Positions 1 through 64,000 of a stretch of 64,000 bases of DNA are shown piece after piece; positions within the stretch are counted from its first letter, which is position 1; every line of letters begins with the position of its first letter. A program made the position numbers and the translations under genes. The notes under the pieces are model-generated. The model was not told the DNA's origin. It was given only the letters and a program-made list of their open reading frames with translations, and did not search any database. This DNA comes from Propionispira raffinosivorans DSM 20765 (GTDB taxonomy: Bacteria; Bacillota; Negativicutes; Selenomonadales; Selenomonadaceae), in NCBI RefSeq assembly GCF_000381065.1, contig NZ_KB905841.1:1-64000 (forward strand), given 5' to 3'.

Positions 1-96
1 GTTTACGGTTTTCTTTGAGGCACCGCAGCTATATGCGATGTTCTGTTGGCTGAATCCTAATACGTGCAGGCGTAGGATTTCGCGATAGTGAGTCAT
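1..96 (-). CDS. istA: IS21-family transposase IstA, N-terminal fragment (runs off the left edge)
   Basis: Only the first 32 codons are inside the window. The peptide opens MTHYREILRLHVLGFSQQNI and continues into a helix-turn-helix-like stretch ending ...CGASKKTVN. That is the usual start of IstA, the DDE transposase of IS21 elements, in which an N-terminal HTH binds the element ends. The start is supported by GGAGGTTATTTCT directly upstream on the minus strand (about 97-109). The DDE domain and the helper ATPase IstB would lie to the left, so whether the element is intact cannot be judged. Confidence 0.8.
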   Translation of the reverse strand, partial: MTHYREILRLHVLGFSQQNIAYSCGASKKTVN

Positions 97-242
97 AGAA
101 ATAACCTCCATAAAAATGAATTTACACCGAATGGTGTATAACTCCATTATAGGTCGAATTGGTTTCCATGACCGGAATCGCGGTTTCCAATTTTCCGGTA
201 GGCCGGTTTCCTAAAGCCGGGCTGATGGTGTAGTTTGGACCA
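1..242 (-). mobile_element. IS21-family insertion sequence, one terminus
   Basis: Upstream of the istA start the minus strand carries three spaced copies of a GGAAACC-type motif (within about 150-215), each associated with a CCGG or GCG tract. IS21 elements have such multiple internal repeats near their ends as transposase binding sites. Read on the minus strand, the probable outer tip is TGGTCCAAACTA at 242-231, which begins with the TG typical of this family. The exact tip and any target duplication cannot be confirmed because the other end is outside the window. From 243 to 405 I see no gene, only AT-rich spacer. Confidence 0.65.
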
Positions 243-405
243 TATTATTCATTTCTATTTGTTCCATCTCTCAACCACGTACCTTTCTTTTATCCATCGT
301 TTAGATTTGATACTGTAGTCCCTGAACCTTATTTAAAACAATTCTCTAAAAGAATCCGATATCCTGTAGCTGAAATTTAAATATTCCTTAAAATATGTTT
401 TTAAT

Positions 406-1338
406 TTAAAATTCAAGATATTTTAAATCGATCATATCTTGTAAAAGCTGTTGGGTTTTTAAAGCTTCTATTCCATCAATAGCAGGTATTGTATCACCTT
501 GTACCGCCGCTATAAAGTGCAAAATTGCTGCTTCAAAGCCCCGTCTTTTTAAGATACTCTCCCAGGAACCAGAAGTTGTTGTAATAACTTTCCCTGCCTT
601 TTCTATTTCCATCGTATCCATGTTTTTCACACGAATCACAGAATTTTCATTCACAAATTCAAGCTGTTCCAGATTTGTGCCGCTTTTTCTGTGCATCCCA
701 ATAAACACAGTGCTGCCATTATTGGTTTGATAAGCGTGCTGAGCACTTACAAGCTGCTGGGCATCATTTAAGTTAATGTGCCCCGTAAGTTTATTATTTG
801 GTTCTCCCAACCAACGAACCGTATCCACTAAATGAATATAATCATCTAACATGGTCACCGCAAAATTAACATCATGCAGCGAATTTATCCGATGTTTTTC
901 CATACGAATCCAAGCTATGTTATTTGCCTGTTCACGTGCCCTGATATACAACGGTACAAAACGACGGTTAAACCCAACCATCAATTTTCGTCCAGTTTTT
1001 ATACTTAAGTTAACCAGCTGTTCAGCCTCTTCAATGGATGCCGCCAAAGGTTTATCGACGTAAACGTCTTTGCCTTTCTTTAAGACTTCGGATACAATAG
1101 CAAAATGACTACGAGTTGAACTATGCACAAAAACTGCATCACATTGATCAATTAAATCACCACTCGTGGCAAAAGAAGGAATGCGATAATATTGGCAAAT
1201 TGTATCTCGTTTTATTTTTGTTGGCGAATAGGCTCCCATCAATAACCAATTTGTTTGTTGCGCAAGATAAGGAAGATATACTTTTTGGGCAATCTCGCCC
1301 AGGCCAATGATTCCAATTCGAATTTTTCGATCTTTCAT
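406..1338 (-). CDS. Gfo/Idh/MocA-family NAD(P)-dependent oxidoreductase
   Basis: The 310-residue protein has an N-terminal Rossmann fold with the dinucleotide-binding motif GIIGLGEIAQ at residues 9-18. A DKP motif at 95-97 corresponds to the EKP motif that holds the cofactor and catalytic lysine in Gfo/Idh/MocA enzymes. The C-terminal two thirds would form the alpha/beta substrate domain. Members oxidise or reduce sugars, inositols or their derivatives, and the substrate cannot be told from sequence. The gene stands alone between the IS21 end and a divergent ferredoxin gene. The length is slightly short for the family (usually 320-380). The family is secure and the substrate unknown. Confidence 0.85.
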   Translation of the reverse strand: MKDRKIRIGIIGLGEIAQKVYLPYLAQQTNWLLMGAYSPTKIKRDTICQYYRIPSFATSGDLIDQCDAVFVHSSTRSHFAIVSEVLKKGKDVYVDKPLAASIEEAEQLVNLSIKTGRKLMVGFNRRFVPLYIRAREQANNIAWIRMEKHRINSLHDVNFAVTMLDDYIHLVDTVRWLGEPNNKLTGHINLNDAQQLVSAQHAYQTNNGSTVFIGMHRKSGTNLEQLEFVNENSVIRVKNMDTMEIEKAGKVITTTSGSWESILKRRGFEAAILHFIAAVQGDTIPAIDGIEALKTQQLLQDMIDLKYLEF

Positions 1339-1529
1339 AAAAGACTTCGCCCCTTATCACTTGATAAAATCACTCATAATTAGTATAACATAACAGTATG
1401 CATTTTACGCAAAACATAGCGATCATCTAATCTATATTACTTTCTAACAAAAAAACTTTATTATTTACTGCGATTTACATAAAAATGATGTACAATAAAT
1501 ACAGAGTCAACCTAAAGGAGGATCGAATT

Positions 1530-2312
1530 TTGAAAACAAGTATTTATTATTTCACAGGAACCGGCAATTCTTTAAAAATAGCCAAAGATTTAAAACAGGC
1601 ACTGCCCGGGGCTCGCTTAATCCAAATTTGTAAACAAAATATGAATATTCAAGCAGATATCACCAGTGATAAAATCGGTTTTGTTTTTCCCGTATATTAT
1701 CGGGGCTTACCACATATGGTACGAGATTTTATTAAAAATTTAAAAATAAATCCCCAAACTTATTTCTTTGCAATTGCGAATTATGGTGGCTATGCTGCTA
1801 TTTCTTTTTTACAAATTAATGAATTATTAAAAGAAAAAAACACCTATCTTGCCGCTCATTTTGGGATTCCGATGCCTGGTAATATGTGGTTTATGTATTA
1901 CCCTCATCCAAAAAAAGATTTCACAGACCGCACAAACTTACAAAGGAAAAAAACAAAAGAAATCGCGCAACAAATAAAAGTTAAAACAGAAATAGAGTTA
2001 GCGCCCTTTTCAACTTATGAAAAAGAACAAAATATCTATGATGCCTTCGTCCCTGATCAAATGGATGCTGACTTTTGGGTACAAGAAAACTGCAACGGCT
2101 GTGGAATTTGTGCCAAGATTTGCCCTGCAGAAAATATTAAAATGGAAAATAGCAAGCCGGTTTGGCAGCATCAATGCCAATATTGTCTAGGGTGTATCCA
2201 TTGGTGTCCAAAAGAGTCCATAGAATTTAAAGAAGATTCTTTAGCCAAGGAACGATATCATAACCCAGCTATACAATGTTTTGAAGTCATGCCATCAAAT
2301 CATATTATATAA
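1530..2312 (+). CDS. EFR1-type ferrodoxin: flavodoxin-like domain plus two 4Fe-4S clusters
   Basis: The chosen start is a TTG at 1530, placed 8 bases after AAAGGAGG (1514-1521). An in-frame ATG at 1485 has no comparable ribosome site. The product opens with a flavodoxin phosphate-loop motif, YFTGTGNS. Near the C-terminus are two ferredoxin cysteine sets, CNGCGICAKICP and CQYCLGCIHWCP, each able to hold a 4Fe-4S cluster. This fusion is the EFR1 family, which is common in anaerobic Firmicutes and thought to move electrons between flavin and iron-sulfur partners. The reaction is unknown. A methyltransferase gene follows 28 bases downstream, so the two are probably co-transcribed. Confidence 0.88.
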   Translation: MKTSIYYFTGTGNSLKIAKDLKQALPGARLIQICKQNMNIQADITSDKIGFVFPVYYRGLPHMVRDFIKNLKINPQTYFFAIANYGGYAAISFLQINELLKEKNTYLAAHFGIPMPGNMWFMYYPHPKKDFTDRTNLQRKKTKEIAQQIKVKTEIELAPFSTYEKEQNIYDAFVPDQMDADFWVQENCNGCGICAKICPAENIKMENSKPVWQHQCQYCLGCIHWCPKESIEFKEDSLAKERYHNPAIQCFEVMPSNHII

Positions 2313-2340
2313 AATCTAATTCCAAAGTGAGGGATTCTAC

Positions 2341-3132
2341 ATGACAGATGAAGTATTACATATATTGCAAGATCCATATACAAAACACAAATTAGAATTA
2401 CGTCAAGGTACTTTAATCAATCAGGAATGTCAAAAAGAATATCCATATAAAAATGGCTATTATTCCTTTGTATCTGGCAAAGAACTGAATGGCAACAACA
2501 AAAAATACAGTCGACTCTACAGCAAGTTTGCTTTTATTTATACACTAGCGAATCGCGTTTACTTCTTTTTCAAATTTGGCAGTGAATTCAAAGCTCGCAG
2601 TGAGTATTTAAATGAGCTGGACATTAAAGACAATGCTAAAGTTTTAGAAGTATCAATCGGTACAGGTGACAATCTCTTATATCTAAATCATCGAGCACGG
2701 TTTTATGGTATCGACATCTCAAAAAAAATGTTAACAACTGCGGTCAAGCATTTATTAAAATGGAAAATACCTACCTTTTTAGGTCGCTGCGAAGCAGAAA
2801 ACCTGCCATTTAAAGATAATGTTTTTGATGTTGTTTTCCATATTGGTGGTATCAATTATTTTAATGATAAACAAAAAGCCATCCATGAAATGATTCGTGT
2901 GGCAAAACCAGGAACAAAATTAATGATTGTTGATGAAACTGAAAAATGTATCGAAAAAATATATCAATGCACTCCCGTATCCAAAAAATATTTTCCTGAT
3001 GTTTCCGCGGCAGCTGCACCTGTTCATCTTGTTCCTCCTGAAATGCAAGATATTTCCGTAAAAATTGTCAATGACGGATTATTTTATTGCATTACTTTTA
3101 AAAAACCTATCACCGAAACAATTCCTTCGTAA
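2341..3132 (+). CDS. class I SAM-dependent methyltransferase
   Basis: The protein has 263 residues. The SAM-binding motif I is visible as VLEVSIGTGDNLLYL in the middle of the protein, followed by an acidic end of beta-2 (YGIDIS) and a motif-II-like FDVVFHIGG. This order fits a UbiE/Methyltransf_11-type fold. About 85 residues before motif I (with YPYKNGYYSF) may act as a cap or substrate lid. GTGAGGG lies upstream of the ATG. The gene directly follows the EFR1 ferredoxin gene, so a shared task such as modifying a quinone, corrinoid or small molecule is possible, but nothing shown here fixes the substrate. Confidence 0.85.
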   Translation: MTDEVLHILQDPYTKHKLELRQGTLINQECQKEYPYKNGYYSFVSGKELNGNNKKYSRLYSKFAFIYTLANRVYFFFKFGSEFKARSEYLNELDIKDNAKVLEVSIGTGDNLLYLNHRARFYGIDISKKMLTTAVKHLLKWKIPTFLGRCEAENLPFKDNVFDVVFHIGGINYFNDKQKAIHEMIRVAKPGTKLMIVDETEKCIEKIYQCTPVSKKYFPDVSAAAAPVHLVPPEMQDISVKIVNDGLFYCITFKKPITETIPS

Positions 3133-3137
3133 CAAGA

Positions 3138-3270
3138 TATTAAAGAAATTATAACCTATCAGTCTGCCAGGAAGGGGTAGGGCATCGTTTGCTTCCTACG
3201 TAACGCCACTCAACCCTATATCCCCTTCCTGACGATTGCCATATAGACTATTCAATGCAATTTATATAAT
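3138..3270 (+). repeat. dispersed hairpin repeat, copy 1
   Basis: This is one of three related elements in the window. An invariant 34-nt core (3180-3213) starts GGGCATCGTTTG and ends CGCCACTCAA. It sits at the tip of a stem formed by AGGAAGGGG (left arm) and CCCCTTCCT (right arm). Conserved flanks CAGTCTGCC (left) and GACGATTGCC (right) lie outside the stem. AT-rich ends resemble those of the other copies. No protein is encoded. It lies between the methyltransferase stop and a bidirectional terminator. A REP/MITE-like mobile unit or a structured RNA are both possible. Confidence 0.85.
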
Positions 3271-3311
3271 AAAAAATTCGTAAGCAGTAAAATCTGCCTA
3301 CGAATTTTTTT
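3271..3311. terminator. bidirectional intrinsic terminator between convergent genes
   Basis: A-rich sequence and ATTCGTAAGCAG pair with CTGCCTACGAAT across a 7-nt loop, and the hairpin is flanked by runs of A on the left and T on the right. It can therefore stop transcription from the methyltransferase gene (plus) and from the dehydrogenase gene ending at 3327 (minus). Confidence 0.85.
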
Positions 3312-3326
3312 ATAACCCTTACGTTC

Positions 3327-4400
3327 TTATTTTATTTTTTGTTCCAATAAACGGACCACTTCATTGCCTACAGACGCTGTGTTAGCTTGTCCCCCTAAGT
3401 CTGGAGTCAATACATATTTTTCCACTAAAATTTGTTCAATCGTCTCTAACACTATTTTCCCCAAAGTTTCCTGCCCCCAAAAATCAAGCATTTGACTAAT
3501 CGACCAAATAGACGCCAAAGGATTTGCCAAACCTTTACCGGCAATATCCGGTGCCGAACCATGTATTGGCTCAAACATCGAAGGATACTTTCGTTCCGGA
3601 TTAATGTTGGCGCCAGCAGCCAGTCCCATACCGCCAGCAATCGCAGCACCTAAATCTGTTAAAATATCACCAAACAAATTGGAGGTTACAACAACTTGAA
3701 AACGTTTTGGATCTTTAACAAAAAACATACTAGCAGCATCAACAAGATAAGAATGGATTTCTACATCTGGATATTCCTTGCCGATTTCAGCAAATATTTC
3801 ATCCCAAAACACCATCGAATAACCAAGGGCATTGCCTTTACTAATACTTGTAAGTGTCTTTTTGTTTTTACGAGCTAATTCATAGGCATAACGAATAATC
3901 CGTTCCGTGCCTTTTCGCGAAAACACCCCCGTTTGTAAAACAACCTCTTCCGGTTTTCCCGGATAGAGTCGCGCACCAACATTCGCATATTCACCTTCAC
4001 TATTTTCACGGACAACAAGCATGTCAATTTCTTCACGTGGAATATCTTTTAGAGGGCATGGCGCCCCCGCTAAAAGTTGAATGGGACGCAAATTAACATA
4101 TTGATCAAAGCCTCGTCGTATTTTTAAAAGTAAGTCCCCCAGAGAAACATGATCTGGAACACCAGGATACCCCACGGCACCTAAATAGATTGCATCAAAC
4201 TCTTTTAATTTTTCCATACCATCTTCATCCATCATCTTGCCATGTTTTAGATAATATTCACAGCCCCAAGGAAATTCTATAAAATCCACGGCAAAAGTAC
4301 CAGAAAGTTCGGCAATTCGCCTGAGCACTTTCATACCTTCTGCCAAGACTTCCGGACCAACTCCATCACCAGCTATTACTGCAACTTTATAATTTTTCAT
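3327..4400 (-). CDS. tartrate / D-malate dehydrogenase-type decarboxylating dehydrogenase (IMDH/ICDH family)
   Basis: The protein has 357 residues from the ATG at 4400. An upstream in-frame extension is possible but lacks homology to the usual MKxYKVAVIAGDGVGPEV opening. The fold is that of isopropylmalate/isocitrate dehydrogenases: NAD and metal motifs include VRENSEGEYANVG, NLFGDILTDLGAAI and EPIHGSAPDIAGKG. The ENSEGEY form and overall pattern match the TtuC/DmlA branch, which acts on tartrate, D-malate or related 2-hydroxy-diacids with NAD and Mn2+. No leuA/C/D genes are nearby, which argues against leucine synthesis. Hairpin repeats sit on both sides in opposite orientation. The substrate is inferred. 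Confidence 0.82.
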   Translation of the reverse strand: MKNYKVAVIAGDGVGPEVLAEGMKVLRRIAELSGTFAVDFIEFPWGCEYYLKHGKMMDEDGMEKLKEFDAIYLGAVGYPGVPDHVSLGDLLLKIRRGFDQYVNLRPIQLLAGAPCPLKDIPREEIDMLVVRENSEGEYANVGARLYPGKPEEVVLQTGVFSRKGTERIIRYAYELARKNKKTLTSISKGNALGYSMVFWDEIFAEIGKEYPDVEIHSYLVDAASMFFVKDPKRFQVVVTSNLFGDILTDLGAAIAGGMGLAAGANINPERKYPSMFEPIHGSAPDIAGKGLANPLASIWSISQMLDFWGQETLGKIVLETIEQILVEKYVLTPDLGGQANTASVGNEVVRLLEQKIK

Positions 4401-4537
4401 TCTAAGCCTCAATCCTCTCTCATAAATCCCGATCATCCTAGCCCGTAATAAAATACATTGAAAATTCAATCATTTGATTATATTCTTCAATAAAATAACC
4501 AATCCCTTCTTTTTGAAAATATCCCAAACTGGTGGAA

Positions 4538-4689
4538 CCTATATATATGGCATTAAACATTTTATATGGCAATCGTCAGGACTGGGGTATAGGTTTGAGT
4601 GGCGTTACGTAGGAAGCAAACGATGCCCTATATCCCATTTCTGGCAGACTAATAGCTATATGTCGTATATTTTATGCATTAAATATATC
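4538..4689 (-). repeat. dispersed hairpin repeat, copy 2 (inverted relative to copies 1 and 3)
   Basis: On the minus strand this copy has the same 34-nt core as the other two (4628 to 4595 here). The stem is less perfect: CAGAAATGGGATATAGG against CCTATACCCCAGTCCTG gives about 14 of 17 pairs. The outer arms include a GGCATTAAACATTTTATAT tract shared with copy 3 and a mirrored GCATTAAA-containing tract at the other end, suggesting short terminal inverted repeats. Together with copy 1 it brackets the dehydrogenase gene. The 4401-4749 stretch holds this repeat and the terminator after it, and no gene. Confidence 0.82.
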
Positions 4690-4695
4690 TTATCA

Positions 4696-4735
4696 AAAAA
4701 ATATCACAGCAAATAAATTGGCTGTGATATTTTTA
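4696..4735. terminator. intrinsic terminator after the DapF-like gene
   Basis: AATATCACAGC pairs with GCTGTGATATT across a 10-nt loop. The A run on the left and T-rich tract on the right allow use in both directions. On the minus strand it lies just after the stop at 4750. Confidence 0.8.
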
Positions 4736-4749
4736 TTTTATATGAAATT

Positions 4750-5190
4750 TCATGATGCACAAACAATATCTCCCCGCCCTGCTTCACGGATCTGCCGGGC
4801 AAAAAAATCAGTTATCGTTATATCACTTACAGAAATGTTTTGCAATTCGTTACCAGTTTCAAACAAATCAACTGTAACTTTGCCAGCCAACGTGAAAATC
4901 ATAAAAAACTGATCCTTCATATAAGCTTCATCCACAATATATTTACTAAAAACTCCTAACATCTGTTCATTTTTTCGCACTACACTGCCATCGGCACGGT
5001 ACATTTCAATATTAATTTTTTTTCCATTAAAAACCGGTCCAATGATAAATCCATCCGCTCCCAATCCATTATGACGATCACAGAGCAATTGGATTTGTGC
5101 TTTGTCCAACACAACATCATTTCGCTGCGGATCATATACAAGATACTCATTTTCTAAAATACGATACTTTTTTAATAAAACAGGCATCAT
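4750..5190 (-). CDS. half-length DapF-like protein lacking the catalytic cysteine motif
   Basis: The product is about 146 residues. GGAGGG lies 5 bases before the ATG at 5190, while a further in-frame ATG at 5202 precedes that ribosome site. CDRHNGLGADGFIIG and an ADGS stretch match the N-terminal half of diaminopimelate epimerase. In real DapF the ADGS is followed by a CGNG motif holding the first catalytic cysteine; here it reads ADGSVVRKNEQMLGVFSKY, with no cysteine. The second half (with the second cysteine) is absent, and the following bases hold only a terminator. It is therefore unlikely to be an epimerase. It may bind a small molecule or be a stable relic. The 92-residue gene upstream is probably co-transcribed. 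Confidence 0.7.
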   Translation of the reverse strand: MMPVLLKKYRILENEYLVYDPQRNDVVLDKAQIQLLCDRHNGLGADGFIIGPVFNGKKINIEMYRADGSVVRKNEQMLGVFSKYIVDEAYMKDQFFMIFTLAGKVTVDLFETGNELQNISVSDITITDFFARQIREAGRGDIVCAS

Positions 5191-5250
5191 GCAACCCTCC
5201 ATTTTTTTAATATATAAAAATACATGTTATTTTTATTCAAATCTTGCGGT

Positions 5251-5529
5251 TCATCCCTGCAGCTCCCTATTTTTAAATTGAAGCTGATGAATAAAATAAG
5301 GATGCGACTCAAATACACTTTTAAGGTCATAAATACTGACCGGGGTTCCAGAACTAATAGTAATTTCGCCTAAATACGTATTGAGCGTACCATAATAAAT
5401 CAAATCCAAGTTTTGAATATGAATATGTTGAATCGTGCTACCAACAATTTTTTTATTCATCCAATGTTCTACTACAGAAATCCGAATATTTTTTTCAATT
5501 TCCACGACGATCAATCGTATCTGCTTCAT
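5251..5529 (-). CDS. small protein of unknown function upstream of the DapF-like gene
   Basis: The 92-residue product begins MKQIRLIVVEIEKNIRISVV, with no signal peptide or membrane segment. GAGGAGA lies 7 bases before the ATG, which supports translation. I recognise no family. The pattern of short beta-prone stretches (IQHIHIQNLDLIYYGTL, LGEITISSGTPVSIYDL) suggests a small beta-rich domain. It lies 60 bases upstream of the DapF-like gene on the same strand, and the two may form an operon. The opposite-strand reading frame over part of it has no ribosome site and is rejected. Confidence 0.6.
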   Translation of the reverse strand: MKQIRLIVVEIEKNIRISVVEHWMNKKIVGSTIQHIHIQNLDLIYYGTLNTYLGEITISSGTPVSIYDLKSVFESHPYFIHQLQFKNRELQG

Positions 5530-5789
5530 AATAGATTCTCCTCAACACCCTATTATTTCTTTTTTATTATATTGATCGTAACACAGTTTTATATAAAAAA
5601 GACGTCAAAAAACTGCTGTTTACATAAAGAATATGTAAAGATTGCAATTTTCATTTGGTGTTTAGAAGAACACTATCAGGAAATCTTCTTCGTTATATAC
5701 AGTATAGCAAGCATCAAATACATATAAAATTGTAAAAATGCTTTTTATATTGCAAATATTGCTATATAATAAAAATTGGAGGTGCTGTA

Positions 5790-6635
5790 ATGAATATGTA
5801 TGAAAAAAAAGGGTATTTAAACACTGATTTTAAGTTTTTTCATTTAATTGATACTGCTTTACGAGAATTCAATTATCATTATCACGAATTTGATAAAATC
5901 ATTATTTTCCTTTCCGGCAATGTGAATTATATGATCGAAGGGAAGTCTTATATGTTAGAACCACGTGATATCTTACTTGTAAACCGCAATGATATTCATA
6001 AACCAAAAATCGATTTTTCTATACCCTATGAAAGAATCGTAATTTATATCTCACCAAATTTCATGGAAAAATATCATACGACTTCTTATGATTTAGCAAC
6101 TTGCTTTCATCGGGCAAAAAAGGAACATTCAAATGTTATTCGCATCCATCCAGCAAAAAGGCAAAAACTACTCAATCTCATTGATAATCTAAAAAAAACA
6201 CTGACTGAAACTGCTTTTGCCAGTGATTTATCTGCTAAATTACTTTTCTTAGAATTTATGATTCATCTGAATCGCGCGATTTTAGATCACCAAATTGAAA
6301 CGATATCAACAACTGTTTATGATAAAAAAATCATTGAAATCCTACAATATATCAATGCCAATTTATTTGAAACAATACATGCGGATAATCTGTCACAAAA
6401 ATTTTTCATCAGCAAATATCATATGATGCGTAAATTCAAAGAAGAAACCGGCTACAGCATCCATCAATATATAACCAACAAACGTTTGCTCTGCTCTAGG
6501 GATTTGATTCAACAAGACATTCCAATCACAAAAGTCTGCTTTGACTGCGGCTTTAAAGATTATTCCACTTTTTCCCGGGCTTTTAAAGCAATATTCAAGA
6601 CAACACCACGTGAATACAAAAAATCACGACAATAA
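5790..6635 (+). CDS. AraC-family transcriptional regulator with N-terminal cupin sensor
   Basis: The protein has 281 residues. The first half is cupin-like: FNYHYHEFDKIIIFLSG, then IEGKSYMLEPRDILLVNRND, typical of sugar-sensing AraC proteins. The last 100 residues form the double HTH: FISKYHMMRKFKEETGYSIHQYI for the first unit and VCFDCGFKDYSTFSRAFKAI for the second. GGAGGTGCTGTA precedes the ATG. The gene stands alone, with a terminator right after it and a divergent small operon upstream. The effector and targets are unknown. The 5530-5789 spacer could contain its operator, but I see no clear repeat. Confidence 0.88.
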   Translation: MNMYEKKGYLNTDFKFFHLIDTALREFNYHYHEFDKIIIFLSGNVNYMIEGKSYMLEPRDILLVNRNDIHKPKIDFSIPYERIVIYISPNFMEKYHTTSYDLATCFHRAKKEHSNVIRIHPAKRQKLLNLIDNLKKTLTETAFASDLSAKLLFLEFMIHLNRAILDHQIETISTTVYDKKIIEILQYINANLFETIHADNLSQKFFISKYHMMRKFKEETGYSIHQYITNKRLLCSRDLIQQDIPITKVCFDCGFKDYSTFSRAFKAIFKTTPREYKKSRQ

Positions 6636-6680
6636 AAATGCAACTCGAGAATATATATTCTTCCCGAGTTGCATTTTTTT
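6634..6680. terminator. bidirectional terminator between araC-type gene and accC
   Basis: AAAAATGCAACTCG pairs with CGAGTTGCATTTTT, and the inner stem GAATATATATTC extends the hairpin. The T run on the right overlaps the accC stop codon, so this one hairpin serves two convergent genes. Confidence 0.88.
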
Positions 6681-8028
6681 ATTGAAATTTCGACTCATTT
6701 TTTTCCAGAAATCCCGTATCAAAATCGCCTTTCACAAAATCCGGATGTTCAAGCAATTTCCGCTGAAATGGCAGCGTTGTTTTGACTCCTTCAATTTCAA
6801 ATTCAGCTAAGACACGTTTCATACGAGTGATTGCTTCGTTGCGATTTCTGCCCCAAACAATAACTTTCGCCAAGAGTGAATCATAAAACGGCTGAATTTC
6901 ATAGCCTTCATAAACCGCACTGTCAATGCGTACACCAAACCCCCCCGGTGCTCGATATAAGGTAATAACTCCAGGATTTGGTAAAAATCCATTTGCAGGA
7001 TCTTCCGCATTAATTCGACACTCGATGGACCAGCCCTGAATTTGAACCTCATTTTGTTGAAACGAAAGTTCTTGACCAGCAGCGACCAAAATCTGTTCTT
7101 TAATGAGATCAATACCAGTTATCCATTCCGTCACCGGATGTTCAACCTGAATTCTTGTATTCATTTCAATAAAATAAAAATCTCCATGTTTATCCAATAA
7201 GAATTCGACTGTTCCAGCACCATAATAGGTAGCTGCTTTTGCTGCAAGAATAGCTGCCTGTCCCATTTTCTTACGTAAAGGTTCATCGAGTTTTGGCGAT
7301 GGAGCTTCTTCCAGAAGTTTTTGGTGCCTTCTTTGAATCGAACAATCCCGTTCACCCAGATAAACAACCTGACCAAAACGATCCGCCATAATTTGAATTT
7401 CAACATGGCGCGGATTTTCCAAATATTTTTCCAAATAGACCCCCGCATCACCAAAAGCGGCAGCGGCTTCCTTTTGGGCCGTAAGAATTGCTTTGGCTAA
7501 CTCCTCTGGATTAGCCGCAACCCGCATGCCTTTACCACCACCACCTGCCGTTGCTTTTACAATAACAGGATAACCAATGTTCCCCGCCAATAAAACTGCT
7601 TTTTCAACTGATGTAATCAACCCTTTGGAACCAGGAATAATCGGCACTTCCGCCTTTTCCATCGTAGCTCTTGCCGTAGCTTTATCGCCCATTTTTTTTA
7701 TAGCTTTGACCGAAGGACCTATAAAGCAGACCCTTTCCTGCTCACAGATTTCAGCAAAACCCGCATTTTCCGCTAAAAAACCATAACCGGGATGAATTGC
7801 TTCTGCTTTTGTAAAACGTGCTACGGCAAGTAAACTTGCTTGATTTAAATAACTTTCACCCGCCGCTGCTGGACCGATACAATAGGCTTCATCTGCCAGC
7901 TTGACATGCAACGCTGTAACATCCACGGATGAATAGACAGCCACCGTTTTTATATTCATTTCGCGGCAAGCTCTAATAATCCGAACTGCAATCTCACCGC
8001 GATTCGCGATTAATATTTTTCTAAACAT
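6679..8028 (-). CDS. accC: acetyl-CoA carboxylase-type biotin carboxylase
   Basis: The 449-residue enzyme uses ATP and bicarbonate to carboxylate biotin on a carrier protein. It opens with [20 protein letters not shown] and has the ATP-grasp glycine loop [14 protein letters not shown]. The later motifs [20 protein letters not shown] and [14 protein letters not shown] carry the carboxylase active site. The length is normal. AAAGGTGG lies before the ATG. It is the last gene of the 5-oxoproline cluster, just after accB. No accA/accD carboxyltransferase genes are here, so the acceptor substrate is open: either ordinary fatty-acid synthesis or a cluster-specific role. Confidence 0.93.
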
Positions 8029-8057
8029 GGTTTTCCACCTTTCTCTTTTATCCGATT

Positions 8058-8501
8058 TTATTTGGTTTGAATGAGAAATAATGGCTGTCCATATTCGATA
8101 AAATCTCCATCTTTTGCTAGAATTTCTACAACTTTACCTTCGACTTGAGCTTCAACTTCATTAAATAATTTCATGACCTCCACTACTCCAACAACCGTTT
8201 CCGGTAAAACTTGCTGACCGATTGTTACAAAAGGCTTAGCACCAGGTTCTGCCGCCATATAAAAAGTACCAACTACAGGCGATAGAATTTCATGAAGGTC
8301 TATTTCTGATTGCTGTTCCAATTTTTCATTAACAATTTTCGGTGATGTTTGGCATGATTCTAAAAGTGGTTCTTCTTGATTTTTAAAAACCACACCTTTT
8401 GCTAAAATAAGCTTGGTGCCTTCTTGTTCTAGTTCCAAACGCTCCAGTGAAGATTTATCTAAAATTCCGATAAGCTCTTTTAACTCTTCTATTGTAAACA
8501 T
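8058..8501 (-). CDS. accB: biotin carboxyl carrier protein
   Basis: The protein has 147 residues. The C-terminal biotinyl domain shows [20 protein letters not shown], in which the lysine of EVMKL is the biotinylation site. An N-terminal helical region ([18 protein letters not shown]) and a flexible linker match bacterial BCCP. It is encoded 30 bases upstream of accC, so the two make a functional biotin carboxylase pair. It follows pxpC by about 50 bases, and AAAGGAG precedes the start. BCCP next to pxpBC genes is a recurrent arrangement whose biochemical meaning is not settled. Confidence 0.92.
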
Positions 8502-8552
8502 AAATAGATTCTCCTTTATTTATGATGCATTTCGATTTAAAGCTCAATAAAC

Positions 8553-9551
8553 TCAATTTACATATAAAGTGATGTTTCTTTTAATCTCCTGCAAATAAAT
8601 TTCTCGTTTCATATAAAGAACTTCTGCTTCTTGTAGCGATATTTCAGAAAAGTGGATCCGTTGTCCAGGTTTACTTTGTGCCAAAATAGTGAGGTCGACT
8701 CTTGCGACTTGAGCGATTTTCGGATAGCCCCCCGTAGTCTGACAATCTGCCAAAAGAATAATTGGCTGCCCATCCGGTGGTATTTGAATCGTGCCAAACG
8801 TCACCGCCTCAGAAAGCATTTCGTTTGGATTTTCCAGAGTTAATGCATCGCCTGCCAAACGATAGCCCATACGATCCGATTGCGTCGTAATCTGAAATGA
8901 CTTTTCGAAAAATTTTTTTTGGCTTGCTGCGTCAAAAAGCGAAAACTCATTTCCACGCGTTACGCGAATCACAATATTGTTTGATGATGCCAAACCTAAA
9001 GGTTCTGGAACATACCATAATGAACTGATAAAATTTTTTGTTTGATTGCTTTTTTGTAGTTTTTTTGTAAAAGACAGCTGATGATCCTTTACTGACGACA
9101 CTTGTAAAACATCACCTTTACGTAAAGCCCGCCCAGAAAATCCTCCAATTCCCGCTCGCAGATACGTGCTTTTACTTCCCATAACGACCTTTATATTGTA
9201 GCCGCCTGCTACTGCCAAATACGTACGACAGCCCGTTTTGCAGTCACCAAATTGCAAAATCGTATCTTGTGTAATATAAACAGGGCGCCACATCGGAACT
9301 CGTTCACCAGCGATCATCGGTGATAAATCAGCCCCGGTAATGGCAATCATGGTATTTTTTTTAAGTTTTAGATGAGGACCAATCATCGTTATTTCCATGA
9401 CAGCCTCCGGTTCAGGATTGCCTACCAAAATATTAGCGATGCGAAGCGAAAAAGCATCCATAACACCACTTACAATAACCCCATATTTTTGATAACCCGT
9501 TCTGCCTAGGTCCTGGATACTCGTAAACAACCCCGCTTTTAAAACCTCCAT
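8553..9551 (-). CDS. pxpC: 5-oxoprolinase subunit C (biotin-dependent carboxyltransferase-like family)
   Basis: The protein has 332 residues from the ATG at 9551. This ATG shares its A with the pxpB stop (TGATG) and has GGCGG 9 bases upstream. An ATG three codons earlier abuts the ribosome site. Family marks are LFTSIQDLGRTGYQKYGVIVSG at the start, then GVMDAFSLRIANIL and, near the end, ILLADCQTTGGYPKIAQV. PxpC works with PxpB and PxpA to open 5-oxoproline to glutamate at the cost of ATP. The family is also called KipA or AHS2-like, and older names as an allophanate hydrolase or carboxyltransferase reflect homology only. Confidence 0.9.
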   Translation of the reverse strand: MEVLKAGLFTSIQDLGRTGYQKYGVIVSGVMDAFSLRIANILVGNPEPEAVMEITMIGPHLKLKKNTMIAITGADLSPMIAGERVPMWRPVYITQDTILQFGDCKTGCRTYLAVAGGYNIKVVMGSKSTYLRAGIGGFSGRALRKGDVLQVSSVKDHQLSFTKKLQKSNQTKNFISSLWYVPEPLGLASSNNIVIRVTRGNEFSLFDAASQKKFFEKSFQITTQSDRMGYRLAGDALTLENPNEMLSEAVTFGTIQIPPDGQPIILLADCQTTGGYPKIAQVARVDLTILAQSKPGQRIHFSEISLQEAEVLYMKREIYLQEIKRNITLYVN

Positions 9552-10312
9552 CAGCTGCATCCGCCTTTCTCATACGCTTGATATTCTTCATATGATATCG
9601 AATAAAACTCTATAATATCACCTGCTTGTAAGAGACTAGGAATTTTTGAATCTGGCTGAAATAAGGCGAGGGGAGTCCGTCCGATGAGCTGCCAACCGCC
9701 TGGTGTCTCGATGGGATATATCCCGGTCTGCGTGCCTGCAATACCCACTGAGCCTTTTGGTATCGACAAACGTGGTGTAGACCGACGTGGTGTAGCAATT
9801 TGTGATGGCATGCCGCCTACATACGGAAATCCGGGTGCAAACCCAATCATATAAACTAAATATCTACCACTCGTATGAATATCTATAACATTCTGAACCG
9901 ATAGATTATGATAGGAAGCAATATACTCTAAATCCTGACCAAATTCGCCCCCATAGCAAACTGGTATTCGGACAAGATTTGTCTTGTTTTCTGCATTCAA
10001 ATTAACCATAGCGAACATCTCTTGCAAAATCCCCGCAACAATTTGATAAGAAAGTGATCCCGCCCCACCAGTCTGTTTATGAGCGATTGACCTTACCTGT
10101 AATGGATCATAATAGACGGTAACACTGCAAAACGATGTGATATATTCAACCATCCCTAAAAATGGATGCTGTTCTAGATAATTGGCAAAAGCTTTTACCT
10201 GTCGATGGATGTCCGGCGCAATCGTTTTACCAAAAGAAACCGTAATCCCCGCTTCGCCTAGCGGCATCGTCGTAATCGACTCATTAATACAACGATCTTC
10301 AGAAAAGATCAT
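9551..10312 (-). CDS. pxpB: 5-oxoprolinase subunit B
   Basis: The protein has 253 residues of the KipI/AHS1 family. Characteristic stretches are YLVYMIGFAPGFPYVGGMPS, then PRRSTPRLSIPKGSVGIAGT and the following TGIYPIETPGGWQLIGRT. PxpB and PxpC form the heteromer that, with PxpA, hydrolyses 5-oxoproline. In Bacillus the homologue KipI also inhibits a sporulation kinase, but the metabolic role is the better guide here. Its ATG overlaps the end of pcp by 4 bases (ATGA) and pxpC overlaps its stop, so pcp-pxpB-pxpC are translationally coupled. Confidence 0.91.
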   Translation of the reverse strand: MIFSEDRCINESITTMPLGEAGITVSFGKTIAPDIHRQVKAFANYLEQHPFLGMVEYITSFCSVTVYYDPLQVRSIAHKQTGGAGSLSYQIVAGILQEMFAMVNLNAENKTNLVRIPVCYGGEFGQDLEYIASYHNLSVQNVIDIHTSGRYLVYMIGFAPGFPYVGGMPSQIATPRRSTPRLSIPKGSVGIAGTQTGIYPIETPGGWQLIGRTPLALFQPDSKIPSLLQAGDIIEFYSISYEEYQAYEKGGCS

Positions 10313-10914
10313 CTCATCACCTCAATACATTCTGCAATTCCCTGAACAATCATAGCTAAAGACATACTTGGCTGACCCGGTTTTTGAATCACCTGCTCAG
10401 GTAAATAAGGTATATGCATAAATCCACCGGTACGTATATTTCCTTCTTTTTCAAGAAACTCCATTAGACGATAAAATATATGATTACATACAAACGTGCC
10501 CGCTGTATTAGATATTAGCGATGGAATATTAGAATGTGTCATTCTATCAACCATTTTTTGTATGGGCAACGTAGACCAATAACCTACTGCCCCATTCTTG
10601 TTAACCAATTCATTTACCGGCTGATTTCCTTCATTATCTGGAATACGAAAAGAATCTACATTGATTGCAACACGTTCTGGTGTTATTGCCACACGCCCTC
10701 CTGCTTGACCAAGAGCCAAAATACTGTCAGGCTGTATTTCATGAATATAGTTTTCCAATGCATCAAAGGCTTTTCCCCATACAACTGGCAATTCTCGTGT
10801 AACGACTTTTATTTTTGGAAAATTCATTTTATCTATTTCTCGAATCACTCGAATCGTTGGATTTATCGACTCTCCTTCAAATGGAGAAAATCCGGTCAAT
10901 AAAATTGTCTTCAT
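10309..10914 (-). CDS. pcp: pyroglutamyl-peptidase I
   Basis: The protein has about 201 residues from the ATG at 10914 (GGGGAGAG upstream; an extension upstream is not family-like). Pcp is a cytosolic cysteine peptidase that removes N-terminal 5-oxoproline from peptides. The family opening ILLTGFSPFEGESINP is clear. The catalytic Glu lies in ITPERVAINVDSFRIPDN, the Cys in NTAGTFVCNHIFY and the His in TGGFMHIPYLPEQ. In this operon it would supply the free 5-oxoproline that PxpABC converts to glutamate, which fits the neighbouring transporter-like DUF969/DUF979 genes. Confidence 0.93.
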   Translation of the reverse strand: MKTILLTGFSPFEGESINPTIRVIREIDKMNFPKIKVVTRELPVVWGKAFDALENYIHEIQPDSILALGQAGGRVAITPERVAINVDSFRIPDNEGNQPVNELVNKNGAVGYWSTLPIQKMVDRMTHSNIPSLISNTAGTFVCNHIFYRLMEFLEKEGNIRTGGFMHIPYLPEQVIQKPGQPSMSLAMIVQGIAECIEVMR

Positions 10915-10940
10915 AACGTTCTCTCCCCTCAATCTGATAT

Positions 10941-11894
10941 CTAAAAAGCAAGAAAATACATGAGGAATACATTGCAAAATAATAACAGTAAGGCGGTTGG
11001 TATCTGGGTTTTTATAACAGCATTTTTATCCTCTAAGTCCAATAAAGCTGCCGGAACAATATTAAAATTTGCCGCCATTGGCGTCATCAATGTACCACAA
11101 TAACCAGAAAACATCCCAATAGCCGCTACGACTCCAGGATTTCCACCATGCAATTGAATAATCAATGGCAGTCCTACGCCAGCTGTCATTACCGGAAAAG
11201 CAGCGAAAGCATTTCCCATGACCATTGTAAAAAGTGCCATACCCAGTACATACGCTAAAACTACCATAAATCGATTATCGACAGGAATCGCCGATCCGAC
11301 CAATTCTGCTACGACCTGCCCCACACCAGCAGCGGCAAATAAAGCACCTAATGTTGCTAACATTTGTGGCAAAACAGCCGCCCAGCCAATTGCATCAATC
11401 AAACGACGAGACTCTTTTAATGAACGAATTGTTGTATCTTTCGTTAAAAATAAAGCCGTTAATAAAGCAACAATACAAGCTACACCTAAACTAACCAGCG
11501 TAATATTGCTTTTATCTAAAAGAGCCAAGCCAGCTATGCTAATATCTTTTAAACCCAATGTTCCTATAATCGTAACAATCGGAATCAGTAATGCTGGTAA
11601 AAACAGACGGCTGCCCAATTTTTTTGCTTGCGTGAATCTATGCTCTTGTGAAACTTCATCATACATTCCTAATCGTACACCACCAGCACCAGCTATAATA
11701 GCCATTGCAATAACCAAAACCCCCATGTAAAGCGGTGGAATAATATCCCCAAATATAAAAGATACGGCAAATAATCCCCAAAATGAAGCCGTCAATATGC
11801 GTTTTGAGTTTGATTTATCTTTTAGAGCAAAAAAAGCAATAATTGCCATAAATATTCCCGTCAGATAATAAATATAAGTTAAGCTAATAATCAT
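10941..11894 (-). CDS. DUF979-family membrane protein, probable transporter subunit
   Basis: The 317-residue, very hydrophobic protein has about nine membrane spans. It matches the DUF979 pattern that pairs with DUF969 beside pcp in many Firmicutes. Its ATG overlaps the DUF969 stop by 4 bases, and GAGGAG lies upstream. Stretches such as AYVLGMALFTMVMGNAFAAF and a later GYCGTLMTPMAANFNIVPAA resemble the paired re-entrant or substrate regions of ion-coupled carboxylate carriers. The co-occurrence with pcp and pxp genes suggests that the pair carries 5-oxoproline or pyroglutamyl peptides across the inner membrane. That role is inferred from context. Confidence 0.85.
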   Translation of the reverse strand: MIISLTYIYYLTGIFMAIIAFFALKDKSNSKRILTASFWGLFAVSFIFGDIIPPLYMGVLVIAMAIIAGAGGVRLGMYDEVSQEHRFTQAKKLGSRLFLPALLIPIVTIIGTLGLKDISIAGLALLDKSNITLVSLGVACIVALLTALFLTKDTTIRSLKESRRLIDAIGWAAVLPQMLATLGALFAAAGVGQVVAELVGSAIPVDNRFMVVLAYVLGMALFTMVMGNAFAAFPVMTAGVGLPLIIQLHGGNPGVVAAIGMFSGYCGTLMTPMAANFNIVPAALLDLEDKNAVIKTQIPTALLLLFCNVFLMYFLAF

Positions 11895-12592
11895 GATTTT
11901 TCACACTCCTCAACGTCTTTTAGACTAACATTATATTCAGCATCTAACTTTCTATCCAATAAAATTAGCCGAACCGAATGAATTAGAAATGCTAAAATCG
12001 CGGTTGGTATTCCCCACAAAGCAATATCTAAGGGCTCAAGAATCAGTCCATTTTGTTCAAAAAATCCTTTCATCAGTAAAACCCCACCAAAAGCGACAAA
12101 AATATCTTCGCCAAAAAAAACGCCTACATTATCTACCGAAGCAGAAAAACTTTTAATTTCTTCATGTGTCTTTGCTGATAGTTTCCCATATTTATTTTCA
12201 GCAGCCCCCTCCGCCATCGGTGCTATTAACGGACGCACCATTTGTGCATGACCACCTAATGCCGTCAAAGCCATTGCTGCAGCAGCTTCACGAATAAAAA
12301 GGTATAAAATAAGCACGCGCCCAGTCGTTGCTATTTTAACAGAACCAATGAGTTTTTGTGCTTGCTCCTTTAACCCATTACGTTCTAGTAAACCAATAAC
12401 TGGCAAGGTAAGAATAAAGAGTGACAGATATCTATTTTTAACAAAAGCTTCACCAAAAATAATAAGAATTTTATCAATAGGCAACGCCCCTGCGAGTCCC
12501 GTTACAATTCCGGCAATAACAACAACCATCAATGGATTAAATCTTAAAACGAAACCTATAATTACAACTACAATACCTAATAATGTTAACAT
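11891..12592 (-). CDS. DUF969-family membrane protein, probable transporter subunit
   Basis: The 233-residue protein has about six membrane spans, beginning MLTLLGIVVVIIGFVLRFNP. It resembles the N-terminal half of dicarboxylate-type permeases, with a central loop SAKTHEEIKSFSASVDNVG. It always appears with DUF979, here with overlapping genes, so the two probably assemble as one split carrier. GGAGGAGGA lies before the ATG. A gap of 98 bases separates it from pxpA, and I see no terminator in it. Substrate assignment to 5-oxoproline rests on the neighbours. Confidence 0.85.
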   Translation of the reverse strand: MLTLLGIVVVIIGFVLRFNPLMVVVIAGIVTGLAGALPIDKILIIFGEAFVKNRYLSLFILTLPVIGLLERNGLKEQAQKLIGSVKIATTGRVLILYLFIREAAAAMALTALGGHAQMVRPLIAPMAEGAAENKYGKLSAKTHEEIKSFSASVDNVGVFFGEDIFVAFGGVLLMKGFFEQNGLILEPLDIALWGIPTAILAFLIHSVRLILLDRKLDAEYNVSLKDVEECEKS

Positions 12593-12690
12593 CGTAATCC
12601 TCCTCCTTGTCCTGCTCCCAAAACTCGATAATTTTCTTCTTGTGCAGCCATCTTATAAAATACCCTGTATAAAGACTTCTATAATTTTTC

Positions 12691-13449
12691 CTATCGCAAC
12701 GACTGTACAACAATCCCCTTGTTCCGTAAACTTTCTTTTATTTTTTTAGCGAACAATACAGCTTTTGCTCCATCGCCATGAATACAGATTGTATCCGCTT
12801 TAAGATTGACAAGACTACCTTGTCTTGATAAAACAGAACCATTCGTCACCATACCAAGAACTTGCTTGATGGAGTCTTGTTCATTGGTAATCATCGCATT
12901 CATTTGCTGCCTTGATGTCAGTGAACCATCCGATTGATACGTACGATCCGCAAATACTTCACTGGCAGTACGAAGACCAATCTGCTCACCAGCTTTAATG
13001 CTTTCACTGCCGGATAAGCCAAATAAGATCAACCCTGGCTCCAGTTTATAAATTGCTTCGGCAATTCCCTCTGCCAAAAATTTGTTTTTTGCAGCCATAT
13101 TATAAAGTGCACCATGAGGTTTAACGTGTTGCAAAATCCCCCCGGCTGCTTTGACAAAAGCCTGCAGTGCACCCACTTGATATAAAACCATATCATAGGC
13201 TTCTCGTGCGGTTATATCCATCACACGGCGACCAAATCCATTTAAATCGGGAAGTCCCGGGTGTGCACCAATTGCCACATTGTTTTTCAGAGCCAATTCT
13301 ACGGTTTTGTGCATTACGGCTGGATCTCCAGCGTGAAATCCACAAGCAATATTTACGGAAGTTACAAACGGCAGGATCTCTTGATCAAGTCCTAATGTAT
13401 AACTACCAAAGCTCTCACCTAAATCACAATTCAAATCTACCTGATACAT
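12691..13449 (-). CDS. pxpA: 5-oxoprolinase subunit A (LamB/YcsF family)
   Basis: The 252-residue protein opens [20 protein letters not shown], with the acidic metal-site motif DLNCDLGE of the family. It continues with [20 protein letters not shown], then [15 protein letters not shown] and [12 protein letters not shown]. These match PxpA, the subunit that acts with PxpBC in ATP-dependent cleavage of 5-oxoproline to glutamate. It is the first gene of the operon. AAAGGGGCG lies before the ATG. The 342-base leader region upstream holds a repeat copy, a hairpin with T run, and a likely promoter (separate entries). Confidence 0.93.
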
Positions 13450-13476
13450 TTTGTATCGCCCCTTTCTATGTAGAAC

Positions 13477-13616
13477 GCATTAAAGAAATCCCATCCAGTC
13501 TATCAGTCTGCCAGGAATTGGGTATAGGGCATCGTTTGCTTCCTACGTAACGCCACTCAACCCTATACCCAATTCCCGACGAGTACTATGTAAAATGTTT
13601 AATGCCATATATATAC
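13477..13616 (+). repeat. dispersed hairpin repeat, copy 3, in the pxpA leader
   Basis: This copy has the best stem: GGAATTGGGTATAGGG pairs completely with CCCTATACCCAATTCC around the invariant 34-nt core (13527-13560). Compared with copy 1 the stem sequence differs on both arms in a matching way, so base pairing is kept. CAGTCTGCC at the left and a TTTAATGCC tract at the right are shared with other copies. Because it lies between the likely pxp promoter and pxpA, it would be part of the mRNA leader, where it could affect stability or translation. Confidence 0.85.
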
Positions 13617-13662
13617 AAAAATGGCACCTCAAACAAAGTTAATCTTTGTCTAAAGCGCCATT
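13616..13662 (-). terminator. minus-strand-specific intrinsic terminator or attenuator in the pxp leader
   Basis: As minus-strand RNA, AAUGGCGCUUUAGACAAAG pairs with CUUUGUUUGAGGUGCCAUU over a 5-nt AUUAA loop, using several G-U pairs, and is followed by UUUUUG. On the plus strand those wobbles become A-C mismatches, so the structure is built for minus-strand transcription. The second pxpC already has its own terminator at 13738-13784, so this one probably acts about 75 nt after the pxp promoter, as an attenuator or the end of a short RNA. Confidence 0.65.
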
Positions 13663-13699
13663 GCTTCTCTAAAATAATATTGGTATTCTTCTTGGTATT

Positions 13700-13728
13700 A
13701 TCATATCACCTCTCAGGCATTCGGTAAA
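13700..13728 (-). promoter_or_regulatory. likely sigma-A promoter of the pxpA operon
   Basis: On the minus strand TTTACC (13728-13723) and TATGAT (13705-13700) are separated by 17 bases. Transcription would start near 13692, just upstream of the leader hairpin. The segment AATACC occurs twice shortly downstream and could be a regulator contact. Confidence 0.5.
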
Positions 13729-13737
13729 ATTGAAAAA

Positions 13738-13784
13738 ATAAATAGGGTTGTTCAATTTTTTCGAAAGTTGAACAACCCTATTTT
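13738..13784. terminator. intrinsic terminator after the second pxpC gene
   Basis: AAATAGGGTTGTTCAA pairs perfectly with TTGAACAACCCTATTT across a 12-nt loop, and on the minus strand a T-rich tract follows. It closes the lysR-pxpB-pxpC transcript. Confidence 0.88.
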
Positions 13785-13791
13785 AAATACA

Positions 13792-14727
13792 TCAGCCAAG
13801 TTGTTTTCTAATCCGCGCATAGGCTGTTCTTTCAATTTCCAAAGCAGCAATTGCTGCCGCTTCTGTTACCTGTTGAAATTGAATCGTATCACCTATATTT
13901 GCCTGTGCAACTTTCGGAAAATCAACCTGGATTATATAGCCTATTTTAGGAAATCCTCTCGTAGTACCATGATCCGATGCCACAATATAAGGAAGTCCGC
14001 AGGCAGGAATCTCTATTGCACCAAGCCCCACTCCATCCGATATAACATCGACCTTGTCCAGCATAGCCAGTTTTGGACCGGCAAGTTGATAATTCACACG
14101 ATCTGCCGCTGTAACAAGATAAGACTCCGTAAAAAAGCGAATCACCGCTTCAGCTTGAAATAAATGTGTCTGCGGTCCACTGACCACACGCAGCGTCCAT
14201 TGCTGAGAATATACAGGAATATCAGAGGCAGCTAATTTTTGTACTTTAGCTGGACGAAGTATATCTTTCCCCATATATAAAACATCCCCTTGCTGCAAAG
14301 TCCGCCCTTCTACTCCTCCCAGTTTCGCACCAGTATACGTAGATCGACTCCCCATAACCCATGGAACATCAAAACCACCCCTAACCGCTAAGTAAGCACG
14401 CTGCCCAAAAACAGCCCGTCCAAAATGCAATTCTCCGCGTCGTGGTATCAATATAGATGACCAATTGGCGATAATTTTTCCATTGACTCGTGCCTGCATA
14501 TCTGCACCACAAAGCGAAACCAGCGTTTCCTCATCAAAGCGAAAGGCCGCCCCTGATCCCGTCATTTCAATCACAGCAGCTGTTTCCAGATTACCAATAA
14601 GACAATTTGCCATTTTATAGGCATAGCTGTCCATAGCTCCAGCAATTGGCATACCCCAAGCTTGATATCCCCAGCGTCCTTTATCTTGTAATGTCGAAAA
14701 ATCTCCCTGTTGAATCACTGTAATCAT
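13792..14727 (-). CDS. second PxpC-like protein (biotin-dependent carboxyltransferase-like family)
   Basis: The 311-residue paralogue of the pxpC product encoded at 8553-9551 keeps the family order: FSTLQDKGRWGYQAWGMPIAGAMDS, shown here only as a guide in parts (STLQDKGRWGYQ, then GMPIAGAMDSYAYKMAN), and later IVASDHGTTRGFPKIGYI. It differs widely from the first copy, so it is not a recent duplicate. Its ATG overlaps the preceding pxpB-like stop by 4 bases. No second pxpA is near. The pair may share the single PxpA, act on a related lactam or amide, or be a regulatory pair. Confidence 0.85.
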   Translation of the reverse strand: MITVIQQGDFSTLQDKGRWGYQAWGMPIAGAMDSYAYKMANCLIGNLETAAVIEMTGSGAAFRFDEETLVSLCGADMQARVNGKIIANWSSILIPRRGELHFGRAVFGQRAYLAVRGGFDVPWVMGSRSTYTGAKLGGVEGRTLQQGDVLYMGKDILRPAKVQKLAASDIPVYSQQWTLRVVSGPQTHLFQAEAVIRFFTESYLVTAADRVNYQLAGPKLAMLDKVDVISDGVGLGAIEIPACGLPYIVASDHGTTRGFPKIGYIIQVDFPKVAQANIGDTIQFQQVTEAAAIAALEIERTAYARIRKQLG

Positions 14728-15479
14728 ACTTTCTCCTGCTCCTCCGCACTGACTTTAAGTTGATAATTTCCTTTTGCCACCTCTTGACGAATTGAAAAAT
14801 ACTGTTCAAAAGGAATCGATTCAAATTGCACATAATCGCCTGGTGCGAGTAAAAATGGCTCTGACCTTGTCGGATCAAAAGCTTTTAAGGGGGTCCGACC
14901 AATCAGCCACCATTCACCCGGGCTTTCAATCGGGTAAAATCCCGTCTGATTACCGCCAATTCCCACCGAGCCAACAGGAACCCGACTGCGTGGTTTTTCC
15001 TGACGAGGCACATTTAATAAATCGGATAATCCGCCCAAATAGGGAAATCCGGGTGTGAATCCCAGCATATAAACTAAATACGGCTGCCCTGTATGCATTT
15101 TAATGACTTGCTTTGCCATAATACCTGTATATTTTGCAACATATTCTAGATCCGGTCCTAAAACGCCACCATAACAAACGGGAATATGCACAACACGTCG
15201 TACTAAATTCCCAAATTTGGTAAGTTGCAAATCCGCTAAAATGACCTCAATCTGTTTTGTTAAAGACGCTCGCGTAATTTTAAATGGATCAAAATAAATT
15301 ACAACAGAGCAATAGGACGGAACGGCTTCGATCATTCCATTAACTTTAGAACCTGAGACCATCCGCATAAAAGTCTGAACACATAAATTAATAGTCGGAG
15401 AAATGGTTGCACCAAATTCTACGACTAAGCCACCTTCTCCCGCAGCCAATAACTTTACATCATCTAAAAAAGAATCCAT
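14724..15479 (-). CDS. second PxpB-like protein
   Basis: The 251-residue KipI/AHS1-family protein has YLVYMLGFTPGFPYLGGLSD, then RSRVPVGSVGIGGNQTGFYP and ESPGEWWLIGRTPLKAF, all in the same order as the first PxpB. It is coupled to the PxpC-like gene by an ATGA overlap and lies 56 bases after a LysR gene on the same strand, with no pcp or pxpA. The ribosome site is weak (AAGTGAG). The reaction is unknown: 5-oxoproline hydrolysis with the other cluster's PxpA is possible, as is a different ring-opening reaction. Confidence 0.85.
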   Translation of the reverse strand: MDSFLDDVKLLAAGEGGLVVEFGATISPTINLCVQTFMRMVSGSKVNGMIEAVPSYCSVVIYFDPFKITRASLTKQIEVILADLQLTKFGNLVRRVVHIPVCYGGVLGPDLEYVAKYTGIMAKQVIKMHTGQPYLVYMLGFTPGFPYLGGLSDLLNVPRQEKPRSRVPVGSVGIGGNQTGFYPIESPGEWWLIGRTPLKAFDPTRSEPFLLAPGDYVQFESIPFEQYFSIRQEVAKGNYQLKVSAEEQEKV

Positions 15480-15535
15480 TTAATCAGTCAACTCACTTCT
15501 TTATTCTTTCCCGGTAATAATCACTTTTTAGATCA

Positions 15536-16423
15536 TTACTCTACTAAACGTTCACGCACAAGTTTAATAAATGCTCGGATGGGCAGTGACAGCCATTTGT
15601 CTTTGTGATGAACAATATAGGTATTCGTGTCAAGATCAATTCCCTGCCACGGTAAAGCAACAAGCTCCCCCGCTTCAATTTCCGTTTTTACGGCAGCCAA
15701 TGGCAAAATTGTAATTCCGAGCTGACTCTTAACAAATTGTTTGATCGTATAAATCTGCCCTATTTCTAAAATAGTCCTTGGTGTGATAGAAGATTTTTCA
15801 AGGTATTCTTCCAAGACCGTTTGGTAATGACTAATCGAATCTGTAAAAACCAGAATCTGCCCTGTTAAATTCTGGACCTTAACTCGCTTCAGTTTCGTCA
15901 AAGGGTGATTTGGTGCCGCAACCATAACAATCGGTTCTGCCCATAAAAATTCACTGACAAAATCACGGTCTTTGACTTTTTTTTCTAAAAAAAATGCCAC
16001 ATCCATCATATTTTTCCGCAGTAAATTTCGAAAATCACTACCAATTCCCAAACGTAATTTAAGCTCCACATCGGGATATAAAGAAACATATTCTTTAAGA
16101 ACATCCGTTAAATAATACATGCAGACAGATTCCGGTATACCAAGGATTAGGGACCCTTTTGGTATATCAAAATGATCCAATTCATTTTTGGCCGCTTCGG
16201 ATAACTTCGTAATCTGTTCCGCATATTCATAAAGGCGTTCCCCATCCGTTGTTAACATTAATTGATGCCCAAAGCGTTCAAAAAAAACTGTATTAAATTC
16301 TTTTTCCAGTAATTGAATATGTGTTGTCACCGTTGACTGCGTGTAGCCCAAAAGTTGTGCCGTTTGTGAAAAACTGCCCAGTTTTACGATACTCATAAAA
16401 GTTTTAAGCTGCCGGATTTCCAA
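15536..16423 (-). CDS. LysR-family transcriptional regulator
   Basis: The protein has about 295 residues from a TTG at 16423, with GCAGGTGA 6 bases upstream. The peptide LEIRQLKTFMSIVKLGSFSQ then has the expected LysR spacing, whereas an upstream in-frame start adds residues unlike the family. The HTH is SFSQTAQLLGYTQSTVTTHI, followed by the linker helix and an effector domain with LILGIPESVCMYYL. It is transcribed towards the second pxpB/pxpC pair, so it probably controls that pair and itself. LysR genes are more often divergent, so the co-directional layout is worth noting. Confidence 0.87.
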   Translation of the reverse strand: MEIRQLKTFMSIVKLGSFSQTAQLLGYTQSTVTTHIQLLEKEFNTVFFERFGHQLMLTTDGERLYEYAEQITKLSEAAKNELDHFDIPKGSLILGIPESVCMYYLTDVLKEYVSLYPDVELKLRLGIGSDFRNLLRKNMMDVAFFLEKKVKDRDFVSEFLWAEPIVMVAAPNHPLTKLKRVKVQNLTGQILVFTDSISHYQTVLEEYLEKSSITPRTILEIGQIYTIKQFVKSQLGITILPLAAVKTEIEAGELVALPWQGIDLDTNTYIVHHKDKWLSLPIRAFIKLVRERLVE

Positions 16424-16546
16424 AATTATCACCTGCTGTTTTAAATATATACTACCACAATACAATTGCTCCTTATTTAGTTACCATCGTAACATATAGT
16501 ATATACTATTTGCATCTTTTTATAATAGTTTTAATTTAAAACCAAC

Positions 16547-16583
16547 AAAACTCCCAATTTGAATTTTTCAAACTGGGAGTTTA
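16547..16583 (-). terminator. intrinsic terminator downstream of the PTS regulator gene
   Basis: AAACTCCCAGTTTGA pairs with TCAAATTGGGAGTTT on the minus strand (one wobble), followed by TTG-rich sequence. It lies about 110 bases after the regulator stop at 16691 and before the LysR start, and separates the two units. The rest of 16424-16690 shows nothing further. Confidence 0.75.
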
Positions 16584-16690
16584 TTACATGCCTTATGGCA
16601 GCGATACTTTCTAAAGACCACGTAGTACAATTTAAATATTTTTTCATACCACTTGTCAGAATTAGACTGTTAAACCATATATTTTAATTA

Positions 16691-18778
16691 CTATTGTATA
16701 TTAAATAATTCCAGTACCTCGATTTTGCTTTGAACTTGCGTAATATGCTGCAAAAAATCGCGTTGTTCCAAAACCCGAATCAACTCTTTCAAGGCTCTGG
16801 TATGCGTAACATAATCCACTGCTGCCAATGTAATCAGAACTTGCACCCTGCCCTCCTCACCGGATTCAACCATATCAAATTGCACAGGTCGATCAAGGAT
16901 CAGGATACTAAAACCTGTTTTTAAAGCGCCATCGCTTGGTTTAGCATGCGGCATAGCAATACCTGGCAACAGCACAATATAAGAACCTATCGTTTGTACA
17001 TTTTCTACCATAGCTTCAAGATATTGTTGTGTAACATACCCTTCCGTTTGCAGCAGTCTTCCTCCAACCTGAACAGCCTCCTGCCAAGTCTCAGCATTCC
17101 CATGCAGCTGGATTCGATCTTCCGAAATCAACTCCAGCAGTGCTGGATACTCGATCTTATTTTTACGGAGCAGACTGCTTAGTTCATTACATAATACTTC
17201 TGGTGCATTAATCGTGCAATTCTTACCAATAATCTGCAACAGGCTTTGCACAGATACGACTGCCGTTTCCTGAATTTCTGCCACATCAATGTTTCGAGCA
17301 TACTGAGAGAAAAAGATACTCAATTCACTGATATTTTTTTCATTGAGAAAAGGCTGAACTATGACGCATTTTATATGATCAAGTTTAAGCGGTACCGTCG
17401 TTATAACTAAATCAATCACTTCTTGTTTGATCGATTCATATGCATCATGAACAGATACCGTACCTACAACCTCAAAATCGAAAATAGAACGTAATTTCAG
17501 CAAAACAAACTTTGATGTGCCAACCCCAGTAGCACAAACAATCAAGACTCGTGCTTTACGTTCATGGCTATTTTTCATCCGCTCACGTGAAGTCATAAAA
17601 TGGATACTTATGTAGCCGCATTCTTCTGCACTAACTTTTGTCTGTAAGTCTTTTTCTAAAAAAGCTGAGACGTGTCTTACACAATTAAATATATCTACAT
17701 ATTGTTCCTGTATCTCTGTCAGCAATGGATTATTAATATTGATTTTATGTTTAAACCGATATATGGCCGAGCGCATATGCTGTAATAAATTTTCATAAAG
17801 CTGTTCATCCAGCGTGAAATCAACTCCATATGTTGTAGACATTTTCTCAATTAAGGTCGATACCAGCATTTGTATATAAATATCATTTTCATTCGGAGTA
17901 TGACTGCTGTCATCTGCTAAAGAAAAATTGCTTCCCAATAAATGAATAGCAATATAGCCAATCTCATTATCCGGTATTATAATATGAAAACGATCTTCCA
18001 GTTTACGGGCTATGCCAGCTGCAACAGCAAATTCTGCTGTTTTCGTCAATTGACGAAACTCAGCAGCATCCATCCGTATATCTTTATCCATTTCTATTCG
18101 TTTAACTGCAATTGCTAAATGGATTACAAGATTATTAAATGCATAATCTGAAAAAGTATTTTTTAACTGTTTTTCAGCTTCCTTAACAGCATCTTGAATA
18201 ATACCAATATTAACATCATTGAATAAACTGATAAAATTAACATTAAATAAATTTAATGTGTCAAAATGATCAAATAGCAATTTGGATGCCATTTTACGGA
18301 GTTTTACTTCATCGCCAACAAATTTAATACCTTTTCCTTTGGATGTTTCAATCATGTCACGATTTAACCCCAACCGTACTTTGATTTCCTTAATGTCATT
18401 TTGAATCGTTGTTTTACTGACCAACATTTTATCGGCCAATTGTTGTACCGTTGTATAAATATCTCGCTCTAACAAATCATATAATATATAAATGATACGT
18501 TCATTTTGGGATAATACATATTCATACGTATCTGAATTATGTATGCAGCACAAAAGTTCCTGTCGCTTAATATTTGCTAACAGCAAAGAAATTCCTTCAT
18601 TCGGTTTTCTGAGCAGCCTATTAAAACCTTCGTCAATTAAATATTCATCGATATGATCCAAATCATATCGGACAGTTCGTTCACTGACACTCAGATCTTG
18701 GGCAAGACTTTCAATTTTTATTGGCATCTGGCTATATAAAATCCGATGCAAAATATGTGAGCAACGATTATTCAACAT
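16691..18778 (-). CDS. BglG/MtlR-type PTS-controlled transcriptional regulator (HTH-PRD-PRD-EIIB-EIIA)
   Basis: The protein has 695 residues. An N-terminal HTH (SLAQDLSVSERTVRYDLDHI) is followed by an Mga-like HTH (QLADKMLVSKTTIQNDIKEI). Then come two PRD domains with conserved histidines (NNLVIHLAIAVKR, IGYIAIHLLG; LLQHMRSAIYRFKHKI, CGYISIHFMTSR). An EIIB-like domain has VLIVCATGVGTSKF, and a C-terminal EIIA domain carries the phosphorylatable His in PGIAMPHAKPSDGAL. Such proteins are DNA-binding activators whose activity follows PTS phosphorylation. The gene is last in the aldolase-IIA-IIB-IIC operon and presumably controls it. Confidence 0.9.
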   Translation of the reverse strand: MLNNRCSHILHRILYSQMPIKIESLAQDLSVSERTVRYDLDHIDEYLIDEGFNRLLRKPNEGISLLLANIKRQELLCCIHNSDTYEYVLSQNERIIYILYDLLERDIYTTVQQLADKMLVSKTTIQNDIKEIKVRLGLNRDMIETSKGKGIKFVGDEVKLRKMASKLLFDHFDTLNLFNVNFISLFNDVNIGIIQDAVKEAEKQLKNTFSDYAFNNLVIHLAIAVKRIEMDKDIRMDAAEFRQLTKTAEFAVAAGIARKLEDRFHIIIPDNEIGYIAIHLLGSNFSLADDSSHTPNENDIYIQMLVSTLIEKMSTTYGVDFTLDEQLYENLLQHMRSAIYRFKHKININNPLLTEIQEQYVDIFNCVRHVSAFLEKDLQTKVSAEECGYISIHFMTSRERMKNSHERKARVLIVCATGVGTSKFVLLKLRSIFDFEVVGTVSVHDAYESIKQEVIDLVITTVPLKLDHIKCVIVQPFLNEKNISELSIFFSQYARNIDVAEIQETAVVSVQSLLQIIGKNCTINAPEVLCNELSSLLRKNKIEYPALLELISEDRIQLHGNAETWQEAVQVGGRLLQTEGYVTQQYLEAMVENVQTIGSYIVLLPGIAMPHAKPSDGALKTGFSILILDRPVQFDMVESGEEGRVQVLITLAAVDYVTHTRALKELIRVLEQRDFLQHITQVQSKIEVLELFNIQ

Positions 18779-18828
18779 AAAATCACCTGCCCTTATTTAT
18801 CGTACACGTAATCTAAATTACAGATAAG

Positions 18829-18878
18829 AAAACATCTCTATTTTATTGTATCGATCACGCAATAAAATAAAGATGTCT
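18829..18878 (-). terminator. intrinsic terminator between PTS IIC and regulator genes
   Basis: ACATCTTTATTTTATTG pairs with CAATAAAATAGAGATGT on the minus strand with one mismatch, followed by TTTTCTT. Being inside the operon, it would reduce expression of the regulator relative to the transporter. I do not see a separate antiterminator sequence overlapping it. Confidence 0.72.
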
Positions 18879-18906
18879 CTTATACACAGCTAAGAAGTTA
18901 AGTGTA

Positions 18907-20274
18907 TTACTCTTCGTTTGGATTATTAATTACTTTATTTTTACTCGGAATAAAGTTTGGCACCAGAAGTACTACGAAGAGGATCGCTATGACAGCAAAT
19001 ATTCCCATTTGCCCTGTGGCACTCGATATTAACCCCAATGTAATACCTAAAACCCCAAAATCAAAATCGCCAAATGTTGTATTTTGAAAACCTAACGAAC
19101 CAAGAACTGGAAGCAAAAGAGCCGGCGCAAACGTAATCAAAAGTCCATTGACAAAAGCCCCGCAAACAGCCCCCTTACGACCACCCGTTGCATTTCCAAA
19201 TATTCCTGCCGTTGCCCCACAAAAAAAATGTGGTACAAGCCCTGGAATAATCAAAACACCACCCAGAATACCAAGAATAATCATCCCTATCACACCACCA
19301 ATAAAAGAAACAACAAACCCAATAACAACAGCAGTTGGGGCATAGGTGAAAAATACCGCACAGTCAACTGCCGGAACAGCATCTGGAATAACTTTTGTTG
19401 CAATGCCCTGAAATGCAGGAATCAAATCGCCCAAAATCATCCGAACTCCTGAATATACTATTGTAACACCAACTGCAAACTTAAACCCTGACATAACCGC
19501 AAATAAAATAGGTGACATTCCTTCCGACAAAGTTGCTACATATGTCGGACCTGCAGCAATAGCGGCTATCAGATAAAAGAACATCATCGTGATAGCTGTA
19601 GAAACCGTAGTATCTCGCAAGAATCCCCATTTTTCCGGGATCTTTATTTTCTCGGTGCTTTCTTCAGGTTTGCCTACTTTTGAGCCTACCCACGCTGATA
19701 TATAATAGGCTAAACTCCCAAAATGGCCTAAAGCAATGCCATCACCATCTGTAACTTTATTGGTGTATTTTTGTCCAATTGCCGGAGAAATCGAACTCCA
19801 TGCGCCTAAAATAAAACCACCACACAAAATAAGTTCAAGCCCTTTCATTCCTGAAGTGCCAAGAACTGCGGATAATAAACATGCCATAAAAAAACTATGA
19901 TGCCCTGTTAAAAATACGTATTTATATTTCGTGAACCGTGCAATCAACAAATTAACAATAAGTCCTACAACTAAAATCGACATTGTTTCCACGCCCAGAA
20001 TTTTTTGTGCAACGGATACAATGGCTTCATTGTTTGGTACAACACCCGTAATATGGAAACCTTTTTCAATCATTTTTCCCAACGGATCTAAATTCGTTAC
20101 GATAAAACCAGCACCAGCCCCTAGCATTAAATAACCTAAGATTGGCTTTAATGTACCTGTCATGATTTTATAGAATGGTTTTCCCAGTGCGACCAGTCCC
20201 ACAAAGGATACCATCCCTATTAATAATGCTGGCTGTTGAAGTACATCTCGCAAAAACTCAAGAATTTCAATCAT
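18907..20274 (-). CDS. PTS enzyme IIC, ascorbate (UlaA/SgaT) family
   Basis: The protein has about 455 residues from the ATG at 20274 (GGAGGTAATATAC upstream; a start five codons earlier overlaps the ribosome site). It has about ten membrane spans, with UlaA-type segments FLTGHHSFFMACLLSAVLG, then VTDGDGIALGHFGSLAYYIS and FFCGATAGIFGNATGGRKGA. The family moves L-ascorbate or uncharacterised sugars across the inner membrane while phosphorylating them. No UlaD/E/F/G-type ascorbate enzymes are present, and instead a transaldolase-like aldolase gene leads the operon. The substrate is therefore probably a different sugar, or one entering as a ketose phosphate. Confidence 0.88.
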   Translation of the reverse strand: MIEILEFLRDVLQQPALLIGMVSFVGLVALGKPFYKIMTGTLKPILGYLMLGAGAGFIVTNLDPLGKMIEKGFHITGVVPNNEAIVSVAQKILGVETMSILVVGLIVNLLIARFTKYKYVFLTGHHSFFMACLLSAVLGTSGMKGLELILCGGFILGAWSSISPAIGQKYTNKVTDGDGIALGHFGSLAYYISAWVGSKVGKPEESTEKIKIPEKWGFLRDTTVSTAITMMFFYLIAAIAAGPTYVATLSEGMSPILFAVMSGFKFAVGVTIVYSGVRMILGDLIPAFQGIATKVIPDAVPAVDCAVFFTYAPTAVVIGFVVSFIGGVIGMIILGILGGVLIIPGLVPHFFCGATAGIFGNATGGRKGAVCGAFVNGLLITFAPALLLPVLGSLGFQNTTFGDFDFGVLGITLGLISSATGQMGIFAVIAILFVVLLVPNFIPSKNKVINNPNEE

Positions 20275-20296
20275 GTATATTACCTCCATCTCGTTA

Positions 20297-20572
20297 TTAC
20301 TGGTTGGCTTTTGCCCTGATAATTTCCAATATGTCTTCCTTTATTTTCTTCTTATTTATATAACTCCTTACAACTGCTACATCTTTATGCTCAAATTGTT
20401 CTGCCAGTTCTTTGACAGTCACAATTAAATCAACATCTTTCCCTTGTGCTGAATTAAAATCGATGGATTCAACATCCGCTTGAATTCCCTCCTCTTTGCA
20501 GATTTCTTCGATTTTCATTGCCAGCATTAAACTACTGCCAATCCCATTACCGCAGACCGTTAATATCTTCAT
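20297..20572 (-). CDS. PTS enzyme IIB, ascorbate family
   Basis: The protein has 91 residues from the ATG at 20572 (AAGGA at proper spacing; the ATG three codons earlier lies on the ribosome site). The N-terminal ILTVCGNGIGSSLMLAMKI is the phosphocysteine loop of the SgaB/UlaB family. It passes phosphate from IIA to the sugar carried by IIC. It lies 22 bases before the IIC gene and directly after the IIA gene. Confidence 0.9.
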   Translation of the reverse strand: MKILTVCGNGIGSSLMLAMKIEEICKEEGIQADVESIDFNSAQGKDVDLIVTVKELAEQFEHKDVAVVRSYINKKKIKEDILEIIRAKANQ

Positions 20573-20573
20573 T

Positions 20574-21038
20574 TTAATCATCCTTCACTGTAAAATCTTT
20601 ATTTTGAATATATGAAATAATTTCATTCTTCGTCATACCATTTCGCACCGCTGCTAGAAATGGCTCATCTTCTATCAGTATCATTAATTCAGCTAAAGCT
20701 GTAATATGGGTCGTTTGATCAATCGCACAAATAAAAATCAAGATGTCAACTGGATCATATTCTTCGTTGCCAAATGGAACAGGATTTTTAAGGCGAACCA
20801 ATGACATACCTATTTTTTTAACCCCATATTCGGGGCGTGCATGCGGCATAGCCAATCCAGGAGCTATCACTATATATTGTCCCATTTTTTGTATGTTTTG
20901 CACCATAGCATCTATATAATTCTTATCCGTATTGCCGGCATCCACCAACATTGCCCCGCCATACCGTACTGCCTCTTCCCAACTTTTTACCTCTATATCC
21001 ACTGCAACAGTTTGATCTGTAAATAGCTTCTGTATCAT
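20574..21038 (-). CDS. PTS enzyme IIA, mannitol/fructose or ascorbate-type
   Basis: The protein has about 154 residues from the ATG at 21038, with GCAGG 9 bases upstream; a GTG three codons earlier would also be in frame. The phosphohistidine motif is APGLAMPHARPEYGVKKIG, and VDILIFICAIDQTTHITAL is the usual following strand. It takes phosphate from HPr and gives it to the IIB protein encoded next. The IIA domain at the end of the regulator (16691-18778) is a close relative, as is usual for such systems. Confidence 0.9.
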   Translation of the reverse strand: MIQKLFTDQTVAVDIEVKSWEEAVRYGGAMLVDAGNTDKNYIDAMVQNIQKMGQYIVIAPGLAMPHARPEYGVKKIGMSLVRLKNPVPFGNEEYDPVDILIFICAIDQTTHITALAELMILIEDEPFLAAVRNGMTKNEIISYIQNKDFTVKDD

Positions 21039-21064
21039 CTTAAGCACCTGCCTTGAACAAATTT

Positions 21065-21781
21065 CTATACGATTGAAAACCCTAACCCAGAAGCGTCTTT
21101 ATAAAATGATTGTACCGTTTCCAGTGAATATTCTTTTAAATCTTTACCATAATTCTGACTTTTAGCTAAAATAGAATTTTGAACAGTGATAATGTCACAA
21201 CCTACTTCTTCGGCCTCAATAATATTATAAAATTCACGGCAGCTTGCCCACAGCAGCTCTACATTAGATTTACCGTGACAGATTTGCACTGCCTGTTTCA
21301 TGAGTGTTCTAGTGTCAACTCCAGTATCCGCAATACGTCCAGCAAATACCGAAACAATACTTGCCGCTTTTGGATTTAAAGCATCGACTACAGCTTGTAC
21401 CTGATCAAGCGTAAAAATTGCTGTAACGTTTAAATGATAACCTTGCATGGACAATTTCTTAATAAGCGGTATCGAAGATTCCCCTTTCGTATTTGTGATA
21501 GGAATCTTCACATAAACATTTTTAGCAAGATTCGCTAAAATTGTTGCTTCTTTTTCCATCATTGAAAAATCATCTGAAAATACTTCAAATGATACTGGAG
21601 CATCATGAATAACCGCCAAAACTTCTTTGGCAAATAATTTATAATCTTTCACGCCTGCTTGTTTCATCAAGGATGGATTTGTTGTAAACCCATCGGCTGT
21701 ACCTTCTTTATAAATGCTAATCATATCTTGTAGATTCGCACCATCCGCAAATAGTTTGATTTTTAAATCTTTTAGATTCAT
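21065..21781 (-). CDS. transaldolase-like / fructose-6-phosphate aldolase-family protein
   Basis: The 238-residue class I aldolase belongs to the short transaldolase family (TalC/FSA, usually about 215-220 residues). It opens IKLFADGANLQDM and has the DGFTTNPSL motif. The Schiff-base lysine lies in KNVYVKIPITNTKGE, followed by LNVTAIFTLDQ and SVFAGRIADTGVD. In a PTS operon it probably cleaves or interconverts the phosphorylated ketose made by the transporter, yielding glyceraldehyde 3-phosphate or dihydroxyacetone. GGGGAGACG supports the start. A predicted sigma-A promoter lies just upstream, so this is the first gene of the operon. Confidence 0.87.
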   Translation of the reverse strand: MNLKDLKIKLFADGANLQDMISIYKEGTADGFTTNPSLMKQAGVKDYKLFAKEVLAVIHDAPVSFEVFSDDFSMMEKEATILANLAKNVYVKIPITNTKGESSIPLIKKLSMQGYHLNVTAIFTLDQVQAVVDALNPKAASIVSVFAGRIADTGVDTRTLMKQAVQICHGKSNVELLWASCREFYNIIEAEEVGCDIITVQNSILAKSQNYGKDLKEYSLETVQSFYKDASGLGFSIV

Positions 21782-21819
21782 TTTTTATCGTCTCCCCTAT
21801 CTATCTTTTCCTAATTCTT

Positions 21820-21848
21820 ATTGTAATGTTCTAAATATTTCGTGTAAA
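21820..21848 (-). promoter_or_regulatory. likely sigma-A promoter of the aldolase-PTS operon
   Basis: TTTACA (21848-21843) and TACAAT (21825-21820) are 17 bases apart on the minus strand, about 40 bases upstream of the aldolase start. Confidence 0.55.
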
Positions 21849-21956
21849 CAGCAAAAACTTGCACAATAATTCCGGCAAATGTAGCATTACAAAAAAAGCC
21901 GCTGGCATAGATTGGTATAACTGTAAAATATAGAGAGCCAGCCTATAACAGCGCAC

Positions 21957-21992
21957 AAAAAAAGCAGGACTGTGGATGTCCTGCTTTTTTTA
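21957..21992. terminator. intrinsic terminator in the htpG-aldolase gap
   Basis: AAAAAAAGCAGGAC pairs with GTCCTGCTTTTTTT over a 7-nt loop, with A and T runs on either side. On the minus strand it is about 100 bases past the htpG stop. The rest of 21782-22094 holds the aldolase promoter and a loose CTGGC/GCCAG inverted repeat near 21902-21943, but no gene. Confidence 0.85.
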
Positions 21993-22094
21993 ATAAGAAA
22001 CTTGGGGTGTGTGAAAAAATATGAGTTAACCTACAAGACTTATTATGCCTTATACGTCTTTGAATTCTATTTGAAATACAAAAAATTTTAAATT

Positions 22095-24053
22095 TTATTT
22101 TGCCATTAATTTAGCAACTTTATTCGCAAAGCCAATTGGATCTTCTGGTAAAATACCTTCAATCAAAAGAGCTTGTGTATAAAGGAGATCACAATAGTCC
22201 TTGAATTCAGCGGATTCTTTATCCGTGCCATGGATAGTCTGCAAACGGCTAAAAAGATCATGATGTGGATTAATTTCCAGAATACGTTTTGCTTTAAACA
22301 TCGGATTTTTAGCATCCGCAAAAGCTTGTTCCATCGCAATACTTGGTCCCTGTTCATCTGCGACCAGACAAACAGCACTCGATTTAAGACGGTTACTGAC
22401 TTTAACATCAGATACTTTATTCGTTAAAGCTTCTTTGATGTCTTTAATTAAATCTTCATTTTTCTTGCTGATATCTTCTGTTTCTTTTTTTACTTCCTGT
22501 GATTCTACATCATCGAGTTCAAGATCACCACGACTAATCGAATGGAATTGTTTGCTGTCGTACTCACGAATGGTTTCAATCGCAAATTCATCCACAGGAT
22601 CGAGTAAAAATAATACTTCAATACCTTTTTCACGTAAAAGTTCCATCTGTGGTAAATGTTCAATTGTTTCACGATCTTTACCTGTTGCATAATAAATTTT
22701 CTTTTGGCTTTCTGGCATACGTTCTACATATTCTTTTAAAGAACTTACGGTAGAAGCTTCTTTTGAAGATACAAAAAGCAATAAATCTTTCAATTTAGTA
22801 ACAGTATCATTCCCAGAATACATACTGTTATAAATACCAATTTTCAGTGATTTGCCGTATTCTTCCCAGAATTTTTCATATTTAGGACGATCATTTTTAA
22901 GCGTTCTTTCTAATGTTTTTAAGATATTTTTTTCGAGATTTTTGCCGATTAATTTAAGCTCACGGCTCTGCTGTAAAAGCTCACGCGAAATATTAAGCGA
23001 AAAATCTGGTGAATCAACCAGCCCTTTGACGAAACGTAAATAGTCCGGTAAAAGGTCTTTACATTTATCCATAATGAATACATGACGGGAATATAACTGC
23101 ACGCCTGGTTCATAATCATTGTGATACAAGTTAAATGGTGCATGAGCAGGGATAAATAGCAAAGAGGTATATTCTACTGTACCTTCCGCTTTTGTATGCA
23201 GGACATCCATCGGAGCTTCCCATTCATGGAATAACTCTTTAAAGAAATCATTATATTCTTCTGGTTTAATGTCGTTTTTATTGCGAGTCCAAAGTGGCTG
23301 CATCGAATTGAGCGTACGCATTTCATCGCGTTTTGTTTTTTCAGCCCCTTCAATTGGTTTTCCTTCTTCATCTTTTGGCGTTTCTTCAATGACAAAATTC
23401 ATTTTAATTGGATAACGAACATAATCGGAATACTTTTTAATTAAAGTTTCTATTTTATATGTATCCGTAAAATTCTCTTCGGCTTTTTCGCCATAAAATT
23501 CTGGCAGTAATGTCAATGTAATGCTGGTTCCGCGTGCTTCTTTCTCACACTCTTCAATACTATATGTGCCATCGCCATTTGATTCCCATTTCACAGCAGT
23601 TGCCTGACCAGCTTTACGGGTAACAATCGTGACTTTTTCGGCAATCATAAAGGCAGAATAGAACCCAACACCAAACTGACCAATCATTTCCTTGTCCGAA
23701 ACATCGCCACCAGCTTCTTTAGCTTCTTTCATTTTTTCCATAAAGGCTTTCGTACCGGATTTCGCAATCGTACCAATATTATCTACGACTTCATCATACG
23801 TCATACCAATACCATTATCAGAAATTGTCAGTGTATGGGAAGCTTCATCCGGTACGAGATAAATTTCAAATGTATCATTACCTTCTAATAATTCACGGTT
23901 CGTTAATGATTCGAAATGAGCTTTATCGATTGCATCCGATGCATTGGATATTAATTCCCTTAAAAATATTTCGCGATTCGTATAAATAGAATGAACCATC
24001 AGATCCAATAATTGTTTTGTTTCTGCCTGAAACTCATGCATTTCTTTAGCCAT
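22095..24053 (-). CDS. htpG: molecular chaperone HtpG (Hsp90)
   Basis: The protein has about 652 residues from the ATG at 24053 (AAAGGAG upstream; an earlier in-frame start lacks a site). The GHKL ATPase domain is seen in LRELISNASDAIDKAHF, then LTISDNGIGMTYDEVVDNIG and GQFGVGFYSAFM. The middle domain has NISRELLQQSRELKLIG, and the C-terminal dimer domain ends the protein. HtpG is a cytosolic ATP-dependent chaperone for late folding steps. A perfect CIRCE operator lies over the transcription start, so the gene should be under HrcA, unlike Bacillus subtilis, where htpG is not an HrcA target. Confidence 0.95.
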   Translation of the reverse strand: MAKEMHEFQAETKQLLDLMVHSIYTNREIFLRELISNASDAIDKAHFESLTNRELLEGNDTFEIYLVPDEASHTLTISDNGIGMTYDEVVDNIGTIAKSGTKAFMEKMKEAKEAGGDVSDKEMIGQFGVGFYSAFMIAEKVTIVTRKAGQATAVKWESNGDGTYSIEECEKEARGTSITLTLLPEFYGEKAEENFTDTYKIETLIKKYSDYVRYPIKMNFVIEETPKDEEGKPIEGAEKTKRDEMRTLNSMQPLWTRNKNDIKPEEYNDFFKELFHEWEAPMDVLHTKAEGTVEYTSLLFIPAHAPFNLYHNDYEPGVQLYSRHVFIMDKCKDLLPDYLRFVKGLVDSPDFSLNISRELLQQSRELKLIGKNLEKNILKTLERTLKNDRPKYEKFWEEYGKSLKIGIYNSMYSGNDTVTKLKDLLLFVSSKEASTVSSLKEYVERMPESQKKIYYATGKDRETIEHLPQMELLREKGIEVLFLLDPVDEFAIETIREYDSKQFHSISRGDLELDDVESQEVKKETEDISKKNEDLIKDIKEALTNKVSDVKVSNRLKSSAVCLVADEQGPSIAMEQAFADAKNPMFKAKRILEINPHHDLFSRLQTIHGTDKESAEFKDYCDLLYTQALLIEGILPEDPIGFANKVAKLMAK

Positions 24054-24088
24054 AATTTCAAACTCCTTTACCATTTCAATAATTTTTG

Positions 24089-24115
24089 TTAGCACTCGTT
24101 CTCTGTGAGTGCTAA
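24089..24115. promoter_or_regulatory. CIRCE operator for HrcA upstream of htpG
   Basis: TTAGCACTC, a 9-base spacer, and GAGTGCTAA form the full consensus CIRCE inverted repeat with no mismatch. It lies directly after the predicted -10 of the htpG promoter, where bound HrcA would block initiation. Confidence 0.95.
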
Positions 24116-24125
24116 TCTATACATT

Positions 24126-24154
24126 ATGATACATCTATTTTGCTAAAAAATCAA
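24126..24154 (-). promoter_or_regulatory. sigma-A promoter of htpG
   Basis: TTGATT (24154-24149) and TATCAT (24131-24126) are separated by 17 bases on the minus strand. The start point would fall at the edge of the CIRCE element. Confidence 0.7.
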
Positions 24155-24188
24155 TATCTCTTCACATCATAAAGTATTTTTCACAAAA

Positions 24189-24226
24189 AATTTTCCTGCC
24201 ACAGTTCAGTCCGTGACAGGAAAATT
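24189..24226. terminator. intrinsic terminator after the chemoreceptor gene
   Basis: AATTTTCCTGCCAC pairs with GTGACAGGAAAATT over a 10-nt loop (one mismatch), just past the chemoreceptor stop at 24234 on the minus strand and followed by T-rich sequence. Confidence 0.82.
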
Positions 24227-24233
24227 AAAAATA

Positions 24234-26006
24234 TTACACTTTAAACTTGACGATTGCTTCCTGCAAATCCTGTGCCATTTGAGCTAAAGCCTGACTCGCA
24301 TCGGCAATTTCATGCATAGATGCCGTTTGTTCTTGGGTCGAAGCGGAAACCGTTTGTGCTTCTGCTGCAACATTTTTACTCATAGTATCAATTTCTTGTA
24401 CAGCCATAACAATATCATTTGTCCCTAAAGCCATCGTTGTAATGACTTCAGCCATTTGATTCGATTTATTGGAAATACCTTCCACTAATACTGCAATTTG
24501 CTTAAATGAATCTCCAGCATTCGTTACAACTTCCGTACCAATCCGTACTTGCTTGGTACCTTCTTCCATTGTTGCAACCGCATGGGCTGTATCAATCTGG
24601 ATTGGTCCGATAAGTTCCGCAATCTGTTTAGCCGATGCACTCGATTGTTCAGCAAGTTTCCGCACCTCTTCTGCAACAACCGCAAAGCCGCGCCCCTGTT
24701 CACCAGCACGCGCTGCTTCAATCGCTGCATTGAGCGCCAATAAGTTCGTCTGTCCAGCAATACCAGCAATCGTATCAACAATCGTACCGATTTCTTTCGA
24801 TTGTGTACCCAGTTTCGATACAACCACGGCTGAATTATTCACCGTGCTTTCAATCAATGCCATCTGCGCTATTGCACGTTCTACAGCATCACTACCGCCT
24901 TGAGCTGCCCCCGTAGCTGACTCAATTTGTTCTCCTGATTCAACGACATGCATTGAAATTTCTTCCATACTGATCGACATCGTTTCAACGTGTTCAGCTG
25001 CACTTTTGACTAGGTCAACTTGCTTACTGCTCGCTTCCGCAACATGAATCATTGATGTGGCAGTCTGACCACTCACTTGAGCGGATTGATCGGCATGAGC
25101 TGTAAGTTCTTCCGAAGATGATGCCACATAGTCAACAGAGCCGGCAATCTTTTTAATGAGTTCATTCATATTTTTATGAACAATACCTAGTGCTTTAGAC
25201 ATCTGTCCCAGCTCATCAGTCCGATCATTCAATACCATGTGTCCACTATGTGAAAAGTCCCCCTGAGCAAAACGATTTAGCTGTTCAGTAGTATCTATGA
25301 TTGGTGCTGCAAAACGTTTTCCGATATAGGTAGCGACAAACATAAGTACAATTTGTATAAGAAGCATACACAAAAGCATCCGCAATAAGCTTGCATGTAA
25401 ATTCCCATCGGCAATTTTCTGCTGTTCAGCAACCTTGGTATCAATGTAATCAATCCAGGTTCCTGTTCCAACAACCCAGCCATAAGGCTTAAAGGCTAAT
25501 GAATAATTTCTTTTAGGCAGTGGATTTGTATCCCCCGGTTTAGCAAATAATAAATCGGTATAACCGCCGCCTTCTTTTTGTCCATTGGCAATAATTTCTT
25601 TTATGTAAAGTTTTCCATTTGGATCTTTCGCATCAATTCTCGATTTACCTTCTGCGTCCCGTCCCATCAAAACAACATTGACACCCTGTTCCGTATCAAT
25701 ATAAAAATAATTACCATCACCAAACCGTAAATCACGCACATAGTCTGCCGCTAAAAGTTTAGCTTGGTCTGGTGTCAAACTTCCCGCTTGCTGCTCTTTA
25801 TAAGTTTTGTTTATAAAACTCACAGCCATCTCGACCTGGGTACGCATTTCATGATCTACACTATCCTGCAAATTGGCCCGATATTGTGCAATCTGCTGTT
25901 CATTTTCGCTAAATAGATCATAGCTAGCAAAACTTCCCACCAATAAGATTGAAATAATACTGATACAATTCAAAATAACTACCATCTGCGTTTTAATTGA
26001 CTTCAT
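24234..26006 (-). CDS. methyl-accepting chemotaxis protein with periplasmic Cache domain
   Basis: The protein has 590 residues. A first membrane helix ([19 protein letters not shown]) is followed by a single-Cache sensor domain containing [20 protein letters not shown] and [15 protein letters not shown], then a second membrane helix around 210-230 and a HAMP linker. The cytoplasmic tail has the conserved signalling tip [20 protein letters not shown] and [16 protein letters not shown]. It would sense small organic ligands (sCache_2 receptors often bind carboxylates) and control CheA. It is encoded alone, with a terminator after it. The ligand is unknown. Confidence 0.93.
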
Positions 26007-26150
26007 GCCTTATCCCCCACAAACTTCATTTTGTATTCTGAAACCATACTAAACAAAAAAACATCTGAATTGCGTGAATTTTTTCATTTACCTATCTATT
26101 ATAATTCCAGAAGATACGAGTAGCAAGAAGTTTCTATGATTTTTATGCAT

Positions 26151-26187
26151 AAAAAAAGACAATCATATAAAATGACTGTCTTTTTTA
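26151..26187. terminator. intrinsic terminator after the secreted-protein gene
   Basis: AAAAAAGACAATCAT pairs with ATGACTGTCTTTTTT (one mismatch), flanked by A and T runs. It follows the stop at 26208 on the minus strand. Confidence 0.8.
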
Positions 26188-26207
26188 TTATTTGAATTTG
26201 TTCTTTA

Positions 26208-26774
26208 TTATTTAGTCCCGTTTTCAACTTCACGGAATGAGATAAGGCCTTTTTGATAAGCATCAATTGATTTTTTTGTCAGATCAGGATGTTCAACTAA
26301 AACTGCCGCATAACGATTATTGGTACCACGAATATACGTTTTTATTTGTTTATCCGTTCCCGCCGTAGCTGTATACAAAGCGTTTTTCCCATCAATTGGA
26401 ACAAGTTTTGCATATTCATAACCACTACTTAATAATTTTTTAAACAAAAGATCTCTGTCTGCATCAGAAATTTTATCTAAATCCGGCACATCTGCATCTT
26501 TAAAGGCATCAACTGAAATAATCCAGGCTTTTTTTATATTGTAGCCGTCATTCTCAAAAATAAGAACGTCTCCATTTTCTTCGGAAGAGACTGCACTAAG
26601 AGGAATAACCCCTACCGGTTTTTGTGGGCATTCAATTGTATAGCCATATTTTTCACTCGTATACTTATATGTATCCGCCGCATGCGTCAGTGATGGAAAA
26701 CTAAGCGTCCCCACAAGCACTGCACAACAAACAAAAAGCATCTGGCGAATCCATACTTGATTGTATTTTTTCAT
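26208..26774 (-). CDS. exported protein of unknown function
   Basis: The protein has 188 residues. It has a clear signal peptide: a basic start, a hydrophobic stretch MLFVCCAVLVGTLSFPSL and a cut after THAA. The mature part begins DTYKYTSEKYGYTIECPQKP, a pattern seen in small secreted proteins of diderm Firmicutes that begin with a YTSEKYGYTI-like beta hairpin. Without a lipobox it should be periplasmic. GAGGAG precedes the ATG. It is a single-gene unit between the chemoreceptor and the RND pump. I do not recognise a function. Confidence 0.75.
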   Translation of the reverse strand: MKKYNQVWIRQMLFVCCAVLVGTLSFPSLTHAADTYKYTSEKYGYTIECPQKPVGVIPLSAVSSEENGDVLIFENDGYNIKKAWIISVDAFKDADVPDLDKISDADRDLLFKKLLSSGYEYAKLVPIDGKNALYTATAGTDKQIKTYIRGTNNRYAAVLVEHPDLTKKSIDAYQKGLISFREVENGTK

Positions 26775-26922
26775 TAATAAACACTCCTCTTCGTAAAGAT
26801 CTTATTTTTTAATACCATATTACCTGTACCATGAACCAAATGATTGGCTTTATCTTTACTATTATATAATACATTGTCAATCTTTGAAAAGGGCTTGAAG
26901 CTGCATTTTTTATCAATTTTAT

Positions 26923-26951
26923 AAAAAAGGGACTGCCTTTCGGCAGCCCCT
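26923..26951 (-). terminator. intrinsic terminator of the RND efflux operon
   Basis: GGGGCTGCC and GGCAGTCCC pair over a GAAA tetraloop on the minus strand, followed by TTTTTTAT. It lies just past the efflux gene stop at 26968. Confidence 0.9.
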
Positions 26952-26967
26952 CATAAACACATCAGCC

Positions 26968-29900
26968 TTACATATATTCTGTTGGCGATGCCTTTTCTTT
27001 TTTCTTGGTCGGTGAAATTTTTTCTGTAATTTTTTCAACTACAACAAAAAGAACCGGAATGAGGAATACACCAAATGCTGTGGCAAAAACCATACCACCA
27101 ACAACTGCAACCCCCATTGAATTACGTGCACCAGCACCAGCACCTGTTGCAATAGCAAGTGGTAAACAACCGATGATGAACGCAAGCGATGTCATGATAA
27201 TCGGACGAAGACGAAGTCCGGCAGCTTCAATTGCTGCTTTAACCGGTTCCATTCCTTTATCCACTCTAACTTTAGCAAATTCAACAATCAAAATTGCATT
27301 TTTCGCCGCCAACCCGATAATCATAATGACACCGATTTGCATGTACACACTATTTTGCAGATTCATAACATATTCAGACAGTAATGCTCCAAAAACACCG
27401 GTCGGTACTGTGAGTAATACAGCGTATGGCACACTCCAGCTTTCGTAAAGTGCTGCCAGACATAAGAATACGAAAATCAAAGCAAGTGCTAATACCTGCA
27501 TCGTTGCATCACTCGAATTTTTTTCTTCACGACTTTGGCCTGACCATTCAATATTAAAGCCAGTTGGAAGTTGTTGTTTGGCGATTTCTTCCATTACTGT
27601 AATAGCCTGTCCAGAACTATAACCATCACCAACATTCCCCTGAATTGTAATACTGCGGGCAGCATTAAAACGAGAAATAATCGATGGTGCCGTTTCAAGT
27701 TTTGGTTTCAAAAGTGTATCAAGTGGAACCATGGTTCCTGATGAGCTCTTAACAAAAATGAATTTCGCCGTATCTGCTTCATTACGATACTTTGTATCAG
27801 CCTGAAGCACGACTTTATAGGTACGACCAAACTGGTTGAAATCATTGACTTGTGTTCCCCCAAAATTAACCTGCAGAGCAGTAAACACATCAGAAATATC
27901 TACTCCAAGGTTTTTAACCTTTTCACGGTCAATGTCAAATTCATACCCTGGTGAATTAATTTTATACGTAGAATACACGCCCTTTACTTCAGGCCGTTGA
28001 TTTGCCGCTTTGACAAGATTCTGCGTAATCGTATTTAGTTCTTCATCGGTATGTCCCGACATATCCTGTAGCTGCATCGTAAAACCACCGACCATGCCAA
28101 GCCCCGGAAGCGATGGCATATTGAAGGCAACAACGGATGCTTGGGGATATCCCATGGCGCCCTGTCCAAAAACACGGCCTACTTGTGCATTGATTTGTGT
28201 TTCAGCAGAAGTTCGCTGGCTCCAAGGTTCAAGCCCAATAAACATAACCCCTCCATTAGATTTTGCTGCACTGGATAAAATGTCATAACCTGTAATAGCC
28301 ATTACATTTTTAACCCCAGGATTTTTCTTTATATCATCCGCCAGATGATCCATTACATCCTGTGTGCGATTTAAAGATGTTCCTTCTGGCATTGATACTG
28401 ACGTCAGGAAAAATCCCTGATCTTCATCCGGCACAAAAGTCGAAGGCAACACTTTATAAAGAAAGGCTGTAAGACCCACAATAATCAGCAATAAAATAGC
28501 ACAATATTTTGCTTTACCAATCAAAGCAGTTACTGCACCAACATAGCCTTTATTGGTACGATCGAACCAATCATTAAATTTATCAAAGAAACGTCCTAAG
28601 ATCCCTTTATGGGCATTCGGATCATGCGGTTTCAAAAGCATGGCACAAAGTGCCGGCGTCAGTGTCAATGCCACAAAGGCTGATAAGGCCATTGAAATAG
28701 CAATTGTCAACGCAAACTGCTTGTAAAGTACCCCCATGATACCACCAAGGAACGCAACTGGCACAAAAACGGCTGCGAGTACGAACGCAATCGCCACAAC
28801 CGGACCAGATACTTCATCCATTGCCCGTTTTGTTGCCTCTTTTGGATCAAGTCCGCTGTAACGCATATGATGTTCAACATTTTCGATAACCACAATCGCG
28901 TCATCGACAACTAAACCAATCGCCAGCACCAGTGCAAACAGCGTCAATGTATTAATTGAAAAGCCCAGTACCACAAATGCACCAAACGTACCAATTAAGG
29001 ATACCGGGATTGCCAACATCGGGATGAGCGTGGCTCGCCAGCTTTGTAAGAACAAAAATACAATGAGCACTACCAGAAGCATCGCTTCCGCAAATGTTGT
29101 GAGAACTTCTTTAATGGATTCGCGAATATACTGGGTATTATCAACGACTTCCTGATATTCGAGATCCGGTGGGAAATCAACAGCTGCATCTTTAATTACT
29201 TTCTGTACGGCACTAACCGTTTGCATTGCATTGGCATCATTTGTCAGCTGTACACCAAATGCAACAGCCGGTTGTCCGTTGGCCTTCGCCACAACATTAT
29301 TCGTTTTCCCGCCAGTTTCGACGCGGGCAATATCTTTGAGACGGACAAACGAACCATTGGATTCCGCTTTAATAATAACATTTTCAAAGTCTTCAACCGT
29401 CGTTAAACGGCCCTGAACTTTACCTGTATATTGAAATTCCTGATTTTTCGGTGCAGGCATCTGCCCGATCGTACCAGCCGGGGCTTGCACATTCTGCTCT
29501 TTAACAGCTGACGTTATATCGGCAACCGTAAGCCCAAGTTCAGCAAGTTTATCAGGATTGAGCCAAACGCGCATCGAATAATCCGAGCCGAAAATATTAA
29601 CATCACCGACACCTTTTACACGTTTGATTTTATCAATCAAATAAATATCTGCATAATTTTTCATAAAGACACTGTTATACGTACTATTTGGTGAATATAA
29701 CGATACCATCAAAGCCATATCAGCCGAGGCTTTTTTCGTTGTGACACCAACAGTCTGAACATCTGATGGTAAACTTGCATTCGCTATAGCAACATTATTC
29801 TGTACCTTTACAGAATCCATGTCGCCATCTGTACCTAATTTAAATACAACACTTAAACTATATCTACCGGTATCATCAGTATTGGAACTCATATAATCCA

Positions 29901-30123
29901 TACCATCGGTACCATTAACCTGCTGTTCAATAACCTGAGCAACAGTCTGATTCACAACGCTGGCATTTGCACCAGTATAAGTTGTAGAAACACTAATTGT
30001 CGGTGGTGATATCTGAGGATACTGCGCAATTGGCAGACTCACACCAGAAATCGTCCCGATAATAACGATCATAATTGCAAGAACAATCGCAAAAATCGGT
30101 CGTTCAATAAAAAATCTTGACAA
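26968..30123 (-). CDS. RND-family multidrug efflux transporter, inner-membrane pump (AcrB/HAE1 type)
   Basis: The protein has 1051 residues, the normal length. The start is TTG at 30123, with AGGAGGTGC upstream, and the protein opens SRFFIERPIFAIVLAIMIVI. Twelve membrane spans and two large periplasmic loops are expected. The proton-relay aspartates are in GLVVDDAIVVIENVEHHM (TM4) and the partner lysine is in GLAAKNAILIVEFAK (TM10). It exports hydrophobic compounds together with the adaptor encoded 13 bases upstream and an outer-membrane channel. No TolC-type channel gene is nearby. Control is probably by the divergent MarR regulator. Confidence 0.95.
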   Translation of the reverse strand: MSRFFIERPIFAIVLAIMIVIIGTISGVSLPIAQYPQISPPTISVSTTYTGANASVVNQTVAQVIEQQVNGTDGMDYMSSNTDDTGRYSLSVVFKLGTDGDMDSVKVQNNVAIANASLPSDVQTVGVTTKKASADMALMVSLYSPNSTYNSVFMKNYADIYLIDKIKRVKGVGDVNIFGSDYSMRVWLNPDKLAELGLTVADITSAVKEQNVQAPAGTIGQMPAPKNQEFQYTGKVQGRLTTVEDFENVIIKAESNGSFVRLKDIARVETGGKTNNVVAKANGQPAVAFGVQLTNDANAMQTVSAVQKVIKDAAVDFPPDLEYQEVVDNTQYIRESIKEVLTTFAEAMLLVVLIVFLFLQSWRATLIPMLAIPVSLIGTFGAFVVLGFSINTLTLFALVLAIGLVVDDAIVVIENVEHHMRYSGLDPKEATKRAMDEVSGPVVAIAFVLAAVFVPVAFLGGIMGVLYKQFALTIAISMALSAFVALTLTPALCAMLLKPHDPNAHKGILGRFFDKFNDWFDRTNKGYVGAVTALIGKAKYCAILLLIIVGLTAFLYKVLPSTFVPDEDQGFFLTSVSMPEGTSLNRTQDVMDHLADDIKKNPGVKNVMAITGYDILSSAAKSNGGVMFIGLEPWSQRTSAETQINAQVGRVFGQGAMGYPQASVVAFNMPSLPGLGMVGGFTMQLQDMSGHTDEELNTITQNLVKAANQRPEVKGVYSTYKINSPGYEFDIDREKVKNLGVDISDVFTALQVNFGGTQVNDFNQFGRTYKVVLQADTKYRNEADTAKFIFVKSSSGTMVPLDTLLKPKLETAPSIISRFNAARSITIQGNVGDGYSSGQAITVMEEIAKQQLPTGFNIEWSGQSREEKNSSDATMQVLALALIFVFLCLAALYESWSVPYAVLLTVPTGVFGALLSEYVMNLQNSVYMQIGVIMIIGLAAKNAILIVEFAKVRVDKGMEPVKAAIEAAGLRLRPIIMTSLAFIIGCLPLAIATGAGAGARNSMGVAVVGGMVFATAFGVFLIPVLFVVVEKITEKISPTKKKEKASPTEYM

Positions 30124-30136
30124 AATATAGCACCTC

Positions 30137-31297
30137 CTAGGAATTCATGGACAAATTCAACTCTTCCGGAGTTACCATTGTCACATCCAGATCCATACCG
30201 GCCTGAAGTTTTGTCAAACCTTCAACGACAACGGTATCATCTGCTGTCAAGCCATCTTTAATAATCCAAAAACCACCAACTTTTTCACCAAGTGTTACAG
30301 CACGTGATTCAGATTTATTATCCGCACCAACGACCGTGACAAAAGATTTATCCAGTAATTGCTGAACTGCACGCTGGGGAACGAGAATTGCATTTGGCAC
30401 TACTTCACCGCTAACCTTCACACGAGCAAACATGCCCGGTAATAAAATGTTATCAGGATTATCAAAAGCTGCTTTCACAGTTAATGCGCCTGTATTAGTC
30501 GATAAAGAACGATCCAATTGTTCAATTTTACCTGGAACAGGATAATTTGTACCATTACTTAACGTAATCGTTACACTGGCTCCCGGACCACCACTTACAG
30601 CATTATTCGTATTATTCTGCATGAACTTCAAGTACTCATTTTCACTAATACTAAACTGTACATATACAGGATTTATCGACCCCACGGTAACCAGCGTTGT
30701 TGAACCAGCTGATGCATAGGTACCAATTGCCACATCATTAACATCAAGCCGCCCATCCATTGGCGCAACTACAAGTGTATCATCGAGATTTTCCTGTGCT
30801 TTTTGTACAAGTGCACGATTTGCATCAGCTGCCGCTGTATTTTGACGAACTGTTGATGCTTGTGTCGTGGCAGTCTGTTCATCAATCGAATCGGAAGCAA
30901 GCAACTCTTGATATCGCTTTAAATCAATCTGCGAGTTATTTAAAGTTGCTTCCGATTGTGCCAGAGTGGCCTGTGCTGAAAGCAAGGCACTTTCATACTG
31001 ACGTGAATCAATTTTGTACAAAGGCTGTCCCGCATGTACATATTGACCACCTGAAACATATTTTTCGACAATCGTACCAGAAACTTTCGGTTGAACTTTT
31101 ACTTCATTTTTGCCTTTTACCTGCCCGGCATATTCATAGCTAAGCGGTGTATCTTTCTGAATAGCTTTCATTGCTTTAACTGGTGTTGCTCCACCCGTTT
31201 TTGCAGTATTTGCTGCTCCGCAGCCTGAAACAACTAACATTGCGAGTACAGCTAATAAAGCTAAGCAGTACGTCTTCATGCTTTTCACTGAAAACAA
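30137..31297 (-). CDS. RND efflux periplasmic adaptor, lipoprotein (AcrA type)
   Basis: The protein has about 386 residues. A TTG at 31297 has GGGGAGG 11 bases upstream and is preferred; an ATG at 31279 is in frame but has no site of its own. The signal has the lipobox LVVSGC, so the protein should be a lipoprotein. The order is typical of membrane-fusion proteins: lipoyl half-motif VKVQPKVSGTIVEKYVSGGQ, a coiled-coil hairpin of about 60-70 residues (SALLSAQATLAQSEATLNNS), a second lipoyl half (VVAPMDGRLDVNDV) and a beta-barrel. It links the pump to the outer-membrane channel. Confidence 0.92.
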   Translation of the reverse strand: MFSVKSMKTYCLALLAVLAMLVVSGCGAANTAKTGGATPVKAMKAIQKDTPLSYEYAGQVKGKNEVKVQPKVSGTIVEKYVSGGQYVHAGQPLYKIDSRQYESALLSAQATLAQSEATLNNSQIDLKRYQELLASDSIDEQTATTQASTVRQNTAAADANRALVQKAQENLDDTLVVAPMDGRLDVNDVAIGTYASAGSTTLVTVGSINPVYVQFSISENEYLKFMQNNTNNAVSGGPGASVTITLSNGTNYPVPGKIEQLDRSLSTNTGALTVKAAFDNPDNILLPGMFARVKVSGEVVPNAILVPQRAVQQLLDKSFVTVVGADNKSESRAVTLGEKVGGFWIIKDGLTADDTVVVEGLTKLQAGMDLDVTMVTPEELNLSMNS

Positions 31298-31411
31298 AAT
31301 AGTTCTTACCTCCCCTATTAAAACCCACAATAATCACATTCCCTGTGAATGTGACTGAACGCAAATTTTAATTTTTAAATTAATAGATATATACATAGTA
31401 CACACTTACAG

Positions 31412-31433
31412 ATAGTAAATAAATGTTTACTAT
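31412..31433. promoter_or_regulatory. likely MarR operator between the efflux operon and marR-type gene
   Basis: ATAGTAAA and TTTACTAT form an 8-bp inverted repeat with a 6-bp spacer. It starts right after the -10 box of the efflux promoter, so a MarR dimer here would block efflux transcription. It lies about 180 bases from the marR-type start. Confidence 0.65.
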
Positions 31434-31444
31434 TGATGAATATT

Positions 31445-31473
31445 ATAGTATAGTATATTCATATAAAAGTCAA
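31445..31473 (-). promoter_or_regulatory. sigma-A promoter of the RND efflux operon
   Basis: On the minus strand TTGACT (31473-31468) and TACTAT (31450-31445) have a 17-bp spacer, giving a start point near 31438, just before the inverted repeat at 31412-31433. Apart from these sites, 31298-31609 holds no gene I can support. Confidence 0.7.
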
Positions 31474-31609
31474 GGTATCCCGCCGTTCAAATCCACTATT
31501 TTTTTCTTTTTAAAACAATTGTTTTTTATTCATTTTTCGATTTTTTATTGTTTATCCAACTATATTTTTAAAGTCGATTATTTTATTAGAAAGGAGTCGT
31601 TATGTTTTT

Positions 31610-32044
31610 ATGAAACCCGTAGTAAACCGTAAACAGCTTTCTGATGAGTTTATTGATTTTCTATTCACCTTCCATAAAAATTTTTTCCATCAAATGACAT
31701 TTCCTGTTCCCGCAAATCACTTTATGACATTAGTATCTTTATCGGATCATGGAACACTTACGATTACAACCCTAAGTGAACAATTAGCTATTTCCAAACA
31801 ACAGATGACCCCTATTATCGATAAGCTGTCAAAGAATGGCTATGTTGAACGCCATACGGACGCACGAGACCGCCGCTGTACAAATGTTACATTGACCGAA
31901 AAAGGCATAAAACTTTTAAGTGTACAAGATTCTGTAACAAAAATGCTGTTTGAAAAAAGAATCAATCTATTGAGCAACACCGAAATCACATCATTCGACC
32001 AGTCTCTTAAAGTTCTTGCACCTTTATTTAAAAAAATGTTTTAA
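31610..32044 (+). CDS. MarR-family transcriptional regulator
   Basis: The 144-residue winged-helix protein has LTITTLSEQLAISKQQMTPI as recognition helix region and DARDRRCTNVTLTEKG as the beta wing (DxRxxR motif). It is divergent from the RND genes and so is the probable repressor of the pump. The ribosome site AAGGAG sits 13 bases before the ATG; nearer to it is an ATG of a three-codon frame (M-F-L) whose stop TGA overlaps the marR start. That may couple or dampen translation. Confidence 0.88.
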   Translation: MKPVVNRKQLSDEFIDFLFTFHKNFFHQMTFPVPANHFMTLVSLSDHGTLTITTLSEQLAISKQQMTPIIDKLSKNGYVERHTDARDRRCTNVTLTEKGIKLLSVQDSVTKMLFEKRINLLSNTEITSFDQSLKVLAPLFKKMF

Positions 32045-32067
32045 GTTTATATTTATTTTGTCTTCAC

Positions 32068-32093
32068 AATGAGATCATTGGGTCTCATTTTTT
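32068..32093 (+). terminator. intrinsic terminator after the MarR gene
   Basis: AATGAGA pairs with TCTCATT over an 8-nt loop and is followed by TTTTTATT, 24 bases past the stop codon. Confidence 0.75.
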
Positions 32094-32144
32094 ATTATAA
32101 ATGAAAGAAAAATATATACAGCTTTGCTTTCCATTGCACTTTCA

Positions 32145-32173
32145 TTGACATTATTTTTGTAATGCTGTAAACT
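32145..32173 (+). promoter_or_regulatory. sigma-A promoter of the hydroxyacid dehydrogenase gene
   Basis: A perfect TTGACA (32145-32150) is followed by a 17-bp spacer and TAAACT (32168-32173). Transcription would begin near 32180, giving a leader of about 95 nt. Confidence 0.75.
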
Positions 32174-32186
32174 AAATTTCAAGTCA

Positions 32187-32262
32187 GGAATCTTTCATAG
32201 GTAAAGATTTTCCGTTCTTGCTGAGCCAGGATGACGATTACGTTATTCTGGCTTTTAATTTT
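32187..32262 (+). promoter_or_regulatory. structured 5' leader with two hairpins before the dehydrogenase gene
   Basis: Hairpin 1 pairs GGAATCTTT with AAAGATTTTCC over a short loop (32187-32213). Hairpin 2 pairs AGCCAG-AT-ACG with CGT-AT-CTGGCT (32224-32253) and runs straight into TTTTAATTTT. The second looks like an intrinsic terminator placed before the ribosome site AGGAGG (32263-32268). It could be an attenuator. I recognise no known riboswitch class. Confidence 0.5.
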
Positions 32263-32275
32263 AGGAGGTTTTCGT

Positions 32276-33232
32276 ATGATCAAAAAAAATAAAATAGCCA
32301 TCATCGGCTTAGGCCACGTTGGTTCAGCCGTACTCGCTCGTGCCATTGCGTGTCAATTAGCACCAGAAATCGTCTGTATCGATACGGACGAAAAAAAAGC
32401 CCATGGCGAAGCATTAGATGCCAGCCATTCCACGCCCTGTACATATCTTCCCGGCATTAAAGTCTATTCCGGTGGTTTCGAAGAATGCAAAGATGCCAGC
32501 ATCATCATCTGTTCTGGCGGACCAAGCATCATTCCCGGTGAAAAACTGGACCGATTAATCTTAGCTGAACGCAACGTTAAAGTGATTGGCGACATCATGG
32601 CAGAAGTCACTCGTTATACAAGAGATGCCATCTTCATCATGATAACAAACCCACTTGATGTGACCACTTATCTGGCCGCAACGAAATTCGATTATCCTGC
32701 GGGCAAACTATTTGGTACCGGCACAACACTTGAAACACTTCGTTTCAAACGAATCCTTGCCGATCATTATAATGTAGATGCAAAAGATGTCCAAGGTTAC
32801 ATGCTGGGCGAACATGGTAATTCTGCTTTTCCTGCCTGGAGCATGGTAAATATTGGCGGCATTCCCGTTGATCAGCTAGATTCTTATTTCGAAACAAAAA
32901 AACCGCTTGATAAAGATAAGCTTGCTGCCGACGTTGTCCAGACAGCCTATGATGTGCTGATGTCGAAAGGCTGGACCAATACTGGCATTGCCATGGGAGC
33001 CTGTCGACTTGCCAAAGCTGTCCTATTTAATGAACACTGTATAACGCCTGTCTCTACACCGCTGCAGGGTGAATATGGCTTAACCGATGTTGCACTCAGT
33101 CTGCCGAGCCTCATTACGGAAAATGGTGTGCAGAAACGTCTCGCCATCCACTTAAGTGATAAAGAGCTAAAAAATCTTCATGCCAGTGCTGACAGCATCA
33201 AAGCTGTTTTAAAAGCAAGTCATTTGATTTAA
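32276..33232 (+). CDS. L-lactate dehydrogenase-family NAD-dependent 2-hydroxyacid dehydrogenase
   Basis: The protein has 318 residues from the ATG at 32276 (AGGAGG 7 bases upstream; an in-frame start 15 codons earlier lies inside the leader hairpin). The NAD fold is IAIIGLGHVGSAVLA. The substrate-binding residues are ITNPLDVTTYLA (Asp/Asn) and the catalytic His in MLGEHGNSAFPAWS. The loop that closes on substrate reads GGPSIIPGEKLDRLILAERN, about two residues longer than in typical LDH, as in L-2-hydroxyisocaproate dehydrogenase-like enzymes. It should interconvert pyruvate/lactate or a bulkier 2-oxoacid pair. It is a single-gene unit. Confidence 0.88.
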   Translation: MIKKNKIAIIGLGHVGSAVLARAIACQLAPEIVCIDTDEKKAHGEALDASHSTPCTYLPGIKVYSGGFEECKDASIIICSGGPSIIPGEKLDRLILAERNVKVIGDIMAEVTRYTRDAIFIMITNPLDVTTYLAATKFDYPAGKLFGTGTTLETLRFKRILADHYNVDAKDVQGYMLGEHGNSAFPAWSMVNIGGIPVDQLDSYFETKKPLDKDKLAADVVQTAYDVLMSKGWTNTGIAMGACRLAKAVLFNEHCITPVSTPLQGEYGLTDVALSLPSLITENGVQKRLAIHLSDKELKNLHASADSIKAVLKASHLI

Positions 33233-33302
33233 AACAAACAGTTTCCTTCATTATATAATACAAAGCAAATGGTCTTTCTTTTTTCATTATAAAACTGAAT
33301 CT

Positions 33303-33354
33303 AAAAACGGCTTATTCATTCGTTTATATTTAAACTTTTGAATAAGCCGTTTTT
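33303..33354. terminator. intrinsic terminator after the dehydrogenase gene
   Basis: AAAAACGGCTTATTCA pairs with TGAATAAGCCGTTTTT over a 20-nt AT-rich loop, about 70 bases past the stop. The rest of the 33233-33535 gap shows no gene or repeat I can support. Confidence 0.85.
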
Positions 33355-33535
33355 CATAATAAGGTACAAGCTCTCTTTACGAGTCACTTCTACATGTTTG
33401 TTAGCTGATTAAATGTATCTCTTCTACCATGATGCACCTTCATTCATATTTTTAAACTAAAGGGATACGATCTATAATACATTACATAAATTTTTGGTTT
33501 ATTTATTTATTGATTGACAACAAATAATTTCGTTT

Positions 33536-33706
33536 TTACTTTTTTGCTAATAATAGCCCGGAATCCGATAAACCCTTCGCCGAATCAGTACTTTGATATT
33601 CTGCATGAACTGATTTGGCTCTTTGATTATCAGAATGATATGCCGCTAAAAAGCTAAGCATAAATAAAATGGATGCAATCCATATATATGTTTTTTCTTT
33701 CATCAT
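33536..33706 (-). CDS. small membrane-anchored protein, unknown function
   Basis: The product has about 56 residues. AGGAGGAGG lies just upstream of ATGATG at 33706, which strongly supports translation. A basic start MMKEKT is followed by one hydrophobic helix (YIWIASILFMLSFLAAYH) and a short polar tail with no recognised motif. It could be an inner-membrane small protein or an exported peptide. It lies downstream of the lac operon terminator, so it should have its own promoter. Confidence 0.6.
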   Translation of the reverse strand: MMKEKTYIWIASILFMLSFLAAYHSDNQRAKSVHAEYQSTDSAKGLSDSGLLLAKK

Positions 33707-33734
33707 AATAAGCCTCCTCCTATAAAATAAAAAT

Positions 33735-33774
33735 GCAAAAGACATCTGGAGCTATTCTCCTGAATATCTTTTGC
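33735..33774 (-). terminator. intrinsic terminator at the end of the lac operon
   Basis: GCAAAAGATATTCAGGAG pairs with CTCCAGATGTCTTTTGC (one bulge) on the minus strand, followed by ATTTTTATTTT. It lies about 190 bases after the lacC stop and just before the small membrane-protein gene. Confidence 0.75.
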
Positions 33775-33965
33775 TATCAGTCTCTGATCAGCTAACAATT
33801 ATATCCAAATAATACTCTACAACTTTTCTTTAAAACAATGGCAACTCTGACAAGTTTTAAGGAAAGATCGCTTAGTCATCACTCAGAACTTATTCATATA
33901 TCATATCACACGACAATTACATTGTCAACCAATTTGTATATTATTTTAACTTCATGCATTCTTCG

Positions 33966-34895
33966 TTACGATAGTTCCTGCACCTGTACCAATTGTTTCA
34001 ATGTATTTACGGTCGACAAATTGACAAACCCGCTTTCTTTTTCCATCGCATTTGCTGTTCCACACGCCGAAGCAAATTTTAAAAGTTCTTTTATCTCGTA
34101 ATTACGAGCGAGTCCAACTGCAACGCCCGCCACATAAGCATCCCCCGACCCGACAGGATTAACGGCATTAACACTAGGAAACGTTACATGATAAAAGTGA
34201 TTTTCATAACCTGCTACAGAGCCCTGCGAGCCAAAGGAAATCACAACGAAAGTTATACCAGCTTTTTGAAACAGCTTGATTTCGCGTACAGCATCCGTCG
34301 GCGTCTTAATTGCCCGTCCCGTTAAGGCTTCCACCTCTGTTTGATTGGGTTTGATAAAAAATGGCACGGACTTAATTCCTTCCTGCAAGAACTTACCACT
34401 TGCATCCAGTAAAAAGCGTTTGCCTGCTTGATGACTTAAATCAATTAATTTACGATAAAAATCGGGTACTGTATTACGAGGCAGACTACCGGATGCAGCG
34501 ACCAAATCAGCGCCTTCCAACAAATCTTTATATTGGTCTAGAAAGATTTCTTGTTCTTTCCGGGTAACTTCCGGTCCCGGTTCTAATATTTCCGTTTGTA
34601 CTTTGTCAGCTGTAATAAAAGCTAAACACTCGCGCGTATGCCCTTGAATCTTGACAAAATCTTGTTTTATGCCACGCTCTTGTAATTTAGCTTCAATAAA
34701 TTCGCCGCTTTTCCCGCCTAAAAAACCCGTTACCAAACATTCATCGCCTAAGATCGTAGCAACATTTGCCACATGAATTCCTTTGCCGCCAGCCGTATTT
34801 TCTACAGAACGCGCCCGCATAACACAACCCGTTTTGATTTCATCCAACTCATATCTTTTATCTACCGATGCATTTAAATTGACTGCTAAAATCAT
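33966..34895 (-). CDS. lacC: tagatose-6-phosphate kinase (PfkB family, LacC-type)
   Basis: The protein has 309 residues. PfkB signatures are NTAGGKGIHVANVATILG near the N-terminus and NPVGSGDAYVAGVAVGLAR, holding the catalytic Asp, near the C-terminus. LacC phosphorylates tagatose 6-phosphate to the 1,6-bisphosphate. 1-phosphofructokinase is the close alternative, but the lac neighbours favour LacC. It is the last lac gene, separated from the aldolase gene by an intrinsic terminator at 34941-34973, so its expression may be lower or start separately. GGGAGCG precedes the ATG. Confidence 0.85.
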   Translation of the reverse strand: MILAVNLNASVDKRYELDEIKTGCVMRARSVENTAGGKGIHVANVATILGDECLVTGFLGGKSGEFIEAKLQERGIKQDFVKIQGHTRECLAFITADKVQTEILEPGPEVTRKEQEIFLDQYKDLLEGADLVAASGSLPRNTVPDFYRKLIDLSHQAGKRFLLDASGKFLQEGIKSVPFFIKPNQTEVEALTGRAIKTPTDAVREIKLFQKAGITFVVISFGSQGSVAGYENHFYHVTFPSVNAVNPVGSGDAYVAGVAVGLARNYEIKELLKFASACGTANAMEKESGFVNLSTVNTLKQLVQVQELS

Positions 34896-34940
34896 AACTT
34901 TATTCGCTCCCTTTCCATTTACACTGCGATCTTTTCAAAC

Positions 34941-34973
34941 AAAAAGCGCAGACCTTTTAGTCCTGCGCTTTTT
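34941..34973. terminator. intrinsic terminator between the aldolase gene and lacC
   Basis: AAAAAGCGCAGGAC pairs with GGTCTGCGCTTTTT (one wobble), with a T run on either side. It is inside the lac operon, 45 bases past the aldolase stop. Confidence 0.85.
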
Positions 34974-35016
34974 GAATCATTTTCCTAAAAATAATCAACT
35001 GACTATTTCTTTAGAA

Positions 35017-37319
<2,303 letters not shown>

Positions 37320-37343
37320 TCCATCCTTTTATCCCAGAATAGC

Positions 37344-39011
37344 CTAGGCTTGAATCAACCTTAAAGCAAAATTCAAGGCAGCCTCTGGATCTCTTGTTAA
37401 GTTCACATATTCCTTGCCGGAAGTAGTCGCTGATTTTACATGCTGTGCATCACAATCATGTTTCAATTCGTCATACATCGAAGCCATCTGTGGTGCTAAA
37501 ATAATCAAATCAAAATCCGTGATATTTTCTTTATGTTGTCCATACGCCATCGCAATAGATTCCATATGCACGCCTTCTTTGGCTGCACCTTTGGAAATTG
37601 CTTTTGCAAGCATGCTGCTCGTCGCACCACTGGCACAAAGCACTAAAACAGAAAGATCTTTTTCTTGAGATGCCTGCACAACATTTGCTTTTAATGATGT
37701 CATTGGTGCAGCTACAATTTCATCTTCAACGATTTCGCCGCCATTTGCAGCTTCTTTGACAACCAGCCCATCATCATAGGCTTTAAAGAACGGGTAATAA
37801 ACAATAGCATCTAGAATAAGTAAAAGTGGAGCGAGCAGGAATGACATTTTAGCAAATCCTGTCCCCAAAATCAAACCGATCGTTCCCGGAGTAGTCCACG
37901 GGAGGATATATAAAAACCCATTCATTCCTAAATTATCAATAAAGAATTTAAACAACCATACATTTAAAATCGGGGTTAAAATAAATGGTACAAATAATAC
38001 AGGATTTAGTACAATCGGTGCCCCAAACAAAATCGGCTCATTGACTGCAAAAGTTACCGGAACAATCGATGCTTTCCCAACAGCGCGCAGCTGTTTTGAT
38101 TTTGCAATAAAAGCACACATTGCTGTAAACATCAAAGTTGCACCAGTCCCACCTAATGTAGCAACAAAATAGGAAGTACCATGCGTTAAAGCAAAGGTTG
38201 CATGCTGTCCTGCTTGATAAAGCTGTAAATTAGCTTCCACATTGGCAATATAAATTGCTGTTACAGCTGGTTCAACAATAGAAGGACCATGTATCCCGAC
38301 AAACCAGAACATCGCCATCGCACCATAAATAATAGCTAAACCCGTATAACCATCCGCTGCTGTGAAGAGCGGTTTAAACACTTCCAGAATCCAGGCACTA
38401 AATACCATACCTGATGCATCTTTGAACCATATATTAAAAGCCCAAAATGCTAAAATGGATACAGCTAAAGGAATAAGATCCGCAAATGTCTGTGAAATGT
38501 TATGCGGCACCTGATCTGGCATTTTGATTGTAATATTTCTTTTTACAAAAAATTTGTAAATATTCGGAACAATAAAAGCGACAACAAAGGCGGATAGCAA
38601 ACCTTTTGTACCCATAAACTCGGTTGATAAGCCACCTTTTACACTTTCAACACTCAATAGTAAGAAACAAATAATTGCTACAATCATAACCGATACTGAA
38701 TTGATCTGACGAAGTTTCGGCAACGTATTATTGATATTATCCGTTAAACTTTTCCCAATCGTAGCAACCATTAGAACTGCCAAAATCCCCATTGAATATC
38801 CATAAGCCTGCCAAAGCAGAGCACTGATATTATCAGGCCATTTAAAACCAAATATTTCCGGCACACAGGCAACCAAGATAAATAAACTTGAAAATAAAAC
38901 AACTGGTATACAACTGATAAAACCATCCCGAATCGCTCTTAAATATGGATTTTTGGAAACCGCTTCAAAAAACGGTTTCATTGTTTCAATCAGGGCAATC
39001 AACTTTTCCAT
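37344..39011 (-). CDS. lacE: PTS lactose-family enzyme IICB
   Basis: The protein has 555 residues: an N-terminal IIC of about 430 residues with eight or more membrane spans (FSSLFILVACVPEIFG; GIHGPSIVEPAVTAIY; HGTSYFVATLGGTGATLMF; TFAVNEPILFGAPIVLNPVL), and a C-terminal IIB with the phosphocysteine in LSVLVLCASGATSSMLAKA. LacE imports and phosphorylates lactose or similar galactosides. In this locus, beta-1,4-galactobiose released by the GH53 enzyme is another candidate. The IIA partner is encoded 23 bases upstream. AGGAGG precedes the ATG. Confidence 0.93.
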   Translation of the reverse strand: MEKLIALIETMKPFFEAVSKNPYLRAIRDGFISCIPVVLFSSLFILVACVPEIFGFKWPDNISALLWQAYGYSMGILAVLMVATIGKSLTDNINNTLPKLRQINSVSVMIVAIICFLLLSVESVKGGLSTEFMGTKGLLSAFVVAFIVPNIYKFFVKRNITIKMPDQVPHNISQTFADLIPLAVSILAFWAFNIWFKDASGMVFSAWILEVFKPLFTAADGYTGLAIIYGAMAMFWFVGIHGPSIVEPAVTAIYIANVEANLQLYQAGQHATFALTHGTSYFVATLGGTGATLMFTAMCAFIAKSKQLRAVGKASIVPVTFAVNEPILFGAPIVLNPVLFVPFILTPILNVWLFKFFIDNLGMNGFLYILPWTTPGTIGLILGTGFAKMSFLLAPLLLILDAIVYYPFFKAYDDGLVVKEAANGGEIVEDEIVAAPMTSLKANVVQASQEKDLSVLVLCASGATSSMLAKAISKGAAKEGVHMESIAMAYGQHKENITDFDLIILAPQMASMYDELKHDCDAQHVKSATTSGKEYVNLTRDPEAALNFALRLIQA

Positions 39012-39034
39012 TTATTTTCCTCCTGCTTCTTCTT

Positions 39035-39352
39035 TTATTTATTTACTTTTTTATAAAGTTGAATAAAGTTTTTCACGAGATCACGCAGCAACATAACCGT
39101 CATAAGATGATCCTGCGCATGAACTGTCAAAAAAGTAATCTTTACAGAGTCTCCGGAAGCTTCCATCTGCAATAATTTAGTCTGCGTATTATGTGCTTCG
39201 GTGATCAAATCATCACCCTCTTGAATCATGGCTGTCGCTTTTTCATAATCTGCATTATTCGCAGCGGTTAAAGCACCGATGTATTTTGATCTTGCATCTC
39301 CTGCATACGCAACAATTTCTACTGTAGTCATTTCCATTTCTTCATTTGTCAT
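39035..39352 (-). CDS. lacF: PTS lactose-family enzyme IIA
   Basis: The protein has 105 residues from the ATG at 39352, with GGGGG 9 bases upstream; an ATG three codons earlier touches the ribosome site. It is an all-helical trimeric IIA of the lactose/cellobiose family. ARSKYIGALTAANNADYEKA and the phosphohistidine region LTVHAQDHLMTVMLLRDL identify it. The conserved HAQDHLM His takes phosphate from HPr and passes it to LacE. Confidence 0.93.
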   Translation of the reverse strand: MTNEEMEMTTVEIVAYAGDARSKYIGALTAANNADYEKATAMIQEGDDLITEAHNTQTKLLQMEASGDSVKITFLTVHAQDHLMTVMLLRDLVKNFIQLYKKVNK

Positions 39353-39384
39353 ACGTTTCATCCCCCATGTTAAAAAAACTCAAA

Positions 39385-39903
39385 TCAATCGTGATATTCG
39401 CCGCGATTCCACTTTTCAATAAACGGGTCAAATAGATGCTCATTTAAATATTGGCTATCTTTTCGTTTAGCAATCACATCGATTTTTGCAATTAAATTTT
39501 TATCTTTTTCAGTTGGTTCAAATTTCGTTTCAATAAATGCATCTAAAATTTCTTCCATAAGTCCCACGCCGGTAATCCTGCCACCCAAACCAATAATGTT
39601 TGCATTTAAATGTTTTTTCGCATAAATTGCACTTGTCATGTCCCGAACCAAGGCAGCTCTCGCACCCACAACCTTATCAGCTGATGTTGTAATACCAACA
39701 CCAGTTCCGCAGATTGCTATTCCTAAATCTGCTTTACCCGATACAACTGTTTCCGCCATTAACTTACCATAAATAGGATAATGCGTTCTGGCATGATCAT
39801 AGGTCCCGCAATCAATCACTTCATACCCTTTCTGTTTTAAATAATCCACAACATGTATTTTTCTATCCGTGACAATATGGTCACATGCAACTGCTATCCT
39901 CAT
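39385..39903 (-). CDS. lacB: galactose-6-phosphate isomerase subunit B
   Basis: The 172-residue protein of the RpiB/LacAB family opens [20 protein letters not shown] and has the CGTGVGI motif with the catalytic Cys ([16 protein letters not shown]). LacA and LacB together turn galactose 6-phosphate into tagatose 6-phosphate. It lies between lacA and lacF, and AGGAGG precedes the ATG. Confidence 0.93.
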
Positions 39904-39927
39904 ACCAATTCCTCCTAGTTTAATTTC

Positions 39928-40353
39928 TTATAACATTTCATTCAGCATATCTACACGAATCTGATGCCGTCCTCCCGCATATTCTGCTTCAATATAAGAA
40001 TCCACAATCGCTTCCGCAAGCTGTGCACCAACAATGCCGGCACCAAGGGCAATAATTGAAGTATTGTTATGGCTTCGTGTCATATAAGCAGAATGTTCAT
40101 CAGATACTTCGGCACAAATGATACCTTTGTGTTTATTCGCTGCCATAAAAGAACCAGCTCCATACGCATCAATTAAAATCCCTCGATCTGCTTCTTTGGC
40201 AAGAATACCCCGTGAAACTCTCGCCGCTGCATCGACAAAATCAACCGTATCCGTCGTTTTATCCACCACGTCTATCCCTTTACCTGTAAGGTACCCTTTA
40301 ATATGTTCCTTCAATTCATACCCGTCATGATCTGAACCAATCAATATTTTCAT
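39928..40353 (-). CDS. lacA: galactose-6-phosphate isomerase subunit A
   Basis: The 141-residue protein opens MKILIGSDHDGYELKEHIKG, the LacA/RpiB fold. The position of the RpiB cysteine is a degenerate ILIDAYGAGSFMAANKHKGI stretch, normal for LacA, in which the active site is shared with LacB. Its ATG overlaps the lacR stop by 4 bases, so it is coupled to the repressor gene. AGGAGG precedes it. Confidence 0.93.
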   Translation of the reverse strand: MKILIGSDHDGYELKEHIKGYLTGKGIDVVDKTTDTVDFVDAAARVSRGILAKEADRGILIDAYGAGSFMAANKHKGIICAEVSDEHSAYMTRSHNNTSIIALGAGIVGAQLAEAIVDSYIEAEYAGGRHQIRVDMLNEML

Positions 40354-41123
40354 AAGTTTTCCTCCTGAACTGCATTCATGATCTTACAATACTTCGAATA
40401 TTTTAGTTTTAAATCTGGATCAATTTTTGAGTCTGTAAGTAGTGCAGTAATTTCTTCTAAATTATATAGCGTATAGAAATCTTCCTTTTCAATTTTACTT
40501 GAATCACATAAAAGATATCTTTCTATGGCATTATTCATGATGATTTTTTGACAATGGCCTTCCTCTTCATTTGAAGTCATAACATCATTGCCTGCGACAC
40601 CATTGGCCCCAATAAACGCAATCTTCACACGTATCTTCGCCAGCATATCATTGGCAAAACTGCCAACAAAGGTATTTGTTTTGGCTCTCAGGCGACCGCC
40701 AACTAAAATCAGATCAAAACGATCATCCCCGCGAAAACGTTCAAATACACTTAAGCAATTCGTAACCACTTTGACGTTTGATGCTTTGATGTAATCCGCT
40801 AAAAATTCAGCTGTAGTTCCTGGTCCGACGTAAATGATATCATGATCGTTTACTAAACTTGCCGCAATTTTAGCGACTTCCATCTTGTTTTCTGTATTGA
40901 TACCTCTTTTTTCATTTAAGGAAAGTTCTTCAAACTTCGCGCTTTCCTTACTGCGAGCTCCCCCATGAATTCGAATTAACAGACCACGTTCTTCCAAGCT
41001 TTGTAAATCTCTGCGAATCGTCATTTCAGTTGCTTCTAGTTTCTGTGTCAAATCAGCTACCCGAATAATATCGGCTTTGTTTAAACTTTCCAATATGATT
41101 TCTTGACGTTCTTCTTTTAACAT
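40350..41123 (-). CDS. lacR: lactose phosphotransferase system repressor (DeoR family)
   Basis: The protein has about 257 residues from the ATG at 41123. The N-terminal HTH is IRVADLTQKLEATEMTIRRD, followed by LQSLEERGLLIRIHGGARSK, which is the DeoR signature. The C-terminal sugar-phosphate sensor has IIYVGPGTTAEFLADYI and VGGRLRAKTNTFVGSFA. In lactococci LacR is released by tagatose 6-phosphate, made by LacAB. Here it is the first gene of the operon and probably autoregulated through the repeats in its promoter (41173-41238). Confidence 0.9.
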   Translation of the reverse strand: MLKEERQEIILESLNKADIIRVADLTQKLEATEMTIRRDLQSLEERGLLIRIHGGARSKESAKFEELSLNEKRGINTENKMEVAKIAASLVNDHDIIYVGPGTTAEFLADYIKASNVKVVTNCLSVFERFRGDDRFDLILVGGRLRAKTNTFVGSFANDMLAKIRVKIAFIGANGVAGNDVMTSNEEEGHCQKIIMNNAIERYLLCDSSKIEKEDFYTLYNLEEITALLTDSKIDPDLKLKYSKYCKIMNAVQEENL

Positions 41124-41172
41124 TGCTTCATCTCTTTTCTGTTGTATAAAAGTTATAATACAAATCATGTTC

Positions 41173-41238
41173 TTTGTTTATCGTTTTTTATCGTTTTTGT
41201 TTATATATTTATTATAACGTTTACGAAGATTCTTTCAA
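41173..41238 (-). promoter_or_regulatory. lac operon promoter with LacR-type operator repeats
   Basis: On the minus strand TTGAAA (41238-41233), a 16-bp spacer and a perfect TATAAT (41216-41211) form a strong promoter. Downstream, AAACGATAA occurs twice in tandem about 11 bases apart within an A-rich tract ending AACAAAG (41205-41173), as expected of a DeoR-type operator. The stretch 41184-41216 matches the porin promoter at 45001-45033 with one mismatch in 33. The remaining 41239-41406 is AT-rich spacer without a gene. Confidence 0.75.
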
Positions 41239-41406
41239 TGTTATATTTTTATCATTTTAGATCATTTATAACCATATAAGTCTATTTTTTTACATTAAAC
41301 CAATTTTTTATATATTTTTATCTTTATATCACAATATTACGCTGTTTTTTATTATATCTATATTTTATTTCCGATCCCATTACATGTTCTAATCAAACAT
41401 AGTTTA

Positions 41407-41480
41407 AAATAAAACATCTATCTTACGTTAGATTCTTATATTTTACATAACAAGAACCCAGCTGAGATAGATGTTTTATT
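41407..41480 (-). terminator. intrinsic terminator after the galactanase gene
   Basis: AATAAAACATCTATCT pairs with AGATAGATGTTTTATT around a loop of about 41 nt, and T-rich sequence follows on the minus strand. It lies 26 bases after the galactanase stop at 41506. The long loop is unusual. Confidence 0.65.
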
Positions 41481-41505
41481 GCCTATCAATTTAAATCAAA
41501 GAGTT

Positions 41506-43368
41506 TTATTCTTGAACATACAATTCAACATCATCAACGGAGCCCCAATTACCTGCATTTGCTTGATTGTCGACACCAATTGTAATTTGTCCATTCGTAA
41601 CATTAATGTCTTTAATTGTCCATTGATGCCATTTATTCCAGCCATCGTTTGTAATCGGCGTCGTTACTTTCGCACCGCCAAATTGCTCTGCAAACAGTTG
41701 CACAGTTTTTTCACCGCCACCGCCTTGTGTCCAAACCGACAACGTATATTTCCCATTTTTCAAACCAGTAATAGTTTGTGTTGCCGTAAAGGAAAAAGCT
41801 TTATCCGCCCAATAATGCATAGCACTCTTATCACGGACATCACCAGCAGAATTAGAGTTATTCACCGCACTCATATCGCCTTTAACTGTCCATTGATTTA
41901 AATCGCCTGTTTCAAAGTTGCCATTTTTAACAAGATTTACTTTATTGATCACAGTCACTTTAGCTATCGCCTTAATCTCACTGCCAGTAACACTGCCGCT
42001 GACACGATAATTACCAACTGTATCATAAACTGGCGCTGCCACATCCCAGACAACCGGAAGGTCTTTGCTGGAATCATCTGTATAAACCGCACTAATCGTT
42101 TGTGGCAATTCAGTTGGTTTTCCTATATTTCCTATTACATCAACCGGTTCCAACGCTTTAATTGCGGCCTGTACAAATTTATTGTCTTTCGCAGATACAA
42201 GATTAAAGACATCTAATGATTCTAAAGCATTCCCTTTGAAATCAAACATAGCAAGATTTTCCCATTCATTGCCCTCGCCATATTTCCAGCCAACACCAGG
42301 GGTCGGAATCCAATCTGGTTCCCAATAAAAGATACCCATACCGCGTTTATTATTTACTTTACTTACAGCTTCCATAACGTTTCGAAGTCCTGTCGCCTGC
42401 CCTTGGACACTGCTCTTATAACCACCAATCCGTTCTTCCGTCGGTCCATAAACATTTTTCTGTGTATCAAAGCCATCGTTTGTAAAGCCGAATGCTGTTT
42501 CTACGACAACAACGTCTTTATTATAGCGGCCACTAATATCATTCATATTATTTTCAAGCTGTTCCATTTTACCATGCCAGAATGGGTAATAAGATAAGCC
42601 AATGACATCAAAATCATTCACTTTATTCGTCACAATTAAAGAGTCAAAAAAACTGCGGTACAATGCATTATCGCCACCATTTGCCAAATGAACCATCAAC
42701 TTAACCTGGTGATTTGGGTCATTATCATGAACTGCTTTCAAGCCTTGACCAATCATCCCCGCAAGATTTTTATAACCTTCCGGTGACACAGGTTTTCCTT
42801 CCGGCCACAGCATACCATTATTAAGTTCATTCCCAATTTGCACCATATCCGGTGCAATGCCTTTTGCCGTAAAGTCTTTCATAACCTTGCTCGTATAGTC
42901 ATAAACATCTTTTTGCAACTGTTTTGCATTATGATTCGCCCAGGCTGCCGGTTTATTTTGTTTACCCGGATCAGCCCAGAAATCACTGTAATGAAAATCA
43001 AGTAAAACTTTCATGCCTCTTGCTTTTGCTCTTGCTGCAAGTTCCAAAGCCTTCGCTTCATCCGTATTACCGCCGCCCACTTCAATGCCATTCACGATCG
43101 GATTATTCCAGATCCGTAAACGAACCCAATTAATACCATGCTGCTGCAAAATATCTAAGCAGTCTTTTTCTACACCCTGATCATAAAATTTACCATTTTT
43201 TAATTCGATTTCTTTGAGCATTGATACATCTGCACCCTTAATAAAATCAGAACGAATACCATCAATCGGATTCACCTGAATTGCAGCTTCTGCATCGGTT
43301 GCACCAAAAATAAGAGAACCTGTCATAATCGCAGAAAGCACCAGCGAAGCTAATTTGTTTTTTTTCAT
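41506..43368 (-). CDS. secreted endo-beta-1,4-galactanase (GH53) with Ig-like and carbohydrate-binding domains
   Basis: The protein has 620 residues. A signal peptide ends near ATDAEA (residue 28). The GH53 TIM barrel spans about 40-395: FIKGADVSMLKEIE at the start, the acid/base Glu181 in MVQIGNELNNGMLWPEG, and the nucleophile Glu290 in VVVVETAFGF. A bacterial Ig-like (Big_4) module follows (about 405-470; TISAVYTDDSSKDLPVVWDV), then a jelly-roll CBM (about 475-620; LVKNGNFETGDLNQWTVKGD), probably CBM61-like. It should cut the galactan side chains of pectin. GAGGTGAAG precedes the ATG. It lies 104 bases after the porin gene with no terminator between. Confidence 0.9.
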   Translation of the reverse strand: MKKNKLASLVLSAIMTGSLIFGATDAEAAIQVNPIDGIRSDFIKGADVSMLKEIELKNGKFYDQGVEKDCLDILQQHGINWVRLRIWNNPIVNGIEVGGGNTDEAKALELAARAKARGMKVLLDFHYSDFWADPGKQNKPAAWANHNAKQLQKDVYDYTSKVMKDFTAKGIAPDMVQIGNELNNGMLWPEGKPVSPEGYKNLAGMIGQGLKAVHDNDPNHQVKLMVHLANGGDNALYRSFFDSLIVTNKVNDFDVIGLSYYPFWHGKMEQLENNMNDISGRYNKDVVVVETAFGFTNDGFDTQKNVYGPTEERIGGYKSSVQGQATGLRNVMEAVSKVNNKRGMGIFYWEPDWIPTPGVGWKYGEGNEWENLAMFDFKGNALESLDVFNLVSAKDNKFVQAAIKALEPVDVIGNIGKPTELPQTISAVYTDDSSKDLPVVWDVAAPVYDTVGNYRVSGSVTGSEIKAIAKVTVINKVNLVKNGNFETGDLNQWTVKGDMSAVNNSNSAGDVRDKSAMHYWADKAFSFTATQTITGLKNGKYTLSVWTQGGGGEKTVQLFAEQFGGAKVTTPITNDGWNKWHQWTIKDINVTNGQITIGVDNQANAGNWGSVDDVELYVQE

Positions 43369-43472
43369 GTCTTCACCTCATATATTTGTTTTGAATAATA
43401 TACATCTACCAATGTTCGTAAATCCACCTGCCTTGTTCAAACGAATCTACGAAATAAATTTAAATTTTTAAT

Positions 43473-44897
43473 TTAGAAGCTAACGGTAACAGCCGCATAT
43501 GCTATATCATCATATTTGCTAAAGCCGGATTTTCCACTATCATACGGCTGCATTTTATAATAAGTTAATTCTAAATTTGTATTGCTAGCTAGCATATAAC
43601 TTGCACCAATACCCCAGCCTTTATCGCCATCACCATTGTAACCATTCCCACCAGCTACGTTAAGTCTATGCCCCCAATATTTAGAATCAATTGCTGCATT
43701 GCCAAGACTCATGTATTCAGCATACACTTTCCATGTTTTCGCCTGACTCCAAACTTGATTGCCATATGTCAATCTCGTCCAATAGCCATGATTTTGATCA
43801 GCAGATTCTGCATTATTCTTCACATATTCAGCAATCAAATTAACCTTTTTGCTAATTTGTGAATTAAAGCCCAATGCATATTGATCAAATGCATATGCCT
43901 GGTCCGTCCATACGTCCGTAAGCACAGGTATTTGAGTCCAAGTTCCACCTACATCAACCCATTTATTTTGATATTCTGTGGAATGGTTTTTCAATGTTCC
44001 ATTCGTTTTTAAATGAGCCAGCGTAACATGGGTAGCAGCACTTGTAGTAACGTCAACATTTGCCATAAATGCTCCCATATTTGAATCCTGCCAGCCTTCG
44101 GCTGCCATGTCGCCCCAGCCAGCCGAAGCTGTCACATTATTGCCAAATTTATGTGTAGCATAGATACCATCAATCTGATTTTCCCACCAAAGAAGGCCCT
44201 GTCCCAAATTCAGCTCAACACGGCCAAGCGAAACTTTTGTATTCGCATGATCCCAGTCCAAGCTGAATTTATCAAGTCTGAATGCGCCCTGATCCCGATA
44301 GCTGTTATCCCAAGAATTAAAGTTCTGATTGTTGCCGCCCCAGCCGTTTTTCACATTAATTTGATTTTCATATTTGATACGCCCATTAATGGATAAATTT
44401 TTCCCGGGTTCAGCATAAATTCCCAAACGTACACGTTCTTCAAACTGGCTAGCCTTTGACGTATGACCATCATTCGTATCTTTTATTTTATTATCTTTAT
44501 TTTCATAATAACGAAAACGTGCATCACCATACCATTTAAAAGAAGACATTTTATCTTCAACTTTTTTGAGGCGCACTCCCATATTATCCAGTTCACTTGA
44601 ATATTCTTTTGACAAGCGATCCAAAGACGCTTTGTTGGCATCATCTGCTTTATCCACATTCGACATTGCTTTGGCTACGAGTTCTGCCATTTCATAACGG
44701 GTAATCGCTTTTTCTCCACGGAAATCGCTATCACCATAACCATCAACCAGACCATCCTGCACTAACTTTTCCACAGCAGAATAGGCCCAATGATCTTTCG
44801 GTACGCTGGCAAATGGATTTGCCTGTGCCGCCATCGCAACGTTCGACAGACCCAATGCCCCTATAACCGCTGCACTAAAGATTAACTTCTTTTTCAT
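43473..44897 (-). CDS. SLH-domain outer-membrane porin (OmpM-like)
   Basis: The 474-residue protein has a signal peptide ending AMAA near residue 24. One SLH domain follows (about 27-82; FASVPKDHWAYSAVEKLVQD, then ITRYEMAELVAKAM), which in Negativicutes tethers the outer membrane to polyamine-modified peptidoglycan. A short coiled coil (about 90-115) leads into a beta-barrel of about 350 residues rich in aromatic alternation, ending YAAVTVSF with the terminal Phe used by BAM. Its promoter copies that of the lac operon, and the galactanase gene follows, so it may pass galacto-oligosaccharides. Confidence 0.92.
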   Translation of the reverse strand: MKKKLIFSAAVIGALGLSNVAMAAQANPFASVPKDHWAYSAVEKLVQDGLVDGYGDSDFRGEKAITRYEMAELVAKAMSNVDKADDANKASLDRLSKEYSSELDNMGVRLKKVEDKMSSFKWYGDARFRYYENKDNKIKDTNDGHTSKASQFEERVRLGIYAEPGKNLSINGRIKYENQINVKNGWGGNNQNFNSWDNSYRDQGAFRLDKFSLDWDHANTKVSLGRVELNLGQGLLWWENQIDGIYATHKFGNNVTASAGWGDMAAEGWQDSNMGAFMANVDVTTSAATHVTLAHLKTNGTLKNHSTEYQNKWVDVGGTWTQIPVLTDVWTDQAYAFDQYALGFNSQISKKVNLIAEYVKNNAESADQNHGYWTRLTYGNQVWSQAKTWKVYAEYMSLGNAAIDSKYWGHRLNVAGGNGYNGDGDKGWGIGASYMLASNTNLELTYYKMQPYDSGKSGFSKYDDIAYAAVTVSF

Positions 44898-45000
44898 GTG
44901 TGACTCCCCCTATGTTTCTTTTATATAAAATTTAAGAATACGCACTTTAAGTATGTCCCTTTATGTTCGATACTTTATGTATTGTGTTTTATTTTGATCT

Positions 45001-45055
45001 TTTTTTATCGTTTTTGTTTATATCTTTATTATATAGATTTATTTTTTTCTTTCAA
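45001..45055 (-). promoter_or_regulatory. porin-galactanase promoter matching the lac promoter
   Basis: TTGAAA (45055-45050), a 16-bp spacer and TATAAT (45033-45028) are followed by an A-rich tract with AACAAAAACGATAAAAAA. Compared with the lac promoter, 32 of 33 bases from the -10 onward agree, while the spacer differs. Of the two tandem AAACGATAA repeats in the lac copy, the second is degenerate here. The porin start lies about 125 bases downstream. The rest of 44898-45296 holds only AT-rich spacer and a terminator. Confidence 0.72.
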
Positions 45056-45214
45056 TAGCAAATATTCTTTATATTCGCTTAAATAAAGACAAAAATAAGC
45101 TTTATAATATATTGTTCTGAAAATTTAGTATTTATTCTATTATTTTCACTGATTTAATCGTTTTCTCTCTTATAAAGATAAATTATTAGAATTTTCTTTT
45201 TGTTTTGTACAAAC

Positions 45215-45262
45215 AAAAAGGCACTAGTTAGGACAAAAATATTGTACCTATCTAGTGCCTTA
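45215..45262 (-). terminator. intrinsic terminator after pdxT
   Basis: AGGCACTAG pairs with CTAGTGCCT, extended by TAGG/CCTA, and on the minus strand is followed by TTTTTGTTTG. It lies about 35 bases after the pdxT stop. Confidence 0.8.
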
Positions 45263-45296
45263 TACCTATAAATCTTCTTAAAATAGAGAAGAATAT

Positions 45297-45887
45297 TTAT
45301 TTCGCCGCTCGATTTTGAATAAAATGTTTGAAAAAATACCGATGAAAACTCAAATCCGTCGTAAGTTCCGGATGAAACGAAGTCACCAGCATATTATTCT
45401 GCGCGGCTGCTACAATGTGCCCCTGTATCTTGACTAAAACTTCCACAGATTCCCCAACTTTCTCAATATAAGGTGCTCGAATAAAAACTAGTGGTATATT
45501 GCCATGCGAAACGTTCGGTAACGAAACCGTTGTTTCAAAGCTATCAAGCTGGCTGCCATAGCCATTACGACGAACGGTAATATCCATCGTTGAAAAATAG
45601 CGTACTGGCTGCCCTGTTATTTCTTTTGCCAACAGGATAAGACCAGCACAAGTCCCCCAAACAGGCAATCCATTGGCTATCTTAGTGCGAAGCGGTTCCA
45701 ACATATTATAATAACCAAGGATTTTCCCCATCGCTGTAGATTCTCCTCCCGGCAGTATAAGTCCATCAACTTGATTGATTTCAGCCATTGTCTTAACGGC
45801 AAGACCTTCAACATCAGGTAAACGATCCAGACAGGCAATATGCTCTGCCACCGCGCCTTGAATCGCCAGTACTCCAACTGTATACAT
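45297..45887 (-). CDS. pdxT: pyridoxal 5'-phosphate synthase glutaminase subunit
   Basis: The 196-residue class I glutamine amidotransferase opens YTVGVLAIQGAVAEHIACLD. The nucleophile Cys is in PVWGTCAGLILLAKEI, and the His-Glu pair is in LVTSFHPELTTDLSFHRYF. It makes ammonia and feeds it to PdxS for PLP synthesis. It begins 2 bases after the pdxS stop, as usual for this pair. Confidence 0.96.
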   Translation of the reverse strand: MYTVGVLAIQGAVAEHIACLDRLPDVEGLAVKTMAEINQVDGLILPGGESTAMGKILGYYNMLEPLRTKIANGLPVWGTCAGLILLAKEITGQPVRYFSTMDITVRRNGYGSQLDSFETTVSLPNVSHGNIPLVFIRAPYIEKVGESVEVLVKIQGHIVAAAQNNMLVTSFHPELTTDLSFHRYFFKHFIQNRAAK

Positions 45888-45889
45888 AT

Positions 45890-46768
45890 TTACCAGCCCC
45901 TGTTTGCCATATGTTCCTGTGGTGCGAGCGTATCAATTTCAATACCAACCATCGCTTCACCAAGATCTTCCGAAATCACGGCGAGTTTAACTGGATCATT
46001 ATAATAAGTTGTTGCTTCAACAATTGCTTTCGCACGTTTTTCCGGATCACCTGATTTGAAGATACCTGAACCGACAAATACACCATCTACACCAAGCTGC
46101 ATCATTAGTGCAGCATCCGCTGGGGTTGCAATCCCGCCAGCAGCAAAATTCACAACAGGGAGTTTCCCGTTTGTATGCACATATTGTATTAGATCAAATG
46201 GTGCGCCATATTCTTTGGCAATTGTCATAAGTTCCATTTGTGAAGCAGCTTGTACGCGGCGCATATCATTCACCATCGTACGCATATGGCGGACTGCTTC
46301 CACTACATTGCCTGTACCAGCTTCGCCCTTCGTACGAATCATTGCTGCTCCTTCACCAATACGGCGCAGCGCTTCCCCTAAATTACGTGCCCCGCAGACA
46401 AAAGGAATTTTAAAGGCAGCCTTATCAATATGATTCACATCATCTGCTGGAGTCAATACTTCTGATTCATCAATGTAATCAATACCAAGTGCTTCTAATA
46501 TCTGCGCTTCAACAAAATGACCAATTCTTGCTTTTGCCATAACCGGAATCGATACAGCCGCCTGAATTTCACGGATCATTTTAGGATCTGACATACGGGC
46601 AACACCGCCTTCTTTACGGATATCTGCCGGAACACGTTCCAGTGCCATAACAGCTACTGCGCCAGCTGCTTCTGCAATCTTAGCCTGTTGTACGTTTGTC
46701 ACATCCATAATGACACCGCCTTTAAGCATTTGTGCCAAGTTTTTATTTAATTCATATCTGTTTTCCAT
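45890..46768 (-). CDS. pdxS: pyridoxal 5'-phosphate synthase lyase subunit
   Basis: The 292-residue TIM-barrel enzyme makes PLP from ribose 5-phosphate, glyceraldehyde 3-phosphate and ammonia from PdxT. Highly conserved stretches are [20 protein letters not shown], then [18 protein letters not shown] with the Schiff-base lysine, and later [20 protein letters not shown] followed by [24 protein letters not shown] precedes the ATG. Divergent from it is a MocR/PdxR gene. Confidence 0.97.
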
Positions 46769-46801
46769 AAAATTATTCCTCTTTTCCTATTGTTATAGTA
46801 C

Positions 46802-46837
46802 TTTGTATTTGTTAAAATAAAATTGTACCGATACAAA
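46802..46837. promoter_or_regulatory. inverted repeat in the pdxS-pdxR intergenic region
   Basis: TTGTA and TACAA flank CCGA (46823-46836), forming a compact palindrome. A second TTTGTAT half-site starts at 46802, about 20 bases away. Placed between the divergent pdxS and MocR-type genes, it is a good candidate for the PdxR binding site. The identification is by position only. Confidence 0.5.
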
Positions 46838-46894
46838 ATAACTGATCGGTCTTAAATTTCTCTTATTCTAGCAAAGTGAGGTGTAATATACAAG

Positions 46895-48337
46895 ATGGAA
46901 AATAATTTCATTGATTTTGTATCAATACAATTAACAAAAAACAGCAAAGAGGCTCTGTATGTACAACTATACAATCAGCTTTGTGAATATATTAAACTTG
47001 GTCGTCTTGCGCCCGGTTACCTTTTACCTCCCGTACGGAAATTTGCCGCATTTTTAAATATTAATGCCGGAACAGTCGTTAGTGCTTATAAAGAACTTGA
47101 AAAAAATGGCTATATTTTTTCACGTTCCGGCAGTGGCAGTTATGTCGCAGAATCGAATACCTCAATTGATGAGGAACAGCCCCTAGAGATCAATGACCGA
47201 AAAATCGATGATCCCGAAACTTTATCACCGTTTGATTCTGCAATGATAAATATGTCTAGTATCTCGCTAAATCCAGATATTGTTTCCGTCGAAAAATTTA
47301 AGCAGGTCCTTATTGAAGTCCTCGACCGCGATCAAGGTTACGCCTTCAGCTATCAAGAGAGCCAAGGCTTTTATCCATTGCGTGAATCCATTGCCGCACA
47401 TTTCAACAAAAGCGGTGTGAAGACAACACCCGATACCGTACAAATTATTTCCGGCGCCCAACAAGGTATCGATATCGTTGCCCGAGCTTTATTGAATTAT
47501 GGTGATTATGTTTTCACTGAAAGACCAACGTACCCCGGCGCAATCGACGCTTTTCGCTCACGCGGAGCCAAAATCATTGATATTAATTTAGAAGTAGACG
47601 GTATTGATATCGATGACCTCGAAAAAAAGCTCCGCCAGTTTCGCCCAAAACTAATTTACGTTATGCCAAACATCCAAAATCCTACAGGAATTTCCTATTC
47701 AATTGCCAAACGAAACCGCTTAATGGGACTTGCAAGATATTATAATGTTTTTATTTTGGAAGATGATTATATCAGTGATTTATCCTATAGCAAAGACGTT
47801 TTAGCACCACTCAAAGCCCTTGATCGTGACGATCGTGTCATCTATCTCAAGAGCTTTTCAAAAATATTTATGCCGGGACTCCGCCTAGCTTTTTTAACAA
47901 TGCCAAAAGTCTTTGCTGCCAAATTATTAAATGTAAAACATCTATCCGATATATCAACCTCTGGCCTTACCCAAAGAGCATTTGATTTATATCTGCGCCA
48001 AGGCATCTGGCAAAAGCACCTTGCCGAAATCAAACAAACCTACCAAATACAATTTGAATTTACCCTGCAAGCTATTGCAAAATACCTGCCGAAAGATGTT
48101 CATTTCATCAAGCCCAATGGCGGTCTATCGATCTGGTTTACATTGCCACAAAATGTCTCAGCAAAAAGCATCATGGAAGTCGCTTTTCAAAACGGGGTTC
48201 TGCTAACAGAAGGATCCCCTTTTTTCCCTCGCCAAACCTCAGATCAACATATTCGAATCAGTTTTGCCACCATTCGCCTGCAAGAAATAACTGCCGGCAT
48301 GCAAATCATCGGAAAAGCCATTGAAACTCAGCTGTAA
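46895..48337 (+). CDS. pdxR: MocR/GabR-family PLP-binding regulator, probable PdxR
   Basis: The protein has 480 residues. An N-terminal GntR winged helix (LYNQLCEYIKLGRLAPGYLL and FLNINAGTVVSAYKELEKNG) is fused to a class I aminotransferase domain. The PLP lysine is in VIYLKSFSKIFMPGLRLAFL, and other PLP contacts include VFTERPTYPGAIDAF and ILEDDYISDL. MocR proteins divergent from pdxST are the PLP-sensing activators PdxR, which also limit their own synthesis. GAGGTG lies about 13 bases before the ATG. Confidence 0.88.
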   Translation: MENNFIDFVSIQLTKNSKEALYVQLYNQLCEYIKLGRLAPGYLLPPVRKFAAFLNINAGTVVSAYKELEKNGYIFSRSGSGSYVAESNTSIDEEQPLEINDRKIDDPETLSPFDSAMINMSSISLNPDIVSVEKFKQVLIEVLDRDQGYAFSYQESQGFYPLRESIAAHFNKSGVKTTPDTVQIISGAQQGIDIVARALLNYGDYVFTERPTYPGAIDAFRSRGAKIIDINLEVDGIDIDDLEKKLRQFRPKLIYVMPNIQNPTGISYSIAKRNRLMGLARYYNVFILEDDYISDLSYSKDVLAPLKALDRDDRVIYLKSFSKIFMPGLRLAFLTMPKVFAAKLLNVKHLSDISTSGLTQRAFDLYLRQGIWQKHLAEIKQTYQIQFEFTLQAIAKYLPKDVHFIKPNGGLSIWFTLPQNVSAKSIMEVAFQNGVLLTEGSPFFPRQTSDQHIRISFATIRLQEITAGMQIIGKAIETQL

Positions 48338-48354
48338 AAATATGTATAAATCAC

Positions 48355-48383
48355 TTGATTTTTTCTACTAAACGCAATATAAT
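48355..48383 (+). promoter_or_regulatory. promoter of the tRNA-Pro gene
   Basis: TTGATT (48355-48360), a 17-bp spacer and a perfect TATAAT (48378-48383) lie 15 bases before the tRNA. Confidence 0.75.
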
Positions 48384-48398
48384 ATGTAGTGTGTTAAT

Positions 48399-48475
48399 CG
48401 GGATGTAGCACAGTTTGGTAGCGCGCATCGTTCGGGACGATGAGGTCGCAGGTTCGAATCCTGTCATCCCGACCA
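48399..48475 (+). tRNA. tRNA-Pro (anticodon CGG)
   Basis: The gene is 77 nt including an encoded CCA. The acceptor stem CGGGATG pairs with CATCCCG, the D-loop is AGCACAGTTTGGTAGC, and the anticodon stem CATCG/CGATG holds loop TTCGGGA with anticodon CGG. The T arm is CAGGTTCGAATCCTG. Mature form CGGGAUG with A73 and CCA fits bacterial proline tRNA. It is a single-gene unit followed by a terminator. Confidence 0.96.
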
Positions 48476-48489
48476 GTTTTTAAACAGAC

Positions 48490-48523
48490 GACGAGTCATA
48501 ATGAATTATGGCTCGTCTTTTTT
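48490..48523. terminator. intrinsic terminator after tRNA-Pro
   Basis: GACGAGTCATAAT pairs with ATTATGGCTCGTC (one wobble on a 2-nt tip), followed by TTTTTT. It lies between the tRNA and the convergent thioesterase gene. Confidence 0.88.
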
Positions 48524-48551
48524 GTGTTCAAAAATCTACATTTTTTATTTA

Positions 48552-48947
48552 TCAATACAATTTCGCCTCTGCTTTTTGCAAAAAAGACTCTTTTTTAATA
48601 ACGAAACGCTCATGGATTCCTTCGGCAATTTTTTCTTTTTCATCAAAAGCTGTGACTTTAAAAGTCAGTTTTCGACCTTCTACAAGAATAAGTTCACTCT
48701 CTACACGCACCTTCATCCCCACAGGTGTTGCGGCAATATGCTTTACATTCAGCAAAATACCGACTGTAGACATCAAATCCGGGAGAGTTTTTTGTGCCAA
48801 AAGCGCACTAGCTTTTTCTATAAGTGCAAGCATTGCTGGAGTTGCGTATACCGGTAAACTTCCGCTACCCATAAAAACTGCCGTATTTTGCTCAGCTACC
48901 ACATCTTGTGCAGTTTCTTTCATCCCTATTTTAAATTCAAAATCCAT
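48552..48947 (-). CDS. hot-dog fold thioesterase (FlK-like)
   Basis: The 131-residue protein has GSLPVYATPAMLALIEKASA with the Thr/Glu-type active region of fluoroacetyl-CoA thioesterase-like proteins, then VGILLNVKHIAATPVGMKVR and VTAFDEKEKIAEGIHERFVI. It would hydrolyse a small acyl-CoA or act as a housekeeping thioesterase; these genes are common and of unknown substrate in Firmicutes. TGGAGATG precedes the ATG. There is no clear operon partner. Confidence 0.85.
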   Translation of the reverse strand: MDFEFKIGMKETAQDVVAEQNTAVFMGSGSLPVYATPAMLALIEKASALLAQKTLPDLMSTVGILLNVKHIAATPVGMKVRVESELILVEGRKLTFKVTAFDEKEKIAEGIHERFVIKKESFLQKAEAKLY

Positions 48948-49023
48948 AACAGCATCTCCACTCTTTTAATTTTTCACATAATGTTTTTCGCTACGATCTT
49001 ATTTGGTTATTCTATACGTTTTA

Positions 49024-49902
49024 TTAATGAAACATTTCTTTAAATAATGTCAAAAAATGCTGACCGCTATGTGACAACGTACGATTTTTCAGCCACGCAA
49101 CTACAGTTTGTGTTGAAATCACCGGATCAACAATCGCTTTATATACAAGATTATCTTCCGTCAACAATTCCTCAGTAGACTTCGGCACCAAGGCCATACC
49201 AATTCCCATTTTCGTCCATAAAATATTTTGCAAAATCCCATCACTCACACAAACAATATTCGGTACAAAACCCAAGGTACTACATTGTGCTAAAAAAATT
49301 GTCTTCCAACGCAAAGGAATAATAAGCGGCTGATCTTTAAGTTCCAGCAAACTTACCCGATCCACACGTTTCCCGCAGCAGCACAGATTTTTCTGCATAA
49401 CCATAACCAGTGGCTCGTTGGTAAGTGTAATGGACTCATAAATCTTAGGATCAACATGCGTGCGCGTGATACCAATCTCAATGATCCGATTATCCAAAAG
49501 TTCTAAAATGCGAGCGCCTTCTCCTTCCCATAATTGAAATGTAACTTTGGGATACCGTTTATGGAATTCTTTAATCAATCCAGGCAAAAGTGTAGCACCA
49601 GAGGTCGTCACCGTACCAATCATTAACGATCCCATTACGCCTGAGCCAATCGCCGTAATTTCATTGACTGTTCCGTCTACCATACCTAATATTTGCTCAA
49701 CTCTTGTATAAAGAATTCGCCCAGCCTCCGTAAGCCTGATTCTGCGGCTGCCGCGTTCAAAAAGTTGAACCCCCAGAGATTCCTCCAGTTTTTTCATTTG
49801 TTTACTGAGGGCCGGTTGCGCAATGTCCAAACGTTTTGCTGCGTGACTAATATTACCTTCCTCCACGACTGCATAAAATGAATGCATATCTTTAAATTCC
49901 AT
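49024..49902 (-). CDS. LysR-family transcriptional regulator
   Basis: The 292-residue protein has the N-terminal HTH NISHAAKRLDIAQPALSKQM and an effector domain with GSLMIGTVTTSGATLLPGLI. GGGGGG precedes the ATG. It is divergent from an MFS exporter gene 155 bases away, so it probably controls that transporter. It resembles regulators of the CynR/BenM-like group; the effector is unknown. The spacer has T-rich and A-rich tracts but no clear T-N11-A box that I would name. Confidence 0.88.
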   Translation of the reverse strand: MEFKDMHSFYAVVEEGNISHAAKRLDIAQPALSKQMKKLEESLGVQLFERGSRRIRLTEAGRILYTRVEQILGMVDGTVNEITAIGSGVMGSLMIGTVTTSGATLLPGLIKEFHKRYPKVTFQLWEGEGARILELLDNRIIEIGITRTHVDPKIYESITLTNEPLVMVMQKNLCCCGKRVDRVSLLELKDQPLIIPLRWKTIFLAQCSTLGFVPNIVCVSDGILQNILWTKMGIGMALVPKSTEELLTEDNLVYKAIVDPVISTQTVVAWLKNRTLSHSGQHFLTLFKEMFH

Positions 49903-50057
49903 ATGCTTCCCCCCATTTGTATTCCGATTTTATATATTACATATACTTTTTTGCTAGTTTTACCATACTTCTTATTGTGCTATACTTTCAAAGAATCATC
50001 AATAGTTTCAAGTAAAAAAATTGATTTTTTATAATTTATTTTTAAAGAAGGTATACT

Positions 50058-51278
50058 ATGTCTATAAATAACACAAATCAATCACAATGGAAACGTTCTT
50101 TTTATATTATGTGGGCAGCACAATTTATCGGTATGAGTGCAATCACTGGTGTCGTCGCATTTTTACCCCTTTATATAACGCAGCTTGGTGTCACCAATAC
50201 ATCCTCGTTAGGTCTCTGGGCCGGAATTCTCATGGGTGCTACTTCATTTTTTGCCGCACTTTCGAATCCATATTGGGGGGCTATGGCCGATCGCAAAGGT
50301 CGCAAACCAATGGTTGAAAAAGTATTGCTTATCTTTGGGCTGATTATGATTGTAATGGCTTTTGTAACCAACGTCTATCAGCTTTTAGCCTTGCGCATAT
50401 TTCAAGGTCTTTGCGGTGGTTTTGTCGCTGCTGCAACCGCACTCGGCATCAGTATGGCACCAAAAGAAAAAATTCCATTCATTGTGGGTATGTTTCAAAC
50501 AGCACTCATTGTCGGTGGTGCCGTTGGACCAATGATTGGCGGTATCATTGCCGATTTATTTGGTTATCGTTTACCGTTTATCATTTTCGGCTGTCTATGT
50601 TTACTCACATTAGTGATTATTCGTTTTGCCATTTCAGAAGCTTTCACACCAGCACCCAAAAATGAACAAACTTCCATCAAAGAAACTCTTCATTATATTT
50701 GTTCTTTAGGTGATTTAAAAGTCATGCTGATGGTTTTATTCTTAGCACAATTTGCTATGCAAAGCATCGGACCAATCTTGCCGATTTATATTCAGGGTAT
50801 GGTATCCAATACAGGCAGTTTGGCCAGTATTTCAGGCACAATCATTGCAATCGGCGGAGTAACCAGTGCTTTAGCCTCGGCCAGTATGGGTTTTATCAGC
50901 AAACATTATTCCCATCGCCGAATCCTTACCATAGCCTCTATCTTATGTGCCATTACTTTTATTGGTCAGCTTGCGGCAAACAGCATCTTCACATTAGGCA
51001 TCATGCGTGCCGTCAATGGCTTATGCATCGGAGCGATGATCCCAAGTGCCAATACCATTGTGACGTATCTGATTCCTGAAGCAAAACGCGGAGCCGCTTA
51101 TGGTATAACCGGTGGTGCTGCTCTAATGGGCAACGTTTTAGGTCCATTATGTGCTGGACTCTTTTCCATCTTCTTTGGGATTTCCTCTATTTTCTGGGTC
51201 ACCTCATTCCTGTTTCTAGGTGTTTTCGTTGTCTTATTCGTACAAATCAAAGCAGATTATCATCCCCAAATGTCATAA
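50058..51278 (+). CDS. MFS multidrug-type exporter
   Basis: The protein has 406 residues with 12 membrane spans. The loop 2-3 motif is PYWGAMADRKGRKPM, and the helix-5 motif (AVGPMIGGIIADLFGYRLPF) marks drug:proton antiporters with 12 helices. GAAGG precedes the ATG. It is divergent from a LysR gene and followed by a strong terminator. The substrates are unknown, and a MdtG-like drug or metabolite exporter is the best guess. Confidence 0.9.
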   Translation: MSINNTNQSQWKRSFYIMWAAQFIGMSAITGVVAFLPLYITQLGVTNTSSLGLWAGILMGATSFFAALSNPYWGAMADRKGRKPMVEKVLLIFGLIMIVMAFVTNVYQLLALRIFQGLCGGFVAAATALGISMAPKEKIPFIVGMFQTALIVGGAVGPMIGGIIADLFGYRLPFIIFGCLCLLTLVIIRFAISEAFTPAPKNEQTSIKETLHYICSLGDLKVMLMVLFLAQFAMQSIGPILPIYIQGMVSNTGSLASISGTIIAIGGVTSALASASMGFISKHYSHRRILTIASILCAITFIGQLAANSIFTLGIMRAVNGLCIGAMIPSANTIVTYLIPEAKRGAAYGITGGAALMGNVLGPLCAGLFSIFFGISSIFWVTSFLFLGVFVVLFVQIKADYHPQMS

Positions 51279-51340
51279 GTCCACATCACTAAGTGTCTAC
51301 GCTTTGACGAACATATTGAATAACTCCATAATTCCTCATA

Positions 51341-51384
51341 AATAAACTGCCTGATGAATCGTTCGATTCATCAGGCAGTTTATT
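51341..51384. terminator. bidirectional terminator between the MFS gene and the glucarate operon
   Basis: AATAAACTGCCTGATGAATC pairs perfectly (20 bp) with its complement over a GTTC loop. It serves the MFS gene on the plus strand and the gudD gene end at 51466 on the minus strand. Confidence 0.92.
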
Positions 51385-51465
51385 TTCATACAAGCTAAAA
51401 TTTTTTCATATGAACTGAGGCATTTTTCAATTTATAAAATGTATTGAATTATTTATCTCATTGCA

Positions 51466-52812
51466 TCACCGAACAAGGCAGGGGCACTTAGGATCATATT
51501 GCCAATTTGGAATAAGATACTGCATCGTCTTGGCATCATCACGTGCTCCAAGATTATGTTTCTGATAAAGATCATGTGCCTGTTCAATTTTATCCATATC
51601 TATTTCAATACCGAGGCCAGGTTGATCTGTCACTTTAATTTTCCCATCAATAATCTGCATAGGCTCTTTCGTCAAATGCTCCGTGTGTTCCTGCCAAATC
51701 CAATGCGTATCAAGTGCCGTAATCTCGCCGGGAGCTGCCGCCCCAGTTTGTGCAATCATAGCTAAAGAAATGTCGAAATGATTATTAGAATGTGAACCCC
51801 AGGTAAGTCCCCACTCATGACAAAGCTGCGCCACCCTCACTGCTCCCTGCATCGTCCAAAAATGCGGATCAGCAAGCGGAATATCAACAGATTGCAACAT
51901 AACGGCATGGCTAAGCTGCCGCCAATCTGTAGCAATCATATTTGTTGCTGTTGCCATACCAGTACCCTTCCTAAATTCTGACATAATTTCACGTCCGGAA
52001 TAACCATTTTCTGCCCCACAAGGGTCCTCAGCATACGTAAGGATGTCAATCTTGTTTTTGCACAACCGTATAGCTTCATCCAGCGACCATGCTCCATTTG
52101 GATCAAGCGTAATCCGTGAATCAGGGAACGTTTTCTTTAAAGCAGTGACCGCTTCGATTTCTCTATCTCCACTTAATACGCCGCCTTTCAGTTTGAAGTT
52201 TTTAAAACCATATCGATTCGCTGCCGCCAGTCCAAGACGGACCACCGCTTCTGGCGTCAATGCTTCTTCATGGCGGATACGAAGCCAATCATCTTTTTCG
52301 GATTCTTCACTTAAATAGGGCAAATCCGTCTTTTTGCGATCACCAATAAAGAAAAGGTATCCCAAGAATTCGACTTCATCACGCTGCTTTCCTGTCCCAA
52401 GCAGTTCAGCAACTGGCACGCCAAGATATTGCCCCAGAAGATCAAGGCATGCAGCTTCTACAGCCGTAGCTGCATGAATCATTGTACGCAAATCAAACGT
52501 TTGTACACCGCGTCCCTCAGCATCGCGATCTTTAAAGGCCTCTCTTATTTCATTGAGAATATGGTTATAGCGGGCAATGGGCCTACCGATAACAAGTTCT
52601 TTTGCATCCTCAATCGTACCGCGTATCTTTTCTCCGCCAGGAACTTCACCTGCCCCGGTATGCCCGCTGCTGTCTTTCAATATTACGATATTCCGCGTAA
52701 AAAATGCGCCATGGGCACCACTAAGATTGAGCAGCATACTATCATGTCCCGCTACGGGAATAACCTTCATCTCCGTAATAATTGGAGAACTATCTTTACT
52801 GCTGATTTTCAT
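51466..52812 (-). CDS. gudD: glucarate dehydratase
   Basis: The protein has 448 residues from the ATG at 52812 (AAGGAG 11 bases upstream; the ATG three codons earlier is only 2 bases from it). It is an enolase-superfamily enzyme. The general-base Lys lies in [20 protein letters not shown], metal ligands are in [16 protein letters not shown] and [19 protein letters not shown], and the His/Asp dyad is near [16 protein letters not shown]. It dehydrates D-glucarate (and L-idarate) to 5-dehydro-4-deoxyglucarate. It is the last gene of the operon and 36 bases after a paralogue. Confidence 0.93.
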
Positions 52813-52848
52813 ATATATCATATCTCCTTTGATTTTTAGAAATAAATT

Positions 52849-54234
52849 TTATAAATCATGCATAAATGCTGGCTTCTTTGGATCATATTTCCAGTCTGGT
52901 ACAAGATATTGCATCGCCATAGCATCATTGCGTGCACCCTTGCCATATTTTTCATACAGACTATTTGCTTTCTCTACTTGTTTCATATCAATATCAATTC
53001 CCAATCCAGGCTTATCTGGAACTTTGACTGTTCCACCAACGATTTTCGGTGGTTCCTTTGTAAGATGTTCCTGGCCTTCCTGCCAAATCCAGTGTGTATC
53101 GATAGCAGTAATCAGACCAGGAGCTGCCGCTGCTACCTGCGTAAACATGGCGAGTGATATATCAAAATGGTTATTGGAATGTGATCCCCACGTCAGCCCC
53201 CATTCATGGCAAATTTGCGCCACACGAACCGCCCCCTGCATAGTCCAAAAATGTGGATCGGCCAGAGGAATATCCACAGACTGCAAAGAAATAGAATGTC
53301 CAAGCTGGCGCCAGTCCGTTGCAATCATATTCGTTGCAGTTGCCAAACCCGTTGCCCTTTTGAATTCAGCCATAATTTCCCGTCCTGAATAACCATTTTC
53401 CGGTCCACAAGGATCTTCCGCATAAGCGAGAATATCAGAGTGCCCTTTACAAAGTTTAACAGCATCATCCAATAGCCATGATCCGTTCGGATCAAGCGTG
53501 ATTCTCGCCTGAGGAAACGCTTTTTTTAATGCCACAATCGCTTCTATTTCTTTTTCTCCACTCATAACGCCGCCCTTTAATTTAAAATCCTGAAAACCGT
53601 ACTTCAGCGATGCCGCTTGAGCCTGCCGCACAACCATTTGTGGTGTCAAAGTCTCCTCATGACGAATTTGATACCATTCATCTTTACTGTAACCTGCAGA
53701 AAGATAATTTAAATTCGTCTTTTTTTGATCGCCTACATAGAAAAGATATCCCAGCATACGGACTTCATCACGCTGACGCCCATCACCTAAAAGATCTGCA
53801 ACGGACACATTAAGATATTGTCCCAATAAATCCAGTAGTGCTGCTTCAATAGCCGTAATTACATTATCAGTTCGCAAATTAATTTCATGCGGTTGTTGCA
53901 GTACAGCAGCTTCTGCAGCCGAGGTTACCTTATGAACCGTAGTCTTTATTTTAGTAAAACCTTCGCCAAGAATAACCTGTCGAATCTTCTTAATAATATC
54001 ATGATACCGCCCAATGGATTTTCCTTCAACTAGACCAATTGATTTTTCCAGTGTCAGCCTTATCCCTTCGCCGCCAGGAACTTCACCAACTCCGGTATTT
54101 CCTTGATTATCTTTGATGATAACAATATTCCGCGTAAAAATCGGTGCATGTGCACCACACAAATTCAACAGCATACTGTCATGCCCCGCTACAGGAATAA
54201 CCTTCATTTCTTTTACCACAGGTGTATCACGCAT
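52849..54234 (-). CDS. second glucarate dehydratase-like enzyme
   Basis: The 461-residue paralogue of the downstream gudD product also has [38 protein letters not shown], and [18 protein letters not shown], so both appear catalytically intact. It differs mainly by an insertion (about residues 90-115, [20 protein letters not shown]), close to the capping domain that reads the substrate. It may handle a different diacid, as with GudX in E. coli, or supply extra activity. GGGGGA precedes the ATG. It is encoded right after the gudP-type permease gene. Confidence 0.9.
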
Positions 54235-54316
54235 ACATAAATCCCCCTAACGTATTGTAAAATACCATTATTATGTACTATTATTTTAAATTTTCGTCCA
54301 AGGAACAAAGTTTCCT

Positions 54317-55675
54317 TTATTCCTTAACTGTTTTTAGTTCAACACGGTGGATATCACCAACTAAGAACAGATAACAAAACGCGGCCACAAAACCATGTGC
54401 TACTGTAAATACAAGTGCCCATTCAAAAGACCCGGTTACTGCTACAATATAGCCAATAACGATAGGCGTCGTAATGCTTGAAAGATTACCGCACATATTA
54501 AAAAGCCCTCCAGCAAGCCCCGAAATTTCTTTAGGAAAAGTGTCCGACCCAACAGCCCAGCCTAAAGCACCAAAAGCTTTGCCAAAAAAAGATAAGGACA
54601 TAAACAAAATAACCAGCGGAATCGAATCGACATAGTTACAGCCGATCATCGCCATACTCATTATCATCCCGCCGACAATCGGAAATTTGCGTGCCAATGA
54701 AAGTGAATAGCCTTTTCGCAATAAAAAATCAGAAAATACGCCGCCAAAGATTCCCCCGCTAAAACCGCACAAAGCCGGAATAGCCGCTGCAAAACCGGCA
54801 TGAAGTATATCCATTCCTCTGGCTTGGACAAGATAGACTGGAAACCAACTAATAAAGAAAAACGTCATTGCATTGATACAGTATTGTGCTAGGTATATCC
54901 CAATAAACATACGATTCATCAGTAACTGTTTAATAAGATTAAAATTGGGTCCCTTTTGTTTCGCAGTTTTATCTTTTTTCCCCATATCCATGCTGACTAA
55001 GCCGCCGCCTTCTTCGATATAATCAACTTCGGCTTTATTGGCCATAGGATGTTCTTTGGGATCATGAATAAACTTCAGCCAAAAAATTAACATAACCAAG
55101 CCTATCGCGCCCATAACAAAAAAGACATAATGCCAACCGAAATAATGCACGATCCAACCCATAAGCGGTGCAAAAATAACGGTTGCGAAATATTGTGCTG
55201 CATTAAAAATAGAGGATGCTGTACCACGTTCCTGTTTCGGAAACCATGCGGCAACAATACGGGCATTCGCCGGAAAAGACGGAGCTTCAAACGTAGCCAT
55301 TAGATAGCGAAAAGAGAAAAGAACGACCGCTGCGGTAATACCCGCAAAAAATGCCGAGAATCCCTGCAGCATAACAGAAATAGACCAAAGAACCAATCCA
55401 ATGGCATATACCTTTTTAGAACCATACCGATCAAGCAACCAACCACCCGGTAATTGTGCAATAACATAAGCCCAGCCAAAAGCAGAAAAAATATATCCCA
55501 TCTGGATACTCGTAAGTCCCAAATCATGTTGTATTGCCGAACCCGCAATAGAAATTGTTGCCCGATCTGCATAGTTTATGGCGGTAATAGCAAAAAGAAT
55601 AGAAACGATTATCCAACGAACATTTGTCTTTTTCGCCTTTAAAGGGCTTGTGGTCATAGTATTATCCGAAAACAT
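54317..55675 (-). CDS. gudP: D-glucarate/galactarate MFS transporter (GudP/ACS family)
   Basis: The protein has 452 residues from the ATG at 55675 (GGAG 8 bases upstream). It has twelve membrane spans. The ACS-family opening INYADRATISIAGSAIQHDL and helix-2/3 loop WLLDRYGSKKVYAIGL are clear, with FEAPSFPANARIVAAWFPK and LGWAVGSDTFPKEISGLAGG further on. It imports aldarates by proton symport into the cytoplasm. It is surrounded by gud/gar catabolic genes. Confidence 0.92.
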   Translation of the reverse strand: MFSDNTMTTSPLKAKKTNVRWIIVSILFAITAINYADRATISIAGSAIQHDLGLTSIQMGYIFSAFGWAYVIAQLPGGWLLDRYGSKKVYAIGLVLWSISVMLQGFSAFFAGITAAVVLFSFRYLMATFEAPSFPANARIVAAWFPKQERGTASSIFNAAQYFATVIFAPLMGWIVHYFGWHYVFFVMGAIGLVMLIFWLKFIHDPKEHPMANKAEVDYIEEGGGLVSMDMGKKDKTAKQKGPNFNLIKQLLMNRMFIGIYLAQYCINAMTFFFISWFPVYLVQARGMDILHAGFAAAIPALCGFSGGIFGGVFSDFLLRKGYSLSLARKFPIVGGMIMSMAMIGCNYVDSIPLVILFMSLSFFGKAFGALGWAVGSDTFPKEISGLAGGLFNMCGNLSSITTPIVIGYIVAVTGSFEWALVFTVAHGFVAAFCYLFLVGDIHRVELKTVKE

Positions 55676-55808
55676 TCTGATCACTCCAATTACTTATTTT
55701 TGCGTATTCATTTTTATCCTAAATCCAGCAGCTGGAAGTATACCGTTCCCCATGCATGAGTTGAGTAATAATTTTCTATTTATTATGATAATTCAGTTAA
55801 TGTTGGAA

Positions 55809-55842
55809 GGTAATGCAGACAAAGCGCTTTATCTGCATTACC
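55809..55842. other. intercistronic hairpin between garR and gudP
   Basis: GGTAATGCAGACAAAG pairs with CTTTATCTGCATTACC (one wobble) with almost no loop, 14 bases past the garR stop. No T run follows on the minus strand, so it is more likely an mRNA-stabilising structure that protects the garR 3' end than a terminator. The whole garR-gudP gap is about 180 bases and holds no gene. Confidence 0.6.
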
Positions 55843-55854
55843 CTATAGATTTAC

Positions 55855-56739
55855 TTATCGTTTGACTTCCACATGAGCCAGCTTTTCATAATATTTTACA
55901 ATACTGCTATGATCGCCTTCTTCTAATCCATCCGCCCGCACGGCTTGCATAATTTCCATTACACTTGCCGTAAGTGGGAGCGACACACCTACTTCATGAG
56001 ATGTTTCCAACACATTTTTAAGATCTTTTATATGAAGTTTAATTTTAAATCCAGGATCAAATTTACGATCCATGATAAGTGGTGCTTTCGCATCCAATAC
56101 CGTACTTCCCGCCAAGCCGCCCCGAATTGCCTGATAGACCAGTTCCGGCTCTACGCCAATCTTACTGGCAAGAACAAGGGCTTCACTCATGCCAGCAATA
56201 TTGACAGCAACTATAATTTGATTCGCGAGCTTTGCTGCATTGCCCGCCCCAATTTCTCCAGTACGAACAACCGAGCCAGCCATCGTTTTTAAAATGTCAT
56301 AATACTTATCAAAAATCACTTGTTTTCCGCCAACCATAACAGAAATCGTACCATCGATGGCTTTTGGTTCGCCACCGCTGACCGGTGCGTCAAGCATATC
56401 CACACCAAATTTTTCAAGTTCTGCAAAAATATCGCGGCTTGCCAGTGGTGCAATCGAACTCATATCAATGAGGACACTGCCTCTTTTTGCACCTTCTTTA
56501 AGCCCGTTTTCCCCCAGCACAACTTCTTTTACCTGGGGTGAATTTGGCAGCATCGTAATGATAACATCGGTTAGTGCCGCAACTTCCCGCGGTGTTTCAA
56601 CAACTTCGGCGCCAAGTTTTTCTAATTCTGCAGCTGCGCCAGGATTGTGATTTGATACAACCAATTGATAACCTGCTTTGATAAGATTCTTACTCATCGG
56701 TTTCCCCATAATTCCCAAACCAATAAAACCTATTTTCAT
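55855..56739 (-). CDS. garR: 2-hydroxy-3-oxopropionate (tartronate semialdehyde) reductase
   Basis: The 294-residue beta-hydroxyacid dehydrogenase opens with IGFIGLGIMGKPMSKNLIKA. The substrate motif is LDAPVSGGEPKAIDGTISVM and the catalytic Lys is in GAGNAAKLANQIIVAVNIAG. It reduces tartronate semialdehyde to glycerate, which the kinase encoded at 61653 phosphorylates. It lies between the DapA-family lyase gene and the gudP-type gene, and AGGAGG precedes the ATG. Confidence 0.93.
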   Translation of the reverse strand: MKIGFIGLGIMGKPMSKNLIKAGYQLVVSNHNPGAAAELEKLGAEVVETPREVAALTDVIITMLPNSPQVKEVVLGENGLKEGAKRGSVLIDMSSIAPLASRDIFAELEKFGVDMLDAPVSGGEPKAIDGTISVMVGGKQVIFDKYYDILKTMAGSVVRTGEIGAGNAAKLANQIIVAVNIAGMSEALVLASKIGVEPELVYQAIRGGLAGSTVLDAKAPLIMDRKFDPGFKIKLHIKDLKNVLETSHEVGVSLPLTASVMEIMQAVRADGLEEGDHSSIVKYYEKLAHVEVKR

Positions 56740-56752
56740 GTCAAAGTCCTCC

Positions 56753-57643
56753 TTATTTCTCTATTGCACCAATTTGTACAAGTATTTTGCGTAGTTTTGT
56801 TTGATTTTCTTCCGTCATATGCTGAATCGGACGTATTGGATGTCCGACATTTACGCCAAGTATATTGAGCGCATCCTTTGGTACCACGGGAAAACTTCCT
56901 AAACTATAAGCATTGCGAAACAGAGAAAGTCTAAATTGCGCATCCAATGCTCCCTGCATATCACCCGCCATAAACTTGTCATAAATTTCAACAACAAGCT
57001 TAGGTACAACATTAGCAGTGCCAGCAACACAACCTGTACCACCATAAACCAGCGTAGCCAGAATCATCGTATCTCGACCAGCCATAATGCTGAAATTTTT
57101 ATCTCTTGTTCGGCGAATATATTCTGAAGTAAGCGTCATATCACCGCTTGTATCTTTAGCCGCCACAATATTTTCAATATCAGCTAACCGTTCTACAAGT
57201 CCGGCGGACATATTCACTCCCGTACGCTCTGGATTATTATAAACAACATTGGGAATATTGACCGCTTTGGCAATTGTGACAAAATGATCATATAATTCTT
57301 TTTCATTTGGCGTAATAAACATTGGCGTAAGTACCGTAATAGCAGCAGCTTCATAATATTTTGACATTTCAGCCAGATGAATGCACTCCCGTGTCGTAAT
57401 CGCGCTAGCTCCAACATAAACCGGAATACGCCCATTTACCTCATCCATCGTAATTTCAACAACTCTTTTTTTATCCTCAAAGCTCAAGCCATAAAATTCT
57501 CCGGTACTGCCAATAACAAAAACTCCATGGACCCCCCCTTTTATAACATAATCAATCAAGCGACGCAGCCCTTTTTCATCCAGTCTTTCATTTTCATCCA
57601 GTGGCGTAATTAATGGTGGTACAACACCTTTTATTTCCAGCAT
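56753..57643 (-). CDS. DapA-family class I lyase, candidate 5-dehydro-4-deoxyglucarate aldolase or dehydratase
   Basis: The 296-residue TIM-barrel enzyme has GVFVIGSTGEFYGLSFEDKK, the catalytic Tyr in PNVVYNNPERTGVNMSAGLV, and the Schiff-base Lys in IENIVAAKDTSGDMTLTSEY. In this operon its substrate must be 5-dehydro-4-deoxyglucarate. Two outcomes are known for related enzymes: KdgD dehydrates and decarboxylates it, needing an oxoglutarate semialdehyde dehydrogenase that is absent here. An aldolase (as GarL in E. coli, unrelated in fold) yields pyruvate and tartronate semialdehyde, which matches the garR-type and kinase genes. The aldolase role is my inference. Confidence 0.82.
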   Translation of the reverse strand: MLEIKGVVPPLITPLDENERLDEKGLRRLIDYVIKGGVHGVFVIGSTGEFYGLSFEDKKRVVEITMDEVNGRIPVYVGASAITTRECIHLAEMSKYYEAAAITVLTPMFITPNEKELYDHFVTIAKAVNIPNVVYNNPERTGVNMSAGLVERLADIENIVAAKDTSGDMTLTSEYIRRTRDKNFSIMAGRDTMILATLVYGGTGCVAGTANVVPKLVVEIYDKFMAGDMQGALDAQFRLSLFRNAYSLGSFPVVPKDALNILGVNVGHPIRPIQHMTEENQTKLRKILVQIGAIEK

Positions 57644-57704
57644 AATATTCGCTCCTCTTTTCTACAAAATTTATTGTTATCTGATTTTACATTTTCCTGC
57701 AGTA

Positions 57705-59237
57705 TCAAGTGATTGGTGCCGGATTAAAAAGGCAAAGATCGTTGTACAGTTTCCAATGTTCCGCCCAAGATTCTTTTTTTCCACTAGCGACCTCAATAAT
57801 AAGCTCGAAAATTTCTTTGCCGACTTCTTCTATTGTCGCCTCGCCCGTTGCAATACGACCAGCATTAATATCAATAATGTCTTCCCACTTCTGCTTAAGT
57901 TCATTTCGTGTTGAAACTTTTAATACAGGTGCCAGAGCCAAACCATATGTTGTTCCACGCCCCGTACTAAACACCTGCAAATGCATGCCAGATGCAAGCT
58001 GCATCGTACCACAAACAAAATCACTTGCTGGTGTTGCCGCATAAATAAGACCTTTCCCCCTGACCTTTTCGCCTGGGGCAAGCACATCCGAAATCGGCAT
58101 GGATCCCGATTTGGCAATAGAGCCTAAAGCCTTTTCTACAATATTTGCCAACCCGCCTTTTTTGTTTCCTGGTGCAGGATTTGCACTTCGATCAGCACCA
58201 CCGAGTTCAAGATATGTATCATACCACCGCATTTCCTCAATAAGACGCTGCCCCACTGCTTGATTTGCCGCCCGTGGCAGCAAAAGATGAATACCATCAC
58301 GAACTTCCGTAACTTCCGAAAACATTACCGAAGCACCACAACGAACCAATAGATCCGCTGCATAACCGATAGCCGGATTAGCCGTAATACCAGAAAAAGA
58401 ATCGCTCCCCCCGCATTGCAATCCAACAACAAGATCTGATAACGGACAGGAAACTCGACGTCGTTTCTCCAATCGTTTTAGGCATTTTTCCGCTGCCTCG
58501 ACAATACTCTGTATCATGTTTTGATAACCATGTTCCTCTTGTAGTACTATTACCTCGGGATGCGTTCCTTGGGGAATAAGCTGTTCCGGCTGCAATTTCT
58601 CACAGCCCAGTCCAACAACAAGCAGCTCACCCCCTAAATTTGGATGAGTTGCCAGATTTTGCAAAGAACGAATGGGAATTTTCGCTTCTGGCGCATGAAT
58701 TGCCACGCCACAGCCATAACTATGAGCTAAAACAACAACATCATCTACATGCGGATATTTGTGTAAAATGTCTTGCTTTAATTTTCCGACTGCTTTATTA
58801 AGGACGCCCACAACACACTGTACACTAGGTAAAATCCCCAAAATATTACGTATGCCTGCAGTACCATCATCGTTGTGATATCCAGAAAAAAAATACTTTT
58901 TCTCCAAGGGATCTATCTGCATCTGTGATGGATTTGGCAAAAGCAACGTATCTAACTGAGGTGGCGTTGGCAAATTCATCATAAATTCATTCACCCAATT
59001 TCCTGGTGAAAGATTTTTATTAGCATACCCGATCACCTGGTTATAACGAATAATTTCTTCATCTTTTTTAATATCTCGCAAAACCACCTTATGCCCCTGT
59101 GGAATATCATCTTTCAACTCAAGCCCGAAATCAAAAATTGTCCCTTTTGGCAGCCCGCCTTCATTCACAACAATAGCGACATTATCTTCAGCAGAAACCT
59201 TTATGCAGCGTGCTATCTGTTCTTTTTTTGTATTCAT
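57705..59237 (-). CDS. garD: galactarate dehydratase (UxaA/GarD family)
   Basis: The protein has 510 residues, near the usual 523. An N-terminal SAF domain ([20 protein letters not shown]) is followed by the UxaA/GarD body with [60 protein letters not shown] and [20 protein letters not shown]. It dehydrates galactarate (mucate) to 5-dehydro-4-deoxyglucarate. Altronate dehydratase is the close relative, but the gene set favours GarD. It is the first gene of the operon and is preceded by a sigma-54 promoter. Confidence 0.92.
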
Positions 59238-59337
59238 AATTGATCTCCCTTATTTTATAGATTAAAAAAATGACATGGCAAAAAATCTTAAAACTATATT
59301 ATATGATACGCCATCTTGTCCTGCCTGATTCTTTATA

Positions 59338-59355
59338 TTGCATTTTCCATGCCAA
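59338..59355 (-). promoter_or_regulatory. sigma-54 promoter of the garD operon
   Basis: On the minus strand TTGGCATGGAAAATGCAA contains GG and GC exactly 10 bases apart and matches the consensus TGGCAC-N5-TTGC apart from two changes. It lies about 100 bases before the garD start. Confidence 0.82.
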
Positions 59356-59402
59356 CACTGAACTGGCGAATTTAAAGGTTATATTCTGTAAATTCCGTTA
59401 AA

Positions 59403-59426
59403 AACTGTAGTATATATACTACAGTT
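59403..59426. promoter_or_regulatory. 24-bp perfect palindrome, candidate activator site
   Basis: AACTGTAGTATA and its exact reverse complement meet at the centre (half-site AACTGTAG, other half CTACAGTT). It lies about 60 bases upstream of the -24 element of the garD promoter and about 95 bases before the divergent activator gene. This is where an upstream activating sequence for the sigma-54 regulator should be, and it may also mediate autocontrol. Confidence 0.75.
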
Positions 59427-59518
59427 GAAGCATTTATATAACATTTGATGTATTTCTGCTTTTCCTTCGTAGTCTAAAAATGATAAGATATAGGGAACAA
59501 ATGAAAGAAGGTCTCTGT

Positions 59519-61465
59519 ATGGCAAAAATTGCATTTATCGCACCCGATCAAATCCTATTAAAAAACAGTAAACAAATTGCTCTGGAACTTGGCTGTTATG
59601 AATATACTGATTTTTATTTTTCTCAACTGAATGATGCTGTGAGTCTTGCTCGTTCTTTAGAAAATACCGATGTAGATGCTATCATTTCACGTTATGGCAC
59701 AGCATTTCTTCTCTTAAACGCCAAAATCAGTATTCCTATCGTTGAAATCATGATCACAGGTCAAGATCTGGCACAGGCTTTTTATGAAGCAAAAAAACTG
59801 GTTCACCATCCTCATCCCCGGCTGACCTATCTTGCCTTCGAAAATATGGCAAATGACATTATTCGTTTATCCAACATTCTCGACATTGATTTGCGTGTTT
59901 TAAAACTTAAAACTTCTGAAGACATCCATAAAACAATCGATCATATCTCATTAAAAAACACCGATGTTTTAATGGGTGGCGCAAATGCTGTTAGTTATGC
60001 AGCAAGTTGTGGATTTCTCACCCAGCTTGTCCAATCAGGAGATTGTTCTTTGCGCGAAGCCTTCAAATCTGCTCAAAAAATCCTTTTGGCCCGCAGCAGC
60101 GAACGGAAACGCACCGAAGAATTCCGTACAATCGTAAATTCTCTGAGGGAAGGTATTATATGCGTTAACCAAGAAAAAAACATTCAGTTCGTCAATTCTG
60201 CCGCCGAAATATTTTTACGGCAATCACAAAAAGAACTCACAGGGAAAAGGATCGACGAATTTAAGCATCATCATCTGTTACAAGAATGCCTACCATTTAT
60301 TGACGACTGCCTAAAAAGCGGACAGAAAATCATCGACAAAATTCTTAAAATCGGTCCTTTCTGGATTAACTTCAACTTTTTACCCATCATCGTCAAACAA
60401 AAAATCATAGGTGCCGCAATTACATCCCAGGATGTCACTCAAATCCAAGAAATGGAAATCAAAATTCGTAACGAAGTTCTGACAAAAAAATTCATTGCCA
60501 AATACCACTTCAACGATATCTTAGGTGAATCCCCTCAAGTTTTTGAAGCAAAACGAACCGCTGAAGAATTTGCCAGTGTTGATACAACCGTATTGATTTT
60601 TGGCGAATCAGGCACGGGTAAAGAATTATTTGCGCAAAGCATACACAACGCCAGCAACCGTGCCCACGGTCCATTTGTTGCCATCAATTGTGCAGCACTG
60701 CCAACAAATCTTTTAGAAAGCGAACTTTTCGGTTATGTTGATGGCGCCTTTACTGGAGCACGACACAAAGGAAAACAAGGACTCTTCGAAATGGCTCACC
60801 GCGGCACAATTTTCCTCGATGAAATTTCAGAAATGGCTCCGTATGGACAAAGCCGTTTGCTACGGGTATTACAGGAGCGTCAGGTTATGCGGCTTGGTGA
60901 TGACAAATATATCCCGATTGACATCCGTATTATCGCCGCAACAAATAAAAAACTTACAAAATTAGTCAACGAAGGTGTTTTCCGTCAGGATCTTTTCTAT
61001 AGACTCAAAGTTCTTACGGTTACGATTCCTCCCCTGCGGCAGCGCACTGGTGATATTTTATACCTCACCCAGCATTTTCTGCAGCACTACACAATCAAAC
61101 ATCAGCGCCCACACGAATTAGATCGTTCAGCAACCGTATTACTCGAAAATTATAATTGGCCAGGTAACATTCGCGAACTGCGCTACTTCATTGAACGCTT
61201 GGTTATTATCACCAAAGAATTCCATATCAATGATACCATCCTGGAAAAATATTGGGATGACCGTACCGATATTTGTGAAAATAGCGACTTTGTAAAATCC
61301 ACTACGCCAATACCTGAACGCAGTGAAAAAGAAACAATCATGCAAGCAATTGCCGATAGTCACGCTAACATTTCAAAAGCTGCCAACCAATTATCTATGG
61401 ATCGCAGTACCCTCTATCGCAAACTCAAAACATATAAAATTGAAATCAAAAAACGCTATATATAG
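59519..61465 (+). CDS. sigma-54-dependent activator with PrpR-N sensor, PAS, AAA+ and Fis-type HTH
   Basis: The protein has about 648 residues from the ATG at 59519 (AAGAAGG upstream). Residues about 1-180 form a PrpR-N periplasmic-binding-like sensor ([20 protein letters not shown]), then a PAS domain ([20 protein letters not shown]). The AAA+ domain has Walker [19 protein letters not shown], the sigma-54 contact loop GAFTGA, and Walker [22 protein letters not shown] Fis-type HTH ends the protein ([20 protein letters not shown]). It should sense an aldarate or a breakdown product and activate the garD and kinase promoters. Confidence 0.93.
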
Positions 61466-61565
61466 GATCACTACAATTGATGCACAATTTAAACATTTGT
61501 AGCACTGTACTGTGGTATAGCTAAAAAATCAAAACCAGACACCCTCGGTTTATCATCCTTTTCAG

Positions 61566-61582
61566 TTGGCATAAATTTTGCT
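61566..61582 (+). promoter_or_regulatory. sigma-54 promoter of the glycerate kinase gene
   Basis: TTGGCATAAATTTTGCT has GG and GC exactly 10 bases apart. It lies about 70 bases before the kinase start. Half-sites like those of the 59403 palindrome (ACTACA at 61470, TGTAG at 61498, ACTGTA at 61504) lie upstream, making shared control with the garD operon likely. Confidence 0.78.
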
Positions 61583-61652
61583 TCTTATTATTAACAGTTC
61601 CTATAAAACAATCATCCTATAAAAAAATTTTATAGAAAAAGGGGTAAATATC

Positions 61653-62798
61653 ATGCATATTATTACAGCACCAGATTCATTCAAAGGAAGCCTCACTGCC
61701 GGCGAAGTTGCCACAGCTATGGCCACAGGTATTAAACGTGTATTTCCTACAGCTAAAATAGATAAAATCCCCATAGCTGACGGTGGAGAAGGTACGGTTG
61801 AAGCCCTTATTACGTCAACAAAAGGGAAATTCATCGAAACAATTGTAGAAAATCCCCTTGGCAAACCAGTTAAAGCACTCTGGGGAATACTTGGCGACGG
61901 CAGTACCGCAGTTATTGAAATGGCGACAGCCTCGGGACTTTTATTGATAGCAGAAAAAGACCGCAATGTCCGCTTAGCCAGTACATATGGAACCGGACAG
62001 CTAATCAAAGCTGCACTCGATCAAGGAGCAGACCGTATCATCATCGGTATAGGCGGCAGTGCCACAAACGATGGTGGTGCTGGCATGGCTTCAGCCTTAG
62101 GGGTCCGTTTTTTTGATGCTGCGAATCAACTTCTAGATAAAGGCGGGGCAGCACTTGCCAAGCTCGATCATATAGATATGCAGGAACTAGATAGCCGGCT
62201 TATCCATACAGAAATCCTCATTGCCAGTGATGTCAACAACCCGCTTTGCGGCGAAAAAGGTGCCTCTGCCGTTTACGGTCCGCAAAAAGGTGCCACACCA
62301 GCCATAGTCAAAGAACTAGATGCTGCACTTGCCCACTATAATGAAATTGCTAAACGAGATGTCGGTATAGATGTCAACAGCATGGCTGGCAGTGGTGCTG
62401 CCGGTGGATTGGGTGCAGGGCTTATTCTATTTACTTCAGGAAAAATGAAAAATGGCATAGAGCTTATCCTTACGGCACTTCATTTTGATAATCTCATTAA
62501 AGATGCTGATTTGATCATTACTGGTGAAGGACATACAGATTTTCAAACGGCTCATGGCAAAGCCCCCGTAGGAATTGCACAATGCGCAAACAAATACCAC
62601 ATTCCCGTTATTTGTCTTTCCGGTGCACTAGGAAACGGTGCCGAAGCAGTTTTGCAGCAAGGTATTTCGGCCATTGCAAGTGCAACATCTTCCCCCATGA
62701 CACTAGAAAACTGTATGAAAAATGCAAAAACACTTCTTGAAAATGCCACCGAGCGCACCTGCCGCCTTCTGCAAATCGGCATGCAGCTAAAAAAATAA
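61653..62798 (+). CDS. garK: glycerate 2-kinase (GarK/GlxK family)
   Basis: The 381-residue type I glycerate kinase opens ITAPDSFKGSLTAGEVATAM, with the later IPIADGGEGTVEALITST, then IIIGIGGSATNDGGAGMASA, and ITGEGHTDFQTAHGKAPVGI. It phosphorylates the glycerate made by GarR to 2-phosphoglycerate, which enters glycolysis. AAGGGG precedes the ATG. It is downstream of the activator gene but has its own sigma-54 promoter. Confidence 0.94.
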   Translation: MHIITAPDSFKGSLTAGEVATAMATGIKRVFPTAKIDKIPIADGGEGTVEALITSTKGKFIETIVENPLGKPVKALWGILGDGSTAVIEMATASGLLLIAEKDRNVRLASTYGTGQLIKAALDQGADRIIIGIGGSATNDGGAGMASALGVRFFDAANQLLDKGGAALAKLDHIDMQELDSRLIHTEILIASDVNNPLCGEKGASAVYGPQKGATPAIVKELDAALAHYNEIAKRDVGIDVNSMAGSGAAGGLGAGLILFTSGKMKNGIELILTALHFDNLIKDADLIITGEGHTDFQTAHGKAPVGIAQCANKYHIPVICLSGALGNGAEAVLQQGISAIASATSSPMTLENCMKNAKTLLENATERTCRLLQIGMQLKK

Positions 62799-62864
62799 TA
62801 TGATTCAACGCCGCTAAATACAACCAGTACCGAAGGATCATCACTGCATACTCTATTTTTAGGC

Positions 62865-62915
62865 AAAAAAATGTTGAAGCAAGCAATTTTATTTTTGCTT
62901 ACTTCAACATTTTTG
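62865..62915. terminator. bidirectional terminator between glycerate kinase and the CheX-like gene
   Basis: AAAAATGTTGAAG-AAGCAA pairs with TTGCTT-CTTCAACATTTTT (one mismatch) around an 8-nt loop, and A/T runs lie on both sides. Confidence 0.87.
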
Positions 62916-62936
62916 TTTATTTCATACACTACCTTT

Positions 62937-63815
62937 TTACGCCAAGGATAATATAATTTCAAAATCACCAAAAGAAGTGGTTGTGTTTACACGATAGTTG
63001 ACAGCTTTGTCTATCTCACCATCTTGCTTAATAACAACCGGCGGTTGTAAATCGGTCATAAGTCCGCGATCAGATAATGAACTGCAAAAAACACCATTAT
63101 TAACATTCAAAAATTCACCCACACTATCCAACGCCAGTTCATCAACGCGCGTAAGTTTCTCACCATAAAAACGAGCTGCAATTTCTAAAAGGACAGATTC
63201 TTCCATGAGGAAGCCTGCCGATAACGTGATATCTCCAATAATCTGCTGCGAAACGAACCATTTTGGCTGCGCTGCTTTACCTGTACTATTTTGTATAAAA
63301 GTGAAAGACGGATCATCTAAGAACCGGACTGCATTACGCTTTATCAAGCCCACATAATTATATAGTAAATCCGCTTTATCAGCGGCTGAGGAAAAATCTA
63401 CCAATTTCTTAATAATCTCTGTTTCAGCTTCCGTCTCTGCATCACTTGTCGTTATACCATATTCCTCACGAAAATCTCTTAATGCGGTTTCAACCGCACC
63501 CAATGTCATATAATTCTTGTCGGTTATGGCTTGCATAATACTAAGATGGCCTTCTTGCTGCGAAGCCACTAACTGATCAACCTGCACACTTGTCAGAAAC
63601 CCCATCGCTACCGCCAAGTCACCAAATCTTTGATCTCTTGTCCGCTGCAAATTATGAATATCTTCAACTTGCGCCGCAGTCATCACCCCAGCGTTAACAG
63701 CAAGTAGACCTAGTTTAACCTTAACACTCCGTTCAGCATCTAATACCTCACGCAGCTGAACATTGTTAAGAATTCCTTTATTTAATAAATAATGTCCGAA
63801 ATACTGATTCAACAT
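62937..63815 (-). CDS. CheX-like protein with N-terminal MshEN-type repeat region
   Basis: The 292-residue protein first has two repeat-like segments with LLNKGILNNVQLREVLDAER and FGDLAVAMGFLTSVQVDQLV; this LG(x)LAVxxGxLT pattern is that of MshEN/T2SSE-N modules, some of which bind c-di-GMP. The C-terminal half is CheC/CheX-like: ITLSAGFLMEESVLLEIAARF, then ALDSVGEFLNVNNGVFCSSL. CheX proteins dephosphorylate CheY or act as adaptors. A response regulator gene ends 72 bases upstream on the same strand. The joint role is inferred. Confidence 0.72.
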   Translation of the reverse strand: MLNQYFGHYLLNKGILNNVQLREVLDAERSVKVKLGLLAVNAGVMTAAQVEDIHNLQRTRDQRFGDLAVAMGFLTSVQVDQLVASQQEGHLSIMQAITDKNYMTLGAVETALRDFREEYGITTSDAETEAETEIIKKLVDFSSAADKADLLYNYVGLIKRNAVRFLDDPSFTFIQNSTGKAAQPKWFVSQQIIGDITLSAGFLMEESVLLEIAARFYGEKLTRVDELALDSVGEFLNVNNGVFCSSLSDRGLMTDLQPPVVIKQDGEIDKAVNYRVNTTTSFGDFEIILSLA

Positions 63816-63887
63816 ACTATATCGCCCTCTCTTCCTTTAAGAAACATGTATACCAAGCTTGCATTCATCACCTTGCATTTCACAAAA

Positions 63888-64000
63888 TCAATGCGATTCG
63901 GCAAAACCATTCTGCTCCAATACCATTTCCAGAACCGATAATAATTTATCTTCGTGAATTGGCTTTAAAACATAATTTTTTGCCCCATTTTGCAGAGCTT
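63888..64000 (-). CDS. response regulator receiver domain, C-terminal fragment (runs off the right edge)
   Basis: Only the last 37 codons are inside the window. They read ALQNGAKNYVLKPIHEDKLL then SVLEMVLEQNGFAESH and stop. The NYVLKPI segment holds the conserved Lys-Pro of CheY-like receiver domains, followed by the alpha-5 helix. It ends without an output domain, so it is probably a stand-alone CheY-type regulator. The gene precedes the CheX-like gene in the same direction. Confidence 0.85.
   Translation of the reverse strand, partial: ALQNGAKNYVLKPIHEDKLLSVLEMVLEQNGFAESH

Follow-up and report, generated by a model that had tools for sequence, protein, structure and literature searches.

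A terminator hairpin overlapped by a candidate hexaloop hairpin precedes pxpA in Propionispira raffinosivorans and probably acts as an ANTAR-type transcription attenuator

In Propionispira raffinosivorans DSM 20765, a long hairpin followed by a run of U residues lies between pxpA and a promoter located upstream, which raises the question of what a terminator does at this place. An earlier note, made from the letters alone, proposed that it either serves as an attenuator or ends a short RNA. Our analysis of the window, i.e. the whole stretch of 64,000 nucleotides examined (contig NZ_KB905841.1), favors the attenuator, since the hairpin is conserved and covaries and since an alternative hairpin uses the same 5' arm. 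We give a probability of about 0.73 to the reading that pxpA and the genes after it are subject to transcription attenuation by this leader, which would work like ANTAR-controlled leaders and serve nitrogen use. The features on which this reading is based are collected in Table 1.

Table 1. Features of the pxpA leader and of its surroundings (positions in the window)
Feature	Positions	Strand	Evidence
DUF969, DUF979, pyroglutamyl-peptidase I, pxpB and pxpC genes, after pxpA on the same strand	8553..12592	(-)	NCBIfam/Pfam
pxpA, first gene past the leader	12691..13449	(-)	ORFs, NCBIfam/Pfam
Dispersed MITE-like repeat of about 150 bp with flanking TA, separating the terminator from the ribosome-binding site	13466..13615	(-)	At least 41 genome copies
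Intrinsic terminator: 19-bp stem, AUUAA loop, UUUUU	13617..13662	(-)	Folding, terminator scan; covariation in 16 leaders
Candidate P2-type antiterminator: hairpin GAAGC-AAUGGC-GCUUU, A1 and G4 in the loop	13652..13667	(-)	Scan, alignment, fit to eut consensus
Promoter TTTACC, 17 nt, TATGAT, TG before the -10 box; start expected near 13693	13700..13728	(-)	Promoter scan; recurrence in leaders
Inverted repeat and T run, probable terminator of pxpB'-pxpC'	13740..13783	(-)	Sequence, repeat analysis
Second pxpB-pxpC pair (pxpB'-pxpC'), upstream of the leader	13792..15479	(-)	NCBIfam/Pfam

Two pxpB-pxpC pairs thus flank the pxpA leader (window 8553-15479), and a LysR-family gene precedes the upstream pair (NCBIfam/Pfam). 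Like known 5-oxoprolinase PxpABC clusters, this region carries pxpA, pxpB and pxpC together with a pyroglutamyl-peptidase gene, but it differs from them by its two pxpBC pairs, its DUF969 and DUF979 genes and its attenuator-like leader. The genes located downstream of pxpA would constitute one operon. The previous gene had been credited with a terminator of its own, and an inverted repeat with an adjoining T run is indeed found after pxpC'; it is a probable terminator, which our terminator scan did not list as such.

The hairpin itself corresponds to what had been described. On the minus strand, its 5' arm (13662-13644), loop (13643-13639) and 3' arm (13638-13620) form 19 consecutive pairs, four of which are G-U, and the stable stem is followed by five U (13621-13617) and then a G. 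The U run ends about 77 nt past the expected transcription start (about 75 nt had been claimed) and 171 nt separate the stem end from the start codon of pxpA (about 170 nt claimed). The stretch 13693-13612 folds to -25.5 kcal/mol, compared with -10.6 (sd 2.6) in 200 dinucleotide shuffles, none of which folds as well (z -5.7). Furthermore, over stretches of similar length the opposite strand folds to only -12.7 kcal/mol, versus -24.8 for the hairpin strand, and it has no T run at the hairpin; the strand specificity that had been proposed is therefore correct. A bare terminator-like pattern has five matches in 5 kb, this hairpin being one of them, for 4.3 (sd 2.2) in shuffles. Hence, the case for a terminator rests on length, energy and conservation, and the pattern match does not carry it. 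Promoter-like sites are likewise no more frequent in the same scan than in shuffles (10 versus 13.3), and the pxpA promoter gains weight because it occupies the same position in the leaders of relatives. Among 18 pxpA leaders compared, 15 have TTTAC(A/C/G), a spacer of 17-18 nt and TATGAT upstream of the hexaloop hairpin described below; two more (L189 and L190) have a close form and one (L069) lacks this promoter.

The earlier note suggested searching the leaders of related pxpA operons for an alternative antiterminator pairing. Such a pairing was found: a P2-type hairpin of 5 bp, whose six-base loop carries A at position 1 and G at position 4, overlaps the 5' arm of the terminator. Since GCUUC is common to both structures, P2 and the terminator are mutually exclusive. 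The sequence AGCAAUGGCGCUU matches at 12 of 13 positions the consensus AGCAANGRRGCUY given for eut leaders under ANTAR control in PMC3369931. The fold of P2 is weak in this species (-4.3 kcal/mol, versus -7.3 in G125), and in the nascent RNA a competing fold is slightly better (-4.9 kcal/mol).

In order to assess conservation, the regions upstream of pxpA were examined at 77 PxpA loci across the class Negativicutes. A terminator overlapped by P2 was retrieved by the scan at 19 of them, including our genome and the second Propionispira genome (G001), and the leader with its promoter, terminator and overlapping hexaloop hairpin recurs in other families of Negativicutes. All 19 are among the 65 loci from genomes encoding an ANTAR protein, versus none among 12 loci from ANTAR-less genomes, nine of these 12 being from one genus; common ancestry may account for part of this co-occurrence. 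The scan gave no match at the other 46 loci from ANTAR-bearing genomes; among the loci without a match, one has no upstream sequence and four have less than 400 nt. It also missed leaders that are visible by eye: in L063, L065, L068, L071, L072, L075 and L077, which are not counted in the 19, hexaloops are seen and the terminators escaped the scan.

Sixteen leaders were aligned, leaving aside L062 (identical in the stretch), L069, L197 and L216 (other terminators) and the cases found by eye. The terminator comprises 17 column pairs, of which 96.0% of the 272 cells are paired; seven of the 17 pairs have changed on both sides, which none of 500 shuffles equals, and controls slid along the alignment are paired at 57.7% at most. 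The earlier note made its proposal depend on the presence of the hairpin in relatives, and this hairpin proves to be both conserved and covarying. The arms of P2 (GAAGC/GCUUC) are paired in 80 of 80 cells and vary only by G-U, with no compensatory change within the alignment; outside it, the hairpin is kept with different letters in L069 (UUAGC/GCUAA) and L197 (GGC/GCC). The loop has A at position 1 in 15 and G at position 4 in all 16 leaders, but this is not independent evidence because positions 4-6 pair in the terminator and the first residues of the U run can pair with positions 1-2; position 3 is variable (A in 11, G in two, U in two, C in one). Between the window and G001, the segment 13616-13791 has no mismatch over 176 positions and the repeat has three over 150, versus 91 of 936 aligned bases in pxpC' and 47 of 706 in pxpA.

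Some of these observations would also suit another device, namely a fixed intrinsic terminator that merely lowers downstream expression with no regulator, the hexaloop being a by-product of the terminator 5' arm. In favor of this explanation, the terminator covaries and P2 varies only by G-U, P2 is weak in this species, and the P2 loop bases also participate in the terminator. However, the 5' arm of P2 lies outside the terminator, and yet its five pairs are kept in every leader aligned. In addition, the enrichment of the hexaloop pattern among genomes (see below) tracks both the presence of ANTAR proteins and the A1/G4 positions. Hence, we consider a fixed terminator unlikely.

The spacing of the leaders bears on a second alternative, in which the hairpin would end a separate RNA of about 77 nt acting in trans, pxpA being served by another promoter downstream. 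The promoter and the terminator do bracket a short unit. However, the stretch between promoter and P2 is variable in length and sequence (23-48 nt from the promoter end to the AGC of P2 in the 17 leaders with the promoter or its close form), except for a TCACAAG-like part after the -10 box in many leaders. Moreover, among 17 leaders from outside Propionispira, 14 have 23-43 nt between the end of the terminator and the start codon of pxpA (69, 76 and 106 nt in the three others), which leaves little room for a second promoter, although the 150-bp repeat of our genome could in principle hold one. A trans-acting RNA thus appears improbable.

Sensing of the metabolite itself is still less probable. 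The earlier note suggested 5-oxoproline or glutamate as signals; we found no support for either as a direct signal, and the anatomy of the leader points to an ANTAR response regulator. A ribosome-mediated attenuator could make use of an 11-codon ORF readable just before the hairpin. However, the ATG of this ORF is located within the -10 box TATGAT and the peptide, compared by eye, is not the same in relatives; because of the position of this ATG, the leader peptide was rejected. As for a riboswitch, no Rfam family reaches its cut-off: the whole window yields only one tRNA, located elsewhere, and the 12 matches obtained between 13400 and 13800 at E values up to 10 are all under the gathering cut-off. 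Since the distance from the -10 box to P2 can be as short as about 20 nt, there is no room for an aptamer. We therefore regard a small-molecule or ribosome-mediated attenuator as very improbable.

The preferred reading, attenuation by an ANTAR regulator, requires such a protein in the genome. P. raffinosivorans encodes two REC-ANTAR response regulators, each adjoining a kinase with GAF_PdtaS and HisKA_2 domains: one on contig C8 near groL, the other on contig C35 beside genes encoding an ethanolamine permease, eutA and eutB. In the family, 87 of 121 genomes have an ANTAR domain above the cut-off, as do 38 of 46 further genomes of the class that encode PxpA. This association of a REC-ANTAR regulator with a GAF_PdtaS/HisKA_2 kinase is shared with the PdtaS/PdtaR two-component system; the difference is that antitermination on nitrogen genes is proposed here.

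The same device is found elsewhere in the genome. The pattern GCAANGNNGCN{15,45}TTTTT has at least 111 matches, versus 24 for the reversed pattern, T runs being counted multiply in these figures. Among the matches listed, 13 sites besides that of pxpA have an apparent terminator by eye, and eight of these precede nitrogen-related genes. These include two tandem sites upstream of an NCS1 permease and a hydantoinase (L248, G000:C26:30228 and 30302) and sites upstream of amtB and PII, a class-III aminotransferase, SsnA, a carbamoylase-family amidase with an amidohydrolase, and two amino-acid ABC systems. The five other or unclear sites concern DUF3870 followed by an MR_MLE enzyme, DUF3100, a 2-hydroxyacid dehydrogenase, a MerR gene and one location inside a coding frame.

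A stricter pattern, GCAAWGRNGCYN{12,42}CTTTTT, was searched in 66 genomes selected by ANTAR presence. It has 268 matches versus 45 for the reversed control in the 42 genomes with ANTAR, and 35 versus 25 in the 24 without. In the same 42 genomes, swapping G4 for the other three bases gives 320 versus 136 matches (about 107 per base) and swapping A1 gives 179 versus 100 (about 60 per base). The ratio of matches to control thus drops from 6.0 to 2.4 and 1.8, respectively, these ratios being rough because the reversed control alters dinucleotides. The correlation has exceptions on both sides: nine of the 42 ANTAR genomes show no excess over the control or have no more than one match, and the ANTAR-less genus g61 displays a mild excess (21 versus 9 in seven genomes).

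Both alternative structures, their conservation, the covariation of the terminator, the ANTAR genes and the recurrence of the device before other nitrogen genes are thus results of this work. The binding of a protein, the choice of the regulator, the signal and the effect on expression, which we infer, would combine as follows. Transcription would start near 13693; by default, the 19-bp terminator would form and release an RNA of about 77 nt that ends near 13616. Under nitrogen shortage, a kinase would activate an ANTAR response regulator; the likeliest pair is the one near groL, with its PdtaS-type kinase, and not the one that adjoins the ethanolamine genes. The regulator would grip the hexaloop hairpin 13667-13652 and hold its 3' arm, the terminator would be kept from closing and the polymerase would then continue into pxpA.

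The proposed mechanism has to be compared with what is established for such proteins. A1/G4 hexaloops at the 5' base of terminators are recognition sites of ANTAR proteins. In PMC3369931, the ANTAR target motif consists of two hairpins (P1 and P2, the latter with a stem of 3 bp or more), and deletion of P1 ablates induction by EutV. According to PMC8934654, one hexaloop suffices as the minimal binding motif, while termination is prevented only if a dimer contacts each hexaloop. With the ANTAR leaders of eut in Enterococcus, nasF and amiE, the pxpA leader shares an A1/G4 hexaloop hairpin over the 5' arm of an intrinsic terminator, an AGCAANGRRGCUY-like sequence, a link to nitrogen genes and an ANTAR response regulator in the genome. 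It differs from them by the upstream hairpin: P1, i.e. an A1/G4 hexaloop shortly before P2, was not detected in our pxpA leader. Therefore, we class this leader as a single-hexaloop variant and not as a full member of the ANTAR dual-hairpin RNA.

This difference appears to extend beyond our locus. P1 was detected in three of 30 leaders (18 of pxpA and 12 sites of our genome) for 2.2 (sd 1.4) in shuffles, in a scan with no known positive, since none of nine loci around a second, weaker-scoring ANTAR gene, L170 being the only one demonstrated to be an ethanolamine locus, has a dual unit; seven of these nine have P2 and a terminator. A dual pattern with GC-closed loops has no match in our genome and nine in the 42 genomes; by eye, none of these nine has a matching terminator, and no common form of P1 with other loops was seen by eye in the pxpA leaders or in the sites of our genome. 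We see an even chance that Negativicutes possess a widespread ANTAR nitrogen regulon with one-hexaloop leaders, in which P2 alone would suffice for antitermination by REC-ANTAR proteins, whereas EutV requires both hairpins. With the attenuator reading, an otherwise unexplained hairpin becomes an element of a likely regulon tying 5-oxoproline use to nitrogen control in Negativicutes. This reading also puts to the test the two-hexaloop rule of ANTAR antitermination (PMC3369931, PMC8934654); if single-hexaloop leaders work, searches for dual motifs have missed targets. The main text of PMC3369931 contains neither 'oxoprolin' nor 'YcsF' and, among the literature matches listed, no title concerns the pxpA leader or the 150-bp repeat, which does not prove their absence from the literature.

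Several leaders depart from the common form. Beside the ethanolamine genes of L170, two leaders (4490-4545 and 4610-4665) are found; the first has an AAUAAC loop, with A instead of G at position 4, and upstream of it lies an AAUGGA loop whose closing pair is mismatched. Upstream of pxpA in L071 and L072, two successive terminators are seen by eye, each with a hexaloop, and a P1-like hairpin (CAGU-AAAGGU-ACUG) about 28 nt before the second P2 distinguishes them from other leaders. In L185, which has the same type of pxpA leader, and at G000:C5:28821 (-), the hexaloop-terminator units have G for A at loop position 1, hinting, from these sequences, that a purine may suffice there.

The leader of our genome also differs from most others by the distance of about 170 nt between terminator and pxpA, which is due to the insertion of a dispersed repeat in Propionispira; the repeat is found between terminator and ribosome-binding site in both species. 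At least 41 distinct copies occur in the genome (a lower bound, 40 of 140 candidates having been scored in one search), all 41 intergenic in an ORF-based test, with no preference of orientation towards neighboring genes. Two others are in the window (4540-4655 and 3139-3274) and those located elsewhere are L002-L040. The repeat has inverted ends (TATATAGAACGCATTAAA-like), a long complementary stem and a strongly conserved loop core, GTTACGNAGGAAGCAAACGAT. Covariation detected by RNAalifold is weak (4 of 16 pairs); between the window and G001, two of the three changes in the repeat form a compensated pair. For one copy, the empty site of P. arboris fits a TA duplication (L007 versus L111). The large hairpin formed by 13466-13615 was considered as a part of the switch and rejected, given that this sequence recurs as a dispersed repeat and shows no preferred orientation relative to genes.

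Our repeat would resemble MITE-type dispersed repeats, such as bcr1 and RUP, by its size of about 150 bp, intergenic location, inverted ends, TA at one empty site and copy number, and would differ from them by its conserved loop core and by its restriction, among the genomes searched, to Propionispira and one Sporomusaceae MAG. Only the two Propionispira match among the 121 genomes of the family, and 31 of the 33 stretches matching the core in named genomes belong to Propionispira arboris DSM 2179. The viral collection holds no match to the core, and a Lachnospiraceae match (L109) was discarded since it lacks the repeat ends and looks coding by eye. The Sporomusaceae MAG (L122, JAPUES010000112.1, about 3150-3290) carries a relative of the core with the same loop and a different, largely complementary stem, suggesting, as far as sequence comparison can tell, that selection may act on the folded form of the repeat.
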